Assembly: GCA_027450185.1 (NCBI GenBank)
Contig: DAIDKF010000006.1
Span: forward strand, 1 to 64,000
Length of the DNA: 64,000 nt
Source: Granulicella sp.
Lineage (GTDB): Bacteria; Acidobacteriota; Terriglobia; Terriglobales; Acidobacteriaceae
Direction: 5' to 3'
Under the pieces are notes generated by a model that ran no database searches, was not told the DNA's origin, and was given only the letters and a program-made list of their open reading frames with translations. Made by a program: the position numbers and the translations under genes. Shown here in pieces: positions 1 to 64,000 of this stretch. Position 1 is the stretch's first letter. The number at the start of each line of letters is the position of its first letter.

Positions 1-1
1 C

Positions 2-541
2 CCCACCACCCTCCAGGACGGCTCTCAGCGCGATCCCGTCCTCACCGGGCCTGCTGCCGCCTCGTCCCTCCAGCTCGACTTCCCGGCGCTCGAAGACCGT
101 CACTCCATCCAGCTCGCTCTCTCCATGCTCATCACCGCCCTTGCTCAGGACCGCATCGACCCCAGGCGGGCCGCGTCCCTCTTCTACGGCCTGCAGATCG
201 CCAGCTCCAACGCCCGCAACCTCAACCCTCCCCCGCCCCAACACCTCCCCGTCGGCAAGGTCCGTCAGGCCATCCTCGACGAAGCCAGCGGAGCCCTCAT
301 CGCCCCCGACGAAGACCCCGAGGACCCGGAGGAGAGCCAGGACTACAAACCGATGGGCACCCTCACCCGCATCCTCAAGCAGTATGACGAAGAAAAGGCA
401 CAAACGGCCGAGCAGCCCCCTCTCGTCGCGGAGGCAGCCGCTTCCCCTGCCGCCGTCCCCGTTCCATCTCCCGACCGCAACTTTTCGTCTCCTCTCTGGT
501 CTGACCCCACAAGCAGCAACGTCAATCCATCCAGGAGCTGA
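2..541 (+). CDS. Conserved hypothetical protein, 5'-truncated by window edge
   Basis: Frame open from nt 2 through the listed ORF (125..541): ...LQLDFPALEDRHSIQLALSMLITALAQDRIDPRRAASLFYGLQIASSNARN... Confidence 0.7.
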   Translation, partial: PTTLQDGSQRDPVLTGPAAASSLQLDFPALEDRHSIQLALSMLITALAQDRIDPRRAASLFYGLQIASSNARNLNPPPPQHLPVGKVRQAILDEASGALIAPDEDPEDPEESQDYKPMGTLTRILKQYDEEKAQTAEQPPLVAEAAASPAAVPVPSPDRNFSSPLWSDPTSSNVNPSRS

Positions 542-547
542 AAACTC

Positions 548-850
548 ATGCAAAAGAACAGGTTATTCCCGCTCGTCGGAGCTCTGTTTCTCTCCGCGTC
601 TCTGGTTGCGGGCGCTCAGGTCGTCGTCCGCATTGGTCCTCCGCCCCCTGCGCCGGTCGAGGTCGTCCCCGTAGCTCCTCATCCCGGCTGGGTCTGGCAG
701 CCCGGCTTTCACCGCTGGGACGGCGCCCGTTACGTCTGGGTTCCCGGCCGCTACGTACGCCCTCCCTTCAGGGGCGCTGCCTGGATCCCCGGCCACTGGC
801 GCCGCGGCCCCGGCGGCTACGTCTGGGCAGAAGGCCACTGGCGTCATTAG
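548..850 (+). CDS. Small secreted YXWGXW-type repeat protein (W/H/G/P-rich)
   Basis: Signal peptide plus repeated HPGWVWQPGFHRWDGARYVWVPGRYV...WIPGHWRR motifs. Confidence 0.75.
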   Translation: MQKNRLFPLVGALFLSASLVAGAQVVVRIGPPPPAPVEVVPVAPHPGWVWQPGFHRWDGARYVWVPGRYVRPPFRGAAWIPGHWRRGPGGYVWAEGHWRH

Positions 851-984
851 CCCGGGCCTAGATTCCCTTATCCGAACCATCCCGTCCCCACCCGCACGCG
901 TGTTTCGCAGAGTGGGTGGGGACGCGGATATTCGCAGCTCCAGTCCTCAAGCCTTCGTCTTCCGCGCTGGACTATCATCGACTC

Positions 985-1587
985 ATGTCCACGCTCACCC
1001 CCGAAGCTCGTGCCCGCCGCGTCAAAGTCCTCCTCTACGACGTTGACGGCGTCCTCACCAACGGCGACATCACCATCATCCCGCCGCTGGACGGCAACCC
1101 TGATGGCCGCGCCACGGAGGTCAAGTCCTTCTCCGCCCACGACGGCATGGGCATCGGCATCGCCCGTCTCGCCGGCCTCAGAATCGGCTTCATCACCAAG
1201 CGCCAGTCGCAGGTCGTAGCCATCCGCGCCCGCGACCTCAGGATCGACCACGTCTACCAGGGCCAGTCCAACAAGGCCGAAGCCCTCAACTCGATCATGG
1301 CTGCGGAGGGCTGCACGCTCGACGAGATCGCCTACGTTGGTGACGACATCATCGACCTCCCCGTGATGCGCGTCGTCGGCTTCGCCATCGCCACCTCCAA
1401 CGCCCGCCCGCAGGCCAAGGCCGCCGCGCACTACATCACCCCCAACCCCGGCGGCCACGGCGCCGGCCGCGATGCCATCGACTTCATCCTCAGCGCCCGC
1501 GGCATCCTCGACCAGACCATCGAGCGCTACCTCGACCCCACCAGCGCCGAAGCCAAATCCGCCGACATCGGCTCCGGCAACATGTAG
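985..1587 (+). CDS. kdsC: 3-deoxy-D-manno-octulosonate 8-phosphate phosphatase family HAD hydrolase
   Basis: HAD motif [44 protein letters not shown] at 985 preferred over the ORF-track start. Confidence 0.85.
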
Positions 1588-1643
1588 CTCGCACCTCGCC
1601 CTCTGCATCTCAATCTCTGCATCTCACCCTCAGGAGAAACCAC

Positions 1644-2048
1644 ATGGAGATCAAACGCGTCGGCACGCAACCCTCCGACATCGGCCCTGCGGACTGGTTC
1701 ACGGGCACCGTCCGTCTTGACCCGCTCTTCCGTGCCCCCGATCCCGCCCGCGTCGCTGGTGCCAGCGTCACCTTCGAACCCGGCGCACGCACCGCCTGGC
1801 ACATCCACCCGCTCGGTCAGACTCTCATCATCACCGCTGGCAGCGGCTGGGCGCAGCGCTGGGACGGGCCCATCGAACCCCTCCACCCCGGCGACGTCGT
1901 CTGGTTTGCCCCCAACGAAAAGCACTGGCACGGCGCCACCCCCACCACCGCCATGACCCACATCGCCGTCCAGGAACGCCTTAACGGCAGCGCAGTCCAA
2001 TGGCTCGAGCACGTCACCGACGAGCAATACTCCAAGGGCCCCAGCTAA
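1644..2048 (+). CDS. Cupin domain protein
   Basis: [29 protein letters not shown]...[18 protein letters not shown] cupin motifs. Confidence 0.85.
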
Positions 2049-2098
2049 GGGCCCCAGCTAAGGGCCCCAGCTAAGGGTCCCAGCTAAGGGTCCCAGCT
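2034..2098. repeat. Five tandem copies of a 13-bp unit (AAGGGCCCCAGCT / AAGGGTCCCAGCT)
   Basis: Read directly; copies at 2034, 2047, 2060, 2073, 2086; first copy contains the end of the cupin CDS. Confidence 0.95.
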
Positions 2099-2190
2099 AA
2101 GCGTCTTTCAAAGACCTGCGTCCGCAATCCCTCGCAGATACAAGTCCAATTGCGTTACGGGTCCAACTCACCACTACCCATCTTCTCCAC

Positions 2191-2230
2191 CGATGCAGCG
2201 TGGCATATCCCGATGCAGCGTGGCATATCG
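2191..2230. repeat. Two adjacent copies of CGATGCAGCGTGGCATATC(C/G), 20 bp
   Basis: Read directly: cgatgcagcgtggcatatcc cgatgcagcgtggcatatcg. Confidence 0.95.
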
Positions 2231-2351
2231 CGCGGCGCAGTACAGAGATCCCTGTATCCTGGCCGCTGGCGCAGCCTGTTCTCGCCGCTGCTGTTGCAGA
2301 CTTTTGCTCGCGCTTCGCAAGCGAAGAAACTGCGAACGGCTACAATATCTC

Positions 2352-2582
2352 ATGGCGATCGAGCCCCTCCCATCCGATCCCGCACTGGAACCCCTCGCAT
2401 GGACGCATCCCATCGTGCAGGAGTGGTTTCTCTCGAAGTTCGGCTCCGCCACCGAACCTCAGATCGCCGGCTGGCCCGCCATCCTTCGCGGTGATCCCAC
2501 CCTCATCCCCGAACTGCTCTGCGCCAATGCCCTCGCGACCCGCATCCCACAACCTGCTCCTTCACCCGGCCTCTTCTCATGA
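2352..2582 (+). pseudogene. N-terminal fragment of an Lhr-like DEAD/DEAH-box helicase
   Basis: MAIEPLPSDPALEPLAWTHPIVQEWFLSKFGSATEPQIAGWPAILRGDPTLI resembles Lhr N-termini, then diverges exactly where the APTGSGKT Walker A should follow. Confidence 0.65.
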
Positions 2583-2806
2583 GCGAACGCAACCCTACTC
2601 TGCGCGATGATGCTTTGAACGGGACGGGCTTCAGCCCTTCCCCTGAACCCGAACAAACTCAGCGGGCTTCTGCCCCGGAGGGAAAGCCTCCCCTGCGCCC
2701 CGAAGATTTCTACACCGAAGGCCCCTACGTCGTCTTCACCGCCGCCTACCATCTTCGTCGCGGCTACTGCTGCAACTCCGGTTGCCGGCACTGCCCCTAC
2801 AACTAA
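2579..2806 (+). CDS. DUF5522-type Cys-rich small protein
   Basis: LRPEDFYTEGPYVVFTAAYHLRRGYCCNSGCRHCPYN C-terminal motif. Confidence 0.75.
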   Translation: MSERNPTLRDDALNGTGFSPSPEPEQTQRASAPEGKPPLRPEDFYTEGPYVVFTAAYHLRRGYCCNSGCRHCPYN

Positions 2807-2812
2807 TGCACA

Positions 2813-4951
2813 TCACTTCGTCACCGCAGCGGTCACCGCCGCATTTGGAGCCGCCGTCGGTGTCACCTTCAACGCCAGCCGCGGGAACATGAAGCTCCCG
2901 CCCGCATCGTCAATCACGTTTACCTGGCAGATATACGTTCCCGGCTTCAGCGCCGCCAGCGGTACATCGAACTCAAACGCCACCGCATCATGTTCCACGT
3001 CATTGATCGCGCGCGCGGTCACTGGCTCCGTCTCATACACCTTCGTCCCATTGTTCATGAACTCGATGCTGGTAAGCACCTTGACGGCATCGTCCTTCGC
3101 ACTCTTCTCCCTCGCCGGGTCATACACTTCATACAGAAAATAGAGATGCTGGTCCTGCCGAAATACATGGGCTACATTCGGCACCCACTCCAGTCCATCG
3201 CGCACCAGCGGGCTTGTCGCATGTCTCTCTGCATCCGGCGTGCGTTGGCTCGCCACCACCACCGAACTCATCTTCAGCGGCGACTTCTTCAAATCCGGCA
3301 CCTGGATATCGGTCTCAAAGCTTCCCATATTTCCCGTCTGGTTCTCGCGCACCACAAACTTCAGGTGATACCTTCCCGGCGCCAGCACAAAGCCAGTCGA
3401 GTACTGAATATTCTTGCGCTTCACCTGCTGCGATGCGTCCACAGCCAGCTTCACCGTCTGGCGCACATTGCCCACCACCAATCCCTGCGCGTCCTTCACC
3501 TGCCCCATAATGTCCAGTGCCGCCTTGTCCCGATCCCCGCCCTGCACAAACGGAATCTGAGAGCCCGGAACGATCAAGCTCACTGGTACGAAGTACGAAT
3601 CCTTGTTTTCTCTGAAGTACATCGCCTGCAGGTACACCGCCACATCCGTCGCCGGCAGATCGCTACGCATCTGCTCCGTGAGCGCCTCTTCGCGGTCCTC
3701 GGTCTTCTGGTGCTGGAAGTCCGACGCAGCGTAATACCCCGGCCTGTACTGTAGCGTCACATCGTTCCGATCGACCTTCACGGTCAGGTGGCGATACGAC
3801 CCATCCCGCCGCTGATTCGTCGAGTGGAAGCCCAGCAGGTAGTATGCCTCCGTGTCATGCTCCACCTGCTGAAACGCCGGCGCAAAATCATTCGCGTCGA
3901 AAAACGCCTTTCCTCCTGTCTCGGTGCTCAGCGTGCTCAGCGTCTCCTGCGAGCCGAAGTTCGCACTCAGTTGCGCCGTTGCCGCTCCTCCGCTGTACGC
4001 TGAGTTCCCGCGCAAACTTCCCTGGCTTGCATCGCCCACCGGAGTCAGCGCCTGCAATCCACGCGCATCCACCGAATAAATCGCCAGGTTCGCCTTTGCC
4101 GCTTCATTGGTCGCGGCCCGCAGGCTGGCCTCATTCTCAATCCCGTTGCGCGTCAGTCCGCCGGAAAAATACAGCATTGACTTGCGCTCATCCACTCTTT
4201 CCAGGCTCTTTGAAATTGCTCGAATCGCCAGCAGTTCACGGTCCGTATTCAAGCTGTTGTACTCCGTATCGTCTGCCGCAAACGCCGTCGTATCGTCGGG
4301 TGTCCCGTCCGTCGAGCCGGTCGTTCCATTCACAAACCCCGTCTCATCCATGCCGTTGTATCGCGCCAGTCCCCGCAGCAGCGCAGCCTTGTTGGACGTG
4401 AAATCCTGGTCCATCGTCAGCCCCGTCGACATGCTCACCAGAGCCACCAGATCTGCCGGCTGCATCTGCTTGTTCACATAATCGTCCGCCGCATCCACTG
4501 CCCGATCGATGTCCTCATCCTGCATCGAGCTCAGGTCGAAGAAGATCACAATCAGCCGATGGTCCTTCAACTGTTTCGGACTCGCCGCAAAATCTCCCTG
4601 CAGCAAATCCGCCACCGAAGCCTTCCCTCCAGCCGTGGACTTCTCCGCCAGCACCGCTGCCTCATCCACATTCTGATAGTCGAAGCTGATAATCTTCTGC
4701 GGCTTCTTGTCCTCGAAGATCGTAAAGTCACTGGCCTTCAACCCCTTCACCACCGCGCCTGTCTTCTTGTCGCGCACAATCACATTGGTCAGCACGATGT
4801 TCGCATTCAAACTCAGTTTGAACGTCCCCTCGCCAGCCTGCTGCACCACCGGTGCAGCCTGACTCTGCGCGGCGGTCGTCTGCGCAGCCGCCCCCATCGG
4901 CCCGCCCATGCTCAGCACTCCAACCATCACCGCCGCAACCAATCTCCGCAT
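2813..4951 (-). CDS. VWFA-related Acidobacterial domain protein, secreted
   Basis: Signal peptide; LIVIFFDLSSMQDEDIDRAVDAADDYV, KSMLYFSGGLTRNG, GGKAFFDANDFAPAFQQVEHDTEAYYLLGF. Confidence 0.88.
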   Translation of the reverse strand: MRRLVAAVMVGVLSMGGPMGAAAQTTAAQSQAAPVVQQAGEGTFKLSLNANIVLTNVIVRDKKTGAVVKGLKASDFTIFEDKKPQKIISFDYQNVDEAAVLAEKSTAGGKASVADLLQGDFAASPKQLKDHRLIVIFFDLSSMQDEDIDRAVDAADDYVNKQMQPADLVALVSMSTGLTMDQDFTSNKAALLRGLARYNGMDETGFVNGTTGSTDGTPDDTTAFAADDTEYNSLNTDRELLAIRAISKSLERVDERKSMLYFSGGLTRNGIENEASLRAATNEAAKANLAIYSVDARGLQALTPVGDASQGSLRGNSAYSGGAATAQLSANFGSQETLSTLSTETGGKAFFDANDFAPAFQQVEHDTEAYYLLGFHSTNQRRDGSYRHLTVKVDRNDVTLQYRPGYYAASDFQHQKTEDREEALTEQMRSDLPATDVAVYLQAMYFRENKDSYFVPVSLIVPGSQIPFVQGGDRDKAALDIMGQVKDAQGLVVGNVRQTVKLAVDASQQVKRKNIQYSTGFVLAPGRYHLKFVVRENQTGNMGSFETDIQVPDLKKSPLKMSSVVVASQRTPDAERHATSPLVRDGLEWVPNVAHVFRQDQHLYFLYEVYDPAREKSAKDDAVKVLTSIEFMNNGTKVYETEPVTARAINDVEHDAVAFEFDVPLAALKPGTYICQVNVIDDAGGSFMFPRLALKVTPTAAPNAAVTAAVTK

Positions 4952-4987
4952 CTCTACCCTCTATCCTCTACGCTCTACACTCTGCTC

Positions 4988-7900
4988 TTAAAATCTGTAC
5001 CGCGCCTGCACCAGCACGGTGCGCATCGCGGCCGCGCTGGTCACCTCGCCGAAGTTCGCCGAGTTCTCCGTCGTATTAATACCGCTGTACTGCACCGTGT
5101 TGAACACATTGCTTGCCGTTACTCTCGCCTCCAGCGACCGCGTCCCGCCAAACTCCATCGTCCGCGACAGCGACGCATTCACCCCCACCGTTCCCGGCCC
5201 CTCAATCGAGTCCCGCGATGCGGTGCCATACTCTCCCGCCGGTGCGGCAAACGCCGCCTTGTTGAAGTAGTTTCCAACCGTTCCCGGACCCTTCAATGGT
5301 TGCGTGAACACGCGGTCTGGCCGCAGCGTAAACAAATTGCCCGACGACGCCTCCGCCTGGCTCCCCGCATACGACGGCGTAAAGTAAGCTCCCGTCGAGA
5401 ACGTAAACGTTCCACTCAGCGAAAAATCATCCAGTGCATGCGACCAGAATCCGCCCTGGTTGAAGTACGCTCGGTTCGGCCCAAACGGCAGCTCCAGCAG
5501 CCAGTTTCCCGTCGCGCTCTGCCTTCGATCGAACGACGAATTCGCCTCTTCCAAATCCAGCCGCCGGAAGTTCTGCACGCTCGTCGCGCTGACTCCGCCC
5601 ACCGACGACGCATTGTCGATCGAGTGCCCATACGTGTACGTAATCCCCAGCGCAATCCCCTTCTGCTGTCGCTTCTGTGCGCTCACCACCAGCGAATTCG
5701 CATGCGATCCCGCCACCGATGTCTCATATGAAAACGGTGCCACGCCCGGCGTCGTTACGCCCGCGGGCGTACTGTTCGGCGACCCCAATACATCCAGTCC
5801 GCTGCCCTTCGCTCCGCTATATCCAATGTTGAACACGATCTCCAGCGGCAGCGTCCGTTGAATATTAATGTTGTAAGCCTGCACCATTCCCAGCCGGTAA
5901 TTCTTATCCACCGAATAGCTGTTCTGAATCGTCTCCGCCGTCGAGCATCCGAACCCATTGGCCAGCGTCATATTCGCCGTCGTCGTTGTCGTCGTCGTCA
6001 CGCACCCCGTCGCCGTCGGTGTTGGATTCGTCGTGCTCGCGACAGCAACCGCATTCGTCTCAGTAGCCGCAAACGGCGGTTGAAACGACAGCGACTTCGC
6101 CATCGTAGCGAACTGCCCCGTGTTGTAGTTGATCCCGTACCCTGCTCGAATCACCGTAGCCTTTGTCAGCCGAGATCCAAACTTCGACGTCAGCCGCGGC
6201 GTCCACGCCATCCCGAACCGCGGCGCAAACATCGTCCGGTCCGGCTCAATCAGCCCGCCCGGAAACGTTCCTTCATACTTGCCCGCCTGCCCCGGCTGCA
6301 CCGGATCAACCTGCGTGAAGTCCGCATTGTGATCCAGGTTCACCAGCCGATTATTCTTCTCCGTATAAGGCGCGAAGTATTCATAGCGCACGCCATAATT
6401 CAGCGTCAGGTTCGACGCCACGCGGAAGTCGTCGGTCGCAAACCAGTCGTACTGGTTCTCACGCAGATAGATCTTGTACAACCCCGCCTGCAACGCCGTA
6501 CTCTGCGGCAGCCCCAGCAGAAAATCCGCAAAGCCCGACCCACTCGTCGCCGTGCTCCCTGCAGTTTTATCCGCAGGGCTCTCTGTCGCATATCCTGAAA
6601 ACGTAAACTGTCCCAGCGGATCATTGCCGCCAATCGAGTTCGCCTGCACCCTCCGCACATCCAGCCCCAGCCGCAGATTATGCCTCTTGTGCCGGTACGC
6701 AACGAAGTCCGAGAAGCCGATCGTCTGGTTAATCAACTCGCTTGGCGTCGAATTGGACAGCCCCGCAAAGTTGCTGATGTTCAGCGCAGGCAGCCCGTTA
6801 TAAAACCTCGGATCGGCAAACCCTCCCGACTCATTGGGAACTGTGATTCCTGCAGTCTGCGTCGGATTGCTCGCCGTATCCGTAAAATAATTCCGTGTCT
6901 GCGCGTTCAATCGATTCCACGTCGCCATCGCGTGGTTCGAAAGCCTTCCATAGGAGAGCGTGTATCCCGCATTCAGCGAATTGCCGTCGCTCTCCGTCGT
7001 TCCACCCAGTGGCAGAAAAATGTTCCGCACATCACTGGCAGAGTGCGAGTAGTTATATCCAATGTTGATGTTCTGCCGCAGCGACGCCGGCAGATTCGAG
7101 TTTCTTCCGCCTCCAAACATCGGAAACGGCGAGCCCGACTTCTGCCCCAGCGTCCGCACATACCGTGTGTTGATGGCGACAGCGTTATTGCCCGCATTCG
7201 CAATCGTCTCGTAGTTGAACCCCTGCGCATTCGTCGGAATATTCGGCGCGGGATAATACGCCAGCAGCGCCAGCGCCTGCGCTGAGATCGGCGTCGCCGC
7301 ATTCGCCAGGTTGTTGTTCAGCACCGCCAACCCCGTCGCCGGATCGTAAATCTCAACCGGCGTCACCACTCCGTTCACCACCTGGGTCGACTGTGAAAAA
7401 TCTCCCGTCCGCTCCAACGCCGTTGGCACCCGCGAAGGCCCACCCAGAAACGCATTCAGATTCTTCTGCCCGGTCAGATTGAAAAATACAAACTGGCTCG
7501 TATTCGGTTTCACCAGTCCCGGAATGTAGGGCGATCCCGCCAGCGTCACGCCAAACCGGTTGCTGTACGACGAAGGCTTCGTCTGCGGCTGCAGCGTCGG
7601 CGACCACTGTGCCGAATCCAGCGCCCCGTTACTCGTCTGATAGAAAACGCTCCCATGCGGCTGCGCAGGATTGAAGTTCCGAAACCCTCCGCTCCCAAAT
7701 CCTCCGCGTCCACCCCCACCCGGCCCACCCGGCCCACCACCGCCCATCATGCCGCCCAGCACGCCCACGATCGCATTCGTTGGGTCTCCTCCCGGTGGCA
7801 GCATCCCACTCGCCCGCGCGCGATCCACGGCGTCCTGCACGCGTTGCCGCATCTCATCCTCGCTGAAGTTCGCCAGGCCATTCGTCTGTCCGGTCTGCCC

Positions 7901-8572
7901 GGTCACCGCCACCGAATCCGTTGCAGCGTCTCCTATTCCCGCCATCGTCGGCAGTGCTGCGCCCGCATTTCCCGCGCCGGTCGTTGCATCCATTGCACTC
8001 TCGCCTGCGCTCAGGCTTAGCCCCTGCAACCCCTGTCCAGCACTCGTGCCACCACTCACAGCACTCTGCCGAACCTCCGCCACGGCCGCCCTGCTGGCCA
8101 ACTCCAACCCGAAGTCCGTCGCCTTCGGCACAACCCGAATGCCCTGCGCCGCCGCCTGTGCCTCCACGCCCGTCAGCACCACCTCTGCGGTCGCTTCCGC
8201 AAATCCCGTCAACTCCGCGCGCACCACGTACCTGCCATTGCGCGGTATTGCCATCGCGTAGGCTCCATCGATGTCGGTTGATGTCGCATACTTCTTTCCC
8301 GTCAACGTGTTGGTCGCCGTCACCGCAACTCCCGGCAGCGGAACCCCTCCCGCTTTACCTGCCGTCCCTGCCACCACTCGCCCTGCAATCGTCCCACCCT
8401 GTCCCGTCACCGCCGTCATTTGCGTCGCGGGAGCCTGAACTGTTCCCGAAGCCTGTATCGCCGGACTCTGCGCTGCAGGCGCACCGCACGCCATCAGCAC
8501 CGCCGCACCTGCTGCAACTCCTACCGCTCTTCTGAGCACCAGCCTCATCCGCATCATCTCCAAACCGTTCAC
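4988..8572 (-). CDS. Carboxypeptidase-regulatory-domain TonB-dependent receptor-like outer membrane protein
   Basis: N-terminal CarboxypepD_reg (IAGRVVAGTAGKAGGVPLPGVAVTATN), Gly-rich linker, long beta-barrel, C-terminal ...VQARYRF. Confidence 0.85.
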   Translation of the reverse strand: MNGLEMMRMRLVLRRAVGVAAGAAVLMACGAPAAQSPAIQASGTVQAPATQMTAVTGQGGTIAGRVVAGTAGKAGGVPLPGVAVTATNTLTGKKYATSTDIDGAYAMAIPRNGRYVVRAELTGFAEATAEVVLTGVEAQAAAQGIRVVPKATDFGLELASRAAVAEVRQSAVSGGTSAGQGLQGLSLSAGESAMDATTGAGNAGAALPTMAGIGDAATDSVAVTGQTGQTNGLANFSEDEMRQRVQDAVDRARASGMLPPGGDPTNAIVGVLGGMMGGGGPGGPGGGGRGGFGSGGFRNFNPAQPHGSVFYQTSNGALDSAQWSPTLQPQTKPSSYSNRFGVTLAGSPYIPGLVKPNTSQFVFFNLTGQKNLNAFLGGPSRVPTALERTGDFSQSTQVVNGVVTPVEIYDPATGLAVLNNNLANAATPISAQALALLAYYPAPNIPTNAQGFNYETIANAGNNAVAINTRYVRTLGQKSGSPFPMFGGGRNSNLPASLRQNINIGYNYSHSASDVRNIFLPLGGTTESDGNSLNAGYTLSYGRLSNHAMATWNRLNAQTRNYFTDTASNPTQTAGITVPNESGGFADPRFYNGLPALNISNFAGLSNSTPSELINQTIGFSDFVAYRHKRHNLRLGLDVRRVQANSIGGNDPLGQFTFSGYATESPADKTAGSTATSGSGFADFLLGLPQSTALQAGLYKIYLRENQYDWFATDDFRVASNLTLNYGVRYEYFAPYTEKNNRLVNLDHNADFTQVDPVQPGQAGKYEGTFPGGLIEPDRTMFAPRFGMAWTPRLTSKFGSRLTKATVIRAGYGINYNTGQFATMAKSLSFQPPFAATETNAVAVASTTNPTPTATGCVTTTTTTTANMTLANGFGCSTAETIQNSYSVDKNYRLGMVQAYNINIQRTLPLEIVFNIGYSGAKGSGLDVLGSPNSTPAGVTTPGVAPFSYETSVAGSHANSLVVSAQKRQQKGIALGITYTYGHSIDNASSVGGVSATSVQNFRRLDLEEANSSFDRRQSATGNWLLELPFGPNRAYFNQGGFWSHALDDFSLSGTFTFSTGAYFTPSYAGSQAEASSGNLFTLRPDRVFTQPLKGPGTVGNYFNKAAFAAPAGEYGTASRDSIEGPGTVGVNASLSRTMEFGGTRSLEARVTASNVFNTVQYSGINTTENSANFGEVTSAAAMRTVLVQARYRF

Positions 8573-8648
8573 CTACACCTCTCCCATCACTCGAGCTGAA
8601 TCTTCTCGGGCCGCTTGGTCTCAGCGCACTCTCCATCGCACGCGCGCA

Positions 8649-9473
8649 CTATTGTGGAGCCGGATTGTTGCTTGGCCGCGCATTTCCACCCGACGCCGCG
8701 TCGCCATTCCGCCGTCCACCCCTCTCCATCACCACCAACTCCGTGGGCACAAACCTTCCACCCTTCACCGACCCCGTTCCGCGCACATTCTCGCCCACCT
8801 TAATATCGGCCAGCGTAATACTCTCACCGTCAGCCTCGGGGGCCGCACTCTGCGCCGCACTTGCTCCTCCCACTCCCGTCGCACCGCCCGCGCCAAATCC
8901 ACCTGCGCCCACGCGTCCGCCTCTCCGGAACGACGTCGTCTCATCGAAGCCAATCGTCTGCGCCACATGATCCGGTCGCTCCACGGTCATCGTCGCGTTG
9001 TCCATGTCAATCGTCGTCACCCGCCCCACGATGTAGGTCTTCCCCATGTTCTCCTTCATCGCCTTCACCTGTGCCGCATCGGTCGCAAACACCATCGCCG
9101 CATGCAGCGTATTTTTCGGTGCATCCAGCATCCCCGCTGCCATCACCCCATCGCCCACCTTCAGGTCTGTAACCTTCACCGTCACGCCGCGGCCCTTCAT
9201 CACGCGCGTGTTGTCGGTGGTCACAATCTGCATCGTCGCTCCATCCTCGGTCTTCACCGTCAGCGTCGACCCCGCGACCGCCGTCACCTCGCCGGCCACT
9301 CGCTGCATCCCTGCAAACGCACCGCGTCCCTGCTGCTGTCCCTGCTGCTGCCCCGCGTGCATTGCGCTTACATCCTGCGCACAAACACCTGCCGCCGCAC
9401 CCACCATCACCATCATCACCGCAATCCTCATCGCCTTACGACGCATCACACGCTCCTTACCATCACTACACAC
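8649..9473 (-). CDS. DUF5666 domain protein, secreted
   Basis: VAGEVTAVAGSTLTVKTEDGATMQIVTTDNTRV...DLKVGDGVMAAGML repeat OB-like pattern. Confidence 0.75.
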   Translation of the reverse strand: MCSDGKERVMRRKAMRIAVMMVMVGAAAGVCAQDVSAMHAGQQQGQQQGRGAFAGMQRVAGEVTAVAGSTLTVKTEDGATMQIVTTDNTRVMKGRGVTVKVTDLKVGDGVMAAGMLDAPKNTLHAAMVFATDAAQVKAMKENMGKTYIVGRVTTIDMDNATMTVERPDHVAQTIGFDETTSFRRGGRVGAGGFGAGGATGVGGASAAQSAAPEADGESITLADIKVGENVRGTGSVKGGRFVPTELVVMERGGRRNGDAASGGNARPSNNPAPQ

Positions 9474-9720
9474 AAAGACGCCAAAGCTGCTCAGAAGACG
9501 CGCTGGCCCGCAAAATAATCCGCCATTTCCCTTTGCCGGGTTGCCGCGGCGGCTCCGCCCAGTTCCTCTTCCCGTCGCCGGTATTGTCTTTCTCTGCTCA
9601 TCGGTTTACCGTCAAACCACGGCGAAACGAGCTTCGCCCCCCCCAGCATTCAGAGCAACAGGCTTCTCCTGGTGAAGCATCTAAGCGCCAGATGCATCGA
9701 ATAGTATTTTGGAGCGCATC

Positions 9721-11157
9721 ATGCTGACTCAGTCCACCCCCCTCACTCCCTCGCACTCCAGTGCCGCTGCGCTGCTCGACCGCTTTCGCATCGTGCGCGC
9801 TGCCACCATGCGTTTCTGCACGCCGCTCACCCCGGAAGACATGATGGTGCAATCCTGCCCCGAGGCCTCCCCCACCAAGTGGCATCTCGCCCACACCTCC
9901 TGGTTCTTCGAGACCTTTGTCCTCTCCGAGTTCGTCGCGGGCTATCAGCCCTTCGACCCAAACTTCCGCTGGCTCTTCAACTCTTACTACCGCGCCGTTG
10001 GCGACATGCCAGAGAAGAAACTCCGCTCCTCCTTCTCCCGCCCGCCGCTTGACCAGATCCTCGCCTACCGCCGCCACGTCGACGCGGCCATCGCCCGTCT
10101 CCTCTGCTGCGTCCCCCAGGACGAATCCCAACGCCGCATCGTCCTCGGCCTCGAGCACGAGCAGCAGCATCTCGAACTTGCCGCCACCGATATCAAGCAC
10201 GCTTTCTTCACCAACCCTCTACACCCCGCCTACAGGAGCCTTGCTCCATCCGAGCCCAGATCCGCCGCTGCGCCCAGCCCATCCGAGACCATCGCGCCGC
10301 CACTCCGCTGGCTTAGTTTCACTCCCGGTTCGGACCAGACTGCCGGCCTGGTCGAGGTCGGCCACACCTCCAACCCCAACGATCTCCATGCCTTTGCCTT
10401 CGACAACGAAAGCCCCCGTCACACCCTTTATCTTCGCCCCTTTCATCTAGCCTCCCGCGCCGTCACCTGTGCCGAGTACCTCGCCTTCATCGAAGATGAT
10501 GGCTACTCCCGTCCCGAGCTCTGGCTCTCCGAGGGCTGGGATGTCATGCGCTCCGCAGGCTGGCAAGCTCCGCTCTACTGGGTTCGCGACTCCACCATCT
10601 CCTCCGGTTGGCGCATCTTCACCCTGCACGGCTTCCGCTCCCTTGGAGAGCTCTCCGAATCCCCCGTCTGCCACCTCAGCTTCTTTGAGGCAGACGCCTT
10701 CGCCCGTTGGTCCGGCCACCGCCTTCCCACCGAATTCGAGTGGGAGTATGTCGCCGCCCAGCCCCCCGGCTTGCTCTCTGCTCTATCCTCTCGGCCGGAG
10801 CGCAGCGCAGCCGACAGCCCCCCAGCCGTGCCCGCACCGCCGCGCGCCAACATGTTCGAGTCCCAGAAGCTACACCCTCAACCCGCCTCCACCACCGCCG
10901 ATCCGCTCCTCCCCCAGCAACTCTTCGGTGACGTCTGGGAGTGGACCCAATCTCCCTACACCGGCTACCCCGGCTACAAGCCCCTCCCCGGCGCTCTCGG
11001 CGAGTACAACGGCAAGTTCATGAGCTCCCAGATCGTCCTCCGCGGCGGCTCCTGCGTCACCCCGGAGTCCCACATCCGACCCACCTATCGCAACTTCTTC
11101 TCCCCCTCCACCCGCTGGCAGTTCAGCGGCCTTCGCCTTGCCCGCGACGGTGCCTAG
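9721..11157 (+). CDS. egtB: Ergothioneine biosynthesis sulfoxide synthase EgtB
   Basis: SPTKWHLAHTSWFFETF DinB-like His motif, EHEQQHLE, FGE-sulfatase domain LPTEFEWEYVAA...FGDVWEWTQSPY...VLRGGSCVTP. Confidence 0.93.
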   Translation: MLTQSTPLTPSHSSAAALLDRFRIVRAATMRFCTPLTPEDMMVQSCPEASPTKWHLAHTSWFFETFVLSEFVAGYQPFDPNFRWLFNSYYRAVGDMPEKKLRSSFSRPPLDQILAYRRHVDAAIARLLCCVPQDESQRRIVLGLEHEQQHLELAATDIKHAFFTNPLHPAYRSLAPSEPRSAAAPSPSETIAPPLRWLSFTPGSDQTAGLVEVGHTSNPNDLHAFAFDNESPRHTLYLRPFHLASRAVTCAEYLAFIEDDGYSRPELWLSEGWDVMRSAGWQAPLYWVRDSTISSGWRIFTLHGFRSLGELSESPVCHLSFFEADAFARWSGHRLPTEFEWEYVAAQPPGLLSALSSRPERSAADSPPAVPAPPRANMFESQKLHPQPASTTADPLLPQQLFGDVWEWTQSPYTGYPGYKPLPGALGEYNGKFMSSQIVLRGGSCVTPESHIRPTYRNFFSPSTRWQFSGLRLARDGA

Positions 11158-11381
11158 TTCCTTGCAGCGTTTTCTGTTTCCCTTGGCTCTTGCAGTAGTT
11201 GTCTTTCGTCGTCATCCTGCGGGAAGCAAGGAATTCCTGTTGTTGCAGTTTTCGTTGCCCTTGCCTGTCTTCCGGATGAGCAGGGGGCTTTGGGCCTCCT
11301 GAATAACTCAAGCCAGAAGAACTTCAGCCCCGGCGCACCGCCGCCCTAACCCTTCACCTGCACATCCTCACGAGGCTCCCT

Positions 11382-12434
11382 TTGACCACCGCGACCCCTG
11401 TCTCTCCCAACGAGGCCGTCCTTACCGAAGCTCTCGCCGGTCTTACGTCCTTCCCGCAGAAGACCCTTCCCCCCTGGCTCTTCTACGACGAGCGCGGCTC
11501 CGCTCTCTTCGAGCAGATCACCCACCTCCCCGAGTACTACCTCACCCGCATCGAGCGCACTCTCTTCTCCGCCCACGCCGACGACATCCTGCGCCAGTTC
11601 CTCACCCCCGGCGCACCCAGCGGCTCTCCCCTCCTCGTGCCAGACCTCTTCACCATCGCCGAACTCGGCGCCGGTACCGCCTCCAAGACCGGCCTTCTCC
11701 TCCACGCCGCTCTGCTCCTCCAGCCCGCGCTCCTCTACCAACCCATCGACGTTAGTGCCCCCGCCCTCCATGCCGCCGACCAGGCCCTCACTGCCACCTT
11801 CCCCGGCCTCGTCATCCGCCCTCAGGTCGCCAACTACGTCGCTGACCCCTACACCCTCGACCACCCCTCCATCTCCCCGCACGGCAGCCCGTTCCACCCC
11901 GCCAGCCTCACTCGCAGCCGCATCCTCGCCCTGTACATCGGTTCCAGCATCGGCAACTTCACGCCCGACGAAGCCACCACCATCCTGCGCCGCCTGCGCA
12001 CCCATCTCCAGCCCGGCGACGCCCTCCTGCTCGGTACCGACCTTGCGCCCAGCCGCCAGAAGCCGCTCTCCACCATTCTGGCCGCCTACAACGACGCCGC
12101 CGGCGTCACCGCCGCCTTCAACCTCAACGTCCTCACCCGCCTCAACCGCGAGCTGGACGCGGACTTCCGCCTCCCCGCCTTCGCCCATCGCGTCCGCTGG
12201 AACGCTGCCGAAAGCCGCATCGAGATGCACCTTGAGAGCCTTCTCACCCAGACCGTCCGCGTAGCCGGCCACCGCATCCACTTCGATCAGGGCAACACTA
12301 TTCACACCGAGAACAGCTACAAGTTCACTGACGAGGCTCTCGAAGTCCAACTCGCCCGTTCCGGCTTCACCCCCACCCACACCTTCCACGACCCCACCCG
12401 CAGCTTCGCCCTCACCCTGGCCCACACCCTCTAA
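11382..12434 (+). CDS. egtD: L-histidine N-alpha-methyltransferase EgtD (TTG start)
   Basis: SFPQKTLPPWLFYDERGSALFEQITHLPEYYLTRIE, ELGAGTASKT, FNLNVLTRLNRELDADF, follows egtB. Confidence 0.93.
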   Translation: MTTATPVSPNEAVLTEALAGLTSFPQKTLPPWLFYDERGSALFEQITHLPEYYLTRIERTLFSAHADDILRQFLTPGAPSGSPLLVPDLFTIAELGAGTASKTGLLLHAALLLQPALLYQPIDVSAPALHAADQALTATFPGLVIRPQVANYVADPYTLDHPSISPHGSPFHPASLTRSRILALYIGSSIGNFTPDEATTILRRLRTHLQPGDALLLGTDLAPSRQKPLSTILAAYNDAAGVTAAFNLNVLTRLNRELDADFRLPAFAHRVRWNAAESRIEMHLESLLTQTVRVAGHRIHFDQGNTIHTENSYKFTDEALEVQLARSGFTPTHTFHDPTRSFALTLAHTL

Positions 12435-12845
12435 GCATCAATGGGCCAGCCCAACCTCTCTCATCCACCCCCCCGGTCCTTGCGATCTTCGCCGCAGACC
12501 AGGGAACTCGCTGCTGCTGCCATCTCTGTTGCCCTTGGCCTACCCCGTCCAAGCCAAAAATAAATCTCTCCAACCACCCTCAAAAACAGCCCAAAAACAG
12601 CTTGTCAACCCCCCTGCGTACCCACAACCGCACAAAACCCGCACTCCGACTGCCGATTTCTCTTTTCGCAAGTTGGCATAGTTCCCCCCGCCGAATACGT
12701 ACAATTGAATTAGCCCCACCCCAAAGGGCTAGTGGCCAGGTCCACCACCTGAACGAACCCCAGGGGCTGGTAAGCCCGACATATACTCCGTGGGGTCAGT
12801 GCTGTTCGCGTCCCCCCGCTCTAACCCCAACAGATGCAATGATTT

Positions 12846-12880
12846 GCCTGTAACCATTTTCGTATCAGCAGGTTACAGGC
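12846..12880. other. Perfect 10-bp inverted repeat GCCTGTAACC/GGTTACAGGC with 15-nt loop
   Basis: Read directly in the egtD/moaC convergent gap; no T tract follows. Confidence 0.9.
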
Positions 12881-12985
12881 GCAATTTCACTAACCCGCAT
12901 GTTTTGAATCATTTGGCGTAACCAGCCTGAATAGAATCATTTACAGACACTGCATCCGCCAAGTGTCACATTCTATTAGTTCACC

Positions 12986-13492
12986 CTAAAAGGGGGGGGG
13001 AGGGGGGAGCACCGAATCTCCGGGTACAGGTCGGGCGTACCCTCCACTCTTCCCGCCGGTCTTCGAAAGCAGCACAATCTCCCGAATCCGAATCCCCTTA
13101 TCCAGCGCCTTGGTCATGTCATAGACGGTCAGCGCCGCCACCGCCGCCGCCGTCATGGCCTCCATCTCCACCCCGGTTCCGGCCACAGTGGCCGCCGTAG
13201 CCCGAATCTCCACCCCCCCCGCCACCACCGTAGCCTGCACATCCACAAAGCTCAATGAAAGCGGATGACACATCGGAATCAGCTCACTGGTCCGCTTCGC
13301 CGCCTGGATTCCGGCAAACCGGGCCACCTCCAGCGGATTGCCCTTGGGATTCCGCGGCAACGCCGCCAGCACTGTCTCATTCAACTCGACAAACGCCGCC
13401 GCCACGGCCTCGCGCCGCGTCTCGGTCTTGGCCCCCACGTCCACCATTCGCGCCTGCCCAGCCTCATCAAAGTGCGACAGCTTTTCACTCAT
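12986..13492 (-). CDS. moaC: Cyclic pyranopterin monophosphate synthase MoaC
   Basis: LSHFDEAGQARMVDVGAK, AGIQAAKRTSELIPMCHPL, GVEMEAMTAAAVAALTVYDMTKA. Confidence 0.95.
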   Translation of the reverse strand: MSEKLSHFDEAGQARMVDVGAKTETRREAVAAAFVELNETVLAALPRNPKGNPLEVARFAGIQAAKRTSELIPMCHPLSLSFVDVQATVVAGGVEIRATAATVAGTGVEMEAMTAAAVAALTVYDMTKALDKGIRIREIVLLSKTGGKSGGYARPVPGDSVLPPPPPF

Positions 13493-13502
13493 AGCGGCAA
13501 TC

Positions 13503-14729
13503 CTATCGCAGCAGCACGCGCACCGTCAGCCCGGCAGGGAAGTGCTCGACGCCCGCCGGAAGCACCACATACCCATTCCCGCGAGCATTCGCCACCACAT
13601 CTCCCGAGCCCTGCCAACCCACCACCGACACCTTCACCCCATCCCAACCGCCAGCCACTTCAGCCGGTAGAAACCGCGTAACCTTTGCTCCACCCTTCAC
13701 GTCCTCGCTCAACCGGGCTTCCGCAAACATCGGCTCAATCTCCGTTCTACCCGCCAGCGTGCGCAGCATCGGAGCCACAAAAAGATGAAAGCAAACCTGC
13801 GCTGAAACCGGATTTCCCGGAAGCCCAAAGAAATATGTCCATCCGTTCTCCTTCGGCAACCGCCCAAATACAACCGGCTTTCCCGGCTGAATCAGCGCGC
13901 CCGTAAAAAAGAACTCCGCCCGGAACTCGCGCAGCACCTGCTCCACCAGATCGTACTTGCCCATCGAAACTCCGCCCGTCACCAGCAGCAGGTCCGCTGC
14001 TCGACCCTCCGCAACCTGCGCTCGCAGCTCGCCCAGCGTATCCCGCGCAATCGCCAGCCGTTCGCCAACGCCGCCCGCGGCTTTCACCAGTGCCGCGAGT
14101 GCATAGCTGTTGGAGTTCCGTATCTGCACCTCAGACATCGGCTCGTCCAACTCCACCAGCTCATCGCCGGTAGCCACTATTGCCACCGTCGGCCGCGCAA
14201 ACACCTGCACCGCAGCCATCCCGCAACTAGCCGCCACACCGATCTCGGCTGCGCTCAACACGCGTCCCACAGGCAGCACCACGTCGCCCGCCCGCGTCTC
14301 TGCCCCGCGCGGCACCACATTCTCTCCGACCCGCAGCGAGCGGCCCGCCTCAACCCGCAGCAGCTCATCGGCCACCGTCGTATGCTCGACCATCACCACC
14401 GCATCCGCTCCCGCAGGCAGCGGAGCCCCGGTCATGATCTCGATCGCCTCACCCTTCGCCAGCGCCCGGCCTAACCAACGCTCACCGGCTCGCAGAGAAC
14501 CCACAACCCGCAGCGGCTCTCCCACATCGCCCGCCCGTATCGCAAACCCATCCCGCGTCGCCCGGTCGAACGGCGGCTGATCCCGGTCTGCAATGATCGC
14601 AGCCCCGAGCACGCGTCCTGCCCCCTCCAGCAGCGTAACCGTCTCCACCCTGCGCACGTCCGCAATCGACCGTGCGTGCGCCAGCACCTCCTCCAGTGCC
14701 TGCTCGAACGTTAGAATCCTCTCGCTCAT
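13503..14729 (-). CDS. moeA: Molybdopterin molybdotransferase MoeA
   Basis: DRDQPPFDRATRDGFAIRA, VVMVEHT, VTGGVSMGKYDLV, GLPGNPVSAQVCF; inner ATG at 14729 preferred. Confidence 0.93.
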   Translation of the reverse strand: MSERILTFEQALEEVLAHARSIADVRRVETVTLLEGAGRVLGAAIIADRDQPPFDRATRDGFAIRAGDVGEPLRVVGSLRAGERWLGRALAKGEAIEIMTGAPLPAGADAVVMVEHTTVADELLRVEAGRSLRVGENVVPRGAETRAGDVVLPVGRVLSAAEIGVAASCGMAAVQVFARPTVAIVATGDELVELDEPMSEVQIRNSNSYALAALVKAAGGVGERLAIARDTLGELRAQVAEGRAADLLLVTGGVSMGKYDLVEQVLREFRAEFFFTGALIQPGKPVVFGRLPKENGWTYFFGLPGNPVSAQVCFHLFVAPMLRTLAGRTEIEPMFAEARLSEDVKGGAKVTRFLPAEVAGGWDGVKVSVVGWQGSGDVVANARGNGYVVLPAGVEHFPAGLTVRVLLR

Positions 14730-14755
14730 CGCCCGACTCTCCCGCCGCCAAAGAC

Positions 14756-14794
14756 GCAAACGCCCCGGCCAGATCTCCCGGCCGGGGCGTTTGC
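14756..14794 (-). terminator. Rho-independent-like terminator after the TPR gene
   Basis: 15-bp perfect stem GCAAACGCCCCGGCC / GGCCGGGGCGTTTGC just downstream of the minus-strand stop at 14807. Confidence 0.8.
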
Positions 14795-14806
14795 ACCTGC
14801 CGCCGC

Positions 14807-16015
14807 TTACTTCTTGTGTGCCTTGTACGTCGTGTCGATCTTCTCTCCCAGGCTCGCCAGCACAGCCTGAACCTGCGGAACCTTCGGGTCGTTCGGAGCC
14901 AGTTGCAGGAACTTCTGATAGGCTTCAATGCATCCCGGAGGTGCGGTCAGCTTCTGCGTCTTCGGGTCTACAGCAGACTTTGTTACCAACGCCTGTCCCT
15001 CGATGAAGTAAGCGTCGGCCGCTGTCGGATCGGCGGTAATTGCCTTCTGTGCGGCGGCGTTGGCGGCGTCCATCTGACCTGCGTTGTAGAGCACCGCTGC
15101 TTCGTTCTTGTAGTAGATGCCAGCCTTCGCAGGATCAGCCTTTGCTGCGCTGTCGAACGCTGCCGTCGCATCATCCGGCTTGCCGAGCTGTGTATACGTA
15201 TTTCCGAGCTGGTTGTAATCCGCTGCCAGCCCCGTCACGTTAGGCTTGGCCCCGGCCGAGTCTAGTGCTATGGCCTTCTTATACGCATCCACGGCGTCGT
15301 TGTAGTTCTTCGTCACCTCGTCGTCGGCCAGCGGAGACTTGCCCGCCTTTTTGTCTTCCGCGCTCAGGTGCTTGCCCTGCGCCAGCAGCGTGTCGCCGTA
15401 GGTAATCCAGAGCAGGCCTACGTCCGGCTTAACAGCGACCGCGTCCTTCATACTTGCAACATCCTTGCTCACGTCGCCCATGCTGGGTGCCGCCGCCGCC
15501 AGATCTGCGCGCACAGCCTTCAACGTCACGTTCAACTTGGCAATGACCTGGTTGGCCGACACCACCTCGGCGTTCTTCTTCTTGTACTCCTCCAGTGCCT
15601 TCTGCTGTTCAGGAGTCATGCTCTTGATGTACTCCGGACGCGACATATCGTCGTTCAGCGTCAGGTCGGTATCCTCCGCCTTCACCTTCAGTTCAAGCCG
15701 GTCAGCAATCTTGTCGCCCTGCACGACATACACGAAGTAATCGCCGGGTGTGACGCCCGTAGCCTTGTAATTACCGTCGGAGTCGATGGCCACAACGGGG
15801 GAGAACTTCTCATCCTTATAAGCAACCGTCTGGTCCTTGGTGAACTTCACGTTGCCGGGAAAGAAGTTCTGTCCCGCTGGGTTGCTGACGTGACCATGCA
15901 CGGTGGCTCCAGGAGTCTGTGCAAGCGTCGGTGCGATCGTCAACATCACCATAGCCGCCAGACCTGCAGCCTTGGCAAATAAAGAACTCTTGTACACTTC
16001 TGTCATTTTCGTCAT
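14807..16015 (-). CDS. Secreted TPR protein with N-terminal carboxypeptidase-regulatory-like domain
   Basis: Signal peptide, ATVHGHVSNPAGQ..., TPR pattern NQLGNTYTQLGKPDDATAAFDSAAKADP. Confidence 0.75.
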   Translation of the reverse strand: MTKMTEVYKSSLFAKAAGLAAMVMLTIAPTLAQTPGATVHGHVSNPAGQNFFPGNVKFTKDQTVAYKDEKFSPVVAIDSDGNYKATGVTPGDYFVYVVQGDKIADRLELKVKAEDTDLTLNDDMSRPEYIKSMTPEQQKALEEYKKKNAEVVSANQVIAKLNVTLKAVRADLAAAAPSMGDVSKDVASMKDAVAVKPDVGLLWITYGDTLLAQGKHLSAEDKKAGKSPLADDEVTKNYNDAVDAYKKAIALDSAGAKPNVTGLAADYNQLGNTYTQLGKPDDATAAFDSAAKADPAKAGIYYKNEAAVLYNAGQMDAANAAAQKAITADPTAADAYFIEGQALVTKSAVDPKTQKLTAPPGCIEAYQKFLQLAPNDPKVPQVQAVLASLGEKIDTTYKAHKK

Positions 16016-16050
16016 CCTTCTTTCAAATCTGCTCGAAGTCTTATATTTGG

Positions 16051-16779
16051 TTAGCGGGTGTTCGTATCATCTTGTGCCGGTCGTTTCGGCGCGTAGGGAA
16101 TTGGATCCGCTACACCGGCTGCTGCAAATGCTCGCAACCGCAAATCGCAGCTTTCGCACACACCACAGGCCTCCACTTCACCTGAGTAGCACGACCAACT
16201 TACATGCAACGGAGCGCCCAATTCAACTCCCAATCTTACAATCTCATGCTTCCGCAGCGCGATCAGTGGCGTAACTACCGTAATTTCACCTTCTTTGGTG
16301 CCCACGTGAATCAGCTCGTTGAATGCCTTATAGTATGCGGGCCGGCAGTCCGGGTAGCCGGAACTGTCCTGCTCCACCGCTCCCATGAACACGGCCTTTG
16401 CCCCTAACACCTCGGCCCAACTCACCGCAGCGCTCAGAAAATGCGCGTTCCGAAAGGGCACGTAGGTCACCGGAACCTCTCCACCCTGGCGATCAGAATG
16501 ATCCGCCGGCTCCCCGGTTGCAGCGTCAGGAACCGCAATATTCGCGTCGGTCAGCGCCGACCCGCCGATGCGCCGGAAGAGGTCCGTCTGCAACTCCATC
16601 AGCTCCCGCAGGCCCACAGCTTTGGCAACTTCGCGTGCGGCCTTTAGTTCCCGTGCCTGCGTGCGCTGCCCGTAACTGAAGTGCAATCCAAAGCTGTCAT
16701 AGTCTCGCGTTGCCAGCGTTGCGCAGACAGTGGAGTCCATTCCGCCCGACAAGCAGACGACAGCCTTTGGTCGACTCAC
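16051..16779 (-). CDS. queC: 7-cyano-7-deazaguanine synthase QueC
   Basis: VVCLSGGMDSTVCATLA PP-loop; VPFRNAHFLSAAVSWAE; CVSCxxC-type WSCYSGEVEACGVCESCDLR. Confidence 0.95.
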   Translation of the reverse strand: MSRPKAVVCLSGGMDSTVCATLATRDYDSFGLHFSYGQRTQARELKAAREVAKAVGLRELMELQTDLFRRIGGSALTDANIAVPDAATGEPADHSDRQGGEVPVTYVPFRNAHFLSAAVSWAEVLGAKAVFMGAVEQDSSGYPDCRPAYYKAFNELIHVGTKEGEITVVTPLIALRKHEIVRLGVELGAPLHVSWSCYSGEVEACGVCESCDLRLRAFAAAGVADPIPYAPKRPAQDDTNTR

Positions 16780-17114
16780 TTTCCCTTGTCCTCTGCCGCA
16801 ATCTCCGCAGCCGTTACCGACTCCAGAGACTCCGGCGAATTATCCATTGCCTCCAGCAGACCGCGCGCCGCAGCCTCGTCCTTTACGTGTACCTGTAGTT
16901 GCGAAGTAAACGCCACTGGAATCAAGCTGTTCGCTGTCTCTCCTACCATGAATACGGGGATGCCTGCAGCCTCCAGCGCCGACCGCGCCATGTTAGCCTC
17001 CATCGGCTCAGGAAAGGTTGCGATCGTCACTAGCTCATCTTGCTTGTCGACGCCGGTCTCATTGCTCATGGTCTTGGTCTCGTTGTCTCCGCTCTCGCGG
17101 TTCTCTGTTTTCAT
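16776..17114 (-). CDS. DUF2007-type small protein, 4-bp overlap with queC
   Basis: LVTIATFPEPMEANMARSALEAAGIPVFMVGE...LQVHVKDEAAARGLLEA. Confidence 0.75.
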   Translation of the reverse strand: MKTENRESGDNETKTMSNETGVDKQDELVTIATFPEPMEANMARSALEAAGIPVFMVGETANSLIPVAFTSQLQVHVKDEAAARGLLEAMDNSPESLESVTAAEIAAEDKGK

Positions 17115-17128
17115 TCTCTGCGGATCGG

Positions 17129-18025
17129 TTACTTCAAATCAACCGATTGCAGATGGAACGTAATCGTGCCCCAGAACAGCCGGGCCTGCATCTGCACGGG
17201 CAAATGCCGCGCATCGTCGGTATACCAGACCCAGATGCTGCCGCGGTTCTTCACCACGCCCTCATCTGCGGTCGCTTGCACTTTGATGGTCTGAAACGTC
17301 CCAGCGGGTGTCTTGATCTCTTCATGATCTTCCACCTTCATCCCCACGGTCACTGTCCGCACAGCGTCTGCCAGGGGGAAATACACGGTCTGCCCCGTCG
17401 TCAGCGTCTGCGATTGTGTATAAAAAAGCCCGGACAGCAGGTCGGTCACACAGGCCGGAGTATTGCTCACGGCGTGGGTTGCCGTACCCTTCACCAGGTT
17501 CCGCTCATTCCATGTCTGCTTGCCGTGGGCGTAGTCGAAGGTCAACTCGCTCGCAATCTTGCGCCGACCCTCCTGCGTCTGCTTTGCGAACCCCGACGAA
17601 CAGCCGGTCTTCAGATCAAAGCCCGACTGAAAGCGGTCGATCACCGGAAACAGCATGTTCACAGCGCCGATTGTGTCTGCGGTCGCCGAGATCTTGAGCA
17701 GGTCGCCCACCTGGTCCAGATGGAACACCGCCGTTCCCGTCGTAAATACGCGCCAATCCACCGTATAGGTCAGCGTCTCATGCTGTGGATACACGAAGGC
17801 TGGAAGCGGGGGCTGGAGCACAGGAATAGGACGCTGGACGGCAGGCAAAGCCGATTTCGAAAGCAGTTGCGCCCTCGTTCGAGCGGGCTGCGCAAAACTC
17901 AAAAAACCCGCCCACATAAAGGCTGTCATCACCACGGCCACCATCGGTGAGTCGATCCAGACCCGCAGAGGGGCCATCCAAACGGACTTCAAATCAGCAT
18001 CCCTCGTGCGTTTAGGCGCATCCAC
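17129..18025 (-). CDS. DUF3108 domain protein
   Basis: ETLTYTVDWRVFTTGTAVFHL...AGTFQTIKVQ...GSIWVWYTDDARHLPVQMQARLFWGTITFHL. Confidence 0.75.
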   Translation of the reverse strand: MDAPKRTRDADLKSVWMAPLRVWIDSPMVAVVMTAFMWAGFLSFAQPARTRAQLLSKSALPAVQRPIPVLQPPLPAFVYPQHETLTYTVDWRVFTTGTAVFHLDQVGDLLKISATADTIGAVNMLFPVIDRFQSGFDLKTGCSSGFAKQTQEGRRKIASELTFDYAHGKQTWNERNLVKGTATHAVSNTPACVTDLLSGLFYTQSQTLTTGQTVYFPLADAVRTVTVGMKVEDHEEIKTPAGTFQTIKVQATADEGVVKNRGSIWVWYTDDARHLPVQMQARLFWGTITFHLQSVDLK

Positions 18026-18031
18026 AAAGCG

Positions 18032-18622
18032 TCAGTGTTTCAGAATCATTCGCAGCGTCAACGCCGCATAGATCGCGGCTGCACCCATTAGAGCATTGTA
18101 CTCGCGATGATGACGGTAACGCTCTGCAGCAAACCTGCCGCCACGGACGTCAGCATCGGTGAAACGTGCTGCGGTCAGTCTCGGTAGCAGCCTCGGAACA
18201 CGCCGTGCATACTCGTCAAAGGACGGAAACTCCCCGCGCAGAAAGCTCTCCTCCGAGAGAATGGTCGGGACATAGATCGCAAGAAACAGTACGACCAGCA
18301 GCAGGCCCAGCCACAACTGCCCGGCCGCGACCGCAAATCCGGCAGCAATCCCCATGGACCCTAGATACAGCGGGTTACGGGTATACGCATATGGCCCGGT
18401 ACGGGTCAGTTCCGCATTCTTCTTCACGTAGCCAGCAGCGTAGCCGCGCAGCCACAGCCCGGGCAGCACCAGCAACAGGCTCCAAGCCAGCGTGTGCCAA
18501 CTGGGGTGCGCAAACACCAGGAAGACCGCCGCAACCACGAACCCCAGCGGCACGCGCACCCTGCGCGCAATCTTCTGCCACACGGTCCTGGTCTGCGATT
18601 TCGTCCCGGTTGCTGAACCCAT
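18032..18622 (-). CDS. Isoprenylcysteine carboxyl methyltransferase/PEMT-family membrane protein
   Basis: LTRTGPYAYTRNPLYLGSMGIAAGFA... SEESFLRGEFPSFDEYARRVPRL. Confidence 0.75.
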   Translation of the reverse strand: MGSATGTKSQTRTVWQKIARRVRVPLGFVVAAVFLVFAHPSWHTLAWSLLLVLPGLWLRGYAAGYVKKNAELTRTGPYAYTRNPLYLGSMGIAAGFAVAAGQLWLGLLLVVLFLAIYVPTILSEESFLRGEFPSFDEYARRVPRLLPRLTAARFTDADVRGGRFAAERYRHHREYNALMGAAAIYAALTLRMILKH

Positions 18623-18634
18623 CCAACCATTCTC

Positions 18635-19642
18635 TCAAATCAGGCGCTTGAGGGCGTCCACCACCGCATTTACTGGGATATTTGCCAGGCCCGGATCTAT
18701 TGTGTCCACGTGCCTGTAGCTGGTCACGGACGCCGGATCGCGTAGCACGATCTTCGCGCCGGGGCCCCACGGGCCATTGCGCGCAGGGTCGGTGGGGCCG
18801 AACAGTGCGACCAGTGGAACCGCCTGTGCTGCAGCAAGATGCGTCGGTCCAGAGTCGCCGCCGAGGAACAGGTCGCAGCGTCGCATGAGGGCCGCAAGTT
18901 GGGCGATGTCGCAAGCGACGACGCGTGCTGCTCCGTTGCTTGCGGCTGCCACCTGGGCGGCCAAACTAGTGTTGCCTGAACCCGCATTTACGACGCAATC
19001 GGACACTCTCAACAGCGTTTCGCGTGCTACCTCTCCGAACCGCTCCGCCGGCCAGTGCTTGGCCCCCCACCCCCCGCCGGGAGCGAGCATCAGCAGCGGC
19101 CTCGACCGAACCTCCTGCTCGGCCCAGGCCTCTGCACGGGTATCGCTGGGCAGGGTAATGTCGACAGGCTCGAGCGTCAGCCCGCAAGCTTCTCCCAGCA
19201 GCGCCGCTCCCTGCTCGACCACATGGGTGCCGCGGCGTGTCAGCCTCCGCGAGTAGAACCTTGCAGCCAGAGACTCGCGTGGATCGTTGTAACCGGCAAG
19301 CTGCGGAGCGCCCGACATCCAGCCGATCACTGCCGAGCGCAGAGTCCCCTGCATGTCGACGGTGAGGTCGTAGCGCTCACTCCGCAAGGCTCTGCGCAGG
19401 CCAAGGATCGATCGCAGCGTGGCCAGTGACGCCGGAGACTTTGACCACAACCTGGTTTCGGCCAGGTGCACCCGGTGGACGATGGGGCCGTTGCCCTCAC
19501 GGTCCACCAGCAGCGGAGCCCAGCGCGGATCGACGACCCAATCGATCTGCCAATCCGGGTGAGCGAGGCGCAGCGCGGCGACTGCGGGCAGCGTGTGTAG
19601 CACGTCGCCCATCGCGCCCACGCGAACGATGAGGACCTTCAT
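18635..19642 (-). CDS. waaC: Lipopolysaccharide heptosyltransferase I-like (GT9)
   Basis: MKVLIVRVGAMGDVLHTLPAVAALRLAHPDWQIDWVVDPRW; GDSGPTHLAAAQAVPLVALFGPTDPARNGPWG. Confidence 0.88.
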   Translation of the reverse strand: MKVLIVRVGAMGDVLHTLPAVAALRLAHPDWQIDWVVDPRWAPLLVDREGNGPIVHRVHLAETRLWSKSPASLATLRSILGLRRALRSERYDLTVDMQGTLRSAVIGWMSGAPQLAGYNDPRESLAARFYSRRLTRRGTHVVEQGAALLGEACGLTLEPVDITLPSDTRAEAWAEQEVRSRPLLMLAPGGGWGAKHWPAERFGEVARETLLRVSDCVVNAGSGNTSLAAQVAAASNGAARVVACDIAQLAALMRRCDLFLGGDSGPTHLAAAQAVPLVALFGPTDPARNGPWGPGAKIVLRDPASVTSYRHVDTIDPGLANIPVNAVVDALKRLI

Positions 19643-20700
19643 AGCGCCTGAACCTCTGCCGCCAGCAACTTCGTTTCGAGCGCGCGCAGGACTGCGTGCG
19701 GGTCGGCGAACTCAGCCTCCAACGCAACGACCATCAGCGGACCGATCTGCTCCAGTTGCTCGCGCATCGCCGAGGTCAATTTCACGGCGTCCTTCGCCGT
19801 GGTGACAAATCCCGAGCCGTTCAGGCTCCTCGCCACCTCGATCACGCGGTCGATGTCGGTCCGCCGATAGCGATGATGGTCCGGAAACGCAACCGTCTCG
19901 ATCACGCCGCAGCCAGCCTCCTGCAGCATGGCCGCGAAGTCTTCCGGCCGGGCGATGGCGCAGAATGCAACCGGGCGCAGCCCCGCGCCGAAGACCCGCA
20001 GCGGAGCGGGGAAGCGTAGTGTGCGGCGAACGGTCCACATCTGGCCGTGCTCGCGCAGCAGATCCCACACCCGCTTGCCGACAGCCGGAGCATCGCCATT
20101 CGTTGCACTCTCGCTGCGCACTTCGTTCTCGCGCACGATCACCACGTCGGCGCGCAGCAGCGCAGAGGGCATCTCACGCAGGTTGCCGGCAGGCAGCAGC
20201 GCGTCGTCGAGATCTTCCGCAGTGGCCAGCACGATGTCGATGGTCCGCGCCAGTTGCCGATGTTGAAATCCATCGTCGAGCAGATGGGCGCTGCGCGGAT
20301 TGACGCTCGCCGCAGCCTCGGCGTGTTCGCCAGCTCGAAACCGATTCGCTCCAACCCACACGGGGACGCCGGTCTGCTCTGCAAGCAGCACCGGCTCATC
20401 GCCAAACCGCTCAGCGGAGCGATCGAAGCCGGGCCGCACCTGCTCGATGCCACGACCTGTTCGGCCGTAGCCTCGCGTGAGCACGTCGACGGTCCAGCCA
20501 CTCTCGTGCAACAGCTTCGCCAGGGCAATCACCACGGGCGTTTTGCCGGCGCCGCCAGCGGAGAGGCTGCCAATGCTGATGACCGGCCATTGCAGCGTGC
20601 GTGTAGGCAGCACGCCTGCGCGCCGCAGAGCGTCCTTGATGTTGAGCGCAGCAGCATACACCGGTACCAACGGTCTCGCCCACGGCCTGCGCGTGTTCAT
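19639..20700 (-). CDS. lpxK: Tetraacyldisaccharide 4'-kinase
   Basis: ISIGSLSAGGAGKTPVVIALA, TRGYGR, LLDDGFQHRQLARTIDIVL. Confidence 0.93.
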   Translation of the reverse strand: MNTRRPWARPLVPVYAAALNIKDALRRAGVLPTRTLQWPVISIGSLSAGGAGKTPVVIALAKLLHESGWTVDVLTRGYGRTGRGIEQVRPGFDRSAERFGDEPVLLAEQTGVPVWVGANRFRAGEHAEAAASVNPRSAHLLDDGFQHRQLARTIDIVLATAEDLDDALLPAGNLREMPSALLRADVVIVRENEVRSESATNGDAPAVGKRVWDLLREHGQMWTVRRTLRFPAPLRVFGAGLRPVAFCAIARPEDFAAMLQEAGCGVIETVAFPDHHRYRRTDIDRVIEVARSLNGSGFVTTAKDAVKLTSAMREQLEQIGPLMVVALEAEFADPHAVLRALETKLLAAEVQAL

Positions 20701-22007
20701 GGCTTCTCTCCCTGTAGGACCACAACCAGCGCCTTGACGGTGCGCGCCGTGGCCCCCTGCTGCTGCTCGAAGACCTGTCGTCCACGCTCTCCCATCGCCT
20801 TGGCCCGTTCCTTATTCCTGATCAAATCTTCGAGGGCAATCTCCAACGCCATCTCGTCCTTCACCATGCGAATGCCACCGGCCTCCTGCATCGTCACAAC
20901 GATATCGCGGAAGTTTTCAAACGATGGTCCGATCACGACGGGAACTCCAAACTGCGCAGGTTCGAGCGGGTTATGGCCGCCTCGCTTCACCAGGCTTCCA
21001 CCAACGAATGCTACGTCCGCGATTGCATAGACCGCCGCCAGATCGCCGATAGTATCCAGCAGCACAACGTCGAGAGTTGGAGAAGCACGGACGGCGCCGT
21101 CTGTTTGCGTGCTCCATCCGCTTGCTTTCGCGTACCGATATGGCTGGAGTAACGTCTCGACCACAGGGAAGCGCTCAGGATGGCGCGGCGCCAGCACGAG
21201 CAGCGTATTCATGCCCTTATGCAATCCGTGCGCCCACGCTTGAATCAGCGGAGCTTCTTCGCTCGCATCGCCTCCGACGGTGCTGCCGGCCACGATGGTC
21301 GGTCGCCCTGCGGCGGCTTCGCGAATCAACTCTGCGATGCGGCTCTGCTGCGGTGCTCGAATGTCGTACTTCATATTGCCGGCAACCTGCACCGACTCTG
21401 CGCGAGCGCCGACGATCACCAGCCGCAGTGCATCCTCGTCGCTCTGCGCGAGCCATAGCGCAGGCTTGCGTATGACGCGTCCCCACACCGGCTGTATCCG
21501 CATCGCGCGCGCGAACGACCGATCGCTCATGCGTGCATTCACTACTGCGACGGGAACACCTCGCCGTCCGCACTCATGCAGCATTCGCGGCCATAGTTCG
21601 TTCTCCATAAGGATGAGTGCGGCGGGCTTGAGGGCATTCATATAGGAGCGCACCGCGAAGGCAAAATCGAGTGGCATATAAAACACACGCTCGGCTCCGA
21701 ATCGATCGCGAGCGAGCCCCTGTCCGGTGCGTGTGGTGGTGGAGATCACCACGCGGAAGTCCTCGCCGAGCGCAGCTTCGAGGTCGCCCACAAGTCTTGA
21801 GGCCGCCAGCACTTCGCCCACACTGACCGCATGGACCCAGACCACGCGCTTGCCCTGAATGGCCGCCAGCAACCGCGCCGGAACGTTGCCGAGGCGTTGT
21901 GCAAAGCCCTCGCGATAGCGTTGCGTCGTGGCCATGCGCAGCAGCCACCAGGGCGAACTGAGCGCGAGCGCCACGGTCAGCAACGCGCTGTAAGCCAGCA
22001 TCGTCAT
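20697..22007 (-). CDS. waaA: 3-deoxy-D-manno-octulosonic acid transferase
   Basis: RVVWVHAVSVGEVLAASRL, MPLDFAFAVRSYMNALKPAALILMENELWP, FVGGSLVKRGGHNPLEPAQFGVPVVIGPSFENF. Confidence 0.93.
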   Translation of the reverse strand: MTMLAYSALLTVALALSSPWWLLRMATTQRYREGFAQRLGNVPARLLAAIQGKRVVWVHAVSVGEVLAASRLVGDLEAALGEDFRVVISTTTRTGQGLARDRFGAERVFYMPLDFAFAVRSYMNALKPAALILMENELWPRMLHECGRRGVPVAVVNARMSDRSFARAMRIQPVWGRVIRKPALWLAQSDEDALRLVIVGARAESVQVAGNMKYDIRAPQQSRIAELIREAAAGRPTIVAGSTVGGDASEEAPLIQAWAHGLHKGMNTLLVLAPRHPERFPVVETLLQPYRYAKASGWSTQTDGAVRASPTLDVVLLDTIGDLAAVYAIADVAFVGGSLVKRGGHNPLEPAQFGVPVVIGPSFENFRDIVVTMQEAGGIRMVKDEMALEIALEDLIRNKERAKAMGERGRQVFEQQQGATARTVKALVVVLQGEKP

Positions 22008-22081
22008 GGCATCCAGACCGCCCTGTTTTGTTTTTGTTGCATCCAGAAGAGGATAATTGAAGGGAGCGAAGATCACCGTCC

Positions 22082-22594
22082 ATGAGCGAAAACAGACTGC
22101 GCATACGACCAGCTACTGCCGAAGACGTGCCGACGATGCTCGGCTTCATCCGCGAGCTTGCGGAGTATGAACGCGAACCTGAAGCAGTGGTCGCCACTGA
22201 GGCCGACCTGCTGCGCGACGGCTGGGGCGAGGCGCCGCGCTTTGCCGCGCTCATCGCTGAATACGACAGTGTGGCAGCGGGATTTGCGCTCTACTTCACA
22301 ACCTACTCGACGTGGCGGGGCCATCATGGAATTTGGCTGGAGGATATCTACGTAACGCCGGCACTGCGTAGCCATGGCATTGGGAAGGCGTTGCTGGCGC
22401 GGGTCGCGCGTATCGCGGAGGAGCAAGGTTGCCCGCGCCTGGAGTGGTCCGTGCTGAACTGGAATGAGCCGGCGATCGCAGTCTACCGGCGCGTCGGCGC
22501 GATGACGATGACGGAGTGGAGCATCATGAGAATCGCGGACAAACCGCTGGCAGAACTGGCCGCGCTCGATGCTGGAAGCAGTGAATCGCTATAG
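22082..22594 (+). CDS. GNAT-family N-acetyltransferase
   Basis: LRIRPATAEDVPTMLGFIRELAEYE; LEDIYVTPALRSHGIGKALLARVARIAEEQGCPRLEWSVLNWNEPAIAVYRRVGA. Confidence 0.9.
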   Translation: MSENRLRIRPATAEDVPTMLGFIRELAEYEREPEAVVATEADLLRDGWGEAPRFAALIAEYDSVAAGFALYFTTYSTWRGHHGIWLEDIYVTPALRSHGIGKALLARVARIAEEQGCPRLEWSVLNWNEPAIAVYRRVGAMTMTEWSIMRIADKPLAELAALDAGSSESL

Positions 22595-22635
22595 GGACGC
22601 ATAGTGATTCCAATAAGAACGTATCCTAGGCAGAG

Positions 22636-24006
22636 ATGAAGAAGATTCATGTGATTGGCGGCGGGCTTGCGGGCCCCGAGGCGGCGCTGCAGGCTGCGAG
22701 TTTCGGCTGCGAGGTGGTGCTCTCGGAGATGCGGCCGCTGCGCTCGACCGAGGCGCACCAGACGGCGGATTTTGCGGAGTTGGTGTGCTCGAACTCGCTG
22801 AAGAGCGAGAGCGAAAATACCGCACCGTGGCTGCTGAAACAGGAGATGCGCCGCGCGGGATCGTTCCTGTTGCGGGCCGCGGATGCGAGCGCGGTGCCTG
22901 CCGGCCATGCGCTGGCGGTGGACCGCGTGGAGTTTTCGCGGAGGGTGGCGGAGTTGATCGCGGCACATCCGAAGATCGAGGTGCGGCGCGAAGAGGTGAT
23001 GCGGCTCGATCACAGTGACGGAGAGACGATCACCGTGCTGGCGAGTGGGCCGTTGACCAGTTCGCCGCTGGCGGCTGAGTTGCAGCAACTGACGGGCGAG
23101 GAGCAACTTGCGTTCTACGACAGCATCTCGCCGATTGTCGATGCGAGCACCATCGACATGGAGCGTGTGTACTTTGCCGCGCGCTGGGACAAGGGAACGG
23201 CCGACTACATCAACTGCCCATTTACGAAGGAGGAGTATGAGGCGTTTCTCGATGCGCTGACGGCGGCTGAGACCGTCGAGGCGAAGAGTTGGGAGGCTCT
23301 GCCTGCGAACGGCGCGGCGACATCTGCTCCTGTGACGATGAACTACTTCGAGGGTTGCCTGCCCATCGAAGAGACGGCGCGAAGAGGCCGCGACACGCTG
23401 CGGTTTGGGCCCATGAAGCCTGCCGGGCTGACCAATCCGAAGACGGGCCGATGGCCGTATGCGGTCGTGCAGTTGCGCCAGGAGAACCTGCGCGCGGACA
23501 GCTACAACCTTGTGGGGTTTCAGAATCATTTGAAATTCGGAGAGCAGGCACGCGTGCTGCGCATGATTCCCGGATTGGAGCATGCGACGTTTCTACGCTA
23601 CGGCCAGATCCATCGCAACACGTACATTCATGCGCCGTCGCTCCTCACAGAGACACTGCAACTGCGCGCTCATCCAGGCATCCTGATCGCGGGACAGCTT
23701 TCCGGGGTCGAGGGCTATACAGAGTCGATTGCGAGCGGATTGCTGGCGGGCCGATATGCAGCGGCGCTGGCTTGCGGATTGCAGCCAACGCCTGCGCCAC
23801 GCATCTCGGCCAACGGCTCACTCACCCACTACATCACGCATGCGGAGCACAAGAAGTTCCAGCCCGCCAACATTACCTTTGATCTGTTGCCGCCTCTCGA
23901 AGAGGATTTGCGCAAGAAGATTCGCGACAAGAAAGAGCGCCACAAAATTCAGTGTGAACGTGCACTGAAGGCATGGGATGCGTGGCTTGCCGCGACGAGA
24001 CGGTAG
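22636..24006 (+). CDS. trmFO: Methylenetetrahydrofolate--tRNA-(uracil-5-)-methyltransferase TrmFO
   Basis: IHVIGGGLAGPEAALQAASFGCEVVLSEMRP; HQTADFAELVCSNSLKS; YVAARWDKG-like YFAARWDKGTADYINCPF. Confidence 0.96.
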   Translation: MKKIHVIGGGLAGPEAALQAASFGCEVVLSEMRPLRSTEAHQTADFAELVCSNSLKSESENTAPWLLKQEMRRAGSFLLRAADASAVPAGHALAVDRVEFSRRVAELIAAHPKIEVRREEVMRLDHSDGETITVLASGPLTSSPLAAELQQLTGEEQLAFYDSISPIVDASTIDMERVYFAARWDKGTADYINCPFTKEEYEAFLDALTAAETVEAKSWEALPANGAATSAPVTMNYFEGCLPIEETARRGRDTLRFGPMKPAGLTNPKTGRWPYAVVQLRQENLRADSYNLVGFQNHLKFGEQARVLRMIPGLEHATFLRYGQIHRNTYIHAPSLLTETLQLRAHPGILIAGQLSGVEGYTESIASGLLAGRYAAALACGLQPTPAPRISANGSLTHYITHAEHKKFQPANITFDLLPPLEEDLRKKIRDKKERHKIQCERALKAWDAWLAATRR

Positions 24007-24007
24007 G

Positions 24008-25888
24008 CTACTCGGCTTTTTTCTTGTTGCGGGCTTTTACCTTGAACCAGATGGGGCTGCCAATGAATTTGAATGTCTGGCGAATCTCGTTAGCCAAGAA
24101 CCGCTCGTAGCTGAAGTGGAGCTTCACGTCGCGATCGGTGAAGAGCACGAAGGTTGGCGGCGCAACCGCGGCCTGCGTCATGTAGTAGATCTTCACCCGC
24201 CGATTCATCGGCACGCTGGCGCGCTGGAAATCGATCTTATCGAGGAAGCGGTTCATCGCGCCCGTGGAGACGCGCTTGCGGCGTTCGCGGGAGACCAGTT
24301 CGACTTTCTTGAAGATCTCTTCAATGCCCTTCGATTCTGACGCCGAGGCGAACAGGAGTGGAGCGTAGTCGAGATACTTCAGTGAGTCGCGCACCTGCTG
24401 CTCATAAATCTTCTTGTCCGCAGGTGGTTTGCCATCGAACAGCCGCATACCATCCGGTCCAACCCTGGTCATCAGATCCCACTTGTTGATGACGATGATG
24501 ACGCTGCGGCCGCTCTCGTGTGCATAGCCGCCGATATTGGCATCGGCTGCGGCCACGCCTTCGGTTGCATCGATGACCAGCAGCGCTACGTCGGCGGCTT
24601 CAAGGTGTTTGCGGCTCATGATGACCGAGAGTTTCTCCGCCAGCAACTTCGTCTTGCCCTTGCGGCGAATGCCCGCGGTATCGATAAAGCGGAAGCTGTG
24701 GCCATCGCGCTCGACGACCTCGTCGACGGCGTCGCGCGTAGTCCCGGCGATAGGCGAGACGATAGCGCGGTCACTTCCGGTGAGCGCATTGAGCAGCGTA
24801 CTCTTGCCCACGTTTGGCCGACCGATGATGGCGATTCTGGTCTCGCGCGCGATGTGTTCGCCATGTGAGCGCAGACGGCGGCCTGTGGTGATTTCTTCGG
24901 GCGGAATCTGTGCACCGGGCAGGGGATCGCCACCGCCATCCATATCCTCTTCGAGCTCTTCTTCGATGCCCTCGTAATGCTCTTCCGGCTCTTCGGCGAC
25001 GAACTCCGGCGGCAGTGCGGCCCACACCTCATCGAGCAGATCGCCAATGCCCGAGCCATGTTCGGCGGAGATAGGGCAAACATTTCTGAAGCCCAGACGG
25101 CGGAAGTTCTCCGCCGTGGCGTACATCTCCGAGGTGTCCATTTTGTTTACCGCGAGAAAGATTGGCTTGCCCCCGCGCAACAGCAGACGAGCAAGTTCAA
25201 CGTCAGGAGCGGCGAGTTCGGTGCGGCCATCGACGACCATGATGATTGCGTCAGCCTCTTCCAGCCCGACCTTGGCCTGGCGGAAGATTGCGGAAGGGAT
25301 CAGCGCCTCGTCGTCGGGCACAACGCCGCCGGTATCGACCAGGCGTACATCGCGCCCAGCCCACTCGACATCGCCGTAGATGCGGTCTCGCGTGATGCCG
25401 GGCTCGTCGCCGACAATGGAGCGGCGGGTTTGCGTGAGGCGGTTGAACAGCGTCGATTTGCCCACGTTCGGACGGCCGCAGATGGCGACCAGCGGCAAAC
25501 GTGAAGGCTCGCGGTGGCCGACCTCGGTGGCCAGCGTCAGCCGCGATGCAAGCGCCTCCGCCTCTTTCCAGGCGCGCTGCTCGGCTGCGCTCTCGGTGTC
25601 AGCCTCCACGTGCGGCGAGCGCTTCGGAGTCTCGCTGGTGTCTCCGCGGCTGCCGGCCTCCTCACGATTCCGCAGCACCACCTTGTGCTCGCGCTCCGGG
25701 CTTTTGGTCGGCGTCCTGGCAGCCTTTGCCGCCGCTGCTTTCTTCGCTGCGAGTTCCTTGCGCTTCTTCGGTGAGACCGCTCCGGTGGTCGCCGTGCCGC
25801 GTGGCGCGGTTCTGCCCAGCTTCGGCCGGGTGCTTGCCTGCCGGTGCTTTTTGCCTAGCCGCTTCTTCTCGGTGCGTTTCGGTGCCAT
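24008..25888 (-). CDS. der: Ribosome-associated GTPase Der (EngA) with long basic N-terminal extension
   Basis: Two G domains (VAICGRPNVGKSTLFNRL; IAIIGRPNVGKSTLLNAL) and C-terminal KH-like region; ATG at 25888 chosen. Confidence 0.93.
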   Translation of the reverse strand: MAPKRTEKKRLGKKHRQASTRPKLGRTAPRGTATTGAVSPKKRKELAAKKAAAAKAARTPTKSPEREHKVVLRNREEAGSRGDTSETPKRSPHVEADTESAAEQRAWKEAEALASRLTLATEVGHREPSRLPLVAICGRPNVGKSTLFNRLTQTRRSIVGDEPGITRDRIYGDVEWAGRDVRLVDTGGVVPDDEALIPSAIFRQAKVGLEEADAIIMVVDGRTELAAPDVELARLLLRGGKPIFLAVNKMDTSEMYATAENFRRLGFRNVCPISAEHGSGIGDLLDEVWAALPPEFVAEEPEEHYEGIEEELEEDMDGGGDPLPGAQIPPEEITTGRRLRSHGEHIARETRIAIIGRPNVGKSTLLNALTGSDRAIVSPIAGTTRDAVDEVVERDGHSFRFIDTAGIRRKGKTKLLAEKLSVIMSRKHLEAADVALLVIDATEGVAAADANIGGYAHESGRSVIIVINKWDLMTRVGPDGMRLFDGKPPADKKIYEQQVRDSLKYLDYAPLLFASASESKGIEEIFKKVELVSRERRKRVSTGAMNRFLDKIDFQRASVPMNRRVKIYYMTQAAVAPPTFVLFTDRDVKLHFSYERFLANEIRQTFKFIGSPIWFKVKARNKKKAE

Positions 25889-25973
25889 CGTTCTAAAACC
25901 TCTGTATCTTTTATGGTCGCACGCATCGGGCGGCGCACGGCGAACAAACGGCGGATATGATCTACGTAGTCTG

Positions 25974-28067
25974 ATGTTATCCCCGACCCCACTGAACGTA
26001 CTCAAGGACGCACTGCACGACCAGAAGCTGCCCACGCTTCATGACTTCTTCCATCCGGGCGGTATTCTGGCGAAGTCTCAACTGGAGTATGAGCACCGTC
26101 CCGGGCAGTATGCGATGGCCAAAGCGATCGAACAGTGCTTCGACGACCATCGCCATTTGATTGTCGAAGCAGGCACCGGAACGGGCAAGACGCTTGCCTA
26201 CCTGCTGCCGGCGCTGCGCCGCGCGCGAGACCAGAAGCAGCGCATCATCATCTCGACGGGTACCAAAAACCTGCAGGAGCAGCTCTACTTCAAGGACGTT
26301 CCGTTCCTCGAGTCGCTGCTGGGGCCGCTGAAAGTCTGCTACATGAAGGGCCGCGCAAACTATGCCTGCAAGCAGAAGCTCTATGCGCTGCGCGACAATC
26401 CGCTGCTCTCGGGCCTCGATGAAATTTCGCAGTTCCAGGCGATACTTCAGTGGGAGCGGACGACCGAGACGGGTGACCGCGCGGAGGTTGATGAGCTTCC
26501 AGAGATCTCGCCGCTGTGGCACAAGCTCGATGCGCGCAGCGAGGTCTGTCTCGGCCAGTCGTGCCCGAACTGGGAGCAATGTTTCATTACGTCGATGCGG
26601 CGCAAGGCGTTGGAATCGGACATTGTGATCGTGAATCACCACCTCTTCTTCGCCGATCTTTCGATCAAGCAGCAGGCTGCCGGAGCGCCCGATGCAGGCA
26701 TTCTGCCGGAGGCTGCGGCGGTGATCTTCGATGAGGCGCACGAGCTGGAGGACATCGCCAGCCAGTATTTCGGCATTGCGCTCTCGAATGCGCGCTTCGA
26801 TGAGTTGGCGCGGGATACTGAGTTGCTTCTGCGCGCCAAGGGTGCGAGTTCCAGCGCGATTGAGAGCGCGGCACAGACGCTGCGCGAGCGTTCGAAGCTC
26901 TTCTTTGCCTCGCTGCCTGTGGGGCCTTCGGACCTGGGCCGGTTGGAGTTCATCGACCGCACGGATTTTCTGGAGGCGCGTGGCGACGCTTATATCGGAG
27001 CGACTAACGCGCTGCAACGGTTGGAGGGCGAGCTGGAGAGGCTGCGTGAGGTCGATGAGGCTGCGGGTCTGCGAAAGCGCGCTGCGGACATTCGCAGCCA
27101 TCTCAAGTTCTTGCTTGAATCGACGGACCCGAACACGGTCTTCTGGATCGAACGCCGTGCCACGAGCGGGGTTCGCAACGCTGCTCGCAATGCGCGCGAC
27201 ACCGCTGTGCCATCGGCCCAGTCCTTCAGCACGCACCTGCTGGCGACCCCGATCGACGTCTCGATGCTGATGGCCGAAACGCTCTTTGAGCGCTACCCTA
27301 GCGTCGTTCTTACCTCGGCAACGCTCACCGTTGCGGCGCAGGATGGAGCCCCCAGCTTCGATCATCTGAAGCGTCGCCTCGGCGTTCCATTTCCGAAGGA
27401 ACTCGTTGTTCCCAGCCACTTCGATTACGCAGCGCAGGCGCTGCTCTACCTGCCGCCGGGGATGCCGCCGCCGCGCGACGCCAACTTTCTCCCCCAGGCT
27501 GCGGAGCGAATTCGTCGTGTGCTGGAGATTACGCGCGGCCGTGCCTTCTGTCTCTTCACCAGCCACGCGCAGATGCGCGAACTGCATGATCGTCTTCTTG
27601 CGCAACTACCGTACCCGCTGCTGATGCAGGGCTCGGCCCCGCGCCATGTTCTGCTGCAGCAGTTTCGCGAGACGCCTAACGCAGTGCTCTTCGGCACCAG
27701 TTCCTTCTGGCAGGGCATCGACGTGCAGGGCGAACAGTTGAGCTGCGTCATCATCGACAAGTTGCCCTTCGCTGTGCCGAGCGATCCGGTTGTGAAGGCG
27801 CGGACGGACGCCGTCGCGGCAACTGGCGGCAACGCCTTCAACGACCTCCATGTTCCGCAGGCGGTGATTGCGCTCAAGCAGGGATTTGGGCGGCTGATCC
27901 GCTCGCTGAGCGATCGCGGTGTGCTGATGCTGCTCGATCCACGCATCGGCACGACGCGCTACGGAGCGACGTTTCTCGGCTCACTGCCTCCCTATCACCG
28001 CACCGATGACATCACCGAAGTCGAGCGCTTCTTCGATTTGCCGGCGACTCCTGTGGCGAGGCGCTAG
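25974..28067 (+). CDS. DinG-family ATP-dependent helicase
   Basis: IVEAGTGTGKTLAYLLPALR; C-x(n)-C Fe-S-like cysteines (CLGQSCPNWEQCF); VIFDEAHELED; GFGRLIRSLSDRGVLMLLDPR; ATG at 25974. Confidence 0.9.
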   Translation: MLSPTPLNVLKDALHDQKLPTLHDFFHPGGILAKSQLEYEHRPGQYAMAKAIEQCFDDHRHLIVEAGTGTGKTLAYLLPALRRARDQKQRIIISTGTKNLQEQLYFKDVPFLESLLGPLKVCYMKGRANYACKQKLYALRDNPLLSGLDEISQFQAILQWERTTETGDRAEVDELPEISPLWHKLDARSEVCLGQSCPNWEQCFITSMRRKALESDIVIVNHHLFFADLSIKQQAAGAPDAGILPEAAAVIFDEAHELEDIASQYFGIALSNARFDELARDTELLLRAKGASSSAIESAAQTLRERSKLFFASLPVGPSDLGRLEFIDRTDFLEARGDAYIGATNALQRLEGELERLREVDEAAGLRKRAADIRSHLKFLLESTDPNTVFWIERRATSGVRNAARNARDTAVPSAQSFSTHLLATPIDVSMLMAETLFERYPSVVLTSATLTVAAQDGAPSFDHLKRRLGVPFPKELVVPSHFDYAAQALLYLPPGMPPPRDANFLPQAAERIRRVLEITRGRAFCLFTSHAQMRELHDRLLAQLPYPLLMQGSAPRHVLLQQFRETPNAVLFGTSSFWQGIDVQGEQLSCVIIDKLPFAVPSDPVVKARTDAVAATGGNAFNDLHVPQAVIALKQGFGRLIRSLSDRGVLMLLDPRIGTTRYGATFLGSLPPYHRTDDITEVERFFDLPATPVARR

Positions 28068-28085
28068 TATCCTAGATACGGCCGC

Positions 28086-28340
28086 ATGGGACGCAACCTC
28101 TACATTCTCGCCGCCACACTTGCCGTGCTTTCGCTGGTGTCGATCGTGCTCTCGTTCACCAATGTGGCGCAGCAGCCGGGCTCGCCCGGTGACGCTTCGC
28201 TGTGGCGCATGACCAGCATCGCGCTGCTGTGTGTCGCCCTGATTGTGACGTTGCTGGGAGTGCTTAGTTCGCTCTTCGATCAGGCAGAGCGACGCAACGA
28301 AAGTGACCGCCAACAGAAGCGTCGCAGTCGCTCGGACTAG
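28086..28340 (+). CDS. Small hypothetical protein with two predicted TM helices
   Basis: MGRNLYILAATLAVLSLVSIVLSF...IALLCVALIVTLLGVLSSLF, between dinG-like gene and queD. Confidence 0.6.
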   Translation: MGRNLYILAATLAVLSLVSIVLSFTNVAQQPGSPGDASLWRMTSIALLCVALIVTLLGVLSSLFDQAERRNESDRQQKRRSRSD

Positions 28341-28420
28341 CTTCGCCCGGCGGAGCAGCCAGCTTCCCCGGTAGAATGGGAGATGGCGCGAATGCGGCGC
28401 CGATTGGAGCCCCACCCATC

Positions 28421-28813
28421 ATGTTCGAAGTTACGGTACAGGCCGGATTCTCTTCAGGCCACTACCTTCGCAACTACCGCGGCAAGTGCGAGAACCCGCA
28501 CGGCCACAACTATCGCGTGCTGGTCACGCTCATCGGCGAAGATCTCGATGAGGCTGGCCTGCTGCTGGACTTTAAGCTGCTCAAGCAGGTACTTCGACCT
28601 ACGGTTGAGTTCCTCGATCACCAGATGATCAACGACCTCGAACCCTTTACGACGCTGAATCCATCGGCTGAGAATCTGGCGCGCTACTTCTACGAGAAGA
28701 CGGCTATGCAATTGAGCGAGATGACCGCTGGCCGTGTGCGCGTGAAAGACTGCACGTTGTACGAGACCGACACCAGCTTTGCGCGATACTACGAGATGGA
28801 AGCAGGGAAGTAG
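28421..28813 (+). CDS. queD: 6-carboxy-5,6,7,8-tetrahydropterin synthase/PTPS family QueD
   Basis: AGFSSGHYLRNYRGKCENPHGHNYRV; LLDFKLLKQVL; adjacent to queE. Confidence 0.92.
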   Translation: MFEVTVQAGFSSGHYLRNYRGKCENPHGHNYRVLVTLIGEDLDEAGLLLDFKLLKQVLRPTVEFLDHQMINDLEPFTTLNPSAENLARYFYEKTAMQLSEMTAGRVRVKDCTLYETDTSFARYYEMEAGK

Positions 28814-28814
28814 C

Positions 28815-29498
28815 ATGCATCTCATTGAGCTGTACAAATCGGTGCAGGGAGAGAGTTCCTTTGCGGGCGTTCCATGCATATTTGTGCGGCTGGCCGGTTG
28901 CAATCTGCGCTGCGCGTGGTGCGACTCCGAGTACACCTTCGCCGGCGGCAAGCCGTTTACGGCCGACGAGATCATCGCTCAGATCGAAGCGCTTCAGCCT
29001 TGCCGCCTGGTCGAGTTCACTGGCGGCGAACCCATGTTGCAAGCGCGCGAACTACTGCCGCTTATGGATCAACTGCTGGCGAAGAACTACACGCTGATGA
29101 TTGAAACCAGTGGCGAACAACCGCTCGCCGATATTCCCAGAGCCGTTCATAAGATCGTCGACGTAAAGTGTCCCGGTGCTGGCGCGGCGGCAAACAGCTT
29201 CCGCATGGAGAACCTTGATGAGCTCACGCCTCATGACGAGGTGAAGTTTGTTATCACCGATCGTGCTGACTACGAATTCGCTCGCGACTTCATCGGAGAG
29301 CACGGGCTTGCGGTTCGCTGCGGCGACATTCTGCTCTCCCCCGCCTTTCTGAAGGCTCCGAGCGATCAGCGCTCCACCGACAACTGCGCTCTGGACCCGC
29401 GTCTTGTGGTGGAGTGGATGCTCGCCGATGGTCTGCCCGCACGACTCAGTCTGCAGATCCACAAGTACATCTGGGAGCCACGCAGGAAAGGCGTCTAA
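28815..29498 (+). CDS. queE: 7-carboxy-7-deazaguanine synthase QueE (radical SAM)
   Basis: MHLIELYKSVQGESSFAGVPCIFVRLAGCNLRCAWCDSEYTF; VEFTGGEPMLQ. Confidence 0.95.
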   Translation: MHLIELYKSVQGESSFAGVPCIFVRLAGCNLRCAWCDSEYTFAGGKPFTADEIIAQIEALQPCRLVEFTGGEPMLQARELLPLMDQLLAKNYTLMIETSGEQPLADIPRAVHKIVDVKCPGAGAAANSFRMENLDELTPHDEVKFVITDRADYEFARDFIGEHGLAVRCGDILLSPAFLKAPSDQRSTDNCALDPRLVVEWMLADGLPARLSLQIHKYIWEPRRKGV

Positions 29499-30709
29499 AT
29501 GGCGGAGTCATGGCGTGCTTCGTCCACCTCGTGGCCGGTTCTATTGGAGTACGAGCGTGCGCGCCAGGCCACAGGTCTGCCCAAAATCTGCATGGCCAGC
29601 GCGTGCCACTGCACCGTCAGCAGCAACGCGATTCCCACCGGATGCAACAACGCGGACCAGAGTGGCTGCTTGAATCGTCGTATCCCCAGCATCCTCGGCA
29701 GATAGCTCGCGATCACGGCAAGGGTAAGCATCACACTGACAACCAAAGCCATACGCGGGTCGTCGAAGGTCGCGCCAATCACGACGTTACTCACACAGAA
29801 TGCCAACCACAGGGCAGCCACCATCACCGGAAATACTTGCCCCAGTAGCAAGAGCATCGTCAACGGCACAATGCGGGCAGGGGCTCCGAGACCTTCGGTG
29901 GCATTCTTCGCCAGCCCCATCCACACTGCACTTGCCGACTCATACATCCTCACCTCAGCCAGTTGCGTCAGGTCTACAAGGTCGGTGTCAAAGCCGTGAC
30001 AGCGAAATATTTGTGGCAGGCGCAATCCGTCGTGCCGCGTGCCGCGTATCGCGGCGTGCCCGCCACTCGCAAAGTAGGCCTCTCGATCGACTAGAAAAAA
30101 CTGTCCGCACCCTGCTGCATACGCTGGCTTGGTCGTCGCGCGCATGCGTCCCAGGGGCAGAAATCCCAGGAGGATGAAGTGGATCAGCGGCAGCAACAAC
30201 TGCTCCATCCATCCGGCCGTGATCTGTCGCGGAAATCCGGAGAGCAGGGCGACCTTCCGTGTTTGCGTCTCGGCAACGCAGCGCGTGAGCGTGTCGGGCC
30301 TGATCCTCACGTCAGCATCGAGAAACAACAGTAGGGGTGCGGTCGCTTCCTGCGCAAGCAGCCAGCAGGCATGCTGCTTCCCATTCCATCCGTGTGGCAA
30401 GCGGTGCGTCGCAACCAGCCGAACGCGTGCATCACGCAGAGCTATCTCATGCACAATCTCCGCGGTGTGGTCGGTAGATGCATCATCCAGCACCAGAACC
30501 TCAAACTCTGCGTTACGGCTGGATAAAACACTCTCCACGCAAGCACGGATGTTCTGCTCTTCGTTTCTCGCAGGAATCAGTACCGCGACGTGCACGGCAG
30601 CAGAAGCATGAGGGCCTGGCGCACGATACTGTAGCAGATTCACAACGAACACCACGGCCGGCACAGCGGCAAAGAGTAGAAGCATTCCAGCAATTGCGAT
30701 GAGGATCAT
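29495..30709 (-). CDS. Family 2 glycosyltransferase, CrtQ/HpnB-like (putative carotenoid glycosyltransferase)
   Basis: VAVLIPARNEEQNIRACVESVLSS, VLDDASTDHTAEIV, GWNGKQHACWLLAQEA, LFLDADVRIR; ATGA overlap with the upstream acyltransferase gene. Confidence 0.82.
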   Translation of the reverse strand: MILIAIAGMLLLFAAVPAVVFVVNLLQYRAPGPHASAAVHVAVLIPARNEEQNIRACVESVLSSRNAEFEVLVLDDASTDHTAEIVHEIALRDARVRLVATHRLPHGWNGKQHACWLLAQEATAPLLLFLDADVRIRPDTLTRCVAETQTRKVALLSGFPRQITAGWMEQLLLPLIHFILLGFLPLGRMRATTKPAYAAGCGQFFLVDREAYFASGGHAAIRGTRHDGLRLPQIFRCHGFDTDLVDLTQLAEVRMYESASAVWMGLAKNATEGLGAPARIVPLTMLLLLGQVFPVMVAALWLAFCVSNVVIGATFDDPRMALVVSVMLTLAVIASYLPRMLGIRRFKQPLWSALLHPVGIALLLTVQWHALAMQILGRPVAWRARSYSNRTGHEVDEARHDSAI

Positions 30710-31575
30710 TGCGGATCCTTCTTGCGCAGCATGGAGTCGCATGATTTATCCAGCATGGCCGGTTGCTCTCTGTGTTTTGTATGGTCGATGGTAAGTGGCT
30801 CCCCCGTGATGATCGTGCGAACGCGGCGGCCCAGACCATACCAGCCACCGGGTCCGCGCCCTCCGCTGAGCAGCACGCGAAACGCATCTGCATCACGTGA
30901 GATCGAATCCTTCTCCAACTCGTGCATAACATCTGCCAGGGCTGACTCGAGTTGTTGCGTTGCAGCTTCCGTACCGATGCCCGGAGCGAGCCGGATCGGC
31001 GCACCAAAGCGCAGCAACGTCTCCGGCAGGCGCTCATTCCAAAATGTGTACTCAATCGCGAGTGGCAGCAGTGTAACCTCTGGCGTGCGAGTGGCCAGCG
31101 CGCCCAGTCCGGACTTGAACAGAAGTGGATGCTCGCGAGGATCGGCGAAGCGGCCTTGCGGAGTGATCCATAGAACCCCGCCGCTCGCTAGAATTGCCTG
31201 TGACGTTCGCAGGAACTGAGCGGCTCCGCGAGCCGAGGATATCTCCACTGGGAATATCCCAAGTTTGCGAAGAATTGGATACCGCTTCAGGGCCGAGGCA
31301 TCCATCGGCGCGTAGTGCCTTCGTTTTGGCGAAAGGGCTTGGGCCAGCAGAATCGACACCATGGGATCCCACCAGGACGAGTGATTGGCATACACAATCA
31401 GCGGCCCCTTCGCATCTGCGAGCCGATCCGCATGCTGCATCATCACGGAGCGGAAGTGTCTGCGAAAGTAGGCCCGCGCGATTCGTTGAAAGAAGCGCAG
31501 CATGACAGCCGAGATGGGCGGAGTCTCGCGGGCTTGTTTCACTGAGAGCATAGCCCATTGTGGCACTAGCGACAT
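30706..31575 (-). CDS. PlsC-type (lyso)phospholipid acyltransferase-family protein
   Basis: IVYANHSSWWDPM (HX4D), LKRYPILRKLGIFPVEI, VLWITPQGRFADPRE; starts 2 nt after upstream stop. Confidence 0.85.
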   Translation of the reverse strand: MSLVPQWAMLSVKQARETPPISAVMLRFFQRIARAYFRRHFRSVMMQHADRLADAKGPLIVYANHSSWWDPMVSILLAQALSPKRRHYAPMDASALKRYPILRKLGIFPVEISSARGAAQFLRTSQAILASGGVLWITPQGRFADPREHPLLFKSGLGALATRTPEVTLLPLAIEYTFWNERLPETLLRFGAPIRLAPGIGTEAATQQLESALADVMHELEKDSISRDADAFRVLLSGGRGPGGWYGLGRRVRTIITGEPLTIDHTKHREQPAMLDKSCDSMLRKKDPQ

Positions 31576-31577
31576 CT

Positions 31578-33140
31578 TTAAGCCGCGCTGCCTGCGCTCT
31601 TTCGTCTGGAGAGGCGAGAGCGTGCGTTCTTCGCATCGGCGTCCAGGGAATCGGCGGCAATCCATCCTGACATCATCACCATTGGCATGCCGGGACCGGG
31701 ATGTGCAGCTCCGCCCGCAAGATAAAGCCCGTCCACCTCGCTGCTGCGATTGGCCGGCTTGAAGGCTCCCATGAATCGCCCATGTGAAGAGAGCCCATAG
31801 ATCGCCCCCTGCAGCACACGATAACGATCGTGGATATCCTGCGGGGTGAGCGCACGCTCAAAGACGATCCGCTCTTCGATGTCCTCACAGCCGGCCGTGC
31901 GCTTCAACTTATTGAGAATCACCTTCCGGTAGGCCGGAAGCATCTTCGCCCAGTCATGATGCGGGCGCAGATACGGTGTGTGCACCAGCACGTACATCGC
32001 CTCCCCGCCCTCGGGAGCGCTCGCTGGATCGCTCGCCGCCGTGCATGCGAGGTAGCAGGTCGGATCGGGAGCAGGCTCTCCGAGATCGTAGATGTGGTGA
32101 AACTCTTCGTGAGGATCGCGAGAGAAGACGAAGTTGTGATGCGCAAGGTGCCCGTAACGCTTCTTCAGCCCGAGATAGAGCACGACGCCGGAGCAGGCAG
32201 GCTCATACGTGCGCTTGTGCTCGAACTCCCTCGCAGCGGCTGTTCGCGCCAGCAGTTCACGATGCGTGCGCACTGCGTCCTCGTTGCTGACAATGGCGTC
32301 GAACGCATAGGTCCGCCCGGTCGTTGTGATCAGGCCCGTGGCGGCTTCATGCTGGTCGCCACTGGTGAGGATCTTCGCAACGTCAGTGTTAGTGTGGAAG
32401 ACCACGCCGAGTTCAGTCGCAAGCTTCACCAGCGCCTCCGGCACCGCGCGCGTTCCACCCATCGGATACCAGATTCCTTCCTGCATTTGCATGTGGCCGA
32501 TGGCGGTCAGGATCGCCGGCGAAGCGTCCGGAGACGAGCCCACATACTGCACCATATGGTCTAGCATCTGGGCCGTGTTGGGCTCTGAAATAAACTCGCG
32601 GATGGTGCTGGCAACGGTCTTTCCCATGCGCATCTTCAGCACGTCGCGGAGCACTTTGATGTCAAACGCTCCGCCTACCTTAAACGTGTCCTTGATGGAC
32701 CCTACCGACTTCCAGAAGAAAAACTTGTCACTGATCGTGTGCAACTCTTTCGATAGATCCATAAGTTGCATGTACTTCGCGCCCATGCCAGAGAGACGCT
32801 TATCGAGATTCGAAGACATCTTTCCCGTGTCGTCGAGGAGGTCAATCGTTGCGCCGTCCTCGAAGAAACACCGCCACTGCGGATCCAGCCGCACCATGTC
32901 AACGTTGTCGTCCAAGTCCTTTCCAGCTTCGGCGAAGATCTTGCGCAGTACCGATGGCTGAATCAAAATTGTGGGGCCCATGTCGAAGCGAAACCCATCT
33001 TCACGCAACTGTGCAGCCTTGCCTCCGAGCCACTCATTCTTCTCAAAGACTTCGACCACGTGCCCTCTTGCGGCCAGCGTACAAGCCGCCGCCAGCCCTG
33101 CCAATCCTGATCCAATCACACCTACGCGCATCTGCTCCAC
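31578..33140 (-). CDS. CrtP-like carotenoid oxygenase/desaturase (4,4'-diaponeurosporene oxygenase-like)
   Basis: FAD motif VIGSGLAGLAAACTLAARGHVVEVFEKN; DPQWRCFFEDGATIDLLDD; YVGSSPDASPAILTAIGHMQMQEGIWYPMGG; LAHHNFVFSRD; AHPGPGMPMVMMSGWIAAD, all recalling S. aureus CrtP. Confidence 0.82.
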   Translation of the reverse strand: MEQMRVGVIGSGLAGLAAACTLAARGHVVEVFEKNEWLGGKAAQLREDGFRFDMGPTILIQPSVLRKIFAEAGKDLDDNVDMVRLDPQWRCFFEDGATIDLLDDTGKMSSNLDKRLSGMGAKYMQLMDLSKELHTISDKFFFWKSVGSIKDTFKVGGAFDIKVLRDVLKMRMGKTVASTIREFISEPNTAQMLDHMVQYVGSSPDASPAILTAIGHMQMQEGIWYPMGGTRAVPEALVKLATELGVVFHTNTDVAKILTSGDQHEAATGLITTTGRTYAFDAIVSNEDAVRTHRELLARTAAAREFEHKRTYEPACSGVVLYLGLKKRYGHLAHHNFVFSRDPHEEFHHIYDLGEPAPDPTCYLACTAASDPASAPEGGEAMYVLVHTPYLRPHHDWAKMLPAYRKVILNKLKRTAGCEDIEERIVFERALTPQDIHDRYRVLQGAIYGLSSHGRFMGAFKPANRSSEVDGLYLAGGAAHPGPGMPMVMMSGWIAADSLDADAKNARSRLSRRKSAGSAA

Positions 33141-33173
33141 GGCTCCTACCCGTCAACTTTTCTAAATGAACTC

Positions 33174-34667
33174 TCAGCGTCGTGCAGACTTGATCAACTG
33201 CTTCAGCGCAGTCCTGCGGGTAGCGAAACCCTTTCCATGCATCGTTCGAATGAGGTTCGCGAACATCGGTTCATCCTCATCGCTGGTCGGATCGAGGTGC
33301 AGCATGATGCCACCGCGACGTATCAGCAGCGTCTTGACTGCGGTCATCTCGAGCAGGCCCTCGGCGCCGCGTGTAAGCCCGTAACCGCTGGCTCCGCGGC
33401 CACCGAAAGGTACGCGCGGATCGGCAGTCGGAGCGATGACGTCGTTGATCAGCACGCTGCCCGCCTTCAATATCTGCGCCAGCATGCGTGCCTTCTTCTC
33501 GTCGGCTCGATCGCAGAAGATCGCTGCGGTGAGCGCATACGGACACTGTGCATATAGTTCGGGAACGTGCAACATGGTTTCGGCTTCAATCAACGAGAGC
33601 ACGGGCGCGAAGATGTCGCTTCGCGCAATCGCCATGCTCGCTATGGCGTGATCGACGAGCACTGGCCGCTGCGCTTCTGGCTGGAAGGCTCCATGCACCT
33701 TTGCCCCTGCGTTCGCAGCTTCATCCAGCATTGTGCGCAGCCGTATGGAGGTCCCGGCATCCAGCGCGACGCCCGGCACCTGCGCCAACTCCGCATACAG
33801 AAGGGGTCTTAGCGCGGACATCGTAGTGGGTGTCGCGAACAGGCGCCGCGGCGACATGCAGACGGAGCCGCCGTTCAATCGCAAGCCAAACACAACGGTT
33901 CTTGCCACTTGCCGCAGGTCCGCGGAGGGCATCACGATGATGGCATCGGCACCGGAAAGCTCGACGACGGCTGACGTGGAGGTCTCCGCCAACTCCGTGA
34001 GAATGCTCTGGCTCGTCCGTGAAGAGCCCGTAAAGATGACCTTGTCGGGTAGCGCAGCAAGCGCCAGATGTGCTGCCTCCACGCTCTCGTCGGTGACGGT
34101 GAGCACGCCGGCTGGCAGCCCTGCATCCGCCAGCACCGAGGCCATCAACTGAGCCACAGCGGCACCGCCAGCACCGGGCTTCCACGTCACAGTATTCCCT
34201 GCGGCAAGCGCTTGAAGAACCTGCGATCCAGGGATGAAAAGCGGGTAATTGGAGGGCCCGATAACGAGCACATGGCCGAGTGGCACATGGTGAATCTCTG
34301 CTGCGACACCGGCCAGCCACAGCGGCCGTCCGCGGCGTCCCAGTCTGCGCGGAGCCAGTATCCGCTTCGCTTCACGCTCCAGAAATCTGCACCCAGCCAG
34401 CAGCGGAAGCAGTTCAGTAGCCAGTGTGTCTGCCTTGCTTCGCGCCAGGCGAGGCGAGATTGCTGTAGCAAAATCCTCTGCGCGTGAGGCCATGCGCTGT
34501 CGTGCTGCTTGAAGCAGCCGCAGACGTTGGGGTAGCGACATCGCGGTCCAACATTCCCTACCGCTCGCCGCTGTCCCGTTCTTAGCAGCACCACAACCCC
34601 CTGGGAGCAAAGAACACGGCTTGCTCTCTGCGGTCGATCTCTGGCGCTCCTCAGCAGTCGTTGTCAT
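33174..34667 (-). CDS. Aldehyde dehydrogenase (AldH-like; putative diapocarotenal dehydrogenase)
   Basis: IGPSNYPLFIPGSQVLQALAAGNTVTWKPG, FTGSSRTSQSIL, VELSGADAIIVM, NGGSVCMSPRRLF catalytic Cys; ATGA overlap with upstream gene. Confidence 0.85.
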   Translation of the reverse strand: MTTTAEERQRSTAESKPCSLLPGGCGAAKNGTAASGRECWTAMSLPQRLRLLQAARQRMASRAEDFATAISPRLARSKADTLATELLPLLAGCRFLEREAKRILAPRRLGRRGRPLWLAGVAAEIHHVPLGHVLVIGPSNYPLFIPGSQVLQALAAGNTVTWKPGAGGAAVAQLMASVLADAGLPAGVLTVTDESVEAAHLALAALPDKVIFTGSSRTSQSILTELAETSTSAVVELSGADAIIVMPSADLRQVARTVVFGLRLNGGSVCMSPRRLFATPTTMSALRPLLYAELAQVPGVALDAGTSIRLRTMLDEAANAGAKVHGAFQPEAQRPVLVDHAIASMAIARSDIFAPVLSLIEAETMLHVPELYAQCPYALTAAIFCDRADEKKARMLAQILKAGSVLINDVIAPTADPRVPFGGRGASGYGLTRGAEGLLEMTAVKTLLIRRGGIMLHLDPTSDEDEPMFANLIRTMHGKGFATRRTALKQLIKSARR

Positions 34668-36256
34668 GACGCCACCTGCATCATCGTATCGTTCATCGCA
34701 AGCTTCGAAGACACCCCCCAATGAGGTGCAACATTCAGATCCTCCAGCAGTAGTTTCGAACTGATCCGCGCGGACTGGAAGATAACGGGCAGGCCCGAAC
34801 CCGGATGCGTACCGCCGCCCGTCAGGTACATGCCCTCCACATCTTCGAAGCGATTGTGCGGGCGAAGATGCAACATCTGATCCAGTGAGTGCTTCATTGA
34901 GAACGTTGCGCCCTTGAAGAGCCCAAAGTCGTCCTGCCAGCCGCGCGGCGTCAGAATCTTCTCGGAGCGAATCCTTCGTTCCAGGTCATGGATGCCGATG
35001 CGTTTCATCTGCTGGATCGCAAGCTCGCGGAACCGGGCTGTCTCGCGCGGCCAGTCCACATGCTCGCTTTGGTGCGTGACGGGCAGCAGCACATAGAGCG
35101 TCGATTGGCCCTTGGGTGCAAGTGTTGGATCGGTGACTGACGCATTTTGAACATAAAACGAAGGGTTCTCCGATAGCCGGTGAAGCTCTTCGATATCGCG
35201 AAGATTCTGCCGGTAGTTCTCGGCCAGATAGATCGTGTGGTGTGCGACATCGTCGTAGCGCCCATCGATTCCGAGATACATCATGAACGTTGAGCAAGAG
35301 TACCTCTTACCGGCGATTGCACGGTCGCTCCACTTGCGGCGATGCTTGTTAGCCACAAGCTTGCGCATGGCCTCAGCGAAGTCTGCATTCACCACCACAG
35401 CATCAGCCTGAAGGCGGCGCTTCGAGGTTCGCACGCCGACGGCCTTGCCGCGTCGGCCCGGACCCGCTCCCTCATCGATCAGAACTTCCTCGACAGGCTC
35501 CTCCGTCAGAAATTCGACGCCCATCTCTCTGGCGATGCGTGCCATTGCAGCCGTCACCGCGCCGCACCCGCCGATGGGGTGAAAGACGCCATGCTCATAC
35601 TCCAGGAACGAGAGGATCGAAAACAGGGATGGGCAGCGGAACGGGCTCATTCCCAGATACTTGGATTGAAAGCTAAAGCCCAGTCGAATGCGCTCATCCT
35701 TGAAGTGCGTGCGCAGATCACCGTCCAGCGAGAGCCACGGCTTCATCAGCGGCAGCAGCTTGAGCATCTCGGGTCGCAACAGGTCGCTCCACTTCTCGAA
35801 CGGCGTCTCCAGCACCGGCATGAAGCTCTCAAGCTTCTTTTGATTGTGCGTGAGAAAGTTCTTGAACTCCACCGCGTCCGGAGGCGAGATCGCTGCAATC
35901 TGTCGTTCCATGCGCTCGATGTCGGCGGTTGCGTCGATCTGGCCGCCGTCGCCAAACACCAGCCGGTACTGCGGATCGAGGCGTTTCATCGGAACCTCGC
36001 GATCGAGGTCGTAGCCCGCATCGGCGAAGATCTCGCGCAGCACGCGCGGATACAGGAAGAATGTTGGCCCGATATCGAACTTGAATCCGTCCTGCTCGAG
36101 CGTGGCTGTCCGGCCACCGACACGCGCCTGCTTTTCGACGACGGTTACGTGCACACCAGAGCGAGTCAGCAGCATGGCCGTTGCCAGGCCACCTGGTCCC
36201 GCCCCCACAATCACGACACGCTTAGGCTGCTTCTTGCTGCTGGAAGTACGGTGCAT
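34664..36256 (-). CDS. CrtN/CrtI-type carotenoid desaturase (dehydrosqualene/squalene desaturase-like)
   Basis: VVIVGAGPGGLATAMLLTRSGVHVTVVEKQARVGGRT; CSTFMMYLGID; DPTLAPKGQSTLYVLLPVTH; THPGSGLPVIFQSARISSKLL. Confidence 0.85.
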   Translation of the reverse strand: MHRTSSSKKQPKRVVIVGAGPGGLATAMLLTRSGVHVTVVEKQARVGGRTATLEQDGFKFDIGPTFFLYPRVLREIFADAGYDLDREVPMKRLDPQYRLVFGDGGQIDATADIERMERQIAAISPPDAVEFKNFLTHNQKKLESFMPVLETPFEKWSDLLRPEMLKLLPLMKPWLSLDGDLRTHFKDERIRLGFSFQSKYLGMSPFRCPSLFSILSFLEYEHGVFHPIGGCGAVTAAMARIAREMGVEFLTEEPVEEVLIDEGAGPGRRGKAVGVRTSKRRLQADAVVVNADFAEAMRKLVANKHRRKWSDRAIAGKRYSCSTFMMYLGIDGRYDDVAHHTIYLAENYRQNLRDIEELHRLSENPSFYVQNASVTDPTLAPKGQSTLYVLLPVTHQSEHVDWPRETARFRELAIQQMKRIGIHDLERRIRSEKILTPRGWQDDFGLFKGATFSMKHSLDQMLHLRPHNRFEDVEGMYLTGGGTHPGSGLPVIFQSARISSKLLLEDLNVAPHWGVSSKLAMNDTMMQVAS

Positions 36257-36418
36257 GATCAAACGGGTCTCTCTTTTTCCCGCGAAGAAAACACGTGCGA
36301 GCACCTTCGAGTCTAGTTGGCCAGCACTGCTGTCCTCTATCGAAAACCGGCGCGCATGCATCGCATCAAGCATTGTTCCTCGAACGTTTCACTGCATTGA
36401 AGTGGCCGTTGAAACCTC

Positions 36419-36889
36419 TTATCCGAGCAGGTTCCGGACCACGCAGCGCACGCGTTCGACGACCAGGCCGTAAACCAGGTGGCTGGTTGCCTCGCTGGTA
36501 CGTTCGCGCGGTGTCTGCTCCTCGGCCGGCGCCGAAACCCCCATCGCGGGCAGCGCAGTCTCCTCCGTTAGCGCCATCAATGCCAGTCCGAACGCTGCTC
36601 CCTCTTTGTCCGTCGCCGCCGGATAATACTCCGCCAGCGCGCCGTAGGCGGCTCCCGCCGCCGCACCGAACCCCCAGCGAATCGTCTGCCCAGCCGTCTT
36701 CTTTGTGTTGCCATCCAGGGCATGCCCGGCCATGCTCTCTGCCAGCGCCTCCGGAGGATCCGGCTCCCCGTGCACACGCGGCGGAAAGACCATCTCCGCC
36801 ACGGACTTCGCCGCCGTTGCTGCCAGTCCAGCAACCAACCCCGCCGCCAGCCCCTTCACCAATGACCGTTGTCTCTTCGTCTCGCTCAC
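36419..36889 (-). CDS. DUF1440-like membrane protein
   Basis: KGLAAGLVAGLAATAAKSVAEMVFPPR...GQTIRWGFGAAAGAAYGALAEY. Confidence 0.7.
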   Translation of the reverse strand: MSETKRQRSLVKGLAAGLVAGLAATAAKSVAEMVFPPRVHGEPDPPEALAESMAGHALDGNTKKTAGQTIRWGFGAAAGAAYGALAEYYPAATDKEGAAFGLALMALTEETALPAMGVSAPAEEQTPRERTSEATSHLVYGLVVERVRCVVRNLLG

Positions 36890-36915
36890 GCTGTCTTCTT
36901 CCCCCGCAGCTCTTG

Positions 36916-37431
36916 CTACTCCAAAGTGTAGGCGCTCGCGGCAAATTCGGCAGCAGCCCCTGCCAGTGCCCTCATGCGAAGCGCTGCATCAATCGCCCGA
37001 TCAACATGAGGATTATCTCTGCCAGCTTCATCGATGTCCATGCCGGCCTCCACGTCTTCCTCAATGCTCTCGGCGCCGTTGCGGTCCACCTCGTCCATCT
37101 CTTCCAACTCCGCTTCCACATCCCTTTTCCTATTCTTGACAGGCCCACGCACGTTGGTCGATCCGGTTGTCCGCAGTACGCCCGCTCCAGGCTCGTCCTC
37201 GTCATCGTCTTCGTCGAACTCATCTTCATCGTCTTCTTCGTCGAACTCTTCTTCTTCCTCTTCGCTGTCCTCGGTGTCGTCGGTATCGCGCAAATCGATT
37301 GCCTTGCGCCAGGCAGGATCGGAGTCGATGAAGCTGGGATTGTTCTCAAACGTTGCAGTAGTGTCATTGCCGATCAGGCCACAAAACTCAGCAGCGCTGT
37401 CGAATGCAATGCGGGTTGTGATCGCAGTCAT
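36916..37431 (-). CDS. Hypothetical protein with acidic low-complexity tract
   Basis: TDDTEDSEEEEEEFDEEDDEDEFDEDDDEDEPG followed by KNRKR and a second acidic region. Confidence 0.65.
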   Translation of the reverse strand: MTAITTRIAFDSAAEFCGLIGNDTTATFENNPSFIDSDPAWRKAIDLRDTDDTEDSEEEEEEFDEEDDEDEFDEDDDEDEPGAGVLRTTGSTNVRGPVKNRKRDVEAELEEMDEVDRNGAESIEEDVEAGMDIDEAGRDNPHVDRAIDAALRMRALAGAAAEFAASAYTLE

Positions 37432-37578
37432 GGGATATCTCCTTTGTGAGCCGGTAGGCTTTGCGGGTCAACTGCCTGCTTCGTTAGATGCAAAAAGTTT
37501 GTCCACGTGCATTCGGGCTGGTGCTACTCTCCTCCACTTCAACGGCCAAGATTGTCTGCGCTTCTTCTGGTGGAGAGC

Positions 37579-39081
37579 TTACTCTTCGAATGGCCGCAAA
37601 TGGCTTTCGCTGGGAGGGGTCGTCGTCAGACTCACGATCACCAGGCACAAAAGCGAGACGATCAGCGCGGGCAGGATGGCGTCTATCGCGGCAACTACCG
37701 TTGGCAGGTGTGGCGTCACCCAGTCCCAACTCACGGTGATCAAGGTGCCTGCCGCAATGCTCGCTACCGCACCCTTCGCCGTGGCCCGCCGCCAGAAAAA
37801 CGCCGCCAGGATCACCGGCGTCAGCGCCGCCGAGTAGATGGTGTAAGCATAGAGCGATTTTTGCAGCACCGAGGTCGTTCCCAGCGATTGATACAGTGCC
37901 CATGCCCCCAGTCCTACCACCATCAGCCGGCTTACCAGCAGCACCTGCCGGTTGGGAGCATCAGGCTTCAGATAGCGCACGAAGATGTCATTGACCAGGT
38001 TGGTCGCGGGTGAGAACAAATAGTTATTGGCGGTCGAGACAACCTTGGCGAAGATCGCTCCCACCAGCAGTGCTCCCAGAATTGCCAGCGGCTTTGATCC
38101 GCTCCACCCGCCGAAACTATGGATCGCCGTATACGCCAGAATCTCTCGCGGACGCGCATGCACCTCGCCGGTGCGATACAGCGCCGAACCCACCACGGCG
38201 ATTGCGACGATGATCGACTCCAGAATCACCGTGCCGATAATCCAGCCCACAGTAGCGTGTGTCGCAGCCTTCTCGCTCTTGGCCGAAAAAAACTTCTGGT
38301 ACATCGACTGGTTGCCCAGCATCAGCAGGCACGTCGGCAGAAAGATCTCAAACGCAGACTGAACTTTTTCGCGCGAGCCGTCCGCCAGCACGGGTCCAAC
38401 GTAGTAGCTGGTGAACGGGCGTATCTCGCCGAACCAGGTGAAGTGTGACGCGGGCAAAGCAGCATGAACCCCGCTCCAGCCGCCGGCGAGGCGAATCAGC
38501 ACCGGCAGCGCTACGATCATCGTGATCGTAGCCAGCAGCCCGATCACGACATCCATATACGCCACCGAGGCCATGCCTGCGATTGCCGTGAACACGATTA
38601 CGAATCCCGCCAGGATGACCTGACCGTCGCGCGCCGTCAATACCGGAAAGATCAGGTGCAGAATGTCGCCGCCGCCGATGAACTGGTAGCTGGTGATCGC
38701 GGTATACGTGAATAGCACGGCGATCACTCCGAGCACGCGCGCCGTCTGGTTGTAGCGCGCCTCCAGCAGGTCCGGAATGGTGAACTTTGCGAAGAATTTA
38801 CGCGCACGCGGCGCGATGAAATAAATCAGCATCAGCCCGGCCCATCCGCCGCCCGCCTGCCACAGTGCGGCGAAGCCATGCTTGTAGGCATTCTCCGCTC
38901 CGCCCAGCAGTGAACCCGATCCAATCCAGCTTGAAAGCAGCGTAAACACCAGCACAAACGCTGGCAGCGAGCGGCCGGCCACCAGGTAGTCGGCCTTGGT
39001 CTTGACACTGCCCAGCCGGGCCAGTGAGACGCCGAGCAGCGTTACAACGATGAGGCCGAGAACGATAGCGTAGAGGATCAT
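37579..39081 (-). CDS. Sodium:solute symporter family transporter
   Basis: YLVAGRSLPAFVLVFTLLSSWIGSGSLLGGAENAYKHG; multi-TM; inner ATG chosen. Confidence 0.85.
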   Translation of the reverse strand: MILYAIVLGLIVVTLLGVSLARLGSVKTKADYLVAGRSLPAFVLVFTLLSSWIGSGSLLGGAENAYKHGFAALWQAGGGWAGLMLIYFIAPRARKFFAKFTIPDLLEARYNQTARVLGVIAVLFTYTAITSYQFIGGGDILHLIFPVLTARDGQVILAGFVIVFTAIAGMASVAYMDVVIGLLATITMIVALPVLIRLAGGWSGVHAALPASHFTWFGEIRPFTSYYVGPVLADGSREKVQSAFEIFLPTCLLMLGNQSMYQKFFSAKSEKAATHATVGWIIGTVILESIIVAIAVVGSALYRTGEVHARPREILAYTAIHSFGGWSGSKPLAILGALLVGAIFAKVVSTANNYLFSPATNLVNDIFVRYLKPDAPNRQVLLVSRLMVVGLGAWALYQSLGTTSVLQKSLYAYTIYSAALTPVILAAFFWRRATAKGAVASIAAGTLITVSWDWVTPHLPTVVAAIDAILPALIVSLLCLVIVSLTTTPPSESHLRPFEE

Positions 39082-39145
39082 CTGTGCGCCAATTCTATCG
39101 GAGCCGTGCTCATCTGTGGCCTGCACAGGTAAACTAAGTCGCACT

Positions 39146-41074
39146 ATGAAATCGCTTCGAGGAGTCTTCCGCATGTCGCCGTTCCGTCTTATTCCTCTGG
39201 CTGTGCTATGCGCCGCTACGCTTGCCGCCAGCGCCCAGACCGCGCCCATTACGCTCTCTGTGGATCTCACCGACGCGCCGCGCAAGATCCTCCACGCCAC
39301 CGAGACCATTCCCGTTCAGTCCGGCCCCCTCACCCTCGTCTATCCCGAGTGGATCCCCGGCGAGCACGGCCCCACCGGCCCCATCCTCAACCAGGCCGGC
39401 TTCATCATCACCACTCCCTCCGGAGCCCGCGTCAAGTGGGAGCGCGACCTCGTTGACATGTACAGCTACCACATCACTGTCCCCGACGGCGCTACCGAAC
39501 TCAACGTCAAGATGGACTTCCTCGCTACCAGCGCCGCAAACTTTACCGAGGGCGGCTCTACCAGCGCCAATCTCGCTCTGCTGAGCTGGAATACCCTCCT
39601 CGTCTATCCGCTGAACGGTGACATCGTCCACACCAAAGTTGCGGACATCATGGTCTCGCCCAGCATGACCATCCCTCAGGGCTGGCACTTCGGCACGGCG
39701 TTGGAGCCCATCGCCGGAGCTACTGAAGCTTCATCTCACACCACCTTCCGGACGGTCTCACTCGAACAACTCATCGACTCGCCCGTCCTCGCCGGCCGCT
39801 GGTTCCGCGAGATCGACCTCGCGCCAGACGTCACGCCGAAGCACTATCTTGACCTCGCCGGCGACGGCCCCGAGGACATCGCCCTCTCGCAGCAGCACAT
39901 CGACCAGTTCTCCAAGCTTGTTCGTGAGACCGGGGCGCTCTACAAGTCGCGCCACTACGGCTCGTATCACTTCCTCGTTACGCTCTCTGACCAGGTCGCT
40001 CACTTCGGCCTTGAACACCACCAGTCCTCAGACGACCGCGTTCCCGAGAAGACCTTCATCGACGAAGGCTCGTTCACTCAGGAAGGGGATCTGCTGCCGC
40101 ACGAGTTCACGCACTCCTGGAACGGCAAGTATCGCCGTCCTGCAGGCCTCGCCACACCCAACTACCAGGAGCCGATGAAGGGCAACCTGCTCTGGGTCTA
40201 TGAGGGCCTCACCAACTACCTTGGCGACGTGCTCGCAGCGCGCTCCGGCATCTGGAGCCCGGAGGTCTTCCGCGACCGCCTTGCCACCATTGCCGCCGAC
40301 CTCAACGACGCGCGTCCCGGCCGTACCTGGCGTGATCTGCAAGACACCGCCAGTGCTGCGCAGATGCTCTACGACGCCGGTGGCCCCTATGACAACTGGC
40401 GTCGCAACGTCGATTACTACAACGAGGGCGACCTGCTCTGGCTGGAGATCGACGAGACCATCCGCGCGAAGACCGGCGGTAAGAAGAGCCTCAACGATTT
40501 CATCGCCGCCTTTGAAGGACTCGACGGCAACACACCGCCGAAGGTCGTCCCCTACACCTTCGAGGACATCGTCGCCGGCCTCAACGCCGTCGTCCCCAAC
40601 GACTGGGCCACATTCCTGCGCACACGCCTCGACTCCAACGACTTTCACGCCCCCGAGATCGCTGGCATCAACGTTCTCTCCGGCTACAAGCTCACCTTCT
40701 CCGACAAGCCCAACTACTGGTCACAACTCATGGAGGGTGACGGCCTCAACGCTACCTACTCGCTCGGTCTGACGGTGAACTCAGCCGGCACGGTCGGCGA
40801 TGTCATCGTTGGCGGCGTAGCCTACAAGGCTGGCCTTGCGCCTGGCTTCCAGATCATCGCCGTCAATGGTCGCGCCTTCACTCCGGGGCTGTTGCGCGCG
40901 GCCATCGACGGAGCCAAAGGAGGTGGCGCTGCCATCAGTCTCATTGTCGAAAACACCGGCTACTTCAAGGTGGTCTCCATCGACTACCATGACGGTGAAC
41001 GCTACCCGCAGCTCGACCACGCTGACGGCGTTCCCGACCGCCTCGACAGCATCCTCCAATCACTCACCAAGTAG
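39146..41074 (+). CDS. M61-family metallopeptidase (glycyl aminopeptidase-like) with C-terminal PDZ
   Basis: LLPHEFTHSWNGKYRRPAGL zinc motif; YEGLTNYLGDVLAARSG; PDZ-like VGGVAYKAGLAPGFQIIAVNGRAF. Confidence 0.9.
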   Translation: MKSLRGVFRMSPFRLIPLAVLCAATLAASAQTAPITLSVDLTDAPRKILHATETIPVQSGPLTLVYPEWIPGEHGPTGPILNQAGFIITTPSGARVKWERDLVDMYSYHITVPDGATELNVKMDFLATSAANFTEGGSTSANLALLSWNTLLVYPLNGDIVHTKVADIMVSPSMTIPQGWHFGTALEPIAGATEASSHTTFRTVSLEQLIDSPVLAGRWFREIDLAPDVTPKHYLDLAGDGPEDIALSQQHIDQFSKLVRETGALYKSRHYGSYHFLVTLSDQVAHFGLEHHQSSDDRVPEKTFIDEGSFTQEGDLLPHEFTHSWNGKYRRPAGLATPNYQEPMKGNLLWVYEGLTNYLGDVLAARSGIWSPEVFRDRLATIAADLNDARPGRTWRDLQDTASAAQMLYDAGGPYDNWRRNVDYYNEGDLLWLEIDETIRAKTGGKKSLNDFIAAFEGLDGNTPPKVVPYTFEDIVAGLNAVVPNDWATFLRTRLDSNDFHAPEIAGINVLSGYKLTFSDKPNYWSQLMEGDGLNATYSLGLTVNSAGTVGDVIVGGVAYKAGLAPGFQIIAVNGRAFTPGLLRAAIDGAKGGGAAISLIVENTGYFKVVSIDYHDGERYPQLDHADGVPDRLDSILQSLTK

Positions 41075-41096
41075 CCCTTAATCTGGCAACATCCTT

Positions 41097-41132
41097 GAGC
41101 CCCGCATCTTCATTTCTGATGATGCGGGGCTC
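41097..41132 (+). terminator. Hairpin terminator after the M61 peptidase
   Basis: 12-bp stem GAGCCCCGCATC / GATGCGGGGCTC. Confidence 0.75.
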
Positions 41133-41390
41133 ATTCTGTGCGCGTGAAAGATGTGTGGGTGTCCATTCGTACAGGCTCTTTGCGGTCATCTGCGTCACCA
41201 TCCGGTAGGTGACCGCAGCCCGCGTCTCCATGAGCAGGTCAGGCTTTCGAACTCGCGCCCCACCCCGTGCAGTTGCAGCTTACGCTTCCGCATCCTCGAT
41301 CTGCCGCACGCAGCAGATAAAACTGCGCGCGTCGCGGGTGGCTCTCCCAGCACAACCATCATGGTCCCCACCGCGATCGTGCACCAGCCG

Positions 41391-42437
41391 CTAGCCTTGA
41401 CCATCGCTTCCCGTCGACCCTCTCGCATCGCCATCGCCGCTCACGCCGTCCCCACCCGGCGCTGCGACCGGCGCAGCAGAGGCCCCTCCCAGCAGCATCA
41501 TCAGGTCAAACGCCTCCAGGCGCACGCGCTGATCGAAGTACACCAGCGTCAACCCAATCAGCGCCACCGGCGACACCAGCATATGCGCGACAAACCCAAT
41601 CAGCAGCACGGCCGCATGCGCAAATACATGCTCCTGCAGCGGGGATTGCGCAATGAAGAACGCCATCGGCGCCTCAATCGCGCCGACTACCATATACAAC
41701 GCTACGGCTATCAGCAGTACCACGAAGATACGGCCTTTGGTGCCCGCCGCCAGCGTCTTGCTGCGCCGCATCGAAGCACGTACTCCCGTGTTTTCCATTA
41801 GAGCCGCCGGAATTCCCAGCGAGTTTCGAATGTACGCAATCACGCCGTACACGCCGCCTCCCGCCACGCCCACGAATACCAGCACCGCCCCGATTCCAGC
41901 GTACACCGGCAACCTGGCCGCCATGCCCAGCATCACCGCTCCCGGCAGCACCATAATCGCCAGCAGCCACGTCGCGCTCCAACCCTGCCACAGCGCAATC
42001 CCAACGTATCGCGCCCACAGCCCCATCGTCGATTGCAGCGCCACCCTGGCCGTAATCTCTCGGCCCAGGTACACCTCGCACAGCGCGAGTACGGATGCAG
42101 CGTACACCACCGCCTCCACCGGCAGCAGCATTACCGTCATCACAAGGGTCGAGATCTGCGCCTCCAGAGCCGCAATCCGGAAGCCATGCTGCAGCAGCAC
42201 CATGTGGTGCGCCAGCAGTTGCACTGCATTCAGAATCAGGCTGAACGAGCCTGACAGCGACGCCAGTCCCGCAAACAGCCAGAAGTTTGCCCGGTAGATC
42301 CAAAACGTCCGGTCCAGCACCTCACCGGTTGAGAGTGGTTGAAGACCGTAGGCGGCCGTCCTCTCCGGGCTGCCCTGCGCGTCCGCGCCCGCCGGCGCAA
42401 TGAACGGTGTCGGTGACTCCCAATCCTGTGGCGTCAT
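41391..42437 (-). CDS. Multi-pass membrane protein of unknown function
   Basis: Many hydrophobic segments; GEVLDRTFWIYRANFWLFAGLASL start resembles GPDase-membrane-domain-like proteins. Confidence 0.65.
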   Translation of the reverse strand: MTPQDWESPTPFIAPAGADAQGSPERTAAYGLQPLSTGEVLDRTFWIYRANFWLFAGLASLSGSFSLILNAVQLLAHHMVLLQHGFRIAALEAQISTLVMTVMLLPVEAVVYAASVLALCEVYLGREITARVALQSTMGLWARYVGIALWQGWSATWLLAIMVLPGAVMLGMAARLPVYAGIGAVLVFVGVAGGGVYGVIAYIRNSLGIPAALMENTGVRASMRRSKTLAAGTKGRIFVVLLIAVALYMVVGAIEAPMAFFIAQSPLQEHVFAHAAVLLIGFVAHMLVSPVALIGLTLVYFDQRVRLEAFDLMMLLGGASAAPVAAPGGDGVSGDGDARGSTGSDGQG

Positions 42438-42781
42438 CTCTCCGTCCTCCTGTGCGACCGCGGCTCCCAGGCCGCCCCTGCGGGAGACTCCTATCGGTGG
42501 CCGGTTTTGGGAAGAATAGCATCTGCAACCATTTTGCAGTATCCCCCTCAACCGCCGCGCCCCTCTCCTCGCAGCCCTCGCCCCGCCTCCCGCCGTCTTT
42601 GCAGTGTATTCACTCTGGTTCTTCCCTGTCCGGCACTTCCTCAGGCATGGTGGAGATACACCATTCTGGTTCGGCAGCCGTCCGTCGATGATCGCCTGCC
42701 GGATCAGCTTGGGGGTTATTTCTTATTTACTCCTTCGGAGATGGTATTCTTGGCGCGTTACCTCAAGTTTTGCCAGTATGC

Positions 42782-42860
42782 GTTGTCTGCATAAGATGTG
42801 CAGAGCTGTTGTACTTATGATTTGCAGAGCCGTTGTATCTAGTATGGGTAGGGAACTGTC
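42782..42860. promoter_or_regulatory. Three degenerate ~24-26-bp direct repeats (GTTGT...GCAGAGC)
   Basis: gttgtctgcataagatgtgcagagct / gttgtacttatgatttgcagagcc / gttgtatctagtatggg upstream of the surface protein gene. Confidence 0.5.
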
Positions 42861-42987
42861 TATCGCCTAAGGTCAGAAGATTGTCCGTCGATCGATACCG
42901 GAGCACACCCGTTCTTGGTCGGTTTACGTGCTTTCATCCACCTTGGGAATAAGTTTGTTTGGTGTACTGCAGGACCTTGTTGGAGGA

Positions 42988-45900
42988 ATGATGACTGTCT
43001 CGCTGCCTGCAGCTCAACCGAGCCAGCTCCGTATTTTGCTCGCGGCGGCGCGTTCCTCTCTTCTGCTCCTGCTGCTCTGTGTCTTCGGAACTCCGGCCTT
43101 CGGTCAGGGCCTCACCCCAAGCACGGCCATCAACTTCGGCAACGTCAATCTCGGCCTCACCGGCACCTTTAGCCAGCAGTTCACCGGTCCCTCCGGCGGC
43201 GTCACCATCCAGAGCGTCACCGCGGTCACTGAGGGCACTCCCGCCGAGGACTTCTCCGTCGTCTCTACCGACTGCACCGGGACCATCACGTACCCCAACA
43301 CCTGCAAGGTCAACCTCGCATTCAAGCCCACACAGATCGGCCTCCGCCTTGGCGCGCTCCTCATCACGAATTCTGCCGGCGTTGTGGTCAACACCATCTA
43401 TCTCTCTGGCGTCGGCGTTGGACCCCAGTTGGTCTTCTCCCCAGCCACGGCCGTTGCCACCAACAGCGCCAGCACTCTCAGCCCGGCTACCTTTACCGCT
43501 GGTGCCGCCGTGCAGGACGGCCTCGGCGATATCTACTTCACCGACGTCACCAACAACCGCATCCTGGAGCGCTCCGCCACCGGCGTCTATTCCGAGCTGC
43601 TCTCTCTGCCTGTCTCCGCCACCTCGGGTATCACCATGGATGGTGTCGGAAATCTCTACGTCTCCTCGGGCACTTCGGTCTACACCATCTTGCCGACTGC
43701 CACTCCGGTCACCGCCACGGCTCTCACCATCTCCAACGTCACACTGGCCGCACCCGCAGGTCTTGCCGTCGACCTTATCGGGGATCTCTACATTGCGGAC
43801 TCGACCAACAGCAAGATCTATCAGCTTCCGCTGGGCACCACGTCGGCCAACACCCTGACCCTCACCGGTGTCACTCTCTCGGGTCCCACGGGGCTGGCCG
43901 TCGACGCCAACAGCAATCTCTACATCGCCGACTCCGGCAACAATCGCATCATCGAGAATCCGCTTGGCTCCAACACGGCCACCATCGTTGCCCTCAGCAG
44001 CCTCACCCTCAGCAATCCCACCGGCGTAGCCGTCGACGCCGCGGGCACCCTGTATATCGCCGACACCGGCCACAGCAGGGTCGTTGAATCCACCGTCACT
44101 GGCGCCCAGTTCGCCCTCGCCGGCCTTGGGCTCACCCTCACCACCCCCGCCGGGGTTCTCATTCAGGGCAACGGCGATCTGGCGATCTGCGACACCACCC
44201 TCGGCCTGATCCTCGTTCATCGCTCCGGCCCCAGCGTTACCACGCCCACCATCACCTTCCCCACCCCCACCGTGGTCGGAACCCTTGACTCCACAGACGA
44301 CCCAACCACCTTCCTCACCGTGCAGGAGACTGGCAACATCGTCAGCACGCTCACCGCCGGTCCCGACCCCAGCCTCACCGGCACCGATCCCACCGCCTTC
44401 CTGCTCGGAGCCTCCGTCTCCCCCGCCGCCACCGCCTGCCCGTCCCTCGGCACCGGAGCTTCGCCCAATCCTTCGGACAACTTCTCCATCGGCCAGGTCT
44501 GCACCTACAACGTCAACTTTGAGCCCGCCGTCGTCGGTCCCAACACCGCCAATCTCATTCTCGCGGCCTCCGCTGCAGGCGGCACGCTCTCCTTCAGTGG
44601 AACAGCCACGCTCTTCGGCACCGGCCTCTCGACCGTCAAATCCTTTAGCCTGGTCGCCACCCCCGCGACCATCTATCTCGGCAACTCCGTTGAGCTCATC
44701 CTCACCGCCCTTCAGGCCGACGGCACCACCGTCGCCACCGATTACGTCGGCAATATCACCTTTACCACCACAGACTCCACCGGCATTTATCAGGGTGGCA
44801 CCGGAGCCGGGACGCACACCAGCGTCTATACCCTGACCGCAGCCGACAAGGGCGTCCTCGTCATCCCTGCCACCTCCGGCCTGCAGCTCAACCAGTACGG
44901 TGTCTGGACCGCCACCGCCACGGCCGACCCCACCTCGTTGCCCCCGGGTGCCACCGGCACCGCCACGAGCAACCCGATCAACGTCATCGAACCCTCCACC
45001 CTCACCCTGACCAGCACCGTCAACCCATCGCTCGTCAACGAATCGACGACCTTCACCCTAACCGTTGGCACCACCGGCACCGTCACTCCTGGTGGCACTG
45101 TCACCTTCTACAACGGCACCACCGTCATCGGCAGCGCGTCACTGGTCACCAGGACCGCCACCACCGCCACCGCCAGCATCGCTGACAGCTTCGCCGCCTC
45201 CGGCACCTATCCCATCCAGGCCGTCTACGTCAGTACCTCCAACACCCAGGGTGGTACTGCTACCCTCACGCAGGTTGTCGGCAACGCCACCGCCCTTGCG
45301 CTCACCAGTTCGATCAACCCGTCCCTCGTTGGCCAGTCCACCAATCTCACCGCGACGATCACCTCGAATCCTGTATTCGGGGCCATCACCGGCAGCGTCC
45401 AGTTTTTCGACGGAGCAACATCGCTCGGCACGGTCAACGTCACCGGGCCCACGGCCACGCTTCCCGTCAGCTTCACCACCGCCGGAACGCATACGCTCAA
45501 GGCGGTCTTCACCAGCACGAACGTCAACATAACCAACGCGACCTCCGCCCCCTACGCGCAGCAGGTGCTTAACGTCGCGACACTTGGCCTCACCAGTTCC
45601 GTCAACCCCTCGCTGCCCGGGCAGTCCACAACGCTGACCGCCACCCTCACCGCGCTCGGCACGCCCACTGGCACCGTCAAGTTCTACGACGGCGCAACCC
45701 TCATCGGCACCGCGACCCTCAGCGCCAACTCTGCCAGCGTCTCGGTCAGCTTCACTGCTACGGGCAACCACATCCTCACGGCGGTCTACTCCGGCGACAC
45801 GCTCACCCAGAGCATCACCTCGGCTCCGCTCACTCAGGTTGTTCTCTATACCACGACCGTCTCGCTCGCCACCTCGGTCAACCCCGTCAACGTCAACGCC

Positions 45901-46935
45901 AACACCACCCTTACCGCCACCGTGAAGTCCACCGGCACGGCCGCGGCCACCGGCACCGTCATCTTCAAGAGCAACGGTGTCGCCATCGGCACGGGTACGG
46001 TCACCGGCGGCGTTGCCACACTGGGAGTCAGCTTCCCGGCACCCGGCGTCTACACCCTTACGGCGGTCTACTCCGGCGACGCCAATAATCAGACCGCCAC
46101 CTCAGCTCCCATCCAGCAGACAGTTCTCGGCCTGGTCACCGTCACCCTCACCAGCTCCGTCAACCCCATCCTGCTCGACAACCCGACGATTCTCACCGCC
46201 ACGCTGGTCTCCACAGGCACCTCGCCCACCGGCACGGTCAGCTTCTTTGACGGCAACACACCCATTGGCACCGGCGCCATCGTCAACGGCATGGTCAGCA
46301 TCAGCGCCAGCTTCGTCTACGCCGGTACGCACACCCTTTCGGCGGCCTACTCCGGCGACGCCGCCAATGCTCCCGCCACCTCGCCCGGCTACGCGCAGAC
46401 CGTCGCCGACTTCACCCTTACCGTAGCCTCCGGCAGCTCCAGCATCGGCACCACCATCGCCGGCGGCACCGCGACCTACTCTATGGTCCTCACACCCATC
46501 ATCACCACCACCCTGCCCGGGCCTGTCACCCTCACTGTCACCGGCCTGCCCGCCAACGACGCCGGAACGCTCACTCCGACCAGTATTGCGGCCGGTTCCG
46601 GCACCACCCCCGTAGCCCTCAGCGTGGCCGCCGGACCCATCGTTGCCACCTTGCATCAGCAACCGCGCCCGGCGCATCGCTCTTCCCTTGGTTCTGCTCC
46701 GGTGGCTCTGGCGCTCATGTTGTTGCCGCTGGCCTGGTTCCGCCGGCGCAAGCGCTTTGGCTCGCTTCTCGCCTCTCTCTGCCTCCTGTTTGCTCTCACC
46801 GCAGGTCTCACAGGCTGTATCTCCGCTGCGAACACCGGGTACTATGGTCAGACCCCGCAGACGTATAACCTAACGGTGACCGCGACCTCCGGCAACCTCA
46901 CCCGGTCCACGTACCTCACGCTCACTGTCCAGTAA
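42988..46935 (+). CDS. Large surface protein: NHL-type beta-propeller plus bacterial Ig-like (Big_5-like) repeats, C-terminal TM hairpin
   Basis: Repeated GLAVDxxGNLYIADSGNNRI motifs; five LTSSVNPSLxGQSTTLTATL...G.VxFYDG..IGT units; C-terminal LALMLLPLAWFRRRKRFGSLLASLCLLFALTAGLTGC. Confidence 0.85.
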   Translation: MMTVSLPAAQPSQLRILLAAARSSLLLLLLCVFGTPAFGQGLTPSTAINFGNVNLGLTGTFSQQFTGPSGGVTIQSVTAVTEGTPAEDFSVVSTDCTGTITYPNTCKVNLAFKPTQIGLRLGALLITNSAGVVVNTIYLSGVGVGPQLVFSPATAVATNSASTLSPATFTAGAAVQDGLGDIYFTDVTNNRILERSATGVYSELLSLPVSATSGITMDGVGNLYVSSGTSVYTILPTATPVTATALTISNVTLAAPAGLAVDLIGDLYIADSTNSKIYQLPLGTTSANTLTLTGVTLSGPTGLAVDANSNLYIADSGNNRIIENPLGSNTATIVALSSLTLSNPTGVAVDAAGTLYIADTGHSRVVESTVTGAQFALAGLGLTLTTPAGVLIQGNGDLAICDTTLGLILVHRSGPSVTTPTITFPTPTVVGTLDSTDDPTTFLTVQETGNIVSTLTAGPDPSLTGTDPTAFLLGASVSPAATACPSLGTGASPNPSDNFSIGQVCTYNVNFEPAVVGPNTANLILAASAAGGTLSFSGTATLFGTGLSTVKSFSLVATPATIYLGNSVELILTALQADGTTVATDYVGNITFTTTDSTGIYQGGTGAGTHTSVYTLTAADKGVLVIPATSGLQLNQYGVWTATATADPTSLPPGATGTATSNPINVIEPSTLTLTSTVNPSLVNESTTFTLTVGTTGTVTPGGTVTFYNGTTVIGSASLVTRTATTATASIADSFAASGTYPIQAVYVSTSNTQGGTATLTQVVGNATALALTSSINPSLVGQSTNLTATITSNPVFGAITGSVQFFDGATSLGTVNVTGPTATLPVSFTTAGTHTLKAVFTSTNVNITNATSAPYAQQVLNVATLGLTSSVNPSLPGQSTTLTATLTALGTPTGTVKFYDGATLIGTATLSANSASVSVSFTATGNHILTAVYSGDTLTQSITSAPLTQVVLYTTTVSLATSVNPVNVNANTTLTATVKSTGTAAATGTVIFKSNGVAIGTGTVTGGVATLGVSFPAPGVYTLTAVYSGDANNQTATSAPIQQTVLGLVTVTLTSSVNPILLDNPTILTATLVSTGTSPTGTVSFFDGNTPIGTGAIVNGMVSISASFVYAGTHTLSAAYSGDAANAPATSPGYAQTVADFTLTVASGSSSIGTTIAGGTATYSMVLTPIITTTLPGPVTLTVTGLPANDAGTLTPTSIAAGSGTTPVALSVAAGPIVATLHQQPRPAHRSSLGSAPVALALMLLPLAWFRRRKRFGSLLASLCLLFALTAGLTGCISAANTGYYGQTPQTYNLTVTATSGNLTRSTYLTLTVQ
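44998..46410 (+). repeat. Five diverged Ig-like coding repeats, period about 280 bp
   Basis: Units starting LTLTSTVNPSLVNESTT, LALTSSINPSLVGQSTN, LGLTSSVNPSLPGQSTT, VSLATSVNPVNVNANTT, VTLTSSVNPILLDNPTI. Confidence 0.85.
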
Positions 46936-46953
46936 TCAGGAGTAACTCTCGGC

Positions 46954-47640
46954 ATGCGTCAGACCGCTTCACCCACCCGGCCCGCAACCAACCGCTCAGC
47001 ATGGCTCCTGCGCGCAGCAGCGTCCTGGCGCGGACCGGCTTCTCATGCCTTGCGCCGGGCTGCGGCCCTGTTCTTGCTCCTGCTCCCCGCCTGCGTCTTC
47101 ATCCCCGGTGCCCGAGCGCAGACCCCCATGGACCTGGGCATGACCTTCACCCAGCAGCGCTCCAAGTTCGTCGGCGCCTCCTCCACCGACTTCTTCTACC
47201 TCCGCGGAGCCACCGTGGACTACGCCTACTCCCCCTTCCACGGCGCCGGCCTTGTGGTCTCCCTCAACGGCCTGGCCGCCACCAATCTCCGCACCCAGAT
47301 TGACATCCACCAGGCCAGCTTCATGGGCGGCGGCCGCTACACCTACAGCCTCGGCCACATCTCCCCCACCATCTGGAGCCGCAAGGGAAGCATCTTCGGT
47401 GAAGGTTTGGCCGGCCTCACCATGGCCACTGCCGGCTACTATCCCTCCGGCCAGAAGCTGGTCAGCAACGCCTCAGGCTTCACCTACGCCCTCGGTGGCG
47501 GCATCAACTACAACATCTACCACCGCTTCGAGCTGCGGCTCATGTCGCACTATGTCATCACCGACCTCCCTAACGGCGGCACCAATCAGCAGAAGAATAT
47601 CCAGGTAAGCGCCGGCGTCAACTGGCACCTCGGCAACTAA
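46954..47640 (+). CDS. Outer-membrane beta-barrel protein
   Basis: Signal peptide, alternating strands with GGGRYTYSLGH..., FTYALGGGINYNIYHRFELRLM..., terminal VSAGVNWHLGN. Confidence 0.75.
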   Translation: MRQTASPTRPATNRSAWLLRAAASWRGPASHALRRAAALFLLLLPACVFIPGARAQTPMDLGMTFTQQRSKFVGASSTDFFYLRGATVDYAYSPFHGAGLVVSLNGLAATNLRTQIDIHQASFMGGGRYTYSLGHISPTIWSRKGSIFGEGLAGLTMATAGYYPSGQKLVSNASGFTYALGGGINYNIYHRFELRLMSHYVITDLPNGGTNQQKNIQVSAGVNWHLGN

Positions 47641-47787
47641 CTCGCTCCACAAGCAGAACAGCATGAACCAGTTAGTCCCTTGGCCTGAGCCTTCCCCCGC
47701 TTCGCCCGGCAGGCGCCCCTGCGCCGAGAATCATTCCAGCAAACCATACGACTGATATCAGCATCGCTGCATCCAAGTAGAGCAACG

Positions 47788-49521
47788 ATGGACACAGACA
47801 CCATGCAGACGCCACCGTCTGCATCCTCCCAAACCGAAACGCATCTCCGACTTCTCATTGAGACCGGCCTCATGCTCGCCTCCGAGCGGTCGCTCGATGC
47901 CATCGTCCAGGCCGCCCTCGACGCCGGTCTGCATCTCTGCGGAGCCCGCTTTGGCGCCTTCTTCTACAACGGCGATAACGAAGGCGCGCCCTATTCCCTC
48001 TACAAGGTCTCAGGCCCGGACGCCAGCCTCTTCGCCGCCCTCCCCATGCCGCGTCCCACCGAGATCTTCGGCGTCAGCTTTGTCTCCCAGCAGATCCTCC
48101 GCTCCGACGACATCACGCTCGATCCCCGCTATGGCCAGAACCCTCCCTTCGCCGGCCTGCCCCCCCTCCATCCGCCCGTGCGCAGCTACCTCGCCGTTCC
48201 GGTGCGCAGCCGCGCGGGCCACGTGCTTGGCTGCATGATCTACGGCCATCCCGGCCTCTGTGTCTTCACTCAGGCCAGCGAAGACCTCGTGGCCACCGTC
48301 GCCTCACAAGCCGCCGTCGCCATCGATAACGTTCGCCTCTCCGAGAGCCTCACCCACGAGATCGCCCATGTCGACGCAGCGCGTTCCCTCCAGCGCCAGA
48401 CCTCCGACCGTCTCCACCAGGCCCTCGAAGCCGCCCAGCTCGGCACCTGGATCTGGGATCGCGCCACCGACCTCGTCGACCTCGACGAACGAGCCGCCCA
48501 ACTCTTCCACGCCCAGCCCCACGTCCCGGTCACCCGCACCGCGCTGCGCAAACGTATCGTCCTCACCGACGACCAGGGCAAGACCTTCGACAGCCTCGAG
48601 CGCTCCCTGGTCTCCGGCGGCCTCTACAGTGTCGAGTACCGCATCGACGGCCCAGACGGCTCCCCGGCCTGGGTCTCCGCCAGCGGCATCGCCACCTTTG
48701 CTCCCGGCTCCTCCTCCATCACCGGCATGGTCGGCACCGTGCAGGACATCACTACCCGCAAAACCCAGGAGTCCGCTCTCCGCCAGAGCGAAAAACTTGC
48801 CGCCACCGGACGCCTTGCCGCCACCATCGCCCACGAGATCAACAACCCTCTCGAAGCCGTCACCAACCTCATCTACCTCTCCCGCACCGACCCCGACGTC
48901 CCTCCGCCTGTCCAGCTCCTGCTGGAGACCGCCGATGCCGAACTCGCCCGCGTCGCTCAGATCGCACAGCAGACCCTCGGTTTCTACCGCGACACCACCC
49001 GCTCTTCCGAGATTGACGTCAACGACCTCCTGCACTCCGTCGTCGATCTCTTCGCCCGCAAGATGGTCTCCCGCAGGATCATCTGCACCCTCGACCTCGA
49101 ACCCGGACTCCGCATTCACGGGCTCCAGGGTGAAATCCGCCAGATCTTCTCCAACCTCGTCGTCAACGCCATCGACTCCTTCACCTTCGCCGCCACCGCC
49201 AGGCCCGGCAGCATCCGCGTCCGTGGCCGCCATCTCCGCGGCCCCCGCAACGGCATCTCCATCCTCGTCTCCGACGAGGGATCCGGCATGCAGCCGTCCA
49301 TTCGCCACCGCATCTTCTCGCCCTTCTTCACCACCAAACTCTCCGTTGGCACCGGCCTCGGCCTCTGGGTCACCCGTGGCTTCGTCGAAAAGCACGGCGG
49401 CAGCATCCGCTTCCGCACCCGCACAGGCGACTCCTCCGGAACCATCTTCCGCGTCTTTCTTCCGGTGCATCCTCCATCCTCACAAGGCTCACCGATGGCT
49501 TCCTCCTATTTCTCCGGCTGA
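47788..49521 (+). CDS. GAF-PAS sensor histidine kinase
   Basis: GAF-like N-terminus, PAS, H-box TIAHEINNPLEAVTNL, N-box NLVVNAID, VSDEGSGMQP, GTGLGLWVTRGFVEKHGG. Confidence 0.9.
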   Translation: MDTDTMQTPPSASSQTETHLRLLIETGLMLASERSLDAIVQAALDAGLHLCGARFGAFFYNGDNEGAPYSLYKVSGPDASLFAALPMPRPTEIFGVSFVSQQILRSDDITLDPRYGQNPPFAGLPPLHPPVRSYLAVPVRSRAGHVLGCMIYGHPGLCVFTQASEDLVATVASQAAVAIDNVRLSESLTHEIAHVDAARSLQRQTSDRLHQALEAAQLGTWIWDRATDLVDLDERAAQLFHAQPHVPVTRTALRKRIVLTDDQGKTFDSLERSLVSGGLYSVEYRIDGPDGSPAWVSASGIATFAPGSSSITGMVGTVQDITTRKTQESALRQSEKLAATGRLAATIAHEINNPLEAVTNLIYLSRTDPDVPPPVQLLLETADAELARVAQIAQQTLGFYRDTTRSSEIDVNDLLHSVVDLFARKMVSRRIICTLDLEPGLRIHGLQGEIRQIFSNLVVNAIDSFTFAATARPGSIRVRGRHLRGPRNGISILVSDEGSGMQPSIRHRIFSPFFTTKLSVGTGLGLWVTRGFVEKHGGSIRFRTRTGDSSGTIFRVFLPVHPPSSQGSPMASSYFSG

Positions 49522-49645
49522 CAAAACCACCCCCACCCTCCCCTCGCGGCAGAAAATCGCCGTCATCGCGCCGCATCCTGTCTGGTATCAAACCGTATCC
49601 TCCGGTACTATTGGGTAACTCCCATCCTCATGAGCGCGGGGTCCC

Positions 49646-50098
49646 ATGCAACCCAATCGTCCATCCAGCGACTCGCGCATGGCTTCTCATCCCCCCACTG
49701 CTGCCGCGGACGGCAGCAACACGCCCGAGCCCGTTCCCCTGCGGATCCTCGTCGTCGATGATGAGCCCCTCATCGCGGACACCATCGTGCAGATCCTCAA
49801 CCGCAGCGGCTTCATCGCCGAGGCCGTCTACGGCGGCAGAGCAGCCATCGAAGCCGCTCGCCGCATCAACCCCGACCTCATCCTCTCCGACGTCCTCATG
49901 CCCCAAATCGACGGCGTCGAAGCAGCTATCGCCATTCGCAAGTTCCTGCCCAACGCTCGTATCGTCCTCTTCAGCGGCCAGGCTGCCACAGTCGAGATCC
50001 TCGCCCGCGCCAACCATCGCGGCTATCACTTTGAACTCCTCGCCAAGCCCCTCCACCCCACCCAGCTCATCAAACACCTCCGCCACGACCCTCTGTGA
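49646..50098 (+). CDS. Single-domain response regulator (receiver)
   Basis: RILVVDDEPLIADTIVQILN, DLILSDVLMPQIDGVEAA, FSGQAAT, LLAKPLHP. Confidence 0.9.
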   Translation: MQPNRPSSDSRMASHPPTAAADGSNTPEPVPLRILVVDDEPLIADTIVQILNRSGFIAEAVYGGRAAIEAARRINPDLILSDVLMPQIDGVEAAIAIRKFLPNARIVLFSGQAATVEILARANHRGYHFELLAKPLHPTQLIKHLRHDPL

Positions 50099-50404
50099 GG
50101 TTTCCATAGGCTGACGCCCCGCAGATGGACGCCGTCAGAGCCATCGCGGAGGGAGATCGGGGGTGTACCCGTGCATCCGTATCGCCTTTGCGGGTGCTTG
50201 GCCTGGCTGTGCAGTCGCGCCGGATGCGTGCGCTGAAGCCTCCACCGCAAAGATCCTCTTGCACCCGGTGCGCGCCTAGTCTCGCCGTGGTGGTAACGCC
50301 TCGCTCGTTACGACTTTGTAGTTGATCCTCGCGCTCCCCACGCACAATCGACCTTTACATATCGGCAATCGCTCCTTATCCTTTAGCCTGACCCAAAAAG
50401 AGAC

Positions 50405-51244
50405 ATGGAGACCGACTCCGCATCACCCGATGTACCGAAACAAACCGCCCCGGCACAGACCCGCGATCCGCTGATCCGCTACAGCGTCTTTGCAGCTCTG
50501 GGTTGCGCGGGCGTGTGCATGATCTTCACCATCCTCTACGTCTTCAGCTACTCGCTGGACTCTACGCTCTCCTTCGAGCGCCACTTCGACTCCTATCTTG
50601 CCTCGGGCAACGCCAGCAATCTGTCCACGGTTCTCGGCCTGCACATGGCCCAGAACCGCATGTTCCTGCAATCCTGCGGCATGGTTGCGGGCATCTTCTT
50701 TGCCTTCCTCGGTCTTGCCCTCTTCCTGGTCGGCATTCAGGGTTCTATTGACGCCACCGGCAAGGTCACCGACTACTCCAACAGCATGAAGCGCCTCGCC
50801 CCTGGCGGCATCATCCTGCTTGCCTCCATGGTCTTCGTCGGGGTCTCAGCCATGCACCCCATCGAGTTGAAGATCAGCCCGGCCTCCACCGGCAGCTCTC
50901 CCACCTCGGCGGCCACCCAGCCCGCTCCGCAGCCAGCAGTTCAGCCCGTACCCCAGCCGACAGCACAGCCTGCCTCGCAACCTTCCGCGCCGCCTGCGCC
51001 GCCACCAGCGCAGTCGCAGCTTCAGCCCGCGCCGCCACCCACAACGGCAGCCCATCTGGCGCCCCAATCCGCGCAGGTGGTTCCTCCCACCGCGCCCACC
51101 GTGCAAGCCGTCCCGACGCCAGCAGCGCAGCCCGCCGTCCAGTCTGCACCCCGGCCAGCACCCCGGCCAGCCTTGGTGCCCGTCAATCAAAGCTCGGTCG
51201 TGTCTCCGTTCCGCAACCCGCCCATCCACCGCTTCCAGCCCTGA
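50405..51244 (+). CDS. Membrane-anchored protein with long Pro/Ala/Gln-rich C-terminus
   Basis: Hydrophobic segments at N-terminal half, then QPAPQPAVQPVPQPTAQPASQPSAPPAPPPAQ... Confidence 0.6.
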   Translation: METDSASPDVPKQTAPAQTRDPLIRYSVFAALGCAGVCMIFTILYVFSYSLDSTLSFERHFDSYLASGNASNLSTVLGLHMAQNRMFLQSCGMVAGIFFAFLGLALFLVGIQGSIDATGKVTDYSNSMKRLAPGGIILLASMVFVGVSAMHPIELKISPASTGSSPTSAATQPAPQPAVQPVPQPTAQPASQPSAPPAPPPAQSQLQPAPPPTTAAHLAPQSAQVVPPTAPTVQAVPTPAAQPAVQSAPRPAPRPALVPVNQSSVVSPFRNPPIHRFQP

Positions 51245-51382
51245 GTCCCTGTCCAATCATGACAAGGCCAGCGTCATCTCTCCCGTAGCCGCGCTGCCGC
51301 TGCATTGCACCGCCTCTCCCTCATTCGCCCCTCCCTAATTAGAGATAGAGACGGCCGCATCCTCTCGCGTATGCTTTCCTGC

Positions 51383-52906
51383 ATGAAGATCCCAGCGCAT
51401 CTCATCGACCGTCGCCGCTTTCTCCTCGTCTCTGCCGCCACCGCCGCGCTTCCCAGCCTGCACGTGCTCGCGCACGCCGCCGCCGCCACCACGACCGCAA
51501 CCCTGAAGCTCCACTCCGGCGAGCCCGGTCCGCGCATCCCTGACAACTTCATCGGCCTCTCCTACGAGACCAACCACCTCACCGAACCGTCCTTCTTCTC
51601 CTCCGGCAACATCGGCCTCATCGAGCAGTTTCGAACCCTTTCGCCCAACGGCGTCCTGCGCATCGGCGGCAACACCTCCGACATCGGCTACTGGAAGCCC
51701 ACGTCCGACACCAAACGCCCCGAGATTCACGTCCGCGACACCGGCGGCGGCGAGCCCACCTCCGACCTCTCCTATCCCATCACCCCGGAGGCCATCCAGA
51801 ATCTCCGCACCTTTCTCGACCGCACCGGCTGGACCTGCATCTATGGCATCAACCTCGGCACCAACACCCCCGCCCGCGCCGCTGAGGAAGCAGCTTTTGT
51901 CTCCGCAACGCTAGGCCCCAGGCTCGAATACTTCCAGCTCGGCAACGAGCCCGATCTCTTCAAAAGCCATCTCCGCGACCCCAAAACCTGGTCCGCCGAC
52001 CTCTACATGAACGAGTGGCTCGCCCAGGCCAACGCCATCCGCGCCCGCGTCCCCCGCGCTCGCTTCGGCCTCCCGGACACCGCCGGCAATCCCGACTGGT
52101 ACGCCACCGTCGTCACCCGCCTGCTCGCGCTGGCCAATCCTCCCGACGTCGCCGCCCTCTCGCACCACTACTACATTGGCGGCCCGCCCTCCAACCCGCA
52201 GATGACCATCGACTACATCCTCTCTCCCAACTCCAGAGTCGGCCAGTTAGCTACAGACATTCGCGCCGCCGCCGCCCGCCTCTCCGCCGGCGAACACCGC
52301 ACCGTCCCCTACCGCATGACGGAGGGGAACACCTGCTATCGTGGCGGCAAACCCGGCGTCTCCGATGTCTTCGCCGCCAGCCTCTGGGCCGCCGACTACT
52401 TCCTCGACCTCGCCTCCCGCGGCTACGCCGGCATCAACCTTCACGGCGGCGACGGCAAGTACGTCGGTAACTCCCTCGGCGGCCATCTCCCCGGCGACGA
52501 CCTCGTCGCTGCCGCTCACGGCGACCCCTCCACCCACCCCCATCCCTACTACACCCCCATCGCCCACATCGGCGATCAATACCTCCTCGAACCCGTCGCC
52601 TACGGCATGCTCTTTGCCGGCCACTTCGCCGGAGCCACCACCTTCCCCCTTGACTTCAACCCCGGCCCGGTCAACGCCACCGCCTACGCCGCCACGCTCC
52701 CCACCGGCCAACGTCTCGTCGCCATCATCAACAAGGACGCACACCAGTCCCTCAACATCGATCTCCCCAGCTATCGTCAGGGCCCCACCCTCACCGCCTC
52801 CGCGCTCGACTCCACCTACGTTAGCCTTGCCGAACCCTCCGCCAACCACGAACTCTCCACCGTCCCACCCGCCACCGCCGTCCTGCTCTACGACGCCCGC
52901 CCCTGA
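51383..52906 (+). CDS. Tat-exported glycoside hydrolase, GH79-like
   Basis: RRRFLLVSAATAALPSLHVLAHA Tat signal; NFIGLSYETNHL; FQLGNEPDLFKSH acid/base; MTEGNTCYRGG likely nucleophile. Confidence 0.72.
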   Translation: MKIPAHLIDRRRFLLVSAATAALPSLHVLAHAAAATTTATLKLHSGEPGPRIPDNFIGLSYETNHLTEPSFFSSGNIGLIEQFRTLSPNGVLRIGGNTSDIGYWKPTSDTKRPEIHVRDTGGGEPTSDLSYPITPEAIQNLRTFLDRTGWTCIYGINLGTNTPARAAEEAAFVSATLGPRLEYFQLGNEPDLFKSHLRDPKTWSADLYMNEWLAQANAIRARVPRARFGLPDTAGNPDWYATVVTRLLALANPPDVAALSHHYYIGGPPSNPQMTIDYILSPNSRVGQLATDIRAAAARLSAGEHRTVPYRMTEGNTCYRGGKPGVSDVFAASLWAADYFLDLASRGYAGINLHGGDGKYVGNSLGGHLPGDDLVAAAHGDPSTHPHPYYTPIAHIGDQYLLEPVAYGMLFAGHFAGATTFPLDFNPGPVNATAYAATLPTGQRLVAIINKDAHQSLNIDLPSYRQGPTLTASALDSTYVSLAEPSANHELSTVPPATAVLLYDARP

Positions 52907-53056
52907 CCCACGAGCATTTCGGGTGCCCCATGGTAGTCGACAGGTCTTCGCCGGCTAGCATGGGCTGCCACAAATCACCGCACCCTGTTAGCCCTCTGGC
53001 TATGGCTCGTGTTTTTCCCTCTATCTTCTGCCATCTATCCTCTACACTCTGTAGTT

Positions 53057-55012
53057 ATGTGTGGAATCGTCGGTTACATCGGCCCTAAGCCTTGCGTCCC
53101 TGTCATCATGGAGGGTCTCGCCCGCCTCGAGTACCGCGGTTATGACTCCGCGGGCATCGCCGTCGCCGGAGGCGGCCACCCGCTCCAACTCCGCCGCGCG
53201 CCGGGCAAGCTCCACAACCTTGCCGAGATCCTCGCCAGGGACCCCGTGCACGGCACCTACGGCATCGGCCACACCCGCTGGGCCACTCACGGCCGCCCCA
53301 CCGAGGAGAACGCCCACCCCCACCGCGACGGTACCGGAACGCTCGTCGTCGTTCACAACGGCATCGTCGAAAACTATCTCCAGCTCAAGAACGCGCTCCT
53401 CGCCAAGGGCCACAGGTTTTCCAGCGAAACCGACACCGAGATCATTGCCCACGTCATCCAGGATGAGCTCGAACTCGCCGCCGCAGATCCAAGTGCCCCG
53501 CACCCTGCCTCTGAGGCGACAACCCCCACCGACTCCAACTCCGCCGAGACCGTCCTCTCCGCTCCGTCATCGCTCCCACTCGAGGAGGCTGTCCGCCGCG
53601 CCGTCGCCCGTCTCACCGGAGCCTTCGCCATCGGCGTCCTCTCCGCCAACGAGCCCGACAAACTCGTCGCCGCCCGCATGGGTCCTCCCGCCGTCCTCGG
53701 CATCGGCGAGGGCGAGTTCTTCCTCGCCTCCGACGTCCCCGGCATCCTCCACCACACCCGCGACATCCACTTCCTCCAGGATGGTGAGGTCGCCACGCTC
53801 ACCACCCGCGGCATCGCCCTCACCGACTTCCACGGTGCCCCCAAACAACTCCACCCCCAGCGCATCACCTGGGACCCCATCCAGGCCGAGAAGGCCGGCT
53901 ACAAGCACTTCATGCTCAAGGAGATCAACGAGCAGCCCCGCGCCGTCCGCGACACCACCCTCGGCCGCGTCTCCCTCGACTCGGGCCGCATCTTCCTGCC
54001 TGACATGCGCATCACCCCCGACGAGTTCAAAGCCGCCACCGGCATCACCATCGCTGCCTGCGGAACCTCCTGGCACGCCGGCCTCGCCGGCAAATTCATG
54101 ATCGAGCGCCTCGCCCGCCTCCCCGTTGACGTCGACTACGCCAGCGAGTACCGCTACCGCGATCCTATCCCCGATGCTTCCGGCCTCGGCCTCCTCATCA
54201 CCCAGTCCGGTGAAACCGCCGACACCATCGCCGCCCAGCATGAGCTCATCGCCAAAGGCTCCAAGACCCTGGCCATCTGCAACGTCGTCGGCTCCGCCGT
54301 CACCCGCCTCGCTGCTGGCGTCATCACCACCAACGCCGGCCCCGAGATCGGCGTGGCCAGCACCAAGGCCTTCACCGCCCAGCTCACCGCCCTCTTCACC
54401 CTCGCCCTCTACCTCGCCCAGGTCCGCGGCACCATCACCTTTGAGCACTCCCTCTACCTGGTCGGCGAGCTCTCTAAAATCCCCGCCAAGCTCGAAGACG
54501 TCCTGCGCTCCGTCGACGACCAGTGCGCCGAACTCGCCAGGAGCTTCTCCACCGCCCGCGACTTCCTCTTCCTCGGCCGCGGCATCCACTACCCCATCGC
54601 TCTTGAAGGCGCCCTCAAGCTCAAGGAGATCTCCTATATCCACGCCGAAGGCTACCCCGCCGGCGAGATGAAGCACGGCCCTAACGCCCTCATCGACGAA
54701 ACCCTCCCGGTGGTCTGCATCGCCACGCAGGATCCCAACGACCCCAGCTCTGTCCTGAAGTACGAAAAGACACTCTCAAATATTCAGGAAGTAACCGCTC
54801 GCAGCGGCCGCGTCATCGCCATCGCCATCGAAGGCGACGCCCACATCGCTCAGTTGGTCGAGCACGTCATCCACATCCCCCAAACTCACGAGCTCCTGCT
54901 CCCCATCCTTGAAGTAGTCCCCCTCCAACTCCTCGCCTACCACATCGCCGTCCGCCGCGGCTGCGACGTAGACCAACCCCGCAACCTTGCTAAGAGTGTG
55001 ACGGTCGAATAA
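53057..55012 (+). CDS. glmS: Glutamine--fructose-6-phosphate aminotransferase GlmS
   Basis: [10 protein letters not shown]-terminal Cys glutaminase; [18 protein letters not shown]; two SIS domains; terminal [15 protein letters not shown]. Confidence 0.97.
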
Positions 55013-55051
55013 CCAAAATAAACATCAGCCAGGACCACGCAGCGATGGACG

Positions 55052-57412
55052 CTACGCAATACGCAGCCGCTTGAAGACCGGAATCTTTACCACAGAGAGC
55101 AGCACACAGAACGCAGCGGCCGCTGCGGCTTCGCAACCCAGAACGGCCGCAGGAATCGGTGTCATCATCACGCCGCGCCACGCCAGCATAGAAATGATCG
55201 ACACATCCATCAGCGAAGACAGCATCAGCCACACCGTCGGCCTCAATCCCCATACGTGGCGGTGATCTCGTATCGCATACACCGTCGCCTGGCTCCCATA
55301 GACGATCGCCACCGCCGCCAGCGTTCTCAGCGCATCCATGTCAAGATGCAGCTCGAACTGCCCCACCACCAGAATCCCAATGCAGAACAACAACAGCCCC
55401 GCCCCCAGCACCACCGCTGCGCCTGTGATCCTGCCAATCTGCCATGAGTTCGGCGTCTCCGAACCGCGCACCCTGTCCGTAGCCAGCGACATCGTCAAGA
55501 AGTCGCCGGTCACCATCACCAGCACCATCAGCAGCGGCGTCAGCACCGCATGGCCCGTCATCACCAACCCCACCGCGAGCAGCATCACCTGTGCAATCTT
55601 CTTGATCACCGAGTTCAGCGTGTACGTCAGAATGCGCTGGAATGTTGTCCGCCCTTCTTTCACTGCAGCGACGATCCCGCCCAGCCCCGCCGTCGTCAGC
55701 ACAATTCCCGCAGCCGACTTCGCCACATCCGTTGCCGTCGACACCGCAATCCCCATCTGTGCCTGCCGCAGCGCGGGCGCATCGTTTGCTCCGTCCCCGC
55801 ACATCCCCACCGTCCGCCCGTTCTTCTGAAACGCCTTCACCAGGTTGTACTTGCCTTCGGGCAGAATGCTTGCATACACCGCAAAGTCCTGCGGCTTCAC
55901 GTCCTCGGGAATCGCGTCCGGCGGGCACACCTTTCCGTCCAGCCCCACCGCATGCGCCACAATCCCTGCCGTTGCCGCCGCATCGCCGGTCACCATCACC
56001 GTGCGCACGCCCAGCGTCTTCAACTCCGAGATCAGCGCGGCCGAGTCCGCTCGCGGAGGATCGCTCAGTGCAATGAACCCGATCATCTGCAGCGCCGCCG
56101 CAGGCCCCGCCGCCACCGCCAGCACTCTGAAGCCCTGCGTCTCAAGCTCATGCGCAATCTCCGCCGCATCTGCCGACGGCGCAGCCAGCCCCGCCACCAC
56201 CGTGAACGCACCCTTCACGATCCGCACCGCGCTTCCGTTCGCACCCGTTGCCGTCGCCTCCGATGTCTTCCTGGCCGGATCGAACGGCACAAACTGCGCC
56301 AGCCGTGGAAGATCCGTTGCCGGCTTGCGCAACGACTCCGCGCGAATCGCAGCATCCACCGAGTCCGCTCCTCCATCCGAACTCGCGAGCGCCGCCATGC
56401 CCAGCACGTGCGCTTCGTCCGATCCCTCCATCGGCCGCACGCACGTCACCCTCAGCGCATTCGCCGTCAGCGTCCCCGTCTTGTCCGAGCACAGCACATC
56501 GATCGTCGCCGCCTCATCCACCGCGGATAGTCGCGTAGGAAGCACGCCAATCTTTGCCAGCGCGCCCGCTCCCAGCGCCGCCGCCAGCGTGAACGTCGCA
56601 GGCAACGCCACCGGAATCGCCGCCAGCACCGCCGTCAGCAGCATCGGAATCATCTCACTCCACGCCATATGGTGCGCATAGGCGTACACGCCCATCAGTG
56701 CAATCGTCACCGCATTGAACATCGCCAGGTTGCGCACAATCCGCAGCACCGCCGTCTGTTGCGAACTCACCGAGTGCGCCGTCCGCACCAGCTCCGCCGT
56801 TCGTCCAAACCTGGTCCGCACCCCCGTTGCTGTCACCGTGGCTGTAGCCTCGCCGCGGCGCACCAGCGCTCCTGCATATGTGTTTGCCCCGCCGCCGGCA
56901 TCCACCGGCAACGACTCTCCCGTCAGCATCGATTGATCCAGCGACACGGACCCGTCGATCAAATGAACATCCGCCGGAACCACCCCGCCCAGCGACAGCT
57001 TTACCACATCGCCGCACACCAGTTGCGTAGCCGGAACCGTCTTCCACGCCCCATCGCGTTTCACTGAGGCGTTCAGCGCCAGGCTCGACTGCAGCGCCCT
57101 CAACGTAGCCTGCGCCCGGCCCTCCTGAAAGTAAGCCAGCGCCGCATTGAACACCAGCAGTCCAGCAATCACAGCAGCCTCAAAATACCTGTGCAGCACC
57201 ACCTGCAGCAGGATCGCCGCCTCCAGCAGCCACGGCACCGGCGCCCAGAACTTCGCCAGGGCATTCTTCAGCAGGTTTTCTGATGTATCCGGCATCGCAT
57301 TCAGGCCGTCTTTTTGCAGCAGGACCGCAGCCACCTCACTGCTCAATCCCTGCGCTGCTGCCTTCTCGTTCGTCCTCATGCATGCAATGGGCGCCGCCTT
57401 GACTTCGGGCAT
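55052..57412 (-). CDS. P-type H+-ATPase (plasma-membrane proton-efflux type)
   Basis: DQSMLTGESLPV, VLCSDKTGTLT, MCGDGANDAPALRQAQMGIAVSTATDVAKSAA; start uncertain. Confidence 0.87.
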   Translation of the reverse strand: MPEVKAAPIACMRTNEKAAAQGLSSEVAAVLLQKDGLNAMPDTSENLLKNALAKFWAPVPWLLEAAILLQVVLHRYFEAAVIAGLLVFNAALAYFQEGRAQATLRALQSSLALNASVKRDGAWKTVPATQLVCGDVVKLSLGGVVPADVHLIDGSVSLDQSMLTGESLPVDAGGGANTYAGALVRRGEATATVTATGVRTRFGRTAELVRTAHSVSSQQTAVLRIVRNLAMFNAVTIALMGVYAYAHHMAWSEMIPMLLTAVLAAIPVALPATFTLAAALGAGALAKIGVLPTRLSAVDEAATIDVLCSDKTGTLTANALRVTCVRPMEGSDEAHVLGMAALASSDGGADSVDAAIRAESLRKPATDLPRLAQFVPFDPARKTSEATATGANGSAVRIVKGAFTVVAGLAAPSADAAEIAHELETQGFRVLAVAAGPAAALQMIGFIALSDPPRADSAALISELKTLGVRTVMVTGDAAATAGIVAHAVGLDGKVCPPDAIPEDVKPQDFAVYASILPEGKYNLVKAFQKNGRTVGMCGDGANDAPALRQAQMGIAVSTATDVAKSAAGIVLTTAGLGGIVAAVKEGRTTFQRILTYTLNSVIKKIAQVMLLAVGLVMTGHAVLTPLLMVLVMVTGDFLTMSLATDRVRGSETPNSWQIGRITGAAVVLGAGLLLFCIGILVVGQFELHLDMDALRTLAAVAIVYGSQATVYAIRDHRHVWGLRPTVWLMLSSLMDVSIISMLAWRGVMMTPIPAAVLGCEAAAAAAFCVLLSVVKIPVFKRLRIA

Positions 57413-57682
57413 TCGTTCTTCCTCGTCGTTTACGTGAGATGCTCCAACCCTGTCCATTGAGTCCCGGCCAAATCCCTGACCTCCCGCTCCACTCCCGAGC
57501 CCGCATCTCATGTCGTCCCTCGATACTCCATGTGGTAGCCTCAGAGTAGTCTGTATCGATTGCGGATATTTGTGCCCGGTTTTGGCACCGAGTCGACATA
57601 ATACCCGTCTAAGCAGCTAGACCAGGTCGATCCATTCATGACGAGTTGATGATCGTCAGTCCTGCATTTTGATACGCTGAAA

Positions 57683-58090
57683 GTGTACCTCTCGGTAAAG
57701 GAGAAGATATTGCTCGAGAAACGCGGCTCGTCTGTTTCCTTCGCTCTTGAATGTGCGCTTCTCTTTCTCGCGGTGGTTATTTTCAGTTGGGGGCTTCAGG
57801 CGAAGCTCGTCCAGTACCGCGCAAATCCCGGTACTGCTTCCACCACCAACTCCATGGCCAAGCTCTCTGCTGAGACGCGCATGACGCAGACGGTGGATTG
57901 CGTGAAGGAGCAGCTTCCGCCGCGCTCTCCGGTGGAGAAGTTTTCCCTCGTTGGCCTGGCCTTCTCGCTTCAGACCCATCAGTCTGCCGCAGTTTCGCCG
58001 GTGCAGTTCGAGCATAGGCCCAGCACGCCCGGCCAATACTATCTGCATGGTCCCGACTGCAACCGCCGTCCGCCGCCCGCTCTCGCGTAG
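57683..58090 (+). CDS. Small single-TM hypothetical protein (A)
   Basis: ALECALLFLAVVIFSWGLQAKLVQY...; similar layout to 58410..58802. Confidence 0.55.
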   Translation: MYLSVKEKILLEKRGSSVSFALECALLFLAVVIFSWGLQAKLVQYRANPGTASTTNSMAKLSAETRMTQTVDCVKEQLPPRSPVEKFSLVGLAFSLQTHQSAAVSPVQFEHRPSTPGQYYLHGPDCNRRPPPALA

Positions 58091-58409
58091 CCCCGTCTTC
58101 CTGGCGATCACTGTCGTCCCCGGGGCCTTGCCCCAGCAGGGCACAGCCCACGCCAGAGACCAGGCTCATCGCCTCGTTCCCAAAGGACAGCGCCGCAGCC
58201 AGCTTCATCCGGTTGCGTTATATTCGATGCAAAGATCTGATTCCTAAGGACCTGTAGGCAAGCCTCAAAGGACCATCAGAATTCTTATCGGTTGTGTTAT
58301 TCCATTCAGTGATTCCGTCTCATTGCAGAAATCCCGAACTGAACGTCTGGATTCAGGATCTGGGTGCACTCTGGACCACCTGAATAACCTCTGGACAGCG
58401 TAGACAATT

Positions 58410-58802
58410 GTGCTGACTCTCAACCCCACATCCCGGCGCAGACCCTCCGCACTCACGCTCGCCGTGCTGCTCGGCAGTGCTGTATTTCTTTGGGGACTCG
58501 GCTACAAGCTCTCGCTCTACCAGCCCCTGGCAGTTCACCACTCTGAGCCTGCGGCCCGGCTGCTCTCGCAAAAGGAACGCCCAGCTCCGGTCCGGCTCTT
58601 CGACCGGCTTATCCGCTCCGGCAACACCCGGCAACATGTTGCCCCGCAGACCCTTTCGCCCACTGACCTGGCGCCGCTCGACCCAGTCCGTCTTCAGGTC
58701 GCTGGCGCACAAGGAGCCTTGATCCGGCCCTCCACTTTTCTACCCCTGCAGCCGCAGCGCATCACCGGCAGCAGTCCGCGCGCTCCTCCCTGCAGTTCGT
58801 GA
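58410..58802 (+). CDS. Small single-TM hypothetical protein (B), GTG start
   Basis: ALTLAVLLGSAVFLWGLGYKLSLYQ...; just upstream of the RND operon. Confidence 0.55.
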   Translation: MLTLNPTSRRRPSALTLAVLLGSAVFLWGLGYKLSLYQPLAVHHSEPAARLLSQKERPAPVRLFDRLIRSGNTRQHVAPQTLSPTDLAPLDPVRLQVAGAQGALIRPSTFLPLQPQRITGSSPRAPPCSS

Positions 58803-58907
58803 TCTTCCTCTTTGCCTTTCTGGTAATCTTGTGCCGCAAATGTCACGTAGCACAGCTCCTGAATCTCCAGAATGACTTCGACTCTCATAGCCCGAATAGG
58901 TGGTTCC

Positions 58908-60134
58908 ATGTCTCGCACGCGAATCCGTTGGTTCGTCCTCCTCGTTGTACTCATCGCTGCCGTCGCACTGTATCTGTTCCTTCATAAGGAAAAATCTACC
59001 GCGACTGCACCACGCGCCGCAGCCGTTGTGCAGGTCACGCGTGGCGGTCTCACCAGCAGTCTCACCGTAGCCGGCCAGTTCATCCCTTATCAGATCGTCG
59101 ATCTGCATGCCAAGGTCTCCGGCTACATTCAGTGGATCAAGGTCGATATCGGTGACCTCGTGACCAATGGCGAGGTTCTTGCCTATCTCGAAGTCCCCGA
59201 ACTTCAGGACCAATATCAGGGCGCGAAGCAGGAGGTAAAGCACACTGAGGCCCAGATCATGCAGGCCCAGAACGAGGTTGCCAGCGCCAAGGCTGCGTAC
59301 TACTCTCTGCATCTCGACTACACGCGACTCGCCGAAGCCGCCAGGGAGCGTCCCGGCCTGATCGCCCAGCAGGAGATCGATGACGCACAGGCCCGGGACC
59401 AGAAGGCTGAAGCTCAGATCGGCGTCGCCCAGGCCGCACTCCAGGCCATGCAGCAGCAGTTAGGCGTCTCCCAGGCCGCCTTCCACAGGTATCAGTCGTT
59501 GACCGAGTATCAGAAGATCACCGCTCCCTTCACCGGCGTCGTCACCATGCGTTACGGTAACGTGGGCTCCCTCATCCAGGCTGGCCAGGACTCCAATACT
59601 CAGGCCATGCCCGTGGTGCAGGTCTCGCAGAGCGATCTCCTCCGTCTTCGCACTCCCATCCCCGAGAGCGACGTTCCTTTCATCAAGCTCAACGGCAACG
59701 TGCAGATCAAGGTGAGTTCCACCGGCCAGATCATCAACGGCACAATCGTCCGCTTCACCCGCGCCCTCGATCCCAATACCCGGACCATGCTCGTGGAAGT
59801 CGATGTTCCTAACCCGGATCTCAAGCTCAGTCCCGGCATGTACGCCGAGAACACCTTCCAGCTTCAGCATGAGGACAACGCACTCAGCCTTCCCGTCCAG
59901 GCCGTCGTTCGCGTCGGCACTCAGGCGTATGTGTTCGCCGTCGATTCCACCAACCACATCGAGAGGCGCGACGTAACTCTCGGCATCGAGTCCGCCAACC
60001 ACATCCAGATTGTCAGCGGCCTGCATGAGGGCGACACCGTCATCGCTTCCGGCCAGGATAACTACGAGGCTGGCGAACTCGTTACCACTCATCCGGCTTA
60101 CGTTCCCACCACCGCGCAGGAGGAGACCGAGTAA
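58908..60134 (+). CDS. RND efflux periplasmic adaptor (HlyD/AcrA family)
   Basis: VDLHAKVSGYIQWIKVDIGDLVTNGEVLAYLEVPEL; coiled-coil; ITAPFTGVVTMRYGNVGSLIQ. Confidence 0.92.
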   Translation: MSRTRIRWFVLLVVLIAAVALYLFLHKEKSTATAPRAAAVVQVTRGGLTSSLTVAGQFIPYQIVDLHAKVSGYIQWIKVDIGDLVTNGEVLAYLEVPELQDQYQGAKQEVKHTEAQIMQAQNEVASAKAAYYSLHLDYTRLAEAARERPGLIAQQEIDDAQARDQKAEAQIGVAQAALQAMQQQLGVSQAAFHRYQSLTEYQKITAPFTGVVTMRYGNVGSLIQAGQDSNTQAMPVVQVSQSDLLRLRTPIPESDVPFIKLNGNVQIKVSSTGQIINGTIVRFTRALDPNTRTMLVEVDVPNPDLKLSPGMYAENTFQLQHEDNALSLPVQAVVRVGTQAYVFAVDSTNHIERRDVTLGIESANHIQIVSGLHEGDTVIASGQDNYEAGELVTTHPAYVPTTAQEETE

Positions 60135-63100
60135 TGTCTTCCTTTGCGATCAAGTATCCGTTTTTCATCCTCATGTTCTGCCTGATGGTCATCGTGGTTG
60201 GCATCTCGGCCATCTCCAACATGCCCGTTGACCTCTTTCCCGAGATCAAAATTCCTGTCGTCGTCGTCGCCACCTTCTATTCCGGCATGCCGCCCGAGCA
60301 GATCGAAGCTGACATCACCAACAGCGACGAGCGCTTCTTCACCCTCGGCAGCAACATCAGCCACATCGAGTCCCGTTCGATCACCGGCGTCAGCCTCATC
60401 AAGATCTACTTTCAGCCCGGTACCGACCCCAACGCCGCGGTCAGCAATATCTCCAATCTTGCCATGGCCAATCTTCGCCGCCTCCCGCCTGGCACACTCC
60501 CTCCCATCGTCCTGGCCTTCGATGCCTCCAATCTCCCCGTCTGCCTCGTCACCCTTGAAGGAAAGGGAATGAACGAGACCCAGCTCAAGGATCTTGCGCA
60601 ATTCGAGGTGAGAGATCAGATTGCCAATGTCGCAGGCGCCTCCGTGCCTCCGCCCTTCGGCGGAAAATACCGCCAGATTCAGGTCTATGTCGACCCCGTA
60701 AAACTCGAAGCGCACCAACTCTCCGTCATGGACGTCGTTAACTCCGTCAACGCGTCCAACCTAATTCTTCCCGCAGGCGATGTACGCATCGGTCCCACTG
60801 ACTACAACATCTACGCCAACAGCCAGATTCCGGTCGTCGATCAGATCAACGCCATGCCGATCAAGACCGACAAGGATGCGTCCATCGGATCGAACGTCTT
60901 TGTCGGGGACGTCGGTTACGCCAAGGACTCCAACCAGATCCAATACAACCTCGTCCGTGTCGATGGCCAGAAGTCCGTCTACCTTCCTATCTTCAAGCAA
61001 GGCGGCGGATCCAACACCATCAGCATCGTCAACGGGATTCGAGCTGCCGTAAAACATCTGCTCGATGTCCCCAAAAGCCTCAAGACCGCCGTCGTATTCG
61101 ATCAGTCAGTCTTCGTCAAGATTGCCGTCAAGAACGTCATCAACGAAGGATCGATTGGCCTCCTTTTGACCGCGACGATGATTCTGCTCTTCCTTGGCAA
61201 CTTCAGGGCGACCATCTCGGTCCTGCTTTCGATCCCCATCTCCTGCCTTGGCGCCTTCATCGCCTTGGACCTCGGTGCCAACACCATCAACACCATGATC
61301 CTCGGTGGTATCGCCCTCGCGCTCTCGCGACTGATTGATAACTCCGTCGTCGTGCTTGAAAACATCTTCCGCCACATGGAGATGGGCGAACCTCCCGTGG
61401 AGGCCGCGGTGAAGGGCGGTGCCGAAGTTCAATTGGCCGTGCTGGCCGCTACCTGTAGCACTAGCATCGTGTTTTTCCCGGTCATCATGCTCGCCGGCGT
61501 CAGCAAGTATCTCTTCACCTCGCTGGCTCTGGCCGTTGTCTTCGCCCTCATGGCGTCCTACATGGTCGCCATGACGGTCGTGCCTCTCTTCTGCGCCAAG
61601 TTCATCCGCCTCGATCCGGCTCACGGACACGGACACACCACGCACGGCCCAGCCGACACCGCCGAACCTGCGGTGGCCGAGGTCGTTGCCGAGCAACTGG
61701 CCAAACGTCCCAATCTCTTCCGGCGTATCGTCATTGGCTTCAATCGACTCTTCGAACGCTTGCAGCATGCCTATGAGCGAGCGATTGCCGTCTGCCTCGA
61801 CCGCCCTGTCCTCGTCGTCTCTGGATTTGCCGCCTTCGTTCTTCTCAGCTTCTCCATCTCTCCCTTGCTGGGTATCGCCTTCTTTCCGCGTACCGATCCA
61901 GGCCAGTTCGTCGTCAGCGTCAAGGCCCCTTCCGGCACTCGCCTCGAAGTCACCAACGACTACTTCGCGAAGATGGAAGCAGACATTCGCACTGTCGTCA
62001 GGCCCGAAGACCTGAACATGATCGTCTCCAACATCGGCATCACCCCAGACCTGTCGGCGATCTACACCCCCAACTCCGATATGAATACCGGCTTCATCCA
62101 GGTCAGTCTCAAGGAGGACCACAAGATCGGTAGCTACGCCTACATGGAGATGGTCCGAAAACGATTGGCCAGGGACTTCCCCCAGGTGGGCATCTACTTC
62201 CAGGCCGGCGGTCTCGTTGACTCGGTCGTCAACCAGGGCCAGCCTGCGCCGGTTGATATCCGCATCGGCGGCAGCGAACTTGAGAGCACCTTTGCCTTCG
62301 CCCAATCAGTGGCCGCCAAGGTCAAGAAGTTGGACTCCGTCAGCGACGTGCTCATTCCTCAGGACCTCGACTATCCCGGCCTCCAGCTCAATATCAATCG
62401 CGAGCAGTCCCAGTTGCTCAATATCTCACCGCAGTCAGCCATTAACAACGTCATCACCGCTCTCACCTCGGACTCCATGATTGCTCCCAGCTTCTGGGTC
62501 GATCCCAAGTCTGGCAATAACTACTTCCTCAGCGTTCAGTATCCTGAAAACATCATCAAAAGCATGAACGACTTCAAGGAGATTCCATTGCGCTCGCCGC
62601 ATGGCAACTTCACCACGCCATTGGAGTCCATTGCTTCCATCGTGCCGATCAACACTCCCTCTGAGGTTGACCACTACCAGCTCCGCCGCAGCTTCGACAT
62701 CTACGTCATGCCGAAGAAGGAGGATCTTGGCGTCGTCAGTTCGCAGATCAATAAGGTTCTCGCCGGCATGCACCACAGCTCTCAAATCACCGTCGCGCTG
62801 GCCGGCGCCATCTCGGACATGCACTCGGCCTTCAGTAGTTTCGGCATCGGCCTGATCCTCGCCGTCATCCTGGTCTATCTCATCCTCATGGCCCAGTTCG
62901 CATCCTTCTCTGATCCCTTCATCATCCTGCTTGCCATCCCTCCCGGACTCTCCGGCGTCATCATCTTCCTGCTCGTCACCGGAACCACCCTGAACGTCAT
63001 GTCGCTGATGGGCGTCATCATGATGACCGGTATCGTCGTCTCTGACAGCATCCTGATCGTGGAGTTTGTCGGAGCCTTGCGCGCACGAGGCTATGCCATC

Positions 63101-63370
63101 AAGGATGCCCTCTCCGAAGCCTGCAAGGTCCGTCTCAGACCCATCCTCATGACCACCCTTGCAACCGTTCTTGGCATGATCCCCATGGCGCTCGCGCTGG
63201 AGCCCGGCAGCGAACAGTATGCTCCGCTTGCTCGGGCCATTCTTGGCGGACTCACGGTGTCCGGTATCGTCACCGTCTTCCTGGTGCCAACGGCCTATCT
63301 CCTCATGCACCGCAAGGAATCCAGCCACGAGGAAAGTGCGCCCGCAATGGGCGAGGTGAACCATGCGTAA
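60134..63370 (+). CDS. RND efflux permease (AcrB/HAE-1 family)
   Basis: MSSFAIKYPFFILMFCLMVIVVGISAISNMPVDLFPEIKIPVV; ALALSRLIDNSVVVLENIFRH; MTTLATVLGMIPMALALEPGSEQYAPLARAILGGL. Confidence 0.95.
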   Translation: MSSFAIKYPFFILMFCLMVIVVGISAISNMPVDLFPEIKIPVVVVATFYSGMPPEQIEADITNSDERFFTLGSNISHIESRSITGVSLIKIYFQPGTDPNAAVSNISNLAMANLRRLPPGTLPPIVLAFDASNLPVCLVTLEGKGMNETQLKDLAQFEVRDQIANVAGASVPPPFGGKYRQIQVYVDPVKLEAHQLSVMDVVNSVNASNLILPAGDVRIGPTDYNIYANSQIPVVDQINAMPIKTDKDASIGSNVFVGDVGYAKDSNQIQYNLVRVDGQKSVYLPIFKQGGGSNTISIVNGIRAAVKHLLDVPKSLKTAVVFDQSVFVKIAVKNVINEGSIGLLLTATMILLFLGNFRATISVLLSIPISCLGAFIALDLGANTINTMILGGIALALSRLIDNSVVVLENIFRHMEMGEPPVEAAVKGGAEVQLAVLAATCSTSIVFFPVIMLAGVSKYLFTSLALAVVFALMASYMVAMTVVPLFCAKFIRLDPAHGHGHTTHGPADTAEPAVAEVVAEQLAKRPNLFRRIVIGFNRLFERLQHAYERAIAVCLDRPVLVVSGFAAFVLLSFSISPLLGIAFFPRTDPGQFVVSVKAPSGTRLEVTNDYFAKMEADIRTVVRPEDLNMIVSNIGITPDLSAIYTPNSDMNTGFIQVSLKEDHKIGSYAYMEMVRKRLARDFPQVGIYFQAGGLVDSVVNQGQPAPVDIRIGGSELESTFAFAQSVAAKVKKLDSVSDVLIPQDLDYPGLQLNINREQSQLLNISPQSAINNVITALTSDSMIAPSFWVDPKSGNNYFLSVQYPENIIKSMNDFKEIPLRSPHGNFTTPLESIASIVPINTPSEVDHYQLRRSFDIYVMPKKEDLGVVSSQINKVLAGMHHSSQITVALAGAISDMHSAFSSFGIGLILAVILVYLILMAQFASFSDPFIILLAIPPGLSGVIIFLLVTGTTLNVMSLMGVIMMTGIVVSDSILIVEFVGALRARGYAIKDALSEACKVRLRPILMTTLATVLGMIPMALALEPGSEQYAPLARAILGGLTVSGIVTVFLVPTAYLLMHRKESSHEESAPAMGEVNHA

Positions 63371-64000
63371 ATTCGTCCACTGCCTAACGCCTCTGCTGCT
63401 GTTGTGTCCCCTTGTCATGGGGGCACAGCGAAGCTCCGCGGCGCTCCCCGATGCGCCTCCCATCCACGCCCAGTTGCAGCAGCCGTCCGTAGCGATGCAG
63501 CAGCCGTCCCCTACCATGCAGCAGCCCGCGGCCTCCACGAGCGCTCAGGCCGCCTCATCCTCTGCTCCGCCCGCTGACACTCTCACGCGTCAGCAGGCCG
63601 AGCAGTTGGCCCTCAAGAACAACCCTCGCATCACCGTGGCCGCGCTCCTGGCCCTCGCGCAGAAGCAGGCTGTTCGCGTCACCCGTTCCGCGGAGATGCC
63701 CACCTTCAACGGTGAACTCACCGGCGTCGATGCCGAGGAGGCCTCTCGTGAGGCCACTGGTTCGCTCAATGCCTCCCGTCTCCTCTACCATGTGGGCGCT
63801 GGCATTGAGCTCGATCAGTTGATCACCGACTTCGGCCACACCCACAACCTCGTTGCCTCTTCCAACTTCAAGGCCAAAGCCTACGACCAGCAATCCGAGG
63901 CTACCCGCGAGGAGATTGCCCTCGCTGCCGACGTTGCTTTCTACAATGCTCTCGAAGCCCAAGCCACCCTTCAGGTCGCGCGCAGCACCGTCAAGGCCCG
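63363..64000 (+). CDS. TolC-family outer membrane factor, truncated at window end
   Basis: ATG at 63363 overlapping RND stop by 8 bp (ATGCGTAA); LTRQQAEQLALKNNPRI...; not in the ORF track because it runs off the window. Confidence 0.85.
   Translation, partial: MRKFVHCLTPLLLLCPLVMGAQRSSAALPDAPPIHAQLQQPSVAMQQPSPTMQQPAASTSAQAASSSAPPADTLTRQQAEQLALKNNPRITVAALLALAQKQAVRVTRSAEMPTFNGELTGVDAEEASREATGSLNASRLLYHVGAGIELDQLITDFGHTHNLVASSNFKAKAYDQQSEATREEIALAADVAFYNALEAQATLQVARSTVKA

Follow-up and report, generated by a model that had tools for sequence, protein, structure and literature searches.

A five-gene operon of Granulicella sp. probably encoding a squalene-route C30 carotenoid glycolipid pathway of the Methylobacterium/Azospirillum kind

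Five consecutive minus-strand genes (29495–36256) of a Granulicella sp. contig (DAIDKF010000006.1) encode two carotenoid desaturase-like proteins (CrtN and CrtP), an aldehyde dehydrogenase (ALDH), an acyltransferase (AT), and a GT2 glycosyltransferase (GT). Which carotenoid do these genes make, and from which precursor? An earlier note on the window, that is, the whole analysed stretch of 64,000 nucleotides, had read them as a staphyloxanthin-type operon making an acylated glycosyl diapocarotenoate. All five open reading frames were found in place, and the profile matches agreed with the families that had been named (Table 1). We consider, with a probability of about 0.85, that together they form an operon for a C30 carotenoid glycolipid made from squalene, as in Methylobacterium and Azospirillum. 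The gene set is already known from Azospirillum and Methylobacterium, and the Granulicella operon is a further example of a known pathway.

Table 1 Genes of the operon in the window and the type B loci of other Acidobacteriaceae discussed in the text.
Feature	Position	Strand	Remarks
crtN-like C30 (squalene-route) desaturase	34664..36256	-	530 aa; start at 36256; TIGR02734, 531 bits
Aldehyde dehydrogenase (AldH role)	33174..34667	-	497 aa; PF00171, 4e-69
crtP-like terminal-methyl oxidase	31578..33131	-	517 aa; CrtP clade in the tree
PlsC-type acyltransferase	30706..31575	-	289 aa; PF01553, 4e-12; HX4D motif HSSWWD
GT2 glycosyltransferase	29495..30709	-	404 aa; PF00535 (Glycos_transf_2), 1e-22
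Type B loci L077-L085	G022:C5, G027:C6, G017:C48, G019:C2, G029:C225, G023:C42, G008:C139, G004:C12, G024:C5		Granulicella and a related genus

The five co-oriented genes lie end to end, overlapping or nearly touching. The start of the ALDH gene overlaps the stop of crtN by 4 bp (ATGA), and that of the GT gene overlaps the AT stop in the same manner; the AT gene begins 2 nt past the crtP stop, and the ALDH gene and crtP are ca. 40 nt apart (crtP was taken to start at the ATG at 33131, a GTG at 33140 being a possible alternative). This spacing fits a single transcript with translational coupling. At 0.59–0.62, the GC content of the five genes differs little from that of the window as a whole (0.62), and there is thus no sign of recent foreign origin. 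In a scan of positions 29000–37000, no sigma-70 consensus promoter was matched, and the terminator-like matches exceeded shuffled sequences only moderately, so no transcript boundary was assigned; neither the Rfam scan nor the tRNA scan of the window gave a match. Upstream of crtN is a gene for a DUF1440 (PF07274) protein (36419–36889, minus strand), and most of the other window-type Granulicella genomes that were examined also have a DUF1440-like protein ahead of the operon. The closest named relatives of the window CrtP are those of G. paludicola, G. sapmiensis, G. aggregans, and G. rosea (74–85% identity).

The five genes are best read as a route in which a terminal carboxylate is formed by oxidation and is then glycosylated and acylated. 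Squalene would be supplied by HpnC, HpnD, and HpnE, whose genes lie in a hopanoid gene neighbourhood on a different contig, and desaturated by CrtN towards 4,4'-diaponeurosporene or 4,4'-diapolycopene. CrtP would then convert the terminal methyl group or groups to the aldehyde, and ALDH the aldehyde to the carboxylate, to which the GT2 enzyme would add a hexose as an ester and whose sugar the PlsC-type enzyme would acylate. The expected end product is a pink xanthophyll anchored in the membrane, which would probably act against light or oxidative stress. The substrates are predicted. The sequence in which the enzymes act, whether one end or both are modified, and which sugar and acyl chain are attached are presumed by analogy with the chemistry of Methylobacterium extorquens and of staphyloxanthin. 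The carboxylate, sugar, and acyl group of the product proposed in the earlier note are retained in this scheme; a product like that of Methylobacterium, an acyl-glucosyl diapolycopene-(di)oate, is, however, more likely than staphyloxanthin. In the window ALDH, the motifs of both catalytic residues are present, VELSG for Glu and NGGSVC for Cys. ALDH is the least conserved member of the set (29–65% across clusters) and is missing near some clusters.

Eight genomes of the genus have the gene order of the window (one of them with the cluster divided between two contigs), and crtN–ALDH–crtP–AT–GT in one direction was found in other bacteria at 21 of the 80 named loci (12 Acidobacteriota, 6 Verrucomicrobiota, 2 Planctomycetota, and 1 without an assigned phylum). 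G. paludicola DSM 22464 and G. rosea DSM 18704 are cultured strains with this operon. This recurrence across genomes and phyla indicates that the arrangement is not due to chance, and this kind of cluster is widespread. In Alphaproteobacteria, the arrangement is crtN–crtP–AT–GT with ALDH elsewhere or divergent, often with a squalene synthase gene downstream.

The last two genes, located directly downstream of crtP, are where the proposed pathway meets its strongest competitor, a shortened pathway whose diapocarotenoic acid stays free or is esterified in another way, GT and AT acting on another lipid. The cassette GT and AT homologues of M. extorquens PA1 were inactive on the dioic acid while its CrtP was active (PMC10448405), and several acidobacterial and planctomycete loci carry only crtN, ALDH, and crtP, with neither AT nor GT found within the stretch. 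Against this, AT and GT are translationally coupled with crtP in the window, and a PlsC-type AT accompanied the window-type (type A) CrtP in 13 of the 13 genomes that carry it among 150 Acidobacteriaceae genomes sampled. We therefore regard the shortened pathway as unlikely and retain the glycosylated and acylated product.

The source genome (2.17 Mb, 54% complete) carries tandem HpnC, HpnD-like, and HpnE genes near HpnJ on contig C1. HpnC (298 bits; cut-off 250) and HpnE (389 bits; cut-off 283) exceeded their family cut-offs, whereas the HpnD-like gene had HpnD as its best family at 209 bits, under the cut-off of 279. At this locus (L086; G000:C1:30000-46000), the three genes are preceded by an open reading frame resembling the alcohol dehydrogenase "ug2", which has been described beside acidobacterial hpnCDE (PMC5462960). 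No CrtM, CrtB, or any third SQS_PSY gene was found in this 54% complete genome. Only an HpnC/HpnD pair was also present in fuller type A Granulicella relatives (G016, 100% complete; G021, 95%; G018, 94%; G025, 94%); a third or fourth SQS_PSY gene occurred in a few cluster-bearing genomes of the family (G015, the one exception among the fuller genomes of the genus, and G094, G098, and G137). Squalene-hopene cyclase was not found in the partial genome of the window but is present in most relatives within the genus; squalene is therefore probably shared between hopanoids and carotenoids.

To place the two Crt proteins, we built trees in which the references were proteins encoded on annotated plasmids and genomes, including those of a C40 CrtI–CrtB–cyclase cluster of the same family. 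Five separate groups were obtained: CrtP (100/98), squalene-route CrtN (100/99), C40 CrtI (100/100), CrtD (100/100), and firmicute CrtN (100/100). The window CrtN fell in the squalene-route CrtN clade, apart from CrtI, CrtD, and firmicute CrtN, and the window CrtP fell in the CrtP clade, in a sub-clade with Azospirillum and Methylorubrum proteins (100/100). A quick tree of 65 rows was concordant on these placements. The window GT grouped with alphaproteobacterial and planctomycete cassette GTs (SH-aLRT 97).

These placements bear directly on the staphyloxanthin-type label of the earlier note. In a true staphyloxanthin-type operon, dehydrosqualene formed by CrtM would be processed by CrtN, CrtP, AldH, CrtQ, and a CrtO equivalent to acyl-glucosyl diaponeurosporenoate. 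The chemical logic and the five enzyme roles, a set described in PMC10448405, are the same as those proposed here, the staphyloxanthin cluster (crtOPQMN plus aldH) has a homologous CrtP (31–32% identity), and a Staphylococcus-like CrtP–CrtQ–CrtO set occurs in sister Granulicella genomes. However, the staphylococcal cluster has CrtM, and has CrtO (PF18927) where the window has an AT of PF01553; no PF18927 CrtO was found in the 54% complete genome of the window. The window CrtP and GT lie outside the staphylococcal CrtP and CrtQ clades, staphylococcal CrtN is likewise in another clade than the window CrtN, and the window proteins are only 24–31% identical to those of the staphylococcal reference, Staphylococcus equorum plasmid pC2014-2 (L095). 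The long motif stretches that the earlier note had given as common to the window CrtP and S. aureus CrtP were compared with S. equorum CrtP, which is 32% identical to the window CrtP: YVGSS, HHNF, and PGxGMPMV are kept, but S. equorum CrtP has IRNVYPDGEIVDL at the position of WRCFFEDGATIDL, a stretch far better matched in alphaproteobacterial CrtPs. Staphyloxanthin membership was rejected on the acyltransferase family, the CrtP and GT clades, and the lack of a CrtM among the genes found, and we hold it to be very improbable.

Least credible of all is a C40 pathway in which phytoene or lycopene would be the substrate of two CrtI/CrtD-like proteins: the best curated family of both Crt proteins is the generic crtI_fam (TIGR02734, named "phytoene desaturase family protein"; 531 and 401 bits against a curated cut-off of 238) and homologues are called crtI in public annotation, but both window proteins score far below the equivalog cut-offs of CrtD, CrtID, and ketolase-CrtO, the tree sets them apart from CrtI and CrtD and so does not give the C40 placement that the earlier note had named as refuting its reading, the C40 cluster of the same family (L087, G032:C95:1-9485; CrtI, a CrtB-like synthase, and a lycopene cyclase family protein) groups with CrtI, and no phytoene synthase was found in the 54% complete genome. 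The same placement corrects a common mis-annotation of such genes as crtI or phytoene desaturase in public records.

A second kind of cluster (type B) was observed in other Granulicella and Acidobacteriaceae genomes, consisting of a squalene-route CrtN, sometimes ALDH (absent between crtN and crtP in L082, L083, and L084), a Staphylococcus-like CrtP, a CrtQ-like GT2, and PF18927 CrtO. Type B CrtP is sister to staphylococcal CrtP (100/99), and the type B GT groups with staphylococcal CrtQ (SH-aLRT 100, with long branches). Type B CrtP was present in 8 of the 150 family genomes, all 8 with CrtO, and no genome of the 150 carried both tails. The association between CrtP lineage and acyltransferase family gave a Fisher p of 5e-6, for related genomes that are not independent. 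None of the six type B genomes of this sample that are at least 90% complete (G004, G019, G024, G068, G145, and G166) had more than two SQS_PSY genes. These results suggest that a squalene-based desaturase shared by both types can be combined with either of two tail modules. Acidobacteriaceae may swap whole tails (CrtP, PlsC-type AT, and GT2, or Staphylococcus-like CrtP, CrtQ, and CrtO) on a squalene-type CrtN under selection that keeps matched partners, to which we give even odds; the selection is proposed because the acyltransferase family agrees with the CrtP lineage in all 13 genomes of type A and all 8 of type B. If this is true, type B would join a staphyloxanthin-like tail to the squalene route and would thus be a hybrid between pathways usually treated as distinct, and the swap within one genus is a natural test of partner specificity among CrtP, glycosyltransferase, and acyltransferase. 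This side finding is of greater interest than the window operon itself.

Among known systems, a squalene-route C30 pathway was reportedly described in Planctopirus limnophila by Santana-Molina in 2022. Its squalene precursor is as proposed for the window, and homologous clusters were found in Planctomycetota; many planctomycete loci, unlike the window, have no ALDH or no crtN beside crtP. Carotenoid production in subdivision-1 Acidobacteria has already been reported (Pinto et al. 2020, as cited in PMC7661733).

The closest counterparts are alphaproteobacterial. All five window proteins have orthologues on plasmid p3 of Azospirillum brasilense Sp7 (NZ_CP012917.1, L088; AMK58_RS25225-25205) with 39–61% identity (CrtN 55%, ALDH 45%, and CrtP 61%), and the CrtN–CrtP–AT–GT order is identical; aldH is divergent beside crtN in Sp7, whereas ALDH lies between crtN and crtP in the window. 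Deletion of these four Sp7 genes (crtNPOQ) abolished the pigment and led to squalene accumulation as measured by GC-MS, and deletion of hpnCDE also abolished the carotenoid (PMC13274349; 2026 study). M. extorquens AM1, which has HpnCDE, shares the CrtP–AT–GT block with the window (META1p3663-3665, encoding GT, PlsC-type AT, and CrtP), and deletion and complementation showed that its orthologous GT and AT yield 4-[2-O-octadecenoyl-glucopyranosyl]-4,4'-diapolycopenedioic acid (PMC10448405). The window AT is 39–41% identical to the cassette acyltransferases of Sp7 and Methylorubrum. In Methylorubrum relatives (L150), crtN lies inside the examined stretch but ALDH does not, unlike in the window, and the ALDH responsible in M. 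extorquens is still unidentified (PMC10448405). The Granulicella operon extends a squalene-to-carotenoid pathway proven by genetics to a common soil acidobacterium, in a compact five-gene version with this missing step built in.
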